Shown: positions 1-39,526 of the stretch, piece by piece | Numbering within the stretch: position 1 is the stretch's first letter | Layout of the letters: each line of letters begins with the position of its first letter | Source: Micrococcaceae bacterium | GTDB taxonomy: Bacteria > Actinomycetota > Actinomycetes > Actinomycetales > Micrococcaceae | Direction: 5' to 3' | NCBI GenBank assembly: GCA_013393415.1 | Contig: JABXHI010000015.1 | Coordinates: 1-39,526, forward strand | DNA length: 39,526 nucleotides | Position numbers and translations under genes: made by a program | The notes under the pieces: generated by a model | Database searches by the model: none | Seen by the model: only the letters and a program-made list of their open reading frames with translations | What the model was told of the DNA's origin: nothing

Positions 1-960
1 GGGATCAAGCACATCCGGACGGTTCGTCGCAGCAATCAGGATGACGTTGGAGCTTTCGTCGAAGCCATCCATCTCGACCAGCAACTGGTTCAGGGTTTGT
101 TCGCGCTCATCGTTACCGCCGCCCACACCAGCGCCACGGTGACGTCCCACCGCATCAATCTCATCGACGAAAATAATGGCCGGCGCGTTCTTCTTGGCCT
201 CGGTAAACAGGTCACGCACACGCGAGGCACCCACACCAACAAACATTTCGACAAAGTCGGAACCCGAAATGGTGTAGAACGGCACACTCGCTTCACCAGC
301 GAGTGCACGGGCGATGAGCGTCTTCCCGGTACCGGGAGGCCCATACAGCAGCACACCCGTTGGAATCTTGGCACCGACGGCCTTGAACTTCTCCGGTTCG
401 GTCAAAAACTCTTTAATCTCATAGAGCTCTTCGACGGCCTCATCCGAACCCGCAACATCTTTGAACGTAACCTGCGGGGTATCCTTCGACATCAGCTTGG
501 CCTGTGATTTACCAAACTTCATCATCTGACTACCGCCGCCCTGCATGCGAGACAGCAAGAACCAGAACAACAGGGCAATGATGATGAACGGGATCAAGAA
601 GCCCAACATGGACATCAGCCAGTTGGATTGGACGGGCTCATCCGTATAGTCATCCAGAGTCGATTCCGCGATGGCATCCACCACGGTTTCAGCACGATCC
701 GCTGAATAGAAGAAATGCACCTGGGTGCCGAGATTGCGGTCCTCGTGGACAAAGTCGTCTTGCAGTGTCAGGTCAACGCGAGACTCGTTGTCATCCAACA
801 ACGCTTGGTCTGCCTTGTTGTCTTGCAACAATTCCATACCCACCGAGGTATCGACACGGTTCGATGAGGAACCAGACAATACCGGCACGATGAGTATTAA
901 CGCTAATACTGCAAGGACGATCCAAATGACCGGCCCTTTAAAGATGTTCTTGGCTTTCAC
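1..960 (-). CDS. ftsH: ATP-dependent zinc metalloprotease FtsH (partial, N-terminal 320 residues)
   Basis: Membrane-anchored AAA+ protease that degrades misfolded and short-lived membrane and cytosolic proteins. The minus-strand frame is open to the window edge. TM1 lies at about residues 9-28, an extracytoplasmic domain at 30-112, TM2 at about 115-135, Walker A GPPGTGKT at 207-214 and Walker [10 protein letters not shown] at 262-270; the visible part ends at [11 protein letters not shown]. The second region of homology and the HEXXH protease domain lie outside the window. The start is GTG at 960. It has AGAAGG directly before it, which is too close for an ordinary ribosome site, but TACCTT lies exactly 7 nt upstream, which fits a leaderless mRNA. 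Related proteins begin in the same way (VKxxFKGP). hpt, its usual neighbour, is separated from it by an oppositely oriented HNH gene. Confidence 0.97.
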
Positions 961-967
961 CCTTCTA

Positions 968-973
968 AAGGTA
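968..973 (-). promoter_or_regulatory. Putative -10 element of a leaderless ftsH promoter
   Basis: TACCTT on the minus strand, with a 7-nt gap to the GTG start at 960. The spacing would put the transcription start on or next to the start codon. No convincing -35 hexamer is visible. Confidence 0.45.
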
Positions 974-1047
974 CCTGCTTCGTCAAGCTCGCATGTCCAC
1001 GTCTCTTTTCCTTTCGCAATCGGTGGAAGGGTCCACAGCCGTCAAAG

Positions 1048-1056
1048 TTATCCACA
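1048..1056 (+). promoter_or_regulatory. Perfect DnaA-box 9-mer
   Basis: TTATCCACA in the divergent intergenic region between ftsH and the DUF222-HNH gene. It matches the DnaA box consensus exactly. A single box does not make an origin; it could titrate DnaA or affect the divergent promoters. A second perfect copy lies at 20207-20215. Confidence 0.35.
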
Positions 1057-1135
1057 ATTTGGACGTGTGTGGGCGCGTCCGGTGTCAAAGTTCGCGACAC
1101 TAGTGGCATTGCTACTTTTCGAAAGGAGGTGCGAC

Positions 1136-2944
1136 ATGACGACACCAACACTCACTGCTCCAGACACACAGGACGCCGACGATGGGCCCGAACTCTCTGG
1201 AACACAGCGAGCCTTTCCTGCCCACGCGGCGAATATGCAGCAGCTCCGTCAGCAGTACGGACAGGATCTCCAGACCATGACGGGCCCAGAATTATTAGCC
1301 ATGCATGCGTTAGTGACCGAACAACTTGAAACCCGCTCCGATCAGGAACTCACAGACACTGCTGAATACCAAGATGCGGGTCTGTCACTGGGAGATGTCT
1401 CCCGAATCGCCGAAGAAAACCATCGTCGGTTCTATAACTTCCAATGCCGAATCGCTCTGTTACTTGAGGGCTGGTTTACAACATTGGAAGCGCGCAGTGC
1501 CACCCTGGCGCATAAGGGTAAACAACCATTCAAGGATTCCAAAGATTTCCAATCTCGACTCAACGGGATTGATGTCATTGAAGTGGAACGTCGCCTACGC
1601 ATTGCCAACGCGAATCCGACCAAACCCGGTGCGTCGAAAATGCGGGCACCCAAAATCCAGAAAGCCATGACCTCGGGGAGCATTGACCCGTCATCGGCTA
1701 ACTACATTGTCGACCGGTTGCGTTCCATTCGGGCCTCGGCAAAACGCGCTGGCTCCACGGATGCTCAAGCGGATCAACTCGTCGCTACTAAAGAGGGCGA
1801 ATTCCTCGCCAAGGCGTTGCATGCTGGTCCCGCTGAAGTTCGACGCTTTGCCGACCGTACGAAACGCAGCACTGGCCGTCAGTTCACCAAGCCAGGCACT
1901 CGACTCACGCCGAAGCAACGTCAATATGAAGAAGGTCTACGATTTGTCACGCCGCTGGGCGATAACCACGTTCGCTTGGATTGGGTGCTAACCAAGTGGC
2001 AATACAAAAACGTTCTAGAACGCTTGCGACAACGGGTCAATAATCTTCGTTCGGAAATATCCCGGATCAATGAAGATACCAGGGATCAGGTCAGCGGAAA
2101 GCCACAAACTGGAGCGCAACGAATTACGCCCGCCGATGATGAGTACGAAATTCCCATGCTCTACGACAACCGAACGGTTGCCCAGCGGTGGTCACATTTC
2201 CTGTTAGATATTTTGGAAACCGGCATTGTGCTCACCAGTTTCGATTCCGGTGAGGCCCAGGATCAGGTCAACGCGTATTGCGGCGACGTTCAACAACGTT
2301 CCAACACGACATCCGAATTCCAAACCGTCGACGAAACCCATCCCGAGGATATTGCGCCGTCCGGTGCCGTCATTCCAGGGCTGGGCCGTTTAGTCAATGT
2401 CGCGCCCAACGTCATGATTGGGCTGCAGTACTCGGATCTCGCCGGAAAATACTTGGACTTTGGTTCAGAAGACCCAAATGTACAAGCCGAAATAGCTGCG
2501 CTGCTGGAAGGCCGTAAGCCTTTTCCAGAACTCTACGACTACGACACCATGAACATGGATTGGGCAACACTGCGGCACATGGCTTGCGACGCTTCGATTA
2601 TCCCCGCAGTCTTGAATTCTCCAGGTGAGCCGCTCGACGTCGGTCGCGCCCAGCGCGCATTCCCGACCAGTATTCGTCGTGCCGTTATCCTACGAGACGG
2701 CGGATGCGCCTACCCGGGATGCAAGATGCCGCACATCTATTCGGAAATTCACCACATCGTCCACTGGCAAAACGGCGGTGCGACATCACTGGAGAATGCC
2801 GTAATGTTGTGCAACTTCCACCATATGATCACGCATCAATCGGAAGTCATTGTCCGACTCAACGACGATCAACTCCCGGAGTTTCTTCTAGAACCGACCG
2901 CACAGGAAGCAACGTGGGTCCGCAATATGATGCATCGCGGATAA
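1136..2944 (+). CDS. DUF222 / HNH endonuclease domain protein (13E12-like family)
   Basis: A 602-residue protein with an N-terminal helical DUF222-like region and a C-terminal HNH nuclease domain. The metal-finger and nuclease residues are visible: the C-x4-C pair at about 524 and 529, the HH pair in EIHHIVHW at about 539-540, the central Asn at about 554, and Cys and HH at about 559-563. The reading frame extends upstream to 725, but AAAGGAGG at 1123-1130 followed by ATG 1136 is a strong ribosome site and decides the start. Proteins of this family are abundant and often multicopy in Actinobacteria; their function is not settled and mobility is only suspected. The gene is opposite in orientation to its neighbours and splits hpt from ftsH. 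A related partial gene lies at the right edge of the window. Confidence 0.88.
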   Translation: MTTPTLTAPDTQDADDGPELSGTQRAFPAHAANMQQLRQQYGQDLQTMTGPELLAMHALVTEQLETRSDQELTDTAEYQDAGLSLGDVSRIAEENHRRFYNFQCRIALLLEGWFTTLEARSATLAHKGKQPFKDSKDFQSRLNGIDVIEVERRLRIANANPTKPGASKMRAPKIQKAMTSGSIDPSSANYIVDRLRSIRASAKRAGSTDAQADQLVATKEGEFLAKALHAGPAEVRRFADRTKRSTGRQFTKPGTRLTPKQRQYEEGLRFVTPLGDNHVRLDWVLTKWQYKNVLERLRQRVNNLRSEISRINEDTRDQVSGKPQTGAQRITPADDEYEIPMLYDNRTVAQRWSHFLLDILETGIVLTSFDSGEAQDQVNAYCGDVQQRSNTTSEFQTVDETHPEDIAPSGAVIPGLGRLVNVAPNVMIGLQYSDLAGKYLDFGSEDPNVQAEIAALLEGRKPFPELYDYDTMNMDWATLRHMACDASIIPAVLNSPGEPLDVGRAQRAFPTSIRRAVILRDGGCAYPGCKMPHIYSEIHHIVHWQNGGATSLENAVMLCNFHHMITHQSEVIVRLNDDQLPEFLLEPTAQEATWVRNMMHRG

Positions 2945-2976
2945 ATACGGAACGATAATCCAAAAGGGTACAGCAC

Positions 2977-3012
2977 CCCGGTGGTGTCACAACATAGCGT
3001 GGCGCCACCGGG
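2977..3012. terminator. Hairpin between the convergent HNH and hpt genes
   Basis: The arms CCCGGTGG (2977-2984) and CCACCGGG (3005-3012) pair perfectly, and the stem can extend inward to 12 pairs with G-U pairs, leaving a 12-nt loop. It lies between two convergent stop codons and has no long T-tract. It could end transcription from both sides. Confidence 0.6.
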
Positions 3013-3025
3013 ACGAGGGCATTCC

Positions 3026-3577
3026 TTACTGGTAAACGTGTGGGGCCAAGGTGCCCAGAACGTCCAGGTTGCGATATTTCTGGTCGAAGTCCAGACCGTA
3101 TCCAACGACAAACTCGTTCGGGATATCACGGCCAATGTATTTCACATCGATATCGACGGCCAAAGCATCTGGTTTACGTAACAAGGTCACAATTTCGACA
3201 GAAGCTGGACCGCGAGATTTCAGGTTCGTTTGCAACCATGAAAGCGTCAGACCAGAATCGACAATATCTTCGACAATCAGCACGTGGCGATCCATCAAAT
3301 CCTCTTCGAGATCTTTCAAGATACGCACAACCCCCGATGATTTCGTCCCAGAACCGTACGAGGACACTGCCATAAAGTCGACGGTGACTTGTGATTTCAT
3401 GGCTCGCGATAAGTCAGCCATGATCATCAATGCGCCTTTGAGCACACCGACTAGCAAGACATCTTTACCTTCATAGTCGCGGTCAATTTTGGCTGCCAAG
3501 TCCTTGACGATCTCGTCAATTTCTTCGCGGCTGAGTAGCACTGACTCTAAATCGCCTACAACGTCTTCGGCCTTCAT
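3026..3577 (-). CDS. hpt: Hypoxanthine phosphoribosyltransferase
   Basis: Cytosolic purine-salvage enzyme converting hypoxanthine or guanine plus PRPP to IMP or GMP. The protein has 183 residues, normal for the family. The PRPP-binding loop reads VLIVEDIVDSGLTL at about 99-112, with its two acidic residues, and the N-terminal loop LVGVLKGA is at about 42-49. ATG 3577 is preferred over GTG 3583 because GAGGAG at 3583-3588 sits about 6 nt from the ATG but overlaps the GTG. It lies 22 nt downstream of tilS and is probably translated from the same mRNA. In most Actinobacteria ftsH follows directly; here the HNH gene intervenes. Confidence 0.95.
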   Translation of the reverse strand: MKAEDVVGDLESVLLSREEIDEIVKDLAAKIDRDYEGKDVLLVGVLKGALMIMADLSRAMKSQVTVDFMAVSSYGSGTKSSGVVRILKDLEEDLMDRHVLIVEDIVDSGLTLSWLQTNLKSRGPASVEIVTLLRKPDALAVDIDVKYIGRDIPNEFVVGYGLDFDQKYRNLDVLGTLAPHVYQ

Positions 3578-3599
3578 GGTCACTCCTCATAGTGTCTGG

Positions 3600-4772
3600 T
3601 TACTCGCTCGGAGGTGAGCAGATAACTAATAGTTTTGCATATTCGTTGGTTGCTTTTTTCCGGTAGAGACTCACGTGTCCCTCCAGCTGGATTGGGCCCG
3701 CCGATGACGCCACACCAACGGGCGGGAAGATGAGCTCTTGAACAGCACGTAACCGTTCGGACGTCGGCTGGGGCGCATCGAATTGTCGAACAGCACGTGC
3801 CACGACCCGACGTAGGATGGCAGGCTTGAGCGCGCGCAATTGAGCCAGAGAAAAACTGATCTGATGCGTTTCCTCATCTGCGAGCGCACGATACGATTCC
3901 TCGGCAAGTTCGTCGAGCAGATCCGCGTCTTCTGCTGCGAGCGCGGCGGTAGTGGTTAGACCTGAAAACACACCGGGGCCGAGCCCGCTACTCGGATCCG
4001 TCAGTGTCGGTAGAAGATGATTGCGGACCCGGATCCGAGCCACATCATCATCAAAATTCATCGGATCCTGGAAATATCTTAAGCCTGCCCAGGTGCAGAT
4101 GGCTTCAGTCCCCTGTCGGGTAAGCTCCAGGATGGGACGGCCAATGCGGATAGGCTGATAGCCAGCACTATTATGGTGACGCTGCTTTCGTATGCCAGCA
4201 ATTGAGCGCGCTCCTGAGCCTCTGGCGATGCCTAGCAACACCTGCTCGGCTTGATCATTGGCGGTATGCGCGGTGACCACACCGGCAGCGTCGACCTCAT
4301 GTGCACAACGCACAAACGCAGCGTATCGGGCTTCTCGTGCGGCTGCCTCAAGGCCGTCTCCATGATCCGTCACGCTTAGACGTTCCGTCAGCACGGGTTC
4401 AAGACGTAGCATCCCACAAATCTCGGCGGTGCGCCGTGCAACCTTGGCCGTGACGTGCTGTAGTTGGTGATCTAGCACGATCGCGCCAAAGGTGATGCCA
4501 GTGGTTCGCTGCGTTTCGGCGGCAATAACGGCTAGAGCCAGTGAGTCTGCCCCACCAGAAACGGCCACTAGGATCGGCCCCGTGGAGTCGTCGTCTGCGT
4601 TCCGCCACTGGTGTGCCATGGCTTTGAGCTGATTGATGCCAGCATGAACCGCTGGCGGCCACGCTTGCGTTGGCGGCCAAATCCTAGGTCCTTGGGGCAC
4701 TTGCAGCTGTGTGGTCATCGGATCATTCAAGGTCGCGTCAACGCTACTTAGCCCAGTACTCGAGTTATCCAT
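3600..4772 (-). CDS. tilS: tRNA(Ile)-lysidine synthase
   Basis: N-type PP-loop ATPase that attaches lysine to C34 of tRNA(Ile2), changing both its codon reading and its charging identity. The ATP-binding loop SGGADS is at about 72-77, followed by the family segments LDHQLQ and TAHTANDQAEQVL. The length of 390 residues is within the bacterial range. The start is uncertain: ATG 4772 overlaps the end of the upstream metalloprotease gene by 25 nt, giving translational coupling, while ATG 4718 would remove 18 weakly conserved residues. Neither has a good ribosome site. It belongs to the cluster dacB > DUF2342 > tilS > hpt. Confidence 0.93.
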   Translation of the reverse strand: MDNSSTGLSSVDATLNDPMTTQLQVPQGPRIWPPTQAWPPAVHAGINQLKAMAHQWRNADDDSTGPILVAVSGGADSLALAVIAAETQRTTGITFGAIVLDHQLQHVTAKVARRTAEICGMLRLEPVLTERLSVTDHGDGLEAAAREARYAAFVRCAHEVDAAGVVTAHTANDQAEQVLLGIARGSGARSIAGIRKQRHHNSAGYQPIRIGRPILELTRQGTEAICTWAGLRYFQDPMNFDDDVARIRVRNHLLPTLTDPSSGLGPGVFSGLTTTAALAAEDADLLDELAEESYRALADEETHQISFSLAQLRALKPAILRRVVARAVRQFDAPQPTSERLRAVQELIFPPVGVASSAGPIQLEGHVSLYRKKATNEYAKLLVICSPPSE

Positions 4773-5770
4773 GCATCAGCGTCGTGCAGTTCGTCCATGG
4801 TTGGCAGATGCTGCGGATTTTCCCAGACACGGTTGAACTGTTCCATTCCGACACGATCAACAACTGCCGCTACGAAGGATTGGCCTCGCTTATATTGTTT
4901 CGCCTTGGCATCGAGGCCAAAGACCTTGCGCAGGATCTGACTAAACCATTTGTACTTCGAGGAGCGTGCGTCAAAGCGTTGTCGGATGGTTTTTACACTT
5001 GGTACCAGCGTGGTATCGACCGCGTCCATGATCACATTGGCGTGCCCCTCCAGCAGGGACATTACCGCGGTGATCTGGGATTCCAAAGTCTTAGAGCGCT
5101 CGGTTTTCTGTTCGGCGTTCAACTCACTTTCGGATTCTGGCAGCAAGTTGGTCATGAGGAACTCGGTGGCAATCTGCAAAATATGGTCGGCCAACCATGG
5201 GGCTTGAGCAAATTGGGCAACATGGGTGAGTTCGTGCAAGCTGACCCAGAAGCGGAAATCTTCAGCGTTGAGGTTGAGCTCTTCACGAATCATCATCACA
5301 TTTGGTGCAACGAGCATGAGGCGGGGCTTTGCATCACCTTCCGCAGCTTTGGCCGCGTATGGTTCGAACTGCCCCAACACCTTACTGGCAAGAAACGCCA
5401 GTACGGAGCCTACTTGCGCACCAGAAAATGCTGCGGTCACGCCCGTGCCAATGTTTTTCACCAGTTCGGGTTGGGCTTCATGAAGGCGGGTGATGGCTGG
5501 TTCCAACATGACCTGCAGCGACGCCGAGTTGGCGGTGATCCAACCGGGCCGGTCAACCACTAATACATCGACGTCATCCGCCACGGTGGTGGCGTCCCAG
5601 TGCTGGATGACCGGCAATTTGCTCAGGTATGCCACGTGTTCAGCTGCCGAATAGGCAGCGGCTCGCAGTCCTTCGGCTTCAACGATTGCATCCGTGGCGG
5701 GCACCCGTGGCCCCGGAGGCACCAGGTTTGTTCCGGTTGAAACGGCGACGTGCTGTTTAAAAATTTCCAT
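4748..5770 (-). CDS. Zinc-dependent metalloprotease, DUF2342 family
   Basis: Actinobacterial zincin-like protein of 340 residues, of the kind often labelled coenzyme F420 biosynthesis-associated. The zinc motif HELTH is at 179-183 in SLHELTHVAQF, and a second conserved segment EGHANVIMD follows about 70 residues later and could supply the third ligand. No signal peptide is seen, so it is probably cytosolic. No F420 biosynthesis gene occurs in the window, so that label is not supported here. It begins 47 nt after the dacB stop and overlaps the start of tilS, so it is an operon member. The physiological substrate is unknown. Confidence 0.85.
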   Translation of the reverse strand: MEIFKQHVAVSTGTNLVPPGPRVPATDAIVEAEGLRAAAYSAAEHVAYLSKLPVIQHWDATTVADDVDVLVVDRPGWITANSASLQVMLEPAITRLHEAQPELVKNIGTGVTAAFSGAQVGSVLAFLASKVLGQFEPYAAKAAEGDAKPRLMLVAPNVMMIREELNLNAEDFRFWVSLHELTHVAQFAQAPWLADHILQIATEFLMTNLLPESESELNAEQKTERSKTLESQITAVMSLLEGHANVIMDAVDTTLVPSVKTIRQRFDARSSKYKWFSQILRKVFGLDAKAKQYKRGQSFVAAVVDRVGMEQFNRVWENPQHLPTMDELHDADAWITRVLG

Positions 5771-5800
5771 AGGTCCATCCCATCACGTTGAAGTGTTTTT

Positions 5801-5818
5801 ACCAACGACGCTGTTGGT
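5801..5818. terminator. Short dyad between dacB and the DUF2342 gene
   Basis: ACCAAC (5801-5806) and GTTGGT (5813-5818) form a 6-bp stem with a 6-nt loop at the dacB stop codon. In the direction of transcription no U-tract follows, so at most it is a weak attenuator or an RNA-processing site within the operon. Confidence 0.25.
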
Positions 5819-7374
5819 CACTCAGTTTGGCACCCGCAGTCGGTCAGTACTTGGACGAGGCGGTCTTGTTCGGCTCGGGCGGCAGCATAGTCTTCGCCGG
5901 CCCCTGTGGTGTTAACGGCAAACCACAGTGCTCGGCCATCTGCTGTCACGGTCATTCCCGCATTGGAGCTGGCAACTTCCAGGGTGCCGGTTTTGGAACG
6001 CACGATGCCCGAGTAGGGCGCTTCGGCCATCCGATTGCGCATGGTGCCGTCGTATCCGGCGACGGTCAGCGCGTGGAACACCGGCCTGAACTGCTCATCG
6101 GCGAGCATGACGTCATACAGTTGCACCATCGAGTTCAGGGTGGCACGACTATTTGGTGAGAGTCCACTGTTATCGACGAATTGTAAGTTTTCGGTGGAAA
6201 TTCCCAGGTCGCCCATGGTGGATTGCATGGTTGCTGCGGTGCCATCGAAGTCTGGGCTGTTGCCCGCGGCGAGCGCAGCTTCGCGTCCGAACATTTCAAA
6301 GAGCATGTTGTTGGACTGCTTCATAGCATATTCCAGTTGTTGTCCAAGTGGCGCGGACCGCACCGTGGCGACTGCTTCGAGATCGTTGGACCGGGTTTGT
6401 TGACCCGCGTAACTGAATTCGATGTTCATGCTGTCGGCTTCGGCCAGTGCGGTGAGGTGTCGTGCATAGGCTGCTGTGGCGTGTACGGCCCCATCTTCCA
6501 CCGCAGTGTTTTCGGTGCGCGGATTCACGTAAAAACCGCCGAAAGTGTTCATCGGGTAGATCGGTGAAATCCAGCCGCCGGTCATCAAACTTTCAGACCA
6601 GCCCGGGTGCACCCATGGCTGGTTGTAACGTGACACGTCGGCCCAGACATCGACAGTGAGGTTGTCACCGGCCGAGAATTGGTCGCTGATGGAGTCCCAG
6701 GTTTTTTCGGCGAGATCGGCCAATCCGGCGTAGCCCATGGTTTCACCGGTTCCTTCGCCGGTGGCCAGTAGGCCGTCTCCCCCACCTGTCAAAACGACAC
6801 CCGAGTCGGTGCTATAGCTAGCCGAGGTGGCGAAGCGGTGGTCGGTGTCGAGGTGTTCTAACACCGTCGCGGCGGTAAAGAGTTTTAGTGTTGAGGCCGG
6901 CACGATCTGGTCTTGACCGCCGGCGTCATAGAGTGTGTTACCGGTTGCAGCGTCGACGACGACCATCCTGTTGTTGAGGTTCAGCTCCCCCATTTCTGTA
7001 TTCAAGGCTCGGGTGAGTTGCTCGGTGTCGGGTCGCGGCGCATTGACGTTGACGAGTTCTGAGACGTTTTCAATGTCCAGGACTTCGTCGGTGTCAGCTT
7101 CGGGTGGCAGGCCGATGGGTGGGGCGGCATAAACCTGTGGCATACCGGTTGTCCCGCCACCGGGTGCGGCAGATGGCGTCACCAGGTCGCGCATAGACTG
7201 ATACCAGTCTCTCGCCTGAATTTTCATGATGTCGGTGCTCGGCGCAGGGTAGACCAGTGCCATCCCGGCACCGCCCACAATTCCAATCAGCAGTCCGATG
7301 AGCCAGCTGGTGTTGCGATTTCGACCCTTCGGGGTGCGGTTGGCACGCCGTCCAGATTGTTGCGCTGCCATCAT
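5818..7374 (-). CDS. dacB: D-alanyl-D-alanine carboxypeptidase/endopeptidase, PBP4 type (peptidase S13)
   Basis: Low-molecular-mass penicillin-binding protein that trims or cleaves peptidoglycan stem peptides outside the membrane. It has 518 residues. An Arg/Lys-rich N-terminus precedes a single TM/signal anchor at about 24-43, followed by a linker of about 70 residues. All three active-site motifs are present: STLK at 161-164, SNN at 354-356 and KTG at 461-463, in the S13 spacing with a large insert after the first motif. The start is ATG 7374, with AGGTG 7-8 nt upstream; ATG 7371 follows immediately and cannot be excluded. It is the first gene of the dacB > DUF2342 > tilS > hpt unit and is divergent from ppa. 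Confidence 0.94.
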   Translation of the reverse strand: MMAAQQSGRRANRTPKGRNRNTSWLIGLLIGIVGGAGMALVYPAPSTDIMKIQARDWYQSMRDLVTPSAAPGGGTTGMPQVYAAPPIGLPPEADTDEVLDIENVSELVNVNAPRPDTEQLTRALNTEMGELNLNNRMVVVDAATGNTLYDAGGQDQIVPASTLKLFTAATVLEHLDTDHRFATSASYSTDSGVVLTGGGDGLLATGEGTGETMGYAGLADLAEKTWDSISDQFSAGDNLTVDVWADVSRYNQPWVHPGWSESLMTGGWISPIYPMNTFGGFYVNPRTENTAVEDGAVHATAAYARHLTALAEADSMNIEFSYAGQQTRSNDLEAVATVRSAPLGQQLEYAMKQSNNMLFEMFGREAALAAGNSPDFDGTAATMQSTMGDLGISTENLQFVDNSGLSPNSRATLNSMVQLYDVMLADEQFRPVFHALTVAGYDGTMRNRMAEAPYSGIVRSKTGTLEVASSNAGMTVTADGRALWFAVNTTGAGEDYAAARAEQDRLVQVLTDCGCQTE

Positions 7375-7538
7375 GGTTTCACCTGTCGAACTTTTTTCGC
7401 GTTAGCCTGTTTAATATCTTGGCACCCTTGAGCACATTTGGGTGATTCGCCTGTGCACGTAATAACCTTAGAACAAGCATACGCTTGCGTCAGATCGTTT
7501 CGGCGCGGCAAGACATACCGCCAACAGATGGAGAAATA

Positions 7539-8018
7539 ATGCAGCACGACGTCACCATTGAGATCCCAGCCGGTTCGCGCGTCAAATACGAGATCAATGA
7601 AAAGACAGGTCGTTTGCACCTGGATCGCATTTTGTACACCGCCATGTCGTATCCCACCCATTACGGTTTTTTCGATAATACGTTGGGGGAAGATGGCGAT
7701 CCTCTCGATGCGATGGTATACCTGCCGGGCTTCGAGTTGCTGCCCAATATCGTGGTGGAAGCCCGTCCGATCGGTATCTTTTCGATGACCGACGATGGCG
7801 GCGGGGACGACAAGGTGCTGTGCGTGCCAACTGATCAACGTTACGACCACATCCAGGATATTGGCGATATCGATGAGTACCTGGTTAAAGAGATCGAGCA
7901 CTTTTTCACCCGGTATAAGGATCTTGAACCAGGCAAATGGGTTCGCGCTGAAGGATGGAAGGATCGCAGGGCTGCCGAAGCTGAGCTGCAGGCTTCCATC
8001 GATCGTTTCCAGGGCTAG
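7539..8018 (+). CDS. ppa: Inorganic pyrophosphatase (family I)
   Basis: Soluble Mg-dependent enzyme hydrolysing pyrophosphate, which drives biosynthetic reactions such as tRNA charging and nucleotide polymerisation. The protein has 159 residues. Family residues are visible: the RVKYEI substrate-binding segment near 16-21, YPTHYGFF near 42-49, the signature GDPLDAMV (D-x-D-type metal site) near 56-63, and DDKVLCVP. The frame is open further upstream, but ATG 7539 has GGAG 7-8 nt before it and matches the short N-terminus of the family. It is divergent from dacB, as is common in related actinobacteria, and is followed by a strong terminator. Confidence 0.96.
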
Positions 8019-8116
8019 GCCCAACTGAGAACCACCTCATTTTGAAGGCATTTCGTATGGTTTTCAGCAATTTCGCCCAAAGACAATACTGAGGTCGCCT
8101 CACAATATACGCGTAG

Positions 8117-8146
8117 AACGCCGCGAGATTCCGGTCTCGCGGCGTT
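8117..8146. terminator. Strong hairpin terminator after ppa
   Basis: A perfect 12-bp stem (8117-8128 with 8135-8146) closed by a 6-nt loop TTCCGG, starting about 100 nt after the ppa stop. The only poly-U trace is TTTCG. This is typical of actinobacterial intrinsic terminators. Confidence 0.8.
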
Positions 8147-8230
8147 TCGTCGTGCATCCCCACAACGCATCCACGCTTGGCCGTCTAATATTCCTCGCTT
8201 CGGGTGTCGGGTCCGTGTAAGGATAGAACC

Positions 8231-8869
8231 ATGTTTGTTGTGACGATGACTCAGCGCACCACCGAGCCCAGTGAACAAAACGTGCGGGCGTTACAGAAGG
8301 AGTTAGCGCAGCGTCTTGGGGCAGATCTGCCCGGGTCTTGGGCTGCGGATTCGACCATGTATCAGCAGGTTTTGACGTCGTCACACCATGTGGTTGAGAT
8401 GGCCTTGCACGCGATGCGGTTGGGTACCTGGAATGTTGGTATCGGTGTCGGCTCGGTTGTTGAAAACGGCAATGGGCTGGACGGTTCGGGCGTCAAAGCC
8501 GCCGCTCTTGCCGTATCGATTGCGGCCAAGCAGGGCCAGCTGGTGCCGTTGCGGGTCGAGGCCGCCAAGCCGCCCCGCGGTGTCGAGCAGACGCAACTCG
8601 GCCAGCATACGCAAAGCGTCTTGCAGTTGCTGGGCCATATTGTGTCCCGTCGTTCCACCGCTGAATGGGCGGTCCTTGATCAGTTAACCCCGGGTGTTCG
8701 CGGTCAACAGCGTCGCGTGGCCGAGGAGTTAGACATGACGGTCCAGGCAGTATCGCAGGCCATTAAACGTTCCCTCTATAACACCGAGCACGACGTCCGA
8801 AGCGCCGTGAGTTTGCTGTTAGACCAAACCGGTGCGGCCGTCACCATCCAGTCCAATAGCGGCTACTAG
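8231..8869 (+). CDS. SatD-like protein with C-terminal helix-turn-helix
   Basis: A 212-residue soluble protein. The N-terminal part, from FVVTMTQRTTEP to WNVGIGVGSV (about 2-75), resembles in outline the SatD family (a short beta strand, a helix, then a variable glycine-rich strand), but the match is by eye and weak. The C-terminal region RRVAEELDMTVQAVSQAIKR (about 160-180) is a good helix-turn-helix candidate, suggesting DNA binding. ATG 8231 is chosen because AAGGA lies about 8 nt upstream; ATG 8246 is an alternative. The stop is 2 nt from the convergent HAD gene. The target is unknown. Confidence 0.7.
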   Translation: MFVVTMTQRTTEPSEQNVRALQKELAQRLGADLPGSWAADSTMYQQVLTSSHHVVEMALHAMRLGTWNVGIGVGSVVENGNGLDGSGVKAAALAVSIAAKQGQLVPLRVEAAKPPRGVEQTQLGQHTQSVLQLLGHIVSRRSTAEWAVLDQLTPGVRGQQRRVAEELDMTVQAVSQAIKRSLYNTEHDVRSAVSLLLDQTGAAVTIQSNSGY

Positions 8870-8871
8870 TA

Positions 8872-9663
8872 CTAGAGCAGCGTGCGCAGTACGGTGGCCA
8901 GACCGCCGTCGTGGACGGTGCCGGTCACTTCGTCGGCCACGCGCTTGACTTCTCGGGGCGCTTGCCCCATGGCGACGCCACGACCGGCCCATTCCAACAT
9001 TTCGACGTCATTGAAGCCGTCGCCGATGGCTACGGTGTCGGCTTCGTCGATGTGGAGTACTTGGCGCAGCGCATCCAGTCCGGAGGCTTTGGTTACGCCG
9101 GCCCCGGCCACATCGAGCCACGCGTTGTAACCGACCGAGTAGGTAATGCCTTGTAGACCCAGTGCTTCGATGGCTGAGGCAAATTCTTGGGTCGATGAGT
9201 CTTGAGAGAACACGACCAGGCGCACGGCGGTGGCTTCTTCGAGTTCTTCGAACGTGACCCCTTTGGCCTGGACCCCAAAGCTGAAGTCCTGGAAGCGTTC
9301 GGTGGAAAGGTAGTTACCGTCAACGTCTTCGATGGCGAATTTTGCGGTGGGGATGCGCTCCCGCAAGGCATCGAGCACCGACGATGGGTCGAAAGTACTG
9401 CGCGCAACGATTTCAAATCCCTCTTCCAAGTCTGGATCAAGGCGCAAGGAGACACCGCCGTTGGAGCACACCGAGTAGCCCGAGTGCAGTCCAATGTCAC
9501 GAATGATGGGCAGGGTCGCGTGGAAGGCGCGCCCGGTGGCGATGAGCACGTGGTGCCCGGCTTCCATGACATTCATAATTTCGGCACGCACTTCGGGGTA
9601 CATGTGACCGTCGAAATCCACAATCGTGCCGTCTACGTCTAAACACACCATCTTTTGATTCAT
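8872..9663 (-). CDS. HAD-superfamily hydrolase, Cof type (subfamily IIB)
   Basis: Cytosolic phosphatase of about 263 residues, acting on small phosphorylated metabolites by family precedent. HAD motif I is DVDGTIVD at about 8-15 (nucleophile and acid Asp), motif II is in LIATGR, and motif IV is GDGFNDVEML near 213-222. Between them lies a large C2-type cap, typical of the Cof family. ATG 9663 is preferred; GTG 9669 lies two codons upstream and ATG 9645 is possible. No strong ribosome site is seen. It is convergent with the SatD-like gene, with only 2 nt between the stops. Confidence 0.88.
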   Translation of the reverse strand: MNQKMVCLDVDGTIVDFDGHMYPEVRAEIMNVMEAGHHVLIATGRAFHATLPIIRDIGLHSGYSVCSNGGVSLRLDPDLEEGFEIVARSTFDPSSVLDALRERIPTAKFAIEDVDGNYLSTERFQDFSFGVQAKGVTFEELEEATAVRLVVFSQDSSTQEFASAIEALGLQGITYSVGYNAWLDVAGAGVTKASGLDALRQVLHIDEADTVAIGDGFNDVEMLEWAGRGVAMGQAPREVKRVADEVTGTVHDGGLATVLRTLL

Positions 9664-9749
9664 AACCACTAGTCAATCATGTTGGACAACGTTGCGATGA
9701 ATCAGAGGCAAACCCGAATCAACGTGTCTTGAAATCTGGGATGACGGTC

Positions 9750-11030
9750 TTATGCGACGGGTTCCAATACGGTTTTGCCGCCCATGTATGGCTGGAGCGC
9801 TGTCGGCACGTTGACTGAGCCGTCGGCGTTTTGATGGTTTTCCAGGATGGCGACGAGCCAGCGCGTTGTGGCCAGGGTGCCGTTGAGGGTTGCCGCCATG
9901 CGGGTTCCGGCGCGGCTGCCATCGTCTTTGAACAGGCGTTCGCGGACGTTATGGCGACGGGTCTGGAATGTGGTGCAGTTCGAAGTTGAGGTGAGTTCGC
10001 GGTAGTCCTGTTGGGTTGGGACCCATGCTTCGCAGTCGAATTTTCGTGCCGCTGATGGTCCGAGGTCGCCGGCGGCGGTATCGATGACGCGGTATGGCAC
10101 TTCGATTTTGGCGAGCATGTCTTCTTCCCAGGCCAACAGGCGCTCGTGCTCTGCTTCGGCTTCCTCGACCGTGGTGTAGATGAACATTTCGAGTTTATTG
10201 AACTGGTGGACGCGGATGATGCCGCGGGTATCTTTGCCTGCGGCGCCGGCTTCGCGTCGGTAGCAGGTCGAGTACCCGGCGAAACGGATCGGGCCGTCGG
10301 AAAGGTCCAGAATTTCATCGGCGTGGTAACCGGCCAGGGCGACCTCGGAGGTGCCGACCAGGTAGAGGTCGTCTTTTTCGATGCGGTAAATTTCGTCATC
10401 GTGTTCGACGTTAAAACCGGTGCCGCTCATAATTTCTGGGCGCACCAGGGTCGGGGTCATGATGGGGGTGAATCCCGCTTCGGCGGCCTGCGCCATGCCC
10501 ATCTGGGTCAGCGCCATTTCGAGTTGCGCGCCGACACCTTTGAGGAAGTAGAAGCGTGAACCGGAGACTTTGGCACCACGTTCCATGTCGATCGCATCCA
10601 ACATTTCGCCCAGTTCGAGGTGATCCCGGGGTTCGAAATCGAATTCGGGCAGTTCGCCGACTGTTTTGAGCACCGAGAAGTTTTCTTCCCCGCCCGCCGG
10701 GATCCCCTCGGCAATAAGGTTCGGGAACACGTTGTTCAGCGCCTCAAGCTCGCGTTGCTTTTCGTCGGCTTGAGCTTCGGCAATTTTGACGTTTGCCGAG
10801 AGTTCTTTCGCCGCAGCCAACAGCTCCTGTTTTTCGTCCCCGGAGGCCGGACCAATCTTTTTGGACAGCACTTTTTGCTCGGCCCGCAGGTTTTCGAAAC
10901 TCTGCAGTGCAGCACGACGTTCAGCGTCGGCGGAGATGATCTGATCCACCAGTGATTCGTCGTCTTCCCGGGCTCGCTGGGAGGCGCGGTACAGGTCAGG
11001 GTTTTCGGCAAGATGCTTTACGTCAATCAC
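9750..11030 (-). CDS. serS: Seryl-tRNA synthetase
   Basis: Class II aminoacyl-tRNA synthetase that charges tRNA(Ser), and tRNA(Sec) where present. It has 426 residues, the normal length. The N-terminal long-arm coiled coil spans about 30-105. The catalytic core shows TSEVAL near 225, the class II motif 2 region [15 protein letters not shown], and the motif 3 region [16 protein letters not shown] near 375-392. The start is GTG 11030 (protein begins MIDVKHL). GAAGG lies within 2-7 nt, but TAGGCT with a 7-nt gap is a better explanation and implies a leaderless mRNA. It is divergent from the lipid kinase, with 44 nt between the start codons. Confidence 0.96.
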
Positions 11031-11037
11031 ATCCTTC

Positions 11038-11043
11038 AGCCTA
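11038..11043 (-). promoter_or_regulatory. Putative -10 element of a leaderless serS promoter
   Basis: TAGGCT on the minus strand, 7 nt from the GTG at 11030. It occupies the place where the -35 of the divergent lipid kinase promoter would be expected. Confidence 0.45.
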
Positions 11044-11061
11044 CCCGAGCCGGGTGTCGCC

Positions 11062-11067
11062 TACACT
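11062..11067 (+). promoter_or_regulatory. Putative -10 element of a leaderless lipid kinase promoter
   Basis: TACACT with a 7-nt gap (TGGTGAC) to ATG 11075. No Shine-Dalgarno sequence is present, which favours leaderless translation. Confidence 0.5.
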
Positions 11068-11074
11068 TGGTGAC

Positions 11075-12190
11075 ATGAATCCGTTAACGATTGTGCTCCT
11101 CGTCGTGGCCGTTTGCGCCATCGTGGCAGCAATCATCACTACCGTTGCCTGGCGGAAGGCTCGCGAGCGCGCCAATCGTGCCGAGTCCTTGCGGGCTGAA
11201 CTGTCGAACCAGCTCACGCAAGCCTATGAGCTTCCGCAGGTCGCGTCGTCATTGGGTGTGCCAAAGCGTGTGGCCATGGTGTATAACCCGTCGAAGGCTG
11301 CGACTGACCAGGCGATGCCGCTGGTCATGCAGGCGTGCGGGCTCTTTGGGCTGTCTGAACCGAAGTTGTATGAGACGGATCCCGATGATTCGGGGTTTGC
11401 TGCGGTGCAACGGGCCAAAGATGATGGGGCCCAGCTCGTGGTGGTGACCGGTGGCGATGGTACGGTGCGTGCCGCGGCCAAAGCGTTGATGAGCAGCGAC
11501 GTGCAGATGGGGATTATCCCCACGGGGACGGGAAATTTGCTGGCGCGCAACCTGCATTTGCCGATCAATGACGTCCAGGCGTGTATTTCGATTGCGTTTA
11601 ACGGTGTGGTGCGCCCCATCGATGTGATTTCGTTGGATATGTTGTATGCCGATGGGACGCGGGAGAACATGGTGTCGGTGGTGATTGCCGGTGCCGGCTA
11701 TGACGCGGAGATTATGCATTCGACGTCGGACAGGCTCAAGGCGGCCGCCGGATGGTTAGCCTATACCGAGGCAGGGGTACGAAATTTGCGTGGCAAACGG
11801 CATGCGGTGACGATCTCGACGGATGATGGCGAATCGAAGCGGTACCGGTTACGTTCGGCGATGATTGCCAACTGCGGGTATTTGACCGGGGGAATCAATA
11901 TGGTCCCGGAGGCGGCCATCGATGATGGTTTGCTGGACGTGGCCTTGTTGGATCCGCGGCATCTGGTGGATTGGATTCAGGTTGCCACCGCGGCACTGAA
12001 ACCCAAGACGAAAAGCCCGCGGGTGACGACGTTTCAGGCCCGGAGTTGCAAGATGGTGTTCGAAGAACCTCTGGTGGCGCAGATTGACGGCGACCCGATT
12101 CCAAAGACTCAAGAGATCGTGGCCAAGAATATTCCAGATTCGCTGCAGGTTCGGGTTCCACTCCCCAAAACACCAAACGAACGCGAGTAG
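11075..12190 (+). CDS. Diacylglycerol/lipid kinase family protein
   Basis: Membrane-associated ATP-dependent lipid kinase of 371 residues (DAGK catalytic domain; YegS/DgkB relatives). One N-terminal TM segment lies at about 3-25, then a short coiled stretch, then the catalytic domain from about 64. The nucleotide loop VVTGGDGTVRAA has GGDGT at 126-130, followed by GIIPTGTGNLLARNL and a C-terminal lobe ending with IDGDP, all hallmarks of the family. The substrate could be diacylglycerol or another lipid alcohol. ATG 11075 was chosen over upstream in-frame sequence because it begins the TM segment and lies 7 nt after TACACT. It is convergent with pheA. Confidence 0.9.
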   Translation: MNPLTIVLLVVAVCAIVAAIITTVAWRKARERANRAESLRAELSNQLTQAYELPQVASSLGVPKRVAMVYNPSKAATDQAMPLVMQACGLFGLSEPKLYETDPDDSGFAAVQRAKDDGAQLVVVTGGDGTVRAAAKALMSSDVQMGIIPTGTGNLLARNLHLPINDVQACISIAFNGVVRPIDVISLDMLYADGTRENMVSVVIAGAGYDAEIMHSTSDRLKAAAGWLAYTEAGVRNLRGKRHAVTISTDDGESKRYRLRSAMIANCGYLTGGINMVPEAAIDDGLLDVALLDPRHLVDWIQVATAALKPKTKSPRVTTFQARSCKMVFEEPLVAQIDGDPIPKTQEIVAKNIPDSLQVRVPLPKTPNERE

Positions 12191-12204
12191 CGTAAAGTCG
12201 CCGT

Positions 12205-12219
12205 GCCCCTCGCAGGGGC
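12205..12219. terminator. Hairpin between the lipid kinase gene and pheA
   Basis: GCCCCT (12205-12210), loop CGC and AGGGGC (12214-12219), followed by CTTTAGC that runs into the pheA stop codon. A short GC-rich stem with a small T-run, usable from the plus strand. Confidence 0.6.
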
Positions 12220-12220
12220 T

Positions 12221-13147
12221 TTAGCGATCCAAGATGTTTTGCACCCAGGCACGACCCCGCTGATATGCGTCATCGGTCGTATATGCCGGAATCGATGTGG
12301 GACTGTGTTCGGCGCGCGGGTAAGACCCCATGAAGCGCACGCCCGGGAACATCCGGTAGAGCGCTGCCAGTGCGGCGCCGACACGTTCTTCGCCCAGGTG
12401 GCCCTCGAGGTCAATGGAGAAGAAGTATTTGCCCAGGTATTCGCCGGTAGGCCGGGATTCAATGCGGGTCAAGTTGACGCCCCGGGTGGCGAATTGGTTC
12501 ATGATTTGCACCAGGGCGCCCGGGTGATCCTCTGGCAGTGGGACGACGAGTGAGGATTTATCGGCGCCGGTGCGTTCGGGCAGTCGGCCTGGTCGGGCCA
12601 CGACCACGAAGCGCGTCACCGCACCGGTCGTATCTTCAATACCTTCGGCGAGGATCGGCAAATCCAAGCTGCGGGCTAAGTGTGGGGCGCATACTGCTGC
12701 ATCGTAGGTTGTCGCGTCGTCAAGCAGTCCGCGAGCGCCCGCGGCCGTCGAGGATGCTTGGGCAAATTCGGCATCAGGAATATGGGTTTGGGCCCAGCCG
12801 CGCACTTGTGCCCACGCGTGGGTATGGGTTGCCACGCTGCGCAGCTGGTCGAGTTGTTGTGGACGATCAGGGCGGCCCACCAGCATGAAACTGATGGGGA
12901 CGAGCACCTCACCGACGATGTAGAGTTCCTCGCCGTTCGCGATTTCGTCCAGGGTTGCTGAAACCCCGCCTTCCACCGAATTTTCGATCGGGACGACAGC
13001 GGCTTCGACGTCACCGGACCGCACCTGATTCAGGGCGGCGATCACGGATCCTGCCGCGACTTTCTCTGCTTCACGGGCTTCGGGCACCCGTTGGAGTGCT
13101 GCTTCGGTGAATGTGCCTTCGGGGCCTAGATACGCATACGACTTCAT
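12221..13147 (-). CDS. pheA: Prephenate dehydratase
   Basis: Converts prephenate to phenylpyruvate in phenylalanine biosynthesis. It is monofunctional, 308 residues, with no chorismate mutase domain, as usual in Actinobacteria. The catalytic domain (about 2-185) begins AYLGPEGTFTEAAL and contains PIENSVEGGV and the TRF-type segment GAVTRFVVVA. The C-terminal ACT domain (about 195-280) includes the phenylalanine-binding segment TRIESRPT, so feedback inhibition is expected. A tail of about 30 residues follows. ATG 13147 is the clear start; TAAGAT lies 8 nt upstream and could be a near-leaderless -10 element. It is convergent with the lipid kinase gene. Confidence 0.95.
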   Translation of the reverse strand: MKSYAYLGPEGTFTEAALQRVPEAREAEKVAAGSVIAALNQVRSGDVEAAVVPIENSVEGGVSATLDEIANGEELYIVGEVLVPISFMLVGRPDRPQQLDQLRSVATHTHAWAQVRGWAQTHIPDAEFAQASSTAAGARGLLDDATTYDAAVCAPHLARSLDLPILAEGIEDTTGAVTRFVVVARPGRLPERTGADKSSLVVPLPEDHPGALVQIMNQFATRGVNLTRIESRPTGEYLGKYFFSIDLEGHLGEERVGAALAALYRMFPGVRFMGSYPRAEHSPTSIPAYTTDDAYQRGRAWVQNILDR

Positions 13148-13217
13148 GCTCGTCTATCTTACGCACACCATGGAGCACCATGCGCTTATGGCATGCTCCG
13201 GTGCGTTCGGCACGAAT

Positions 13218-13544
13218 TTAGCGCACGATGGGCTCGGCACCGCTTTCGGACACCAAGGGCAGGTCGGCTTCGAGCCAGGCTCCGCATCCACCGGCCACAT
13301 TGAACGCCGAATAACCCTGCATTTCCAGGTATGGTGTGGCCCGTGCGGAGCGTCCACCGGTTCGGCAGATGACGTAGTAGTCGGTGTCTGGGTCCAACTC
13401 TTCGATGCGCATGGGCAGTTGTTCCATCGGCATGTTGATGGCGCCCGGGATGTGTCCGGCGTCGAATTCGTAGGGTTCACGCACATCCAGTATGTGGGCG
13501 TTGTCGGGGACGTCGTTGACGCTAAATGTTTCAAAATCGCTCAT
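13218..13544 (-). CDS. Rhodanese-like domain protein
   Basis: Single-domain rhodanese of 108 residues, transferring sulfane sulfur. The substrate-side motif HILDVREPYEFDAGHIPGA (about 17-35) and the active-site loop CRTGGRS with Cys60 are both intact, so it is probably active. No signal peptide is seen. The frame continues upstream to 13775, but the rhodanese fold starts at ATG 13544, and TACGAT lies 7 nt upstream of that codon, supporting a leaderless start. ATG 13553 (MGSM) is an alternative. It is divergent from the amidase gene. Confidence 0.88.
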   Translation of the reverse strand: MSDFETFSVNDVPDNAHILDVREPYEFDAGHIPGAINMPMEQLPMRIEELDPDTDYYVICRTGGRSARATPYLEMQGYSAFNVAGGCGAWLEADLPLVSESGAEPIVR

Positions 13545-13551
13545 GGAGCCC

Positions 13552-13557
13552 ATCGTA
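13552..13557 (-). promoter_or_regulatory. Putative -10 element of a leaderless rhodanese promoter
   Basis: TACGAT on the minus strand with a 7-nt gap to ATG 13544; no ribosome site is present. Confidence 0.45.
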
Positions 13558-13613
13558 AACCAGGAAAACGCCCAGCTGCCAGCAAAAGCCACCGCTTTCT
13601 TTCCACGGGCGTA

Positions 13614-13619
13614 TAGAGT
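13614..13619 (+). promoter_or_regulatory. Putative -10 element of a leaderless amidase promoter
   Basis: TAGAGT (within GTATAGAGTT) with a 6-nt gap to ATG 13626; no Shine-Dalgarno sequence precedes the ATG. Confidence 0.5.
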
Positions 13620-13625
13620 TATCGC

Positions 13626-15029
13626 ATGACCGAAACTCATGCAATTGGCACGCTCAGCGCGCTCGAACTGCGCGACGCGATTGCCGCTGGCACGTATACG
13701 GCCCGCAAAGTCACCGAACATTTTCTTTCCGTCATCCAGCAGCAGTCTGCGCTGGGTGCATTCATGACGGTACACGCCGAGGCCGCATTGGCCCGCGCCG
13801 ATGAGCTCGATGCCGCCTACACTTCAACCGGTGTGGTCGGCCCGCTGCACGGGCTACCCATCGCGTTCAAGGATGCCGTGAATGTGGCCGGGATGGTCAC
13901 CACGTTTGGGTCCAAACTCTTTGCTGACACTGAACCAAAAACCAGTGATGATCCGTTGCCCGTCAATATGAACACCGCGGGTGTGGTGGTGACCGGTAAG
14001 ACGACCATTCCGGAGTTCGCGCTGTCCTGCCATTCGGATAATGCGATTTCTGAACCGGCACGAAACCCTCGAAATCCTGAGCTCACCGCCGGTGGCTCTT
14101 CGGGTGGTGCCGCTGCAGCGGTCGCTGCCGGTATGCTTCCGGTGGCACCGGGCACCGACGGTGGGGGTTCCATTCGTATTCCTGCCGCAGCAACCGGCAT
14201 CATTGGGCTCAAGCCCGGCCGCGGCACGATTCCCACGGACGAGCAGCGCGATGACGTCACCAATTTGACCACTACGGGCCCACTGGCGCGCACCGTCGAA
14301 GATGCAGGCTTGCTCATGGATGCGCTCGTCGACCCAACCCAGCAACAAGGCCGCTATGTCACGGCCGCTCGGGAAGGCAAGGAATCCGCAGGCAATCTGT
14401 CCATTGGGTACACAACCGCTGCCCCATTCCAGCCGGACTTGGATATCACCCTGTCGCAGTCGGCCGTTCAAGCGCTCACCCTTGCGGTCACACTGTTAGC
14501 GCGTGACGGGCTGTCCATCGAAGAGATGGATTTCTCGTATCTGCCCGACTACCACAAGAACTTCCAGACCGTCTGGACCAACGGGTTGACGAATATGCCG
14601 CTGCCCGAAGGTGCCGAGGAGAACATGGAAGCCTTGGCGAAGGACTTCCTCAAACAAGCCCGGTCCCGCACCCAAGAACAATATGAGGATGCCGTGGAGC
14701 GACTCACCGACTGGGCGAGAGATACGCGCCGCCAGTTTGGTCAATACGATGTCGTGGTCACCCCGGTCCTTGCGTTTCGACCCCCACCGGTCGGCACGTT
14801 TTCGGCCATGGAGGGACAACAAGACTACGAGTATCAGTGCAAATTCACGCCGTACACGTCGATGATCAATGTCCTCGGGCTGCCCGCCATCTCGGTGCCC
14901 GTGAAAGACGATGATGAGGGCATGTCCTGGTCGATTCAGGCCATCGGACGGGTTGGCACAGAAGACCAACTCCTGCGGCTCGCAGCGCGTCTCGAGACCC
15001 TTATCGCCGGGCAAAAGCCCGCGACATAG
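13626..15029 (+). CDS. Amidase (amidase signature family)
   Basis: Serine amidohydrolase of 467 residues that hydrolyses a carboxamide or amide ester; the substrate cannot be read from sequence. The Ser-cisSer-Lys triad is complete: Lys82 in IAFKDAV, cis-Ser158 in GGSSGG and Ser182 in TDGGGSIRIPA. The 24-residue spacing between the two serines is standard for the family. It resembles GatA and related amidases, but no gatB or gatC is nearby, so a role in the Glu-tRNA(Gln) amidotransferase is unlikely. The start ATG 13626 follows TAGAGT by 6 nt. Confidence 0.92.
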   Translation: MTETHAIGTLSALELRDAIAAGTYTARKVTEHFLSVIQQQSALGAFMTVHAEAALARADELDAAYTSTGVVGPLHGLPIAFKDAVNVAGMVTTFGSKLFADTEPKTSDDPLPVNMNTAGVVVTGKTTIPEFALSCHSDNAISEPARNPRNPELTAGGSSGGAAAAVAAGMLPVAPGTDGGGSIRIPAAATGIIGLKPGRGTIPTDEQRDDVTNLTTTGPLARTVEDAGLLMDALVDPTQQQGRYVTAAREGKESAGNLSIGYTTAAPFQPDLDITLSQSAVQALTLAVTLLARDGLSIEEMDFSYLPDYHKNFQTVWTNGLTNMPLPEGAEENMEALAKDFLKQARSRTQEQYEDAVERLTDWARDTRRQFGQYDVVVTPVLAFRPPPVGTFSAMEGQQDYEYQCKFTPYTSMINVLGLPAISVPVKDDDEGMSWSIQAIGRVGTEDQLLRLAARLETLIAGQKPAT

Positions 15030-15093
15030 CGGCTCGTTGTTCGCTCGCACAGCAAATGTGAGCGACGTAATCACCGCACCGAGCTGGCATGAC

Positions 15094-15099
15094 TACCCT
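15094..15099 (+). promoter_or_regulatory. Putative -10 element of a leaderless thioesterase promoter
   Basis: TACCCT with a 7-nt gap to ATG 15107. Confidence 0.45.
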
Positions 15100-15106
15100 T
15101 GTGGGT

Positions 15107-15559
15107 ATGACGCATGAACCAGTTTCACAAAACACCCAAGCCTTTAGCGTGATCGACGACGGCATGAACTTCCACACCCGCAAATGGGTGAAACCAGAAG
15201 ACCTCAACGCCAACGGCACCCTGTTCGGCGGCGCCCTGCTGCGCTGGATCGATGAGGAAGCCGCCATCTATGCGATCTTGCAGATGGGCAATCACCGGGC
15301 GGTCACCAAAATGATGTCCGAAATCAATTTTGTGGCTTCAGCCGTCCAGGGCGACATGATCGAGATGGGGCTCAAGGCCACGCACTTCGGTCGCACCTCC
15401 ATGACGATGCGAGCCGAAGTGCGCAACATGATCACCCGGAACATCATTCTGACGATCGACAAGATCGTATTCGTCTCACTCGATGAGCACGGGCAACCCT
15501 TCGAACACGGATTCAACGACATTACCTACAACCGAGATCGACTCCCCACCCGGTCATAA
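15107..15559 (+). CDS. Acyl-CoA thioesterase, hotdog fold (YciA-like)
   Basis: Cytosolic thioesterase of 150 residues, hydrolysing acyl-CoA to free acid and CoA. The hotdog helix motif is NANGTLFGGALLRWIDEEAAI, starting near residue 34, where the Asn and the Asp in WID are the usual functional positions. The length is that of a single-domain hotdog enzyme of the YciA/BACH type. ATG 15107 is favoured over the in-frame ATG 15089 because TACCCT sits 7 nt upstream and the homologous part starts after it. It is convergent with the choline sulfatase gene, with 23 nt between the stops and no clear terminator. Confidence 0.88.
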   Translation: MTHEPVSQNTQAFSVIDDGMNFHTRKWVKPEDLNANGTLFGGALLRWIDEEAAIYAILQMGNHRAVTKMMSEINFVASAVQGDMIEMGLKATHFGRTSMTMRAEVRNMITRNIILTIDKIVFVSLDEHGQPFEHGFNDITYNRDRLPTRS

Positions 15560-15582
15560 GTTCCGTCGTCGAGCAGTACGCT

Positions 15583-17112
15583 TTAACTGTTATGTGGCGT
15601 CCGCACCTGGCCGTAGCCCAATGCATCCCAGAAGTCGCCGCGCACATAGCGCTGTTCTGGGTCCGGGTTGAAGTCCCAGTGGCGCACTTTGCCTTGTTGC
15701 AGCGAGTAGGCCACCAGTCGGCGCAGCTCTTGGCTCTTGAGGACGTCGGATTCTAGTTTTTCAGGGTCATAGCGCGAATCCAACTCTTTGCGCAATTGCT
15801 GGACGATGTTGACGTAACCCGCCGACGCCGCGACGTTCTGCAGTTCGTGCGGATCTGCCGCAAGATCGAAGAGCTGATCTGGGTCGCCCGGGCACACAAT
15901 ATATTTGTACTGCCCACGGACCAGAGTCAGCTGTGGTGCGTGCGTGCCTTCGGCCAAGTATTCGATGATGACATCGCGGTCTTCTGGTCCGGCTTTCCCA
16001 TCCTGCTCTCGTCGTGCGGATTCCAGAAGTGACATCCCCGCGACGTCAGCTGCCGGTGCATCCGAGAGTTCCAACAGAGTGGGCATGAGATCAACCAGTG
16101 ACACGGGATTCGCAAACCGTCCGCGCGGTACCAAGTGGTCGGGCCCATAGACAATCAGCGGTACGCGGGATGATTGTTCATACGGTGACATCTTGTACCA
16201 CAGCCCTTTTTCACCCAGCATGTCGCCGTGGTCACTCGTGACGACGATGACGGTATTGTCCAACAGGTCCAGCTCTTCGAGCCGCTGACGGATACGACCG
16301 ACCTGGTCATCGATGTAGCTCACGGCCGCGTAGTACGAGCGGCGGGCACGCTGTACTTCGTCGGCGGTTGGTTCTTGCTGGTCGAAACCACTCATCATCC
16401 GGAGCCGGTGACTGTGCGGATCATCCTCTGGGCTGGGTGCCGCAGGATATTTCGGCGCGGGAATATCGTCCTCACTGAAGCGTTCCCAGTGCTCTTGTGG
16501 CGGTTCATAAGGGTCATGCGGATGGATGAAGCTGGTGACCATGAGAAACGGCACGTCTTCACCGGCGGCCTGGTTGGCCCGCACCCGGTCATTGAGGTGG
16601 CGCAAACTCCGGAATGCGACCTCGTCGTCGAAGTCTTGTTGAACGGTGGCCTGTGATGGCCCGGCGGTGAACACCGAGTCGGTACCGTGGTACCACTGCA
16701 GGCGCTGGTCGAGGGGGCGACCCCATTCAGGCACCATGTCCAGATCAGCGGGGTACACGTCGGTGGTCAGACGCTCCTCGAAACCGTGTTCTTGATCGGG
16801 TCCGATAAAGTGCATCCGCCCAATCAACGCGGTGTGATAGCCGACGGCGCGCAAGTGGTGGGCAAAGGTCGGCATGGAGGCTGGAAAATCATCGCCGTTG
16901 TCGTAACAGCCGATCTCCGATGGCATCTGCCCGGTCATCATCGACGCCCTCGAGGGTGCACATAACGGGGTATTGCAATATGCCCGATCAAAGACCGCAG
17001 CTTCTTCGGCTAGCGCATCCATATGCGGTGTTTTTGCGGCGTCATCGCCGTAGGCTCCCATAGCTTGTGCAGCCATTTGGTCCGCTTGCACGACTACGAT
17101 GTTAGGTTTCAT
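15583..17112 (-). CDS. betC: Choline-sulfatase
   Basis: Type I sulfatase of 509 residues that hydrolyses choline-O-sulfate to choline and sulfate. The formylglycine motif is CAPSR (Cys51, Arg55) in CAPSRASMMTG, so it needs FGE maturation. Metal residues begin with QADQ near 9-12, and TSDHGDMLGEKG near 300 carries the second Asp/His pair. Choline-sulfatase-specific segments are RMHFIGPDQEHGFEERLTTD and a C-terminal choline_sulf_C-like segment RHWDFNPDPEQRY. No signal peptide is seen, so it is cytosolic. ATG 17112 is set by the conserved KPNIVVVQAD start; GAAAGG lies about 10 nt upstream. The divergent gene, 40 nt away, is its likely activating enzyme. Confidence 0.92.
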   Translation of the reverse strand: MKPNIVVVQADQMAAQAMGAYGDDAAKTPHMDALAEEAAVFDRAYCNTPLCAPSRASMMTGQMPSEIGCYDNGDDFPASMPTFAHHLRAVGYHTALIGRMHFIGPDQEHGFEERLTTDVYPADLDMVPEWGRPLDQRLQWYHGTDSVFTAGPSQATVQQDFDDEVAFRSLRHLNDRVRANQAAGEDVPFLMVTSFIHPHDPYEPPQEHWERFSEDDIPAPKYPAAPSPEDDPHSHRLRMMSGFDQQEPTADEVQRARRSYYAAVSYIDDQVGRIRQRLEELDLLDNTVIVVTSDHGDMLGEKGLWYKMSPYEQSSRVPLIVYGPDHLVPRGRFANPVSLVDLMPTLLELSDAPAADVAGMSLLESARREQDGKAGPEDRDVIIEYLAEGTHAPQLTLVRGQYKYIVCPGDPDQLFDLAADPHELQNVAASAGYVNIVQQLRKELDSRYDPEKLESDVLKSQELRRLVAYSLQQGKVRHWDFNPDPEQRYVRGDFWDALGYGQVRTPHNS

Positions 17113-17152
17113 AGTAAAACTACCTTTCACAACCGTTTGGAGAATTTGAAGA

Positions 17153-18061
17153 ATGAGTTCCTGCTGCAGCCCAGACCGCGACGACAAGCCGACGGTTCCA
17201 CATGACGCGAAAACGGATGAGTCCGCGAGTGTCCTGGAAGCGCTGGCGTCGTTGGCGACGGGTGAACTGCAGCTGGTGGGGCTGAATGGTGGCACCTTTT
17301 TGATGGGTAGCCAAGCACCGGATGCCTACGTGGAAGACTCCGAAGGTCCGGTGCGAGAAACCACCGTTGCACCGTTCGCCATTGCGGCCACGACTGTGAC
17401 GAATGCCGAATTTGCCGCGTTTGTGGTCAATACTGGCCATGTCACCGATGCTGAGCTGCACGGCGATTCGCTGGTTTTTGCGGGCCTGTTGTCTGATCAG
17501 CTGCGTGCCACGACACCAGCAGTCCAGGCCGCCCCGTGGTGGCGGCAAACGCCGGGGGCTACGTGGTTGTATCCTGCCGGCGACGATGTGTCGGTGTTGG
17601 CGAAACCGGATCATCCAGTCACGCATGTCTCCCAACGCGATGCCATGGCGTATGCCCAGTGGGCTGGTGTGCGATTGTTGACCGAAGCCGAGTGGGAGTT
17701 CGCGGCACGCGGCGGGCTTCAACAGCAGCCGTTTCCGTGGGGTAGCGTGCGTGAACCTGACGGTGTTGCCAGAATGAATACATTTCCCGGCGAATTCCCG
17801 GATCGGCCCGGAGCGCCGGTCGGCACGGTTTCGGCCAGCGCTTTTGAACCGAATGCCTACGGGCTGCACAATATGACCGGCAACGTGTGGGAATGGACGT
17901 CGAGTTGGTTCACTGGTGACCAGCATGCTGCCGCGCTCCGTGGAGGCTCCTATATGTGCCACTCATCTTATTGTAGACGATACCGTACCTCGGCTCGCAG
18001 CTCGGCGACCCCGGATACGTCGCTGGGACACACCGGATTGAGAATCGGCCTCTCAAGGTAG
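17153..18061 (+). CDS. Formylglycine-generating enzyme (sulfatase-modifying factor)
   Basis: Copper-dependent oxidase of 302 residues that turns the Cys of CxPxR sulfatases into formylglycine. The SUMF1/FGE-sulfatase domain covers about 42-300, starting LVGLNGGTFLMGS. The catalytic cysteine pair is intact: Cys269 and Cys274 in GGSYMCHSSYCRRYR. Other family segments are RLLTEAEWEFAARGG and GNVWEWTSSW. The C-terminus ends GHTGLRIGLSR, where FGEs usually have NLGFR, a small deviation. The start is ATG 17153, with GGAG about 10 nt upstream. It is divergent from the choline-sulfatase gene, so the two are likely controlled together. The stop codon lies inside a bidirectional terminator. Confidence 0.92.
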   Translation: MSSCCSPDRDDKPTVPHDAKTDESASVLEALASLATGELQLVGLNGGTFLMGSQAPDAYVEDSEGPVRETTVAPFAIAATTVTNAEFAAFVVNTGHVTDAELHGDSLVFAGLLSDQLRATTPAVQAAPWWRQTPGATWLYPAGDDVSVLAKPDHPVTHVSQRDAMAYAQWAGVRLLTEAEWEFAARGGLQQQPFPWGSVREPDGVARMNTFPGEFPDRPGAPVGTVSASAFEPNAYGLHNMTGNVWEWTSSWFTGDQHAAALRGGSYMCHSSYCRRYRTSARSSATPDTSLGHTGLRIGLSR

Positions 18062-18078
18062 CACTACCTCGAGAGGCC
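18047..18078. terminator. Bidirectional terminator between the FGE and BCCT genes
   Basis: The outer stem GGCCTCTC (18047-18054) pairs with GAGAGGCC (18071-18078). After one mismatch, the inner stem AGGTA/TACCT closes a 4-nt GCAC loop. It overlaps the FGE stop codon and lies just before the BCCT stop. Confidence 0.75.
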
Positions 18079-18098
18079 GAAACTGGCGGCATCACCGA

Positions 18099-20063
18099 CT
18101 ACTGCGTGCGGTCGGTGTCCTCCTTGGACGGTTCGGGCTGGATTTCGATGGTCCCGGTCTCGGGATCCCACCCGTCTTCCCATGTACCGGTGGCAAAGTC
18201 ATAGCCGACCGGGTCGCCCTCCTCGTCAGTGCGCTGATACCACCCGGTATAGTCTTCGTGCTCGGAATCTGTGCCGCCGCTGGCGCCTTCACCGGGTGCG
18301 GTGGGCACGACGTCGAGCGCGAAGTTATCTCCGTACTTGTCCACGCCTTCAAGCACAGCTTGTTCGATGGCGTTGTCGGCGTAGCGATGACGTAACGCAT
18401 ACGGGTCGGTGCGCAGTTCTTTGATCCACGCCACGATAATCAGCAGCATGACGATGGCAAACGGCACCGCGGTAATAATCACCAGCGATTGAAGCCCCTC
18501 GAGGGCGGTCTCGTCACCAAGTAGCAGCATCACCATGGCGATACCGCCCATGACCAATCCCCAGAAGACGACAATGAGTTTTGGTGGATCTTGACGTCCG
18601 CGGGTGGTGAGAATCCCCATCACGACGGATGCTGAGTCCGCAGCGGTAATGAAGAAGATCGCCAGCACCACCATGATGACCAGTGGCAACCATTCGGAGT
18701 ATGGCAGGTTGTCGACCATTGTGAACAGCACCTCGGGTGCCGCCATGTCATCGTGGAAGCCGGGTTTTCCTTCGCGATACATCCAGATAGAGGTCGCCCC
18801 CATGACGCCATAGGCGACAATCAGCAGCGATGACGGAATAAGAATAACGCCGAGGATGAATTGGCGGATCGTACGACCGCGGGAAATGCGGGCAATGAAA
18901 ATGCCAACGAACGGCGACCAAGAAATCCACCAAGCCCAGTAATACACGGTCCAGGCGGATTGGAAGTCAATGGTCTCTTGTCCCCACGCCGCAGAGCGCG
19001 CCATCATGTCGAACAGCGAGCCGACGTATTCCGTGGCGGCTGACGGCAGCAGGTTCAGCAAGAAGAGTGTGGGGCCGAGGAAGAAGACGAGCCCCACGAT
19101 ACCGATGGTAAACACAATGTTGGTGTTGGACAGGTAGCGAATGCCACGAGAAACACCCGAGACCGCCGAGAGCACAAACCCAACCATCAACACGGCGATA
19201 ATAATCGCCAACACGACGTTGGTAATCTCTGAGACCCCGGCGACAATGGTGACGCCTTCACCGATCTGGAGTGCGGCGATGCCGAGGGCTGCGGCAGTGC
19301 CGAACAAGGTGGCGATAATCGCGAAGATATCGACGAGTCGTCCCGCAAAACCGTCGGTTTGGCGAGCACCAAAGAGCCGACGGAAGATAGACGACATCAA
19401 TAAGCTGCGGCCGCGACGATAGGCAACATAGGCGACAGCACCGCCCACGAGCGCATACATGGCCCAGGCGTGGATGCCCCAGTGGAAGTATGTTTGTGCC
19501 AGGGCGAACTGCATCGCCTCGGTGGATTCAGGGGCATTGGTCAGTGGTGGCGGACTGATGAAGTAGGTCAGGGGCTCGGCTGGACCCCAGAACATCACCC
19601 CGATGCCCAAGCCTGCCGCAAAGAGCATCGCGACCCAAGAAAAGGTTGAGAATTCTGGTTTGTCGCCGTCTTTGCCCAGAGGGATTCTGCCGTAGCGAGT
19701 AAACGCCAGCGCGAGCAGACTAAACAAGACAATGGTCGCGACCGCGCTGAACAGCCAGCTGAGATTGCTCGTCACCCAACTATAGGCCGCGTTGGCGACC
19801 ACGCTGACATTTTCTGTGCTGACCAACCCCCAGATCACGAAGGCAACCGTCAATATACCGGCAACCGAGAACACGATCTTGTCGACGCTGTACTTGCGAC
19901 GTTGCTCATCCAAGCTGATCCCCGGCACCAGCGCCGGGTGAATGTTATGTGGATAGTTCGGCCGAGAGTAGTCCCAGGAGCCAACGGACTTCCCCGCTTG
20001 CCGCCCAACTCGTTTGGCGTCCTCTTTAATACTGTCGTCTTCTGATGGCGGTCTTTCGGCCAC
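18099..20063 (-). CDS. BCCT-family transporter (choline/betaine/carnitine type)
   Basis: Secondary transporter of 654 residues with about 12 TM segments, importing quaternary ammonium compounds. The family signature is in AWTVYYWAWWISWSPFVG, followed by IARISRGRTIRQF. The unwound TM3 region reads AAGLGIGVMFWG; the GLGIG core is of the kind found in sodium-coupled betaine and choline carriers. An N-terminal hydrophilic region of about 65 residues and a very acidic C-terminal tail of about 115 residues flank the core. GTG 20063 is fixed by GGAGGTG 8 nt upstream. Its position beside choline sulfatase suggests choline, betaine or choline-sulfate uptake, but the substrate is inferred. Confidence 0.92.
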   Translation of the reverse strand: MAERPPSEDDSIKEDAKRVGRQAGKSVGSWDYSRPNYPHNIHPALVPGISLDEQRRKYSVDKIVFSVAGILTVAFVIWGLVSTENVSVVANAAYSWVTSNLSWLFSAVATIVLFSLLALAFTRYGRIPLGKDGDKPEFSTFSWVAMLFAAGLGIGVMFWGPAEPLTYFISPPPLTNAPESTEAMQFALAQTYFHWGIHAWAMYALVGGAVAYVAYRRGRSLLMSSIFRRLFGARQTDGFAGRLVDIFAIIATLFGTAAALGIAALQIGEGVTIVAGVSEITNVVLAIIIAVLMVGFVLSAVSGVSRGIRYLSNTNIVFTIGIVGLVFFLGPTLFLLNLLPSAATEYVGSLFDMMARSAAWGQETIDFQSAWTVYYWAWWISWSPFVGIFIARISRGRTIRQFILGVILIPSSLLIVAYGVMGATSIWMYREGKPGFHDDMAAPEVLFTMVDNLPYSEWLPLVIMVVLAIFFITAADSASVVMGILTTRGRQDPPKLIVVFWGLVMGGIAMVMLLLGDETALEGLQSLVIITAVPFAIVMLLIIVAWIKELRTDPYALRHRYADNAIEQAVLEGVDKYGDNFALDVVPTAPGEGASGGTDSEHEDYTGWYQRTDEEGDPVGYDFATGTWEDGWDPETGTIEIQPEPSKEDTDRTQ

Positions 20064-20206
20064 GAACTAGCACCTCCAGCATGCTGCTTCGACTTTTCTG
20101 TTTTATGAACGCATCTACACTATCGCCCATTGTGGCCGATGGCGAACGAGAACAGGCACTGAAGAGTTCGGGAGGCGGACACGAGTCGACGAAACTCAGG
20201 CAAGGG

Positions 20207-20215
20207 TTATCCACA
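20207..20215 (+). promoter_or_regulatory. Perfect DnaA-box 9-mer
   Basis: TTATCCACA in the intergenic region upstream of the BCCT gene; the second perfect copy in the window. No cluster of boxes or AT-rich unwinding element is seen beside it. Confidence 0.3.
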
Positions 20216-20294
20216 GTTGCGCAGATTTGCCTACGCCGCGGTCGCGTCCTCGGGCAGCATGGAGGAACACCAACACGAAAGGACGGTATGTCTC

Positions 20295-20462
20295 ATGACT
20301 TCACCAACACCACGATCCTCAGCGAACCAACATCACGAGTTTGAATTCCCACTGACGGACGGCGAACTCGACCTGGATCAAATATCTACCCAGGATCTGA
20401 CACGCTTGGTCTCGATTTTTCTTAGGGTCCTTGCTGACCGTCACACAGCAGACAGACAGTAG
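20295..20462 (+). CDS. Small acidic hypothetical protein (55 residues)
   Basis: A short frame beginning MTSPTPRSSANQ and containing an acidic middle (DGELDLDQ) and a short amphipathic helix (LTRLVSIFLRVLADR). AAAGGA at 20278-20283 lies 11 nt before ATG 20295, rather far. ATG 20288 in another frame is better spaced but opens only an 18-codon frame. It lies alone between the divergent BCCT gene and the convergent ALDH-like gene. I do not recognise it. It may be a real small protein or a chance ORF. Confidence 0.35.
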   Translation: MTSPTPRSSANQHHEFEFPLTDGELDLDQISTQDLTRLVSIFLRVLADRHTADRQ

Positions 20463-20472
20463 CCAGGAAGAG

Positions 20473-21894
20473 TTATTTCAATTTGTCGATGAAGCGGGTG
20501 CCCAGTTTGGGGTCGGGCGGATAGGCGGCTTCGAGCGTATCGAAGCGCGTCGGCTTATACAGGTGGGTGCGGTATTGCGAGAAGAGTCGGAAACTCTCAT
20601 ACCCGCCCCACGAGCCGAATCCTGCGTCGCCGGTGGCGGTACGGGGTAGCGCCGGCAGGGATGTTTGTATCGCGGTCGCGTTCATGACGGCCGCGCCAGC
20701 ATTGATGCGATGCATAAAATCCCGCCGAATCCGACGTCGTTCTGAAAACAGGTAGGCGGCCGGGGCGTTCGGCATGGAGTTGGCGAATTCCAGGGCTTCG
20801 TCATAGGTATCCACGACGAGTATCGGCAGGATGGGACCCAGCACTTGTTCCCGCATGATCGCGGAGTTGGGGTGCACATCGGCAAGGATAGTTGGGGCCA
20901 GGTATGCCGATTCGATGTTGTATTTGCCGCCGTGGACCAGACGGGCCGGGGTCGCACCAACCGCACCTTTGACGGTGGCTTGAATGAGTTCGACGAGGTG
21001 CTCGGTATGTTCGGGCGTTATGATCCGTCCGAACTGTTGTGCCTCACCGGGATTGGAGCCATAGAATTCTTCGACCGCATCGATGATGGCGTCTTGGACT
21101 TTTGCTGCGACGTCGTGACCCACCGCGACCAGGTAGTCGGGGCTGACAATGTTTTGGCCCGCATTCGAGAATTTCCCGTAGGCAATGCGCCGTCCAATGG
21201 TTTTCCAGTCGTGACCGTCCGCAACGATCAGCGGCGATTTTCCTCCCAGTTGCAAGGTCACGGGGGTCAGTTGCTGCGCGGCGAGTTGATAGACGCGGCG
21301 ACCGGTCGATTCGGACCCGGTGTAGAACAGATGGTCGAGCTCTTGGCTGGCCAACTCTTCGAGGGCACCGACTCCACCGGTGACCGTGACGATGGAGCGC
21401 GGATTGAGATACTCGGGCAGGATGGTACCCAACAGTTGAGCGGTTTTTGGGGACCGCATGGACGGCTTGAGCACCACGCAGTTGCCGGCGGCCACCGCGC
21501 CAACCAGTGGCGCCAACAGTGTGTAGAACGGGTGCGTCCAGTGACCTACAATTCCCACGGTACCAAGCGGCCGCGCTTTCACCATGGCTTTCCCGGGACG
21601 CAACGCATAGGGAATCGACCGCCTGTCGGGTTCCATCCAGTCGGTCAAATGCAGCATCGCATAGGAGATTTCGTCTTTGACCGGGACGAATTCGGTTTGA
21701 TCGGTTTGGGCAGCCGATTTGCCGATGTCTTGCCACAGCGCGTCCTGAATATCTGTGGCATAGTCTTCGAAGAGTTCGCGCAGACCGCGCAGTTGGTCCA
21801 TGCGGAAGGCACGCGAATGGGTCGCCCGGGTGGCGGCGAATGTTCGCAGCTGCGTGATCCGGGCGGTCAACGACTCTTGGGCGCCAGTGGTCAT
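20473..21894 (-). CDS. Aldehyde-dehydrogenase-fold protein lacking catalytic residues (probable pseudoenzyme)
   Basis: Full-length class-3-type ALDH sequence of 473 residues with a normal Rossmann and catalytic-domain outline (AAGNCVVLKPS, YTGSESTGRR, LGGKSPLIV, GPILPILVV). The catalytic positions are changed: the oxyanion Asn of WNYP is Thr120 (GHWTHPF), the general-base Glu of LELGGK is Gln215 (LQLGGK), and the nucleophile Cys of NAGQTC is Ile249 (NAGQNIVSPD). The Glu of ExFGP is also Gln350 (EQVLGP). The offsets from rat class 3 numbering (114, 209, 243) are a constant 6, so the alignment is sound. It cannot act as a normal dehydrogenase. ATG 21894 follows TACGGT by 7 nt; GTG 21903 is an alternative. 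Confidence 0.88.
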   Translation of the reverse strand: MTTGAQESLTARITQLRTFAATRATHSRAFRMDQLRGLRELFEDYATDIQDALWQDIGKSAAQTDQTEFVPVKDEISYAMLHLTDWMEPDRRSIPYALRPGKAMVKARPLGTVGIVGHWTHPFYTLLAPLVGAVAAGNCVVLKPSMRSPKTAQLLGTILPEYLNPRSIVTVTGGVGALEELASQELDHLFYTGSESTGRRVYQLAAQQLTPVTLQLGGKSPLIVADGHDWKTIGRRIAYGKFSNAGQNIVSPDYLVAVGHDVAAKVQDAIIDAVEEFYGSNPGEAQQFGRIITPEHTEHLVELIQATVKGAVGATPARLVHGGKYNIESAYLAPTILADVHPNSAIMREQVLGPILPILVVDTYDEALEFANSMPNAPAAYLFSERRRIRRDFMHRINAGAAVMNATAIQTSLPALPRTATGDAGFGSWGGYESFRLFSQYRTHLYKPTRFDTLEAAYPPDPKLGTRFIDKLK

Positions 21895-21901
21895 AGATTC
21901 C

Positions 21902-21907
21902 ACCGTA
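21902..21907 (-). promoter_or_regulatory. Putative -10 element of a leaderless promoter for the ALDH-like gene
   Basis: TACGGT on the minus strand with a 7-nt gap to ATG 21894. Confidence 0.4.
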
Positions 21908-21954
21908 CGTCACTTCGCAGCGCCACTTGTGAAGCCACCCTGAACCATGTCAGC

Positions 21955-21960
21955 TAGACT
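21955..21960 (+). promoter_or_regulatory. Putative -10 element of a leaderless promoter for the LCP-like gene
   Basis: TAGACT with a 6-nt gap (TTTGCC) to ATG 21967. Confidence 0.45.
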
Positions 21961-21966
21961 TTTGCC

Positions 21967-22707
21967 ATGGCTGCTGCGTCGCGACGGAAAACGGTTTGGG
22001 TTTGGGTAATTGTCCTGGCACTGTTTGCCGGTGCCGCGTGGGTAGCGTACTCCACAATTCGGTCCACTCTGCAGCCGTTAGCCGTGATCGACGATCCGTT
22101 CCCCGAAGAAAAGCACCGGCCCGAAGCATCTGATGAGCACCGCAGCGCGGTCAACTTTTTGGTCTTTGGTGAGGCTGCCGATAGCGTACACACGTTGTCG
22201 GTTTTTCATCTTGCCGACGGACGGCGTCGCATCGATGTGGTCAACTTCCCCACCCAGAGCGCTCATGTGTCAAATATTGATGACGCTGCAGCAACCGTCG
22301 CCGAGGTCGAAGACCTCACGGGGGCACGCATGGAGCATGTCATGCTGTGGGATCTGGAATTTATGGCTGAGCTGGAAGACGCGCAAGTCACCGCAGAAGA
22401 ACTGTTGGCGAATCCCGAAGCACTGCAAGCACAAGACGTCTGGTCTTCAGTGTTACAGGAGGCCCTGGATACCCGAGATCCAGGCAGATTGAACTCCATG
22501 GCCAGCGCCCTGACACCGTATGTTGCAGCTGATCAAGACCTCGATACCGGCCGGATCACCGAATTGGCGAAATCCTTGCGGCATGTACCGGCTGAAAACA
22601 TTGCTTCGTGCACGTTGCCCGAGGAGCTCTCGGGTACGCAGCAGGCGGATCTGGTCGAGTATTTTGCCACCGGAGAGCCCACGCGATGTGCTGAGTTATT
22701 CGGCTAG
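21967..22707 (+). CDS. Membrane-anchored degenerate LCP (LytR-CpsA-Psr)-like protein
   Basis: A 246-residue protein with one N-terminal TM (about 9-28) and an extracytoplasmic domain. The order of elements follows LCP phosphotransferases: VNFLVFGE for the NxLLxGSD strand, DVVNFPTQS for SIPRD, VEDLTGARMEHVMLWD for VExLTGxxIDHY, and a C-terminal LTPYVAADQDLDTGRITELAKSLR region. The acidic and Arg residues of the LCP phosphate site (SDT and IPRD regions) are missing, so cell-wall polymer ligase activity is unlikely. The assignment is by eye. The start ATG 21967 follows TAGACT by 6 nt. It is divergent from the ALDH-like gene, and its stop overlaps the convergent HAD stop. Confidence 0.75.
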   Translation: MAAASRRKTVWVWVIVLALFAGAAWVAYSTIRSTLQPLAVIDDPFPEEKHRPEASDEHRSAVNFLVFGEAADSVHTLSVFHLADGRRRIDVVNFPTQSAHVSNIDDAAATVAEVEDLTGARMEHVMLWDLEFMAELEDAQVTAEELLANPEALQAQDVWSSVLQEALDTRDPGRLNSMASALTPYVAADQDLDTGRITELAKSLRHVPAENIASCTLPEELSGTQQADLVEYFATGEPTRCAELFG

Positions 22708-23657
22708 CTGGGCAGCGTCAGCAGGTGTTCGATCATTTCGGCCACCCCGTCGTCATCGCATGCCGGCGCGACCACATCAGCTTGGTCAAATAAGTCGGGG
22801 TGTCCAGAGTTCACCGCATATGAGCTACCGGCCCAGCGCAACATTTGCTCGTCATTACGTTGATCCCCGAAGGCGACCACATCATTGGCATGGATGCCCA
22901 GACTTGCCGCGTAATCGGCCAAGGTCGCGGCCTTGTGCACGTCGCCGCGCGAAATTTCGAGCAGGGCCATGCCGGGTGCCGAGTGGGTGACTTGAACCCG
23001 ATTGCCAAAATGAGAGCGAACGGTGCGCAACAGGTCGTCCGGGTCATGCCCGATGACCTTGATCATCAGCTTCACCACGTCCGGGTGGTCAGCAAGGTGG
23101 TCGGTAATCGCCTCGGCACGGACCCGGCGGGCAGAACGTACCGCGACCGATTCGACGGGTTCATCGGTTGCCGAAGCGATGAGCTCCCCGTACCGGTCCC
23201 GCATGCGAGTACGCTCCGGAATAAATTCTGGCTCAGTGATGAGCCCGGTCAGTGTTTCCGCGGCGAAAATTGCACCGGTGTAGAGGCTGCGCAGTTCGTG
23301 AGTCACCTCCGCGACGAGGTGCCGGTCCATCGGGTGGGCCTCGAGCACGGTATCGGTGTTCATATCGTAAATAATTGCACCATTGGAGACGATTGCCGGG
23401 CCCATCGGTCCCAGCACAGGCGCCAGGGCGCTCATCCAGCGCATCGGCCGACCGGTTACAAAGGCGATGCCGATGCCATCATCGTGTGCGGCGGTCAGTG
23501 CTGCCAGCGTGCGGGGTGAAACATAGCCGGTGTGAGTTTCGGTGTACGGGATGATGGTCCCGTCCAAATCGGTGGCAATCAGTTGTGGCTTGGCCAGCGG
23601 GTGGCCAGTGGCGTCCCGCTCCACTTCGGCACCGTGTGGTGCCAAACGCTCAGGCAT
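22704..23657 (-). CDS. HAD-superfamily hydrolase, Cof type
   Basis: Cytosolic phosphatase of 317 residues. Motif I is ATDLDGTIIP at about 28-37, motif II is FVTGRP, and motif IV is FGDQRNDEQML near 261-271, with a C2 cap between them; the set fits the Cof/YidA group. The N-terminal 25 residues are an extra leader with no recognisable signal. ATG 23657 has GGAAAGGA about 8 nt upstream. It differs clearly from the first HAD gene at 8872-9663, so this is not a recent duplication. Its stop shares CTAG with the stop of the convergent LCP-like gene. The substrate is unknown. Confidence 0.88.
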   Translation of the reverse strand: MPERLAPHGAEVERDATGHPLAKPQLIATDLDGTIIPYTETHTGYVSPRTLAALTAAHDDGIGIAFVTGRPMRWMSALAPVLGPMGPAIVSNGAIIYDMNTDTVLEAHPMDRHLVAEVTHELRSLYTGAIFAAETLTGLITEPEFIPERTRMRDRYGELIASATDEPVESVAVRSARRVRAEAITDHLADHPDVVKLMIKVIGHDPDDLLRTVRSHFGNRVQVTHSAPGMALLEISRGDVHKAATLADYAASLGIHANDVVAFGDQRNDEQMLRWAGSSYAVNSGHPDLFDQADVVAPACDDDGVAEMIEHLLTLPS

Positions 23658-23894
23658 GCAGTAAGTCCTTTCCTTACCAAGAGATCGTATCGCGATTTGA
23701 TCTAGGGAGCGTCATCCGTTGGCAAAGTCTTGCTCGCAACGAAGACCGTCTTCGAAACGACGCATGAGCAGCCCGGTCGCGTCGGCTAGGACTACACCCG
23801 GTATCTGAGTGAAGGTACGACAGAATCTGCAAAACATAAAACATGTTTCCTGCATTGCAGAAAACAGACTGAGCTCGAGACAGCGACTACCTGG

Positions 23895-24557
23895 CTATCG
23901 AGAAGACCGCGGGCGACGGCCCTTCGTCACGCCAATGAAGTCTTGGACGAGGTCCGAGTCGGCAGCTTTCCGCCAGGCCAATCCAACTTCCCAACCGGGA
24001 TGGATGTCAGTTGGGAGCACGATGAGGTCTTTTTGTCCGAACATGCGTGCCACCGACGCTGGCAGCAGGCTGTAGCCCGAACCCGTCGCGGCCAATTGAA
24101 TGGCCATGCGCTCGCCCGCACCGACTTGCTCAGGCGCATCGAGTGGATCCGTCACCGGCTCGGGGACGTAGTCTTCCGGATTCCAAAAGGTCTCGTCTTC
24201 AAGATCTGCAGCAGAGACGTCGCCATCTTCCTCGGTCCAAGCAGCCAATAGGTGGTCTTTGGAAACCATGATGACCGGCGCTTCGTCGTAGAGGCGAACC
24301 AGGTGCAGTTTGTCTGGATCCAGACCGTGGGCATGCATGAGTTGCTGCCACGATTGATCGGCACGCCAGCGCACATACCCCAACTGCGGTAGATACCGCG
24401 GCGGGTCGTGCGGTTGAAGAAATAACGTTTGGGACTGTTCATCCTGGGTCACCAGCTGCACATTCGAACCCCGTGCGGAATAGCGATGAATCCATTTGGA
24501 CGGGGTCGCACCGGGAATCGTGGATAAAAATAATGTCTCGACGGGCTGGTCACTCAT
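23895..24557 (-). CDS. LysR-type substrate-binding domain protein without HTH
   Basis: A 220-residue protein resembling the effector-binding half of LysR regulators. It begins ETLFLSTIPGATPSKWIHRY, where full LysR proteins have their post-linker strand, and later has LVRLYDEAPVIMVSKDHLLA, ERMAIQLAATGSGYSLLP and a C-terminal DFIGVTKGRR. No winged-helix DNA-binding domain precedes it: upstream of the start is intergenic DNA. Such stand-alone domains are common in Actinobacteria and their role is unknown; ligand sensing or protein interaction is possible. The start is ATG 24557 with GAGG close by; TAAAGT lies 8 nt upstream. Confidence 0.8.
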   Translation of the reverse strand: MSDQPVETLFLSTIPGATPSKWIHRYSARGSNVQLVTQDEQSQTLFLQPHDPPRYLPQLGYVRWRADQSWQQLMHAHGLDPDKLHLVRLYDEAPVIMVSKDHLLAAWTEEDGDVSAADLEDETFWNPEDYVPEPVTDPLDAPEQVGAGERMAIQLAATGSGYSLLPASVARMFGQKDLIVLPTDIHPGWEVGLAWRKAADSDLVQDFIGVTKGRRPRSSR

Positions 24558-24709
24558 AGTCCTCTACTTTATGCCGATACCGCATAATCGCAGCCATGAA
24601 TTAACTTGGAGGGTTCAGAATCTCCCACACAGTCGGCTAAGCATATCTCCATCGACTCACGATCACCACATCAAGCACTAAAAGTAACATACCCAGGTTA
24701 TTCACAGAA

Positions 24710-24715
24710 TATACT
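24710..24715 (+). promoter_or_regulatory. Putative -10 element upstream of the lipoprotein gene
   Basis: TATACT lies 5 nt before ATG 24721. If used, the mRNA would begin near that ATG, whose frame is not the lipoprotein frame. The surrounding DNA is AT-rich. Confidence 0.35.
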
Positions 24716-24734
24716 CAGCTATGAGTAGGCTCCT

Positions 24735-25586
24735 ATTGAAAATAATCTTAGCGTCTTCCGGAAGATTAATGCGACACTCACATTATTATTAGCCTCAGCC
24801 GCCGTACTTACTCTCGGCCTGACAGCATGTGGGGATTCCCCCATGGCATCCCCTGCCTCTGAGGCCCCACCTGAAACTACCTCGGCCGCTGCCCCCGAAC
24901 CCACAGAAGATCCTGATCTACCTTCGAATGACGACATTGAGATGTTCATATCGGCGATAGCATCCAGCAGCACCTCAGAACTAGAGGCCGCAACGGACCT
25001 CGTGCAGGCTGACTCCCCCGCAGCTAATTACCTCACATACTATTCACATAACGTCAACGCTCAGATCGATGCTGGTCTTTCTGGCCTAAACGAACCGGCA
25101 GATGTAGAAGAGTCAGACAACGGCTTTCAAACGTGCATCACTGAAGCGGGCGAAAAACACTGTACCTCGTATAGTGATTTTGAAGGCAAAGAAGGACTAA
25201 TTACTGACTTTCAGGTCCAACAGCGTGATTTAGCTGATCGACTCGCGGTGGGCTCTGGGGAAACTATTTCTGGCCCAGACGGGTCTGAAATCGAGTTTGT
25301 TGCTGCCTACATGAACGCCCAGGACACGCACCTGCTACTTGCATTTAATGTCCGAAGCGGAAGCACTGAAACGAACCTTTCCACTAGTAGTTATCGCGGT
25401 GAAGACGGACGACAATCACAAGCCGAAGATTTCTACGGCTCTTGGGAACTCGCACCGGACTCGATGAGCTCGTACGTCGCAATGTTCCCGGACGCCTCAC
25501 TGGGTGGCGAAGCGCATTTGGACATCTGGACCGAAACCAACGCTCCGCCGACCACTCTGACCATGCCTACGAGCGACTCCGAGTAA
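24735..25586 (+). CDS. Secreted lipoprotein of unknown function; start codon unclear
   Basis: The frame carries a complete lipoprotein signal: RK near the N-terminus, a hydrophobic core TLLLASAAVLTLGL, and lipobox LTAC followed by GDSP. A Pro/Glu/Thr-rich linker and a domain of about 200 residues with a possible Cys pair (TCITEAGEKHC) follow; I recognise no family. The first in-frame ATG, 24843, lies after the lipobox Cys, so it would lose the signal. Upstream to the in-frame TAG at 24726 there is no ATG, GTG or TTG, only ATT at 24735 (used here provisionally). ATG 24721, just after TATACT, is in another frame and would reach this frame only through a one-base change. Base and codon use (many TTA, CTA, TCA) is more AT-rich than the neighbours. 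Confidence 0.6.
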   Translation: MENNLSVFRKINATLTLLLASAAVLTLGLTACGDSPMASPASEAPPETTSAAAPEPTEDPDLPSNDDIEMFISAIASSSTSELEAATDLVQADSPAANYLTYYSHNVNAQIDAGLSGLNEPADVEESDNGFQTCITEAGEKHCTSYSDFEGKEGLITDFQVQQRDLADRLAVGSGETISGPDGSEIEFVAAYMNAQDTHLLLAFNVRSGSTETNLSTSSYRGEDGRQSQAEDFYGSWELAPDSMSSYVAMFPDASLGGEAHLDIWTETNAPPTTLTMPTSDSE

Positions 25587-25643
25587 ACTCCTGCGACATT
25601 AGCACGGGACGAAAACCGCAGTACAACGAGTCAATTAAAGACT

Positions 25644-25680
25644 GCCGCCCGGCGAATCCGTGAATGGATTGCCGGGCGGC
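25644..25680. terminator. Bidirectional hairpin between the lipoprotein and YceI genes
   Basis: GCCGCCCGGC (25644-25653) pairs with GCCGGGCGGC (25671-25680). The stem continues with AATCC/GGATT after a bulged G and closes a loop of about 6 nt. Strong and placed between convergent genes; no T-tract. Confidence 0.75.
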
Positions 25681-25711
25681 GTCAAAGTCTCAGAGACTCA
25701 CGAGCTCAGGC

Positions 25712-26254
25712 TTACTCTTCGTCTTTGGTAAAGGAAACGTCGAGGGTAATGCGAACCTTATCGGACACCAGGAAGCCACCTGCTTCAAGCGCAGCGTTCC
25801 AGGTGAGACCGAATTCTTCACGGGAAATTTCAGTGGTGGCTTCGAATCCCGCACGAGTCAGGTCGAAGACGTCAACGGTCTGGCCACCGAATTCACCTTT
25901 GAAGTTCACGGCTTTGGTGACGCCGCGAATGGTCAGGTTGCCGTTGAGGTCGAAGGTTTCGCCGTCAAAGTTCGCTACTTCGAGCGATTCGAACTTCAAC
26001 ATGGGATGGTTCTCGACGTCGAAGAAGTCTGCTGAACGCAGGTGCTCGTCGCGGCCTTCGTTGCGTGTGTTGATCGAGTCGGCCTGGACGTTTGATTCAA
26101 CGACGGAGCCATTCAGGTCTTCGGTGAAGGTAGCGGTTCCGGAGAACTCTTCGAAGTTACCGCGAACACGGGAAATACCGGCGTGACGGACGCTGAACAT
26201 TGCTTCAGAGTGTGAAGTATCGAGTGTCCATTTACCTGGGGTGACGTTAGCCAT
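25712..26254 (-). CDS. YceI family protein
   Basis: Lipocalin-like beta-barrel protein of 180 residues, a family that binds polyisoprenoid-type lipids. Characteristic segments are GKWTLDTSHSEAMFSVRHAG at the N-terminus, NTRNEGRDEHLRSADFFDVENHP in the middle, and LTIRGVTKAVNF. There is no signal peptide, so unlike E. coli YceI it is probably cytosolic. The length is normal. ATG 26254 has GGAGG about 9 nt upstream. It is divergent from the DtxR-type regulator, with 193 nt between the starts, which makes regulation by that protein possible but unproven. Confidence 0.93.
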   Translation of the reverse strand: MANVTPGKWTLDTSHSEAMFSVRHAGISRVRGNFEEFSGTATFTEDLNGSVVESNVQADSINTRNEGRDEHLRSADFFDVENHPMLKFESLEVANFDGETFDLNGNLTIRGVTKAVNFKGEFGGQTVDVFDLTRAGFEATTEISREEFGLTWNAALEAGGFLVSDKVRITLDVSFTKDEE

Positions 26255-26434
26255 TTGTGCATTCCTCCATTGAGATTTTGTGCTGTCGCGTGGTGTTGTT
26301 TTCGGATGGGCACCACGTCATTCTGTACAACATGTTCCACCACGAAAATATTCCAGATTTGAAATACTTTGTCTAGTTGGCTGATCCGGTGAGCACAATG
26401 CGGGGTGTTGGCGGCTGAACTTTGATGAACTTGA

Positions 26435-26440
26435 TACCTT
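26435..26440 (+). promoter_or_regulatory. Putative -10 element of a leaderless promoter for the DtxR-type regulator
   Basis: TACCTT with a 7-nt gap (AGGAACT) to ATG 26448. The gap also contains AGGA, so a very short leader is an alternative. Confidence 0.4.
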
Positions 26441-26447
26441 AGGAACT

Positions 26448-27122
26448 ATGTCGATCGAGCAACTTTCTGATTCCACCCAGGACTACTTGAAGGCCATTTG
26501 GCTTGCCCAAGAATGGTCAGATGAACAGATCACGGCGACCAGTATTGCCCAGCGAGTCGGGGTGACGTTGTCGACGACCTCGGATGCGCTGCGACGATTG
26601 CGTCGGTCCGGGTTGATTGATCATGCTCCGTATGGCTCGATTGAACTAACCGAGACCGGACGAGTGCACGCCATCGATATGGTGCGTCGCCATCGGCTGT
26701 TAGAGACGTTTTTGGTGCAGGCGCTTGGCTATACGTGGGATCAGGTGCACGATGAAGCCGAGGTGTTAGAGCATGCGATTTCAGATTTTATGGTCGACAA
26801 AATTGCCGAGTATCTTGGACATCCACATCGTGACCCACATGGCGACCCGATTCCCAGTGCCGATGGGATCGTCGAGCGACTGACGGCGATCTCGTTAACG
26901 AACCTCGGGGTCGGGGTGCAGGCTTCGGTGGAGCGGATTTCCGATGACGATCCGGCGCTGCTGCAGTATTTTGCGTCGCACGGTGTCGCGCACGGCACGA
27001 TTGTCGAGCTGACCGAGGGTGCCCCGTTTTCGGATACGGTCACGTTGGTCGCCCCCGAGGCACAGCTGACGCTTGGCCCAGCCGCGGTTGATGCGGTGTG
27101 GGTGACCCCGCTTGGCACCTAG
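26448..27122 (+). CDS. Metal-dependent transcriptional regulator, DtxR/MntR family
   Basis: A 224-residue repressor of the DtxR family, which senses Fe(II) or Mn(II) and controls metal uptake. The winged HTH occupies about 1-65 (ATSIAQRVGVTLSTTSDALRRL). The metal-binding and dimerisation domain follows (VRRHRLLETFLVQALGY, then DEAEVLEHAISD), with GHPHRDPHGDPIP near 125-137, and a C-terminal FeoA/SH3-like domain (about 150-224) ends the protein. Whether iron or manganese is the effector cannot be decided. No DtxR-box-like palindrome was found in front of the gene. Its stop shares CTAG with the stop of the convergent VanW gene. Confidence 0.92.
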   Translation: MSIEQLSDSTQDYLKAIWLAQEWSDEQITATSIAQRVGVTLSTTSDALRRLRRSGLIDHAPYGSIELTETGRVHAIDMVRRHRLLETFLVQALGYTWDQVHDEAEVLEHAISDFMVDKIAEYLGHPHRDPHGDPIPSADGIVERLTAISLTNLGVGVQASVERISDDDPALLQYFASHGVAHGTIVELTEGAPFSDTVTLVAPEAQLTLGPAAVDAVWVTPLGT

Positions 27123-29212
27123 TCGCAGATGACGGTTGGCCAACCGGAGTACGCCCAGCTCCAGGATTCTTGGATTGCTGAACCTTCGGGTGGCGTCTTA
27201 GTACGGTTCACATCGACGGTGAAGCCCTGACGACCACCGGTTTCCGGGGTACATTCGTCATCGGTGTTGTGGATGGTCGGGGCTTCGGTGTAGTTATACG
27301 GATCCGACGTCGTAGTCGAAACATCGTAGTAATCCGAACCCCACAGGCGGGTATGGACCTCTGAGCCAGACAGCCACATTTCAACGATCACCGGTGCGTC
27401 GGTATCATTCTTCCAGCGGACGTTTACCTGGCCCTCCCAGTAGGTTGACTCGCGCCCCTGGGGGTAGCGTTCAAACCAGCGGGAGTGTGGTTTGTGCTCG
27501 ACGATTTCCATTCCGCCCAGAAAGCCGGCGTTATAGGACATGGTGGCGATCTGTGATAGACCACCGCCGACCGCATCGGTCGCCACACCGGATTCAACAA
27601 CACCCGAAGAGTGGTAGCCGTTAGCTTCGGTGACCGGGGCGAGCAACGAGTTGAGATTGAACTCTTCGCCCGGCATGACCACGGTGCCGTTAATGCGGTT
27701 CGCACCAACTTCCAGGTTCGCGGTTCGTGGGCCGTCTGAGGCTGGATACGGTGTGGCGTATTCGGCCACCGCATGATTGACGTCCCAGGCTTCGGCGTCC
27801 TCGGTGGTCACTTCGGGTTCGACTTCATTGAGATCTACCGTGATGGCACGGGTTGTTTCTTCCGCGTTGAGGTCGGACAGGATCTCGTCGACGACTTGTT
27901 CGCCATCGACACCGCTCCCCGATGAGCCGGGAACGACTTCAGGTTGCCCGGAGCCGGGCGCACCGGTGAGTTCCACGGTGGCGTCTTGGTTGGTCGATTC
28001 AAACTCATCGTTATTCTCGACCAAAGAGTCTGCCAGTGCTTCGCCGTCGAGGGTCAATACCGGAGCGTCACCGTCTTCGCTTTCTGTAACCGTCACTTCG
28101 GCTGCCGCACCCAGTTGGGCTGGCGAGAGTTCAGCGCTCGCGTCTTCGGCGGTGACGGTATAACTATCATCAATCAACGGTTGAGCGGTCTCTTCGACGT
28201 ACTGCTCCCATTGCTCTGCCGAGACCGTAGGATCTTCGGCATCCCCGGGCGCCTCTATCTCGGTTTCTTCGCTCAACCAGGTGTCGTTGAGCTGCTGGGA
28301 GAGCTGGTCGGCGTCCACGGTGAAACCATCCACGGGTTCTGCATACTCGAGGGTGTCACCCTCATAGGTCACTGAGCCTTCGGTGGGGTCAAACGTCAAC
28401 TGCTCGCTCAACCCGGCGACGGCCTCCTGAGCCGCAGACTCGTCAACGGAGGTGACCGCTGAAACGTGCGCTTCACCGAAGAGACGCCCCCATATTTCCA
28501 CCGGATCAAAGGTCAATTCTGTCAGACCTTCCAGGGTGGCATCCACGTCGTAGCTATAGCCGGAATCAGCTGGCACAATAGCGGCCTCGGTCTCGGATGC
28601 GGTCACCGTGAGTTCACGGGACGCGCGAGCGCCAAGCTCGTCATCAAGGACCGGCGCGGCATCTTCGACGACCAGGCCCGAAACATCCACGCCTTCAACA
28701 GTCAGGGTTGCTGGCAGACGATCTTCAGTGGCATACGCGGTCGCGACATATCCGACACCCAGCAGTATGATCACGACGAGTACGATCCATGGCCAACGAC
28801 GCTTCTTACGCGGTGCTTTCACGTCGCCGTCACGATCATCACCGGCGCCCGATCCGGCACTGGCAGCAGCACCGAACGCGGCAATCGGCGTGAACATTTG
28901 GGTTTGTTCGACCTCATCTTCCGCGGCGTTGCCGGTGTCGTGATCGTCCTGGACGACTTCGGTTGGCTGGTCTTGGCTTGGTTGGTCCCCGGGGCTATCC
29001 GTGGCCTCTACACCAGCTTGTTCATACTCAGGGGTCGCCGTGGGCTGTTCCCCCTCACGCAGGGCAGCAATTTGTTGGAGCATACGCGTTTCGGCGTCCA
29101 CCTCATTCGGGGTGGCCTGTTCCGGCGCCGCGGTTTCGGGGGCATTGTGCTCTGCAGTGTCCTCGTCGTCGTGCTGAGACGGGTCGAGGTTGGGGTCGTG
29201 TTCGTCAGCCAT
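27119..29212 (-). CDS. VanW domain membrane protein with putative peptidoglycan-binding repeats
   Basis: A 697-residue envelope protein. An acidic Gln/Glu-rich cytosolic region (1-130) and a basic stretch RKKRRW lead into a single TM at about 140-160. Extracytoplasmic repeats of the PG_binding_4/YoaR type (about 165-450, VEGVDVSGL and similar) follow. The VanW domain lies at about 490-610, including NRINGTVVMPGEEFNLNSLL and AVGGGLSQIATMSYNAGF. The VanW function is unknown; in vancomycin clusters it is accessory, and no other van gene is here. ATG 29212 is used; GTG 29221 three codons earlier is equally possible. It is probably a single-gene unit, convergent with the DtxR-type gene. Confidence 0.9.
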   Translation of the reverse strand: MADEHDPNLDPSQHDDEDTAEHNAPETAAPEQATPNEVDAETRMLQQIAALREGEQPTATPEYEQAGVEATDSPGDQPSQDQPTEVVQDDHDTGNAAEDEVEQTQMFTPIAAFGAAASAGSGAGDDRDGDVKAPRKKRRWPWIVLVVIILLGVGYVATAYATEDRLPATLTVEGVDVSGLVVEDAAPVLDDELGARASRELTVTASETEAAIVPADSGYSYDVDATLEGLTELTFDPVEIWGRLFGEAHVSAVTSVDESAAQEAVAGLSEQLTFDPTEGSVTYEGDTLEYAEPVDGFTVDADQLSQQLNDTWLSEETEIEAPGDAEDPTVSAEQWEQYVEETAQPLIDDSYTVTAEDASAELSPAQLGAAAEVTVTESEDGDAPVLTLDGEALADSLVENNDEFESTNQDATVELTGAPGSGQPEVVPGSSGSGVDGEQVVDEILSDLNAEETTRAITVDLNEVEPEVTTEDAEAWDVNHAVAEYATPYPASDGPRTANLEVGANRINGTVVMPGEEFNLNSLLAPVTEANGYHSSGVVESGVATDAVGGGLSQIATMSYNAGFLGGMEIVEHKPHSRWFERYPQGRESTYWEGQVNVRWKNDTDAPVIVEMWLSGSEVHTRLWGSDYYDVSTTTSDPYNYTEAPTIHNTDDECTPETGGRQGFTVDVNRTKTPPEGSAIQESWSWAYSGWPTVICD

Positions 29213-29475
29213 ATGTTCCACTCATACAATACGTCGCCGGGGTTCTGCTGGATCCCCGCCTAAAATATATGCAACTGTTACCTGCCACAACGTGACGTGT
29301 GCATCATCGCATTGTAGCTCACACGCCGCGGCTACTTAGAGTATGGCAATATACGCGGCTCGGTTAGACTTTTGGTGCGGCGTCGACGCACACATTCTGC
29401 CTGCCATGCGTGTAGCGCTGTGACACCGAACAACTGAACTCACACACGTCTTGCTGATCTCAAAGGACACTGCAC

Positions 29476-30780
29476 ATGACGAATTCGTCTTCACATGAAC
29501 CGGTGGATCTGTCCGATCCAGCGGTCGAACCGCTACGGCTCCAAGAATTAGCGCAAACCCACCCGCAGCTGTGGGATGAGATTTTGCAACACCCCAATGT
29601 GTACCCCGGCTTAGCCGATTGGATCCGCGATCGCAAAGCGGAACAAGCCGCCCAGGCCCCTTCTCAGCCGACCCAAGAGCCGGTCGACGAGCCCGCTGAC
29701 GACGAGTCGACTGAACCAGCGGCTGGCACAGATCCCGCTACAGCGGCCGAACCAGAACAATTCTCTGCACCTGCCTGGGCACAACCCTCCGGCGGCTCGA
29801 CCAGTGAGCAGCAAGCAGAAACACCGGCTGGCGGTTGGTTCCAGAATCCGATTCAACCCGGCGATGAACCGACTACAGCATTTGGCGAACCAGAGTCCCA
29901 TTCCGAGACCGCCCAACCGGCCTGGGGTGGTGCAGAACCACCACCCGGTGCGTCGTCTCCCCAGTCGGAGCCACAGCCCTTTGGTCAGCCGTCATCATTT
30001 GAGCAGCCAGCACAGCAAGAACCTCAGTGGAACCAGCAACCCTCTAGCGGCTTCGAACAGCACTCTGGTCAACAGTCCTTTGGATATGCCCAAACCGGTC
30101 AGCAACCATTCGGTCAACCACAGCAGCCGGGCTTTGGCCAGTCACAGCAGTACTACGGTCAACCCCAGTTCGGGGCCTCACCACGCAACGCTTCGAAGAT
30201 CGACATGAGCGACCGAGGTACGTGGGGGCTCTTCGTCGCTGGCGGCGCCGCATTCCTGAGCCTCTTCGGGTTCTTCTTCACCCCGTCGACAACGGCCTAT
30301 GCCCTGGCGGACATGTCGCATGTGGCCGCAGGCGGTTGGGTGATCCTGTTGTTGCTCATCGCCACGGTCGCACTTGCCGTGTTGGAACTGCTCCTACCAT
30401 CGAAGTGGATGCGGTATTCGTTCATCGTCGTCAGTATTGGCGCAGGTTTTGCCCTGTTGGCACGGTGTTTCACACTCATCGGGTTCCTGGGCACGCGCGG
30501 TAGCAGCTTCTCGGTTGTGTGGTTGATCTTTATGGCGCTGGTACTCCTTGCCGGGGCCATGCTGTACTTGGCCGCACGCATCGAAGCAGGTCCATCAGCG
30601 ACGCAGCCACGGGCTGCTCAACCGCAGCCATACCAGGCCACTGCGCATCAGCAGCCTGGCCAGTATCCACAGGGTGGTTACGGCCAGCACCAAGGTGGCT
30701 ACCCGCAGAGCGGCCACCCTGGTGGGTCACAACAATTCGGTGGGTATCAGCCACCGCAGCAACCTGGTTCACCTCAATAA
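29476..30780 (+). CDS. Variant leucine-rich-repeat N-domain, disordered linker, 4-TM protein
   Basis: A 434-residue membrane protein. The N-terminal segment DPAVEPLRLQELAQTHPQLW and on to NVYPGLADWIRDR (about 14-52) resembles the variant LRR domain common in Actinobacteria. A long Gln/Pro/Gly/Ser-rich disordered linker (about 53-240) follows. Four TM segments lie at about 250-375 (GLFVAGGAAFLSLFGFFF, WVILLLLIATVALAVLELLL, FIVVSIGAGFALLARCF, VVWLIFMALVLLAGAMLYL). A Gln/Gly/Tyr/Pro-rich tail ends the protein. ATG 29476 has AAAGGA about 8-10 nt upstream. Function unknown; the low-complexity flanks suggest scaffolding or condensate-like behaviour, which is inference. Confidence 0.85.
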   Translation: MTNSSSHEPVDLSDPAVEPLRLQELAQTHPQLWDEILQHPNVYPGLADWIRDRKAEQAAQAPSQPTQEPVDEPADDESTEPAAGTDPATAAEPEQFSAPAWAQPSGGSTSEQQAETPAGGWFQNPIQPGDEPTTAFGEPESHSETAQPAWGGAEPPPGASSPQSEPQPFGQPSSFEQPAQQEPQWNQQPSSGFEQHSGQQSFGYAQTGQQPFGQPQQPGFGQSQQYYGQPQFGASPRNASKIDMSDRGTWGLFVAGGAAFLSLFGFFFTPSTTAYALADMSHVAAGGWVILLLLIATVALAVLELLLPSKWMRYSFIVVSIGAGFALLARCFTLIGFLGTRGSSFSVVWLIFMALVLLAGAMLYLAARIEAGPSATQPRAAQPQPYQATAHQQPGQYPQGGYGQHQGGYPQSGHPGGSQQFGGYQPPQQPGSPQ

Positions 30781-30798
30781 GAAGTGGCGCCGAGCGGC

Positions 30799-32283
30799 TT
30801 AGCCGCGGGACGACCCTGGCGAACTACTGCGGCGGTTCCCGGGGCGTCCGCCCGCGCTAGCGCGTTGACTGCTATTGCGTTGACCACCACGGCCTCGAGA
30901 ACCTTGGCCACCGCGTTGACCACCGCTGCGCTGACCGCCACTGCGACCACGGGCATTGCGACTTTGGCCCTTGGAATTCTGCTGTTTACTGCGCTGCCCG
31001 TTTTGCGGGAGAGGTGTCACAATAGCCAAGCGGTCTTCGATTTCAGCCGGCGCCAAAAATGAGCGCTCGCCTGGAACCAGCTGATGCAAGACCTCATCCG
31101 AGGCGCCATTGGAGTGCACCGTTGGTTTGATCTTGGCGGCCTTCATGAGCTGGCGCACCTCACCCTGCAGTTGAGTGGACGCCAGCGTAATTACAGTGCC
31201 GGCCTGACCCGCGCGCGCGGTACGGCCTGAACGGTGCAAATACGCTTTGTGCTCGGCAGGCGGATCGGCATGCACCACAAGGGCGACGTCGTCAACGTGG
31301 ATACCGCGAGCCGCAATGTCAGTTGCCACCAGGGTGGTAGCCGTCCCGTCATGAAATGCCTTGAGGTTCCTCGTGCGCGCATTTTGCGAGAGGTTACCGT
31401 GCAACTCCAGGCCGGCCACACCGCGCTGACGAAGCTGCTTGGCAACACGCTTGGCACCGTGCTTGGTACGCGTAAACACAATGGTTTGGCCCTGCGCCGC
31501 GCAAATACTCGTCAATGCGCTCAAACGGTCGTCACCATCGACTGTCAGCACGTGGTGGTCCATTTTTGCCACCGGGGAAGCTGCTGAATCGGCTTCGTGG
31601 ACGACTGGATTCTCAAGATATTTGTTGACCAGTACGCCCACGCCGGCATCCAGTGTGGCCGAGAACAGCATCTTCTGCGCGTGTGCAGGCACCTGATCAA
31701 GAATGCGACGGACCATCGGCAAAAAGCCCATGTCAGCCATGTGGTCAGCTTCGTCGATGATGAGAATCTCGATGCCCGAGAGGTCGACGTGGCCCTGTCC
31801 AATGAGATCCAACAGCCGGCCGGGGCAAGCGACCAGCACGTCGACACCGCGCTGCAAGGCTTTCACCTGTGGGTTCTGGCCCACGCCACCGAAGATCGTG
31901 GTCGAAGAGAGTCCGGTTTCGGCACTGAGCGGTTCAAACGACTCAGCCAGCTGGAGTGCGAGCTCCCTGGTGGGCGCCAACACAAGTGACCGAGGACGAC
32001 GTGCTTGAGCGGCACGTCCGCCGGTCAACCGTGCTGCCGTGGGCAACATGAACGCATAGGTTTTACCGGAGCCGGTGCGACCGCGACCGAGGACATCGCG
32101 TCCCGCCAATGAATCAGGCAGGGTTGCGGCTTGAATAGGGGTTGGAGAAGTGATGCCTTGGGGAGCCAAAGCGTTCACAAGGCCTTCTGGTAGCCCGAGT
32201 TTGGTAAAGCCGTTTGCTGGGGCGTCGGAAGAAAGCGCGTTGGAGGAACCGCCGTTTTTGGCGGTAGGTTGATATGAAGTCAT
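30799..32283 (-). CDS. DEAD-box ATP-dependent RNA helicase
   Basis: A 494-residue RNA helicase for unwinding structured RNA in ribosome assembly or mRNA turnover, often cold-induced in bacteria. Motifs in order: Q-motif region GFTKLGLPEGLVNAL with PTPIQ, Walker A GRTGSGKT, PTRELA, DEAD in IIDEADHMADMG, SAT, then RGIHVDDV and HRSGRTARAG in the second lobe. The C-terminal 75 residues form a basic Gly/Arg/Ser/Gln-rich tail, a typical RNA-binding extension. ATG 32283 is chosen because the conserved part starts there, but no clear ribosome site precedes it; the frame is open upstream to 32478. It lies 175 nt downstream of the ChrA gene and probably has its own promoter and leader. Confidence 0.93.
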   Translation of the reverse strand: MTSYQPTAKNGGSSNALSSDAPANGFTKLGLPEGLVNALAPQGITSPTPIQAATLPDSLAGRDVLGRGRTGSGKTYAFMLPTAARLTGGRAAQARRPRSLVLAPTRELALQLAESFEPLSAETGLSSTTIFGGVGQNPQVKALQRGVDVLVACPGRLLDLIGQGHVDLSGIEILIIDEADHMADMGFLPMVRRILDQVPAHAQKMLFSATLDAGVGVLVNKYLENPVVHEADSAASPVAKMDHHVLTVDGDDRLSALTSICAAQGQTIVFTRTKHGAKRVAKQLRQRGVAGLELHGNLSQNARTRNLKAFHDGTATTLVATDIAARGIHVDDVALVVHADPPAEHKAYLHRSGRTARAGQAGTVITLASTQLQGEVRQLMKAAKIKPTVHSNGASDEVLHQLVPGERSFLAPAEIEDRLAIVTPLPQNGQRSKQQNSKGQSRNARGRSGGQRSGGQRGGQGSRGRGGQRNSSQRASAGGRPGNRRSSSPGSSRG

Positions 32284-32458
32284 GAAAAAATGAATCCGTC
32301 CGGGTGGAAGAAAATAGACCCGGCCCTGGCACTGGCGGCAGCGGCGATACAAAGGCAGCTCTACGCGGTACTGGCCGGCACCGGAAAAAGTTGATATCCG
32401 GCTGGCTACGATCACTCTACGCCATACAACCGCATCATGGCGAAACGAGCGAACACCA

Positions 32459-33667
32459 CTAGGTCCAGGCCACACCAAACTCGGTCATACCGACAAGAAG
32501 TCCGGCAATAGCGCCAATGAGCACGACGGCCCACGCTGGCAATTTGGCAAAGATCAGCAACAGAAAACAGCTCAGCGCAATGACCAACGGCGCGATGCCG
32601 GTAATCCCTGAAGTGATGACGGGGGTGATGAGCGCGGCGGTCAAAATACCCACGACCGAAGCATTCGCACCGGCCATTGCGGCACGAATGAGCTTGTTAT
32701 TGCGCACGGCGTTCCAGAATGGGAGCGCTGCCACCAGCAATAACATGCCCGGTACAAACACGGCGACCAGGGCGACCGCGGCCAGTAGCCACGCCGTCGA
32801 CCCGGCGGCCATTTCAAAGCCAAGATATGCGGCAAACGTAAACAATGGTCCCGGGACGGCTTGTGCCGCACCGTATCCTGCCAAGAATTGTTCCTGCGTC
32901 ACGGCCTCGGCAATGACCGGTTCACCCTGCAGAAGGGGCAAGACCACGTGTCCCCCACCAAACACGAGCGCCCCGGCCCGGTAGAACGCATCGGTAACAC
33001 CTACCCAACCGTTCGCTGTGAACGCGGCCAGGAACGGCAATCCGGCCAACAGCACAACAAAGACGATCATGGCACCGATGCCCACGCGCTTTGACACCCG
33101 AAGCGACAGCGCCTCGGCGTCTTGTGTGAGCAGATCTCTACACCAGATCAGTCCCGCGATAATACCGACTGCGATTGCGGCAAGTTGGCCGAAATTGCCC
33201 GGAACGAAAAGAGCCAACGCTATCGCAACGACGCCGATGAGTACCCGCCTCAGGTCTGGCGTCAAGTTCTTCGCCATGCCCCATACCGCATGCGCGACCA
33301 CGGCCACCGCGACGGCTTTGAGGCCCACCATCAGCCCCTGCCCAATCGGACCATCCAGCGACACCGCGCCGATCGCAAACAAGACCAAAAGCAGCGCTGA
33401 CGGCAAGGTAAACGCGACCCAGGCTGCGAGCGCACCGACGTATCCGCCACGAATCAGACCGAGCGCAAAGCCGACCTGGCTAGATGCTGGGCCCGGCAGG
33501 AACTGACACAGTGCAACGAGCTGGCCGTATTGTTGTTCGGTTACCCACTTGCGGCGTGCGACCAGTTCATCGCGAAAATATCCGAGGTGTGCAACCGGGC
33601 CACCAAAAGAGGTGAAACCAAGTTTGAGAAAGGTTCGAAATACTTCTGCCGACTTCAGATCTGCGAT
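32459..33667 (-). CDS. chrA: ChrA-type chromate/anion transporter (long form); apparent AUC start
   Basis: Polytopic CHR-family transporter of about 402 residues, the usual length of the two-domain form, implicated in chromate export by family precedent. Both repeats are present: FGGPVAHLGYFRDELVARRK and QFLPGPASSQVGFALG in the first, FGGGHVVLPLLQ and AQAVPGPLFTFAAYLG in the second. The frame upstream of the first repeat has no ATG, GTG or TTG. The best start is ATC 33665-33667 (ADLKSAEVFRTFLKLGF), since GAAGGA (33674-33679) lies 6 nt before it; a TTG at 33406 would delete the first conserved repeat. A start-codon mutation, AUC initiation or an assembly error are all possible. It is divergent from the cyclase gene. 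Confidence 0.8.
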   Translation of the reverse strand: MADLKSAEVFRTFLKLGFTSFGGPVAHLGYFRDELVARRKWVTEQQYGQLVALCQFLPGPASSQVGFALGLIRGGYVGALAAWVAFTLPSALLLVLFAIGAVSLDGPIGQGLMVGLKAVAVAVVAHAVWGMAKNLTPDLRRVLIGVVAIALALFVPGNFGQLAAIAVGIIAGLIWCRDLLTQDAEALSLRVSKRVGIGAMIVFVVLLAGLPFLAAFTANGWVGVTDAFYRAGALVFGGGHVVLPLLQGEPVIAEAVTQEQFLAGYGAAQAVPGPLFTFAAYLGFEMAAGSTAWLLAAVALVAVFVPGMLLLVAALPFWNAVRNNKLIRAAMAGANASVVGILTAALITPVITSGITGIAPLVIALSCFLLLIFAKLPAWAVVLIGAIAGLLVGMTEFGVAWT

Positions 33668-33758
33668 GGCGAATCCTTCGTGCGATGTCCTCGACGATTT
33701 AGAGTGAACATCATCAGCCTAGCAATCGCCCGGATCTCACAGCGCATCGGAGGTACAC

Positions 33759-34406
33759 ATGACACTGCTCGATTTGAGTCATCCCCTACGTACCGGAATG
33801 CCCGTGTACCCCTGCGACCCTCAGGTATCGACCACCGCAGCGCTGAAACTCGAAGACGATGGTGCTGCCGTCACCCACCTGCAGTTTGGCACCCACAGTG
33901 GAACCCATCTGGACGCCCCGGCGCACACGGTTCCACACGGACGCACCGTTGATCAACTCGACCTCGAGCGACTCGTCGGTGCCGCCTACGTTCTCCAAGT
34001 ACGAACTGAACACACCGCTGGTATTGCGGCACAGGTTATACGCCACGAAGACGTAGACCCGTTGCCCGAGGAACTGCCGGGCATCGTGTGCATTGCGACC
34101 GGATGGGACCAATATTTCTACGAGGAACTACGTGAGCAGCACCCGTTCATCGCACCGGAACTCGCACACGAACTTTGGCAACGAGGCGCCCGAGTCCTCG
34201 GCGTCGACACCCTCAGCCCAGACCCCACCTCAGATGAGGCTCATCAGGTACCTGTTCACGATTTCTGGTTGGGCAATGACGGCGTGATCGTCGAGAACTT
34301 GCGCAGACTCACCGTGCTCCCCCAGCAGGTATGGATGAGCGTACTGCCACTCAACGTTGAAGGCCTCGACGGCTCCCCGGTACGTGCAGTCGCGCGGCCA
34401 CTGTAG
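33759..34406 (+). CDS. Cyclase family protein (kynurenine formamidase-like)
   Basis: Metal-dependent amidohydrolase/cyclase of 215 residues (PF04199 type). The diagnostic metal site HSGTHLDAPAH is at about 46-56, preceded by DLSHPLRTGMPVYP, with GVDTLSPDP and VHDFWLG later. Known relatives include kynurenine formamidase and isatin hydrolase, but no tryptophan-degradation genes lie nearby, so the substrate is open. ATG 33759 has a strong GGAGGT about 6 nt upstream. It is divergent from chrA and followed, after about 105 nt without a gene, by the POT transporter. Confidence 0.88.
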   Translation: MTLLDLSHPLRTGMPVYPCDPQVSTTAALKLEDDGAAVTHLQFGTHSGTHLDAPAHTVPHGRTVDQLDLERLVGAAYVLQVRTEHTAGIAAQVIRHEDVDPLPEELPGIVCIATGWDQYFYEELREQHPFIAPELAHELWQRGARVLGVDTLSPDPTSDEAHQVPVHDFWLGNDGVIVENLRRLTVLPQQVWMSVLPLNVEGLDGSPVRAVARPL

Positions 34407-34474
34407 CACTCACACTACAAACAAGAACGAACACCCAGCAGAATACGCAAACGCTTCCGCTCCATTCACAACGA

Positions 34475-34504
34475 TTGAACGTTTCCGTCGCGGAGGAGTA
34501 TAGT
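34475..34504 (+). promoter_or_regulatory. Promoter of the POT transporter gene (-35/-10), leaderless
   Basis: TTGAAC (34475-34480) and TATAGT (34499-34504) are 18 nt apart, the best sigma-70-like pair in the window. The -10 is 7 nt from the GTG at 34512. A GGAGGAG just before the -10 lies too far from the GTG to act as its ribosome site. Confidence 0.55.
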
Positions 34505-34511
34505 CTCGCGG

Positions 34512-36008
34512 GTGAAGCATCAGGGCCTTACCTCAGAATCAACGCCAGCGGCCACAAAGCCGCTGCGCACCGCGCGAACCTTTTTCGGTCAGCCGGGACC
34601 CCTGTCGACGTTATTCAGTGTCGAACTGTGGGAGCGGTTTTCGTTCTACGGCATGCAAGGCATCTTGCTCCTGTACATGTACTTTGAAACCGACCGTGGC
34701 GGCCTGGGTATTGATCCTGCCGTTGCGACCGGTGTGGTCGGCGCTTACGGCGGGATGGTCTACGTCTTCTGCATCATCGGCGGTTGGGTTGCCGACCGAT
34801 TAATTGGCTCCGAAAAAGCCATGCTCTGGAGTGCCGTGTTGATCATGGCAGGTCACACCGGGTTAGCGCTCATCCCCGGTATCCCGGGGCTCATCACCGG
34901 ACTGGTGTTGGTGGCCATCGGCTCCGGTGGACTCAAAGCCAATGTTTCCAACCTGGTCGGCTCGCTCTACTCGCGCGATGACCCACGCAGGGATGCCGGC
35001 TTCTCGCTGTTCTACATGGGCGTGAACATCGGGGCGCTGTTTGGCCCATTCCTCACCGGCTTGGCCCGCCAAGAGTGGGGATTCCATCTCGGTTTCGGGC
35101 TGGCTGCACTGGGGATGGCCCTAGGACTGGCGCAATATCTCTGGCGCCGCCGCGAATTGCCCGACGACGTACACCGGGTGCCCAATCCGTTGCCGAAATC
35201 GTCCTACCCGCGCTGGATCACAGGCGTTGTCCTCGCGCTGGTCGCTATCGGCATCCTGCTAGCCACCGGCGTGGTGAACGCATCGAACCTCTCGAACGTC
35301 ACGGTGTTGGTCGCAGCGGTAGCCGCCGTCGGGATCTTTGCGTTTCTGTTGGCCACGTCGAACGTCACCACGATCGAACGCTCCCGCGTGCTGGCCTTTA
35401 TTCCGCTGTTTATCGGCTCAGCAGCATTCTTCGCTTTGTTTCAGCAGCAGTTCACCGTGGTCACCATCTATTCGGATACCCGCCTGGATCGGAGCTTTTC
35501 GTGGGGCGATTTCAGTTGGGAAATGCCGATCGAATGGGTCCAGTCCATCAACCCGGTGTTCATTATCGCGTTCGCGCCACTCTTCGCTTTGCTCTGGACC
35601 AAGCTGGGCACTAAACAGCCGAATACGCCCAAGAAGTTTGGTATGGGCATTATTCTGATGGGATCCGCATTCCTGCTGTTCTTGCCGATGGTCACAACCG
35701 TCTCTGTTCCGGTGTTGTGGATCGCCCTCATTCTGTTTGTCGCCACCATGGGAGAGCTCATGGTGTCGCCCGTCGGGCTGTCACTGTCCACAAAACTGGC
35801 GCCGGTCCATTACCCGGTATTGATGGTCGCGCTCTACAACTTGTCCGTGGCATTGGGCACCTCGCTTGCCGGTTCCCTGGCCACGTTCTACTCCGCCGAG
35901 ACTGAAGGAACCTACTTTGGGATCCTGGGAGCAGTGACCATCGGCATCGGTGTTCTCATGCTGTTACTCGTCCGACCGGTGCAGCGGGGCATGCGAGGAG
36001 TCAACTAG
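34512..36008 (+). CDS. Proton-dependent oligopeptide transporter (POT/PTR2 family)
   Basis: Proton-coupled di/tripeptide importer of 498 residues with about 14 TM segments. The family signature ELWERFSFYGMQ (ExxER in TM1) lies at about 37-48. GSGGLKANVSNLVGSLY and FYMGVNIGALFGP are further POT segments, and GELMVSPVGLSLSTKLAP is in the C-terminal half. The GTG 34512 start is supported by the promoter just upstream; the first 20 residues are a hydrophilic leader. Its stop lies 20 nt from the stop of the convergent monooxygenase gene. No partner peptidase gene is nearby. Confidence 0.93.
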   Translation: MKHQGLTSESTPAATKPLRTARTFFGQPGPLSTLFSVELWERFSFYGMQGILLLYMYFETDRGGLGIDPAVATGVVGAYGGMVYVFCIIGGWVADRLIGSEKAMLWSAVLIMAGHTGLALIPGIPGLITGLVLVAIGSGGLKANVSNLVGSLYSRDDPRRDAGFSLFYMGVNIGALFGPFLTGLARQEWGFHLGFGLAALGMALGLAQYLWRRRELPDDVHRVPNPLPKSSYPRWITGVVLALVAIGILLATGVVNASNLSNVTVLVAAVAAVGIFAFLLATSNVTTIERSRVLAFIPLFIGSAAFFALFQQQFTVVTIYSDTRLDRSFSWGDFSWEMPIEWVQSINPVFIIAFAPLFALLWTKLGTKQPNTPKKFGMGIILMGSAFLLFLPMVTTVSVPVLWIALILFVATMGELMVSPVGLSLSTKLAPVHYPVLMVALYNLSVALGTSLAGSLATFYSAETEGTYFGILGAVTIGIGVLMLLLVRPVQRGMRGVN

Positions 36009-36027
36009 CAATCGGTACACTGCTGTC

Positions 36028-37017
36028 CTAAAACCAGGCATCTGCCAGCAACTGGTAGGAACGGTCACGTGCTGCGGGATCATACGCGTAGGTCACGGTG
36101 ATGAGCTCATCGGCGCCGGTACGTTCCACGAATTCGTCGAGCTGTGATGTCACCGTCTGCGGCGACCCAACGGCTTTGATACGAAGCATGGGGTTTCCAT
36201 CGGGACCGCTCCCGGTCAACTGATCCGGGTCCACCGGTGGCTGAATGAGTCGGCGCTGACCGGAGGAAATATCTTGGAACATTTGCTCGACCACAGTGAA
36301 CTCCCGCTGCGCCTGAGCATCAGTATCTGCCACAAAGACGTTGATCCCAGCCATCACGTAGGGCTCATCCAACTGTGCGGTTGGCGCGTCGGCACTGAAC
36401 GACTCGCGGTATACCTCGATGGCCTGGTCCAGCTGATCGGGCGCGAAATGCGAAGCGACCGAGAACGGCAGACCCAATTGGCCGGCGATCGATGCACCGT
36501 TGACAGTCGAACCCAGCACCCAAATAGGCACGTTGGTGCCCGCAGAAACGGCTGACACGATCGGCATACTATAGGCCGATCCGCTGTCACTAAACCAGCC
36601 CTGCAGATCGTAGATACTTTGGGCAAACGCTTGTGGTTCGGCAGAAGACCGACTCAGCGCCTGGGCCGTCCTCATATCCGTGCCTGGAGCGCGGCCCAGA
36701 CCCAGATCAATGCGATCCCCGTGCATATTGGCCATGGTGCCGTACTGTTCGGCGACCATGAGCGGGGCATGGTTCGGGAGCATGACGCCGCCGGATCCCA
36801 CGCGGATGGTCTCGGTGTGCTCAGCCGCCTGTGAAATCAACAGCGCAGTAGAGCTGGCGGCCAAATTCGGGGTGTTGTGGTGCTCGGCGAACCAAAGTCG
36901 ACGATATCCGAGCTGATCGGCAAGACGAGCGGATTTCATTGATGCGTTGATCGCGTCGCGGGCTGTTGAGCCCTCAGAAATTGAGACGAGATCAAGAATA
37001 CTCAGTGGTACAGACAC
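36028..37017 (-). CDS. Luciferase-like monooxygenase (LLM class flavin-dependent)
   Basis: Single-domain flavin-dependent oxidoreductase of 329 residues (TIM barrel), similar to the MsnO8/alkanal monooxygenase-like group. Visible segments: DLVSISEG at the N-terminus, YRRLWFAEHHNTPNLAASS near 38-56, VGSGGVMLPNHAPLMVAEQ near 73-91 and DLGLGRAPGTD near 103-113. The electron donor and substrate cannot be inferred; no flavin reductase is adjacent. The start is GTG 37017 with GAAGGGAAG about 7-9 nt upstream. It is monocistronic, convergent with the POT gene. Confidence 0.92.
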   Translation of the reverse strand: MSVPLSILDLVSISEGSTARDAINASMKSARLADQLGYRRLWFAEHHNTPNLAASSTALLISQAAEHTETIRVGSGGVMLPNHAPLMVAEQYGTMANMHGDRIDLGLGRAPGTDMRTAQALSRSSAEPQAFAQSIYDLQGWFSDSGSAYSMPIVSAVSAGTNVPIWVLGSTVNGASIAGQLGLPFSVASHFAPDQLDQAIEVYRESFSADAPTAQLDEPYVMAGINVFVADTDAQAQREFTVVEQMFQDISSGQRRLIQPPVDPDQLTGSGPDGNPMLRIKAVGSPQTVTSQLDEFVERTGADELITVTYAYDPAARDRSYQLLADAWF

Positions 37018-37376
37018 GGCGTGCTTCCCTTCTATTGTGCAAGATCGGTGAGCAAAACAGGGCGTAATGCCTGCAGCCTAGCCGACGGTCTCAGCCTTGC
37101 GACACCGCACCGGACTTTTCAGGTCACAGGTGCACAACCACTTCGCATCGTGCCCGATGTTGATGTCGAAGGCTCAAAATTGGAATGCGCCCACCTGGAC
37201 TCAGCGGAGACGCCGGAATCCTCAGCCAAGGATGTCACCGCGATCCTAAACAGGCCGATCAGTTGTTGAACTACGACAGAGGCTGCCTATGGCCTCTTCC
37301 AAGACGCCGTACGCAGCCCCGACGTATACTTGTGCCCAGGTTCTCCTGAGGAAATGACCACTATGAGGCGGACCCC
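37018..37376. other. Non-coding stretch upstream of the monooxygenase and GerW genes
   Basis: This 359-nt stretch contains no convincing gene. A plus-strand frame of 82 codons (37021-37269) has no family match by eye and no ribosome site. AGAGGC (37278-37283) and GCCTCT (37292-37297) form a weak 6-bp hairpin. TATACT at 37325-37330 may be the -10 of the GerW gene. The ribosome site of the monooxygenase is at the left end. Confidence 0.4.
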
Positions 37377-37718
37377 ATGGCAAATATCGCACAAGGACTG
37401 GCAGAGACACTTTCAAATGTTGGTGTGAAGCCCTCTTATGGCGCACCCATTGAGCTTGACGGGGTGACGATCGTACCGGTTGCAGTCACCAGTTTTGGTT
37501 TCGGCGCTGGCGAGGGCAACCCACAATCCAACAATGATGATGTCGAGGGCTCAGGTGGTGGCGGCGGTGGGTGCTCCGCACCTGTCGGCGCGTATATCAC
37601 CCGGGACGGTGTGACCCGGTTCGAACCGAACACCATCGCATTGCTAGCGGTTGGCATCCCATTTATGTTTGTGACCGGTCGCGCCGTCGCACGCGTCGTG
37701 AAAGCACTGAAGCGTTAA
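37377..37718 (+). CDS. GerW/YtfJ-family protein
   Basis: A 113-residue protein of the spore germination protein YtfJ (GerW) family: LELDGVTIVPVAVTSFGFGAG-type core at about 25-43, an acidic Asn/Gly-rich loop ending SGGGGGG, a conserved GAYITRDGVTRF-like segment, and a hydrophobic C-terminal helix IALLAVGIPFMFVTGRAVARVV. Micrococcales do not form endospores, so the role here is not germination and is unknown. ATG 37377 follows GAGGCGG by 5-6 nt. TATACT is at 37325-37330. It is convergent with the FMN-binding gene. Confidence 0.85.
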   Translation: MANIAQGLAETLSNVGVKPSYGAPIELDGVTIVPVAVTSFGFGAGEGNPQSNNDDVEGSGGGGGGCSAPVGAYITRDGVTRFEPNTIALLAVGIPFMFVTGRAVARVVKALKR

Positions 37719-37732
37719 ACCCATAGGAACAA

Positions 37733-38296
37733 TTATGGGACGACTCGTTGTCCCCGCCAGCTCCCCTCGTTTAGTCTGAACTGCCATCGGTGTTGTGGTT
37801 CAGCCGCTAGGTCCAGCCAATCTAGCCATGCAAGGTCCATACGAATCCACGCGAACCGCTCGAACGCCGATCGCATTTCGCTATCGTCAACCAAGGAGTA
37901 CACATTTTCTGTGAGTGGCCTCCCAGGAACTTCAGGCGAGGCATAAAGCTGCCGGCTATGTGGGGCAAGTGATTCCCATGCGTTTCGTCGCTGGGCAGGA
38001 TCTTCGACCACGTTAGCGGTCCCCTCAATGCGTAGCTGCACGGCGCTGTCATTATCTTGCAGGGTGAGCGCTACCTGTGGTTGGTCGCGAATTTCAATGA
38101 CCTTCTGTGCGTTGGCATTTGTTGCGAAGAAGATCCGTTCAGGCGATTGGTCGAAACGTCGCATGATCACAGCACGGATGCGCGGTCCGCCCTCGTTCGA
38201 GATGGTTCCCAAAAAACCAACGGTAAATCCAGTGCCCTGCGTCGTTGCGAAGTCCAAGGCACTCCAGATTCGCTGTAGTATTTCCTCACTGCTCAT
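37733..38296 (-). CDS. Pyridoxamine 5'-phosphate oxidase-like FMN-binding protein
   Basis: A 187-residue split-barrel flavin protein. Typical segments: RIRAVIMRRFDQSPERIFFAT (FMN phosphate region), QKVIEIRDQPQVALTL, LRIEGTANVVEDPAQRRNAW, and a C-terminal RWQFRLNEGSWRGQRVVP. The last resembles the closing segment of PNPOx and Alr4036-type proteins. True PdxH function cannot be claimed: the family includes many general flavin reductases. ATG 38296 is preferred (GGAAG 9-10 nt upstream) over GTG 38305. It is convergent with GerW, with 14 nt between the stops. Confidence 0.87.
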   Translation of the reverse strand: MSSEEILQRIWSALDFATTQGTGFTVGFLGTISNEGGPRIRAVIMRRFDQSPERIFFATNANAQKVIEIRDQPQVALTLQDNDSAVQLRIEGTANVVEDPAQRRNAWESLAPHSRQLYASPEVPGRPLTENVYSLVDDSEMRSAFERFAWIRMDLAWLDWLDLAAEPQHRWQFRLNEGSWRGQRVVP

Positions 38297-38556
38297 CTGG
38301 CCCACTTCCGATAGGGATCAACTAGTAAACATTTCAATGGCGCGACATCCCAGCGGGGCAAAATCGAACAGATCGCAAAGGGAGAGTAGCTCCTCACTAC
38401 AACGCCGAGCACCAAATCTATCTCGATGACCTAGAATAAACGGCGGCGCCCCAAACATCCTACGCACCCCGGCAGACATCCACCGCTGCGGTGAAGGTAT
38501 TCTGAAAGAACATTGTCCTAAGTGCCGGGGTTTCTTATCGTGTCCCACCCCCTCGC

Positions 38557-38562
38557 TAGAGT
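38557..38562 (+). promoter_or_regulatory. Putative -10 element of a leaderless promoter for the second DUF222 gene
   Basis: TAGAGT with a 6-nt gap (TGGGGT) to ATG 38569. Confidence 0.45.
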
Positions 38563-38568
38563 TGGGGT

Positions 38569-39526
38569 ATGGATACAGCGGTGTTAGTGGAAGCAAAGGT
38601 GCAGGAATTTGAGACCTTCCTGGCCGCGCTGCCACCTGCTAGATCCGAGGCAGACAATATTGATCGCATCCACAGCATTGAACGCGCTAAGCGGGCCTTA
38701 TCGGCCGTCCAAGCCAAAGCTACCCATCATTTCGTGGAGCAGCGTCAAGCCCACGAGGCCGCGAGTAATATTCCCACCTCGATGCAGGTCAAAGGCATCG
38801 AAGCTGAAGTCGGGTTAGCCCGCGGCGAGTCCCCGTTTGTGGGTGCTGGGCTGACGCATACTGCTACCGCGTTATGCACCGTATTACCGCATACACTTGC
38901 TGCGTTAGAGACCGGACAAGTCAGCGAGTACCACGCTAAAATTGTGGCTGAGCAGACCAATCACCTGCGTGATGCCCACCGCCGAGAGATTGATGCGGCC
39001 ATCAACGACAAACTCGGCCAAGCCTCCAGCACACGACTGCGCAATCTGATTCAGGGCCATGCCTACCGGTTAGATCGTGAGGCAGCTGATCAGCGGGCTG
39101 CGGACAATGCCCGCCGCCGACGCCGAATCTGTCTAGACCCGGCCGGTGAAGGCATGATGTACCTCACCGCAGAGCTACCCACTCACCAGGGTGTTGCGGT
39201 GATGGACGCGCTGACTAAAATCACCAATCAGCGCCTCGCCGCCGCCCGAACCACCAATGACGCCGAAAGTGACAGTGCAGACCAGCAGCTGGGCCGGGAT
39301 CAGGTGATGGCCGATGCCTTCGTGGAATTACTCACTGGTCAATCCACTGCTGGTGCGGTCACTGCTGAAGTGGTGGTCATTATGCACGATTCCACACTGT
39401 TGGGTGATGACGACCTACCGGGCTGGGTCCTGGGCCAGGGCCCGCTACCGGCGGGGATGGTCAAAGACTGGTTAGCCAACCCAGACGCGGCAAAGTTTCT
39501 GCGGCGTATGTATACCCGTGCCACCG
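38569..39526 (+). CDS. DUF222 domain protein (partial, probable C-terminal HNH endonuclease)
   Basis: The frame is open to the window edge (319 complete codons). It is rich in helices with the typical DUF222 core: EVGLARGESPFVGAGLTHTA, LETGQVSEYHAKIVAEQ, and RRRRRICLDPAGEGMMYL. The HNH domain expected at the C-terminus lies outside the window. It belongs to the same broad family as the gene at 1136-2944, but the two are far diverged, so this is not a recent copy. ATG 38569 follows TAGAGT by 6 nt. Confidence 0.85.
   Translation, partial: MDTAVLVEAKVQEFETFLAALPPARSEADNIDRIHSIERAKRALSAVQAKATHHFVEQRQAHEAASNIPTSMQVKGIEAEVGLARGESPFVGAGLTHTATALCTVLPHTLAALETGQVSEYHAKIVAEQTNHLRDAHRREIDAAINDKLGQASSTRLRNLIQGHAYRLDREAADQRAADNARRRRRICLDPAGEGMMYLTAELPTHQGVAVMDALTKITNQRLAAARTTNDAESDSADQQLGRDQVMADAFVELLTGQSTAGAVTAEVVVIMHDSTLLGDDDLPGWVLGQGPLPAGMVKDWLANPDAAKFLRRMYTRAT

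Follow-up and report, generated by a model that had tools for sequence, protein, structure and literature searches.

A conserved class-3-type aldehyde dehydrogenase homologue with replaced catalytic residues in Yaniella and Enteractinococcus

Does a gene that has kept the frame and fold of an aldehyde dehydrogenase (ALDH) still encode an enzyme when its catalytic residues are replaced? The question is raised by a coding sequence at 20473..21894 (minus strand, 473 aa, stop included in the coordinates), hereafter pseudo-ALDH, in a window that comprises the whole 39,526 nucleotides analysed from a Micrococcaceae bacterium. It had been predicted from the letters to be a full-length class-3-type ALDH with an intact frame. 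The frame is indeed open from an ATG at 21894, and an in-frame GTG is present at 21903, three codons upstream. Between 20050 and 22750, a scan for sigma-70 promoters returned one site, with 1.0 expected by shuffling. A single Pfam match, to Aldedh (PF00171; E 2.1e-64), spans positions 50-460 of the 461-position profile and covers nearly the full length of the protein. The solved-structure sequences closest to it in phmmer are class-3-type ALDHs, with rat ALDH3A1 (1ad3) in the top three, and the top matches of phmmer and Foldseek are ALDH3A1, FALDH and similar ALDHs. By descent and fold, the protein belongs to the ALDH superfamily and to its class 3, which bears out this part of the prediction. 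An AlphaFold2 model built with 38 alignment rows reached a pLDDT of 87.5 and a pTM of 0.85 (pLDDT 32 with the six close rows only). Its best match in the PDB by Foldseek was human ALDH3A1 (4h80; TM 0.88 by query, 34% identity in the alignment); as the alignment contains active ALDHs, the model alone is no proof that pseudo-ALDH folds alike.

Equivalent residues were taken from the printed alignment of pseudo-ALDH to rat ALDH3A1 (1ad3), and counterparts are given in ALDH3A1 numbering. The class-3 roles of Asn114, Glu333, Phe335, Glu140 and Lys137 are assumed here; Glu140 is taken to contact the adenosine ribose, and Glu333 and Phe335 presumably form the nicotinamide side of the cofactor site. 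The catalytic residues of ALDH3A1 are Cys243 and Glu209 according to PMC10067601, and the counterparts Glu399, Phe401 and Lys192 are described for other ALDH classes in PMC8160307. Thr120, Gln215, Ile249 and Gln350 of pseudo-ALDH align with Asn114, Glu209, Cys243 and Glu333. These four replacements had been read in the original prediction, and their codons were confirmed (all on the minus strand): ACG for Thr120 in place of the oxyanion Asn (21535..21537), CAA for Gln215 in place of the general base (21250..21252), ATT for Ile249 in place of the nucleophile (21148..21150) and CAA for Gln350 in place of the cofactor-site Glu (20845..20847). Further losses go beyond those named in the prediction. 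On the same strand, Met146 replaces Glu140 (21457..21459) and Leu352 replaces Phe335 (20839..20841). The PFGG motif of active ALDHs reads PRTA in pseudo-ALDH, and in its C-terminal motif Ser is changed to Ala and Tyr-His to Trp-Gly. The nucleophilic Cys, the general-base Glu, the oxyanion Asn and the E-x-F motif expected of a catalytically active ALDH are all absent.

Close orthologues with Cys, Glu and Asn at these positions would have made the window gene a single mutated copy, and they were looked for. Seven of the nine genomes searched from the genus (Yaniella/Enteractinococcus, own genome included) carry an orthologue, the other six being 78-87% identical to the window protein. None of the seven has kept any of Asn114, Glu209, Cys243 and Glu333; the window copy is therefore not one bad copy, and this explanation was ruled out. 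Met146, Gln215, Gln350 and Leu352 are the same in all seven, so that E-x-F has become Q-x-L throughout. Position 120 is Thr in five orthologues (window included) and Ala in two, position 249 is Leu in five, Ile in one and Met in one, and Tyr115 is replaced by His (Gln in one orthologue). Of the four residues read originally, the two glutamines are fixed across the clade, whereas neither Thr120 nor Ile249 is.

The residue table behind this comparison has 59 rows, of which L001 and L029-L033 duplicate others. Besides the seven orthologues it covers 46 homologues, namely 13 other ALDHs from the own genome, eight copies of a class-3 paralogue, two distant ALDHs and 23 family homologues from other genera. 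Asn, Cys and the second Glu are kept in all 46 and the first Glu in 44, with Leu or Phe in L009 and L035. The altered type was found in Yaniella halotolerans DSM 15476, Enteractinococcus helveticum, E. coprophilus DSM 24083 and two Yaniella metagenome genomes, and all named records with it belong to the Actinomycetota, Micrococcaceae. A match at E 1e-70 was obtained in 221 of 395 family genomes, and among the 23 matches from outside the genus whose catalytic residues were read, none was of the altered type. A search of 396 genomes of the order at E 1e-115 returned just the own genome and one other (G084), the copy of which has an intact site. A contig scan with query-specific peptide patterns, which reach close relatives only, found five loci of the genus and two other ALDHs. 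At E 1e-60, matches came from twenty plasmid records, which were compared by identity alone and stayed under 60%. The two genus genomes without a match to the gene have a completeness of 88% and 71%. In the former (G002), the match to the neighbouring HAD hydrolase stops at residue 85; at 88% completeness, neither the loss of pseudo-ALDH nor its joint loss with the neighbouring LytR-CpsA-Psr (LCP)-like gene was concluded.

The extent of the change was assessed in an alignment of the seven altered rows with 31 intact-site rows (23 of the orthologous type and eight of the paralogue). Of 85 positions invariant in all intact rows, 57 are unchanged in all seven altered rows and 28 are changed in at least one. 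The 57 are mostly glycines, prolines and other fold positions; Trp119, Leu216-Gly217-Gly218, Lys241 and Gln247 are likewise retained in all seven. The 28 include Asn114, Tyr115, Glu140, Glu209, Thr242, Cys243, Ala245, Glu333 and Phe335 as well as FGG of PFGG, the Ser after it and a Tyr-His pair, while some of the remaining ones change in one or a few altered rows only. As a control, 131 positions invariant in the 23 active orthologues were examined, of which 48 are altered in at least one pseudo-ALDH row versus 46 for the paralogue, so that both have diverged to a similar overall extent. Thirty of these positions are altered in every pseudo-ALDH row versus 21 in every paralogue row. Among 20 functional-core positions, 11 are altered in every pseudo-ALDH row and none in every paralogue row; the enrichment in the pseudo-ALDH rows (Fisher p 6.8e-4) is weakened by the core list having been partly compiled after the changes were seen. 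Judged by these replacements, pseudo-ALDH very probably performs no ALDH chemistry.

The protein might instead be a retooled enzyme that carries out a different chemistry with new residues, such as Ser251 beside the old nucleophile, which is Ser in all seven altered rows and Ala in all 31 active ones. Migrated residues may occur in some pseudoenzymes (PMC10211241). However, the old nucleophile position holds no Cys, and the only Cys common to the seven proteins, Cys139 or its equivalent, is also found in four of the 31 intact rows. No obvious substitute for the nucleophile thus emerges, and a migrated nucleophilic Cys is unsupported. The pocket positions Thr/Ala120, His/Gln121 and His/Arg418 moreover vary within the clade, and a retooled enzyme appears highly unlikely.

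A decaying gene or a sequencing artefact was also considered, as the window genome is a draft of 92 contigs rated 5.67% contaminated. All seven frames are open, though, and dN/dS (NG86) over the 21 pairs ranges from 0.024 to 0.106, far below 1, values that are approximate as dS (0.8-3.1) is near or above saturation. In addition, the same replacements occur in Y. halotolerans DSM 15476, E. helveticum and E. coprophilus DSM 24083. A pseudogene is ruled out by the open frames and dN/dS, and decay or artefact together have next to no probability; the original view of a conserved gene that is not decaying stands. Mean identity among the seven genomes is 82.5% with a median dN/dS of 0.068, compared to 71.5% and 0.085 for the active class-3 paralogue (seven genomes, 16 of 21 pairs usable). 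The gene is thus more tightly conserved than the active class-3 paralogue of the genus. Among the surrounding genes, the LCP-like one shows 64.0% and 0.147 (seven genomes, 20 of 21 pairs usable); for three others, compared in six genomes each, the figures are 80.5% and 0.100 (HAD neighbour), 84.5% and 0.065 (MntR) and 81.7% and 0.075 (amidase). By maximum likelihood (40 rows, 39 of them different), the altered rows group in one clade with 100/100 support; its stem measures 1.32 changes per column, and no branch within it exceeds 0.13. Much change happened once and was followed by constraint. The placement of the clade among the intact rows is weaker (support 93/88), and the tree tool flagged long branches elsewhere, namely L003, L004, L043, L044 and the paralogue with the outgroup. 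Judged by its sequence, pseudo-ALDH is a pseudoenzyme: its catalytic motifs are lost and the protein is held by selection.

The origin of the gene can be approached from related genera that carry an intact-site form. In the genus g4, intact-site ALDHs are 45-48% identical to pseudo-ALDH, and a relative of the HAD-IIB-type hydrolase that is a conserved neighbour in the genus of the window (22704..23657, minus strand) lies near the ALDH in all five readable loci (L066-L070; L065 is too short). LysR-like and YceI genes accompany it in four of the five loci and an amidase gene in three (YceI and amidase by Pfam). In the three g4 loci with inspected gaps, a gene of the glycerophosphodiester phosphodiesterase type, not LCP-like, is present near the ALDH (by Pfam for the L068 copy). 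The intact-site ALDH of g17 (L072) adjoins genes for an amidase, a prephenate dehydratase and a seryl-tRNA synthetase, which in the window are found on the other side. In g15 (L073), relatives of the HAD and LysR-like genes share the same 18 kb with the ALDH. In the single g2 locus (L071), none of the other genes of the window was found within the 19 kb read around the active ALDH. As intact-site ALDHs stand among the same neighbours in g4 and g17, the simplest account of pseudo-ALDH is descent from an active ALDH at this very position, and the window copy apparently lost its activity in place. The protein encoded at 23895-24557 (220 aa) matched only PF03466, the substrate-binding portion of LysR regulators, and gave no hit to a DNA-binding domain; it has relatives in the genus and, in four of the five g4 loci, close to the intact-site ALDH.

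The genus has a second class-3 ALDH, the paralogue mentioned above, with an intact site (own genome: G000, contig C63, 25588-26925; loci L002 and L074). It was found in eight of the nine genus genomes, and its nearest relative outside the genus is 47% identical and belongs to g6. Among 149 family genomes searched at E 1e-80, 94 match the paralogue, 87 with one match and seven with two; the seven are all of this genus, although weaker second copies may exist elsewhere. This second class-3 ALDH could have covered the chemistry and so left the original gene free to change, with the dehydrogenase and esterase function lost on one long branch. Alternatively, pseudo-ALDH may be a regulatory subunit that forms mixed dimers with the active paralogue and tunes it, as prozymes do. 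The paralogue is present in all seven genomes with pseudo-ALDH, and at E 1e-80 no other genus showed two class-3 ALDHs. Catalytically dead paralogues that regulate active partners are documented (PMC5201418), and an inactive ALDH2 variant inhibits the mixed tetramer according to PMC10211241. On the other hand, the two proteins are just 33-36% identical, their genes lie on different contigs of the draft, and G002 has the paralogue without a detectable pseudo-ALDH gene (an assembly break being possible there). Taken together, a subunit of the paralogue is an unlikely reading.

Where pseudo-ALDH is constrained was described by counting invariant sites in blocks of 20 residues in its clade and in two intact sets, the paralogue and g4/g2; the sets differ in depth, so that the comparison is descriptive. 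Block 221-240 is 85% invariant in the clade versus 45% in the paralogue and 50% in g4/g2, and residues 301-320 (20935..20994, minus strand) are 70% invariant versus 10% and 35%, with gappy active rows. Block 381-400 reaches 80% versus 30% and 70%, only weakly above g4/g2, and contains a near-invariant Arg-rich segment at residues 383-396, FSERRRIRRDFMHR (20707..20748, minus strand). The old catalytic blocks show 50% versus 65% and 65% (101-120) and 70% versus 60% and 85% (201-220).

A sensor of nucleotides or aldehydes was considered as well, in which the half of the NAD(P) site that is left would bind a dinucleotide or an ADP-ribose-like ligand and signal to another protein. Lys137, glycines 193, 198 and 217 and Leu216 are kept in all seven rows, and the lost Glu333 and Phe335 belong to the nicotinamide side. 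Nevertheless, Glu140 on the opposite side is Met in all seven, and position 197, a Val in all 31 active rows, is altered in five of the seven; such a sensor is rather improbable. The evidence favours, with good confidence overall, an in-place descendant of an active class-3 ALDH that was given a new, non-catalytic role as a binding protein. The dinucleotide site may survive in part in the repurposed protein, which still has Lys137, the TGS...G turn and LGG, and the former active site would be a neutral, more hydrophobic pocket. The protein would probably bind a partner, perhaps via the more constrained segments 221-240, 301-320 and the Arg-rich 383-396 as a putative surface. That it binds a partner as a regulator or scaffold seems about as likely as not, while a nucleotide-sensing role is possible at a clearly lower probability; the two can overlap, also with the paralogue-subunit and sensor explanations. 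Partner binding of this kind ranks as the most likely role, ahead of the main alternatives, a nucleotide sensor and a regulator of the paralogue.

The divergent neighbour at 21967..22707 (plus strand) had been described as a degenerate LCP protein. It has no match to Pfam LCP, but a profile of the seven genus copies and a distant relative from g17 aligned with four genuine LCPs (hhalign probability 99.3, E 1.8e-20), in agreement with this description. The SRAD and MRD motifs, catalytic in LCP proteins, are missing in all seven genus proteins and present or nearly so in the four genuine LCPs aligned; the middle part of the LCP domain is lacking as well. The gene adjoins pseudo-ALDH in all seven genomes and evolves faster than its neighbours. 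Among the 149 family genomes searched, full-length relatives were found only in the genus and, as a distant one, in g17. The LCP-like protein is itself a candidate pseudoenzyme. In g17, its distant relative is located approx. 5 kb from the intact-site ALDH, and the closeness of both genes may therefore predate the inactivation of the ALDH. A hydrophobic stretch near the N-terminus suggests that the main part of the LCP-like protein is probably extracellular, which makes direct contact with a cytosolic protein doubtful. Both adjacent proteins might have been recruited together in Yaniella/Enteractinococcus as one regulatory module, in which pseudo-ALDH would read the aldehyde or dinucleotide state via its neutral pocket and pass a signal, directly or via a partner, to cell-envelope assembly; this idea is a long shot.

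On the other side of pseudo-ALDH, genes for a choline sulfatase, a formylglycine-generating-enzyme (FGE)-like protein and a BCCT-family transporter stand side by side (15583-20063) and likely form a cluster for the uptake and use of choline-O-sulfate. They adjoin pseudo-ALDH in three of the seven genus genomes, and an operon with the choline sulfatase and the BCCT transporter was rejected as its general context. In G003, a different frame occupies this side, of which approx. 2.4 kb could be read. Since the genes downstream of pseudo-ALDH differ between species, no operon partner is indicated. A small reading frame on the plus strand (20217-20462) ends 11 bases from the 3' end of pseudo-ALDH. 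It may be a real small protein, as sequences related to its C-terminal part occur in G008 (L059, 9874-10050, elsewhere in the genome) and in G004, where the relative (L064, 8749-8862) adjoins pseudo-ALDH.

ALDH pseudoenzymes are already known, and the clade described here stands apart from them by belonging to class 3, by its host and context and by how much has been lost. With class 3 ALDHs of the ALDH3A1 type it shares fold, length and the retained fold glycines and prolines, whereas the nucleophile, the general base, the oxyanion Asn, the cofactor-site Glu and Phe and PFGG are replaced. Its LCP-like neighbour likewise aligns by profile with genuine LCPs of the family but has neither SRAD and MRD nor the middle of the domain. 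PMC10650815 and PMC8160307 describe human ALDH16A1 as an ALDH without the catalytic triad, considered devoid of dehydrogenase and esterase activity and proposed to bind partners; the latter also reports a large additional C-terminal region for the ALDH16 type. Pseudo-ALDH resembles ALDH16A1 as an ALDH protein whose catalytic triad is gone. In contrast, it is a single-domain class-3-type protein of actinobacteria that has lost cofactor-side residues, too, and with 473 aa and one Aldedh match it does not have the large extra region of the ALDH16 family. In GRM1 microcompartment loci with two ALDHs, one has Ser or Pro in place of the catalytic Cys and was suggested to act as scaffold or regulator (PMC4207490). 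This second ALDH is also a bacterial ALDH with a changed catalytic Cys; the change reported for it there is the Cys alone, compared to at least six functional residues in pseudo-ALDH, and it is encoded in a microcompartment locus with another ALDH, while a Pfam scan of 19 window proteins revealed no microcompartment genes. The GRM1 case was the only bacterial pseudo-ALDH found in the open-access literature, subscription papers being mostly outside this scope, and nothing was found there on the Yaniella/Enteractinococcus protein itself.

The interest of pseudo-ALDH lies in its clean evolutionary setting and not in founding a new system class. An annotation that relied on the domain alone would credit it with a reaction that it very probably cannot perform. 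With the intact form among the same neighbours in related genera and an intact paralogue in the same genomes, the locus can be considered as a natural experiment in the transition from enzyme to pseudoenzyme.
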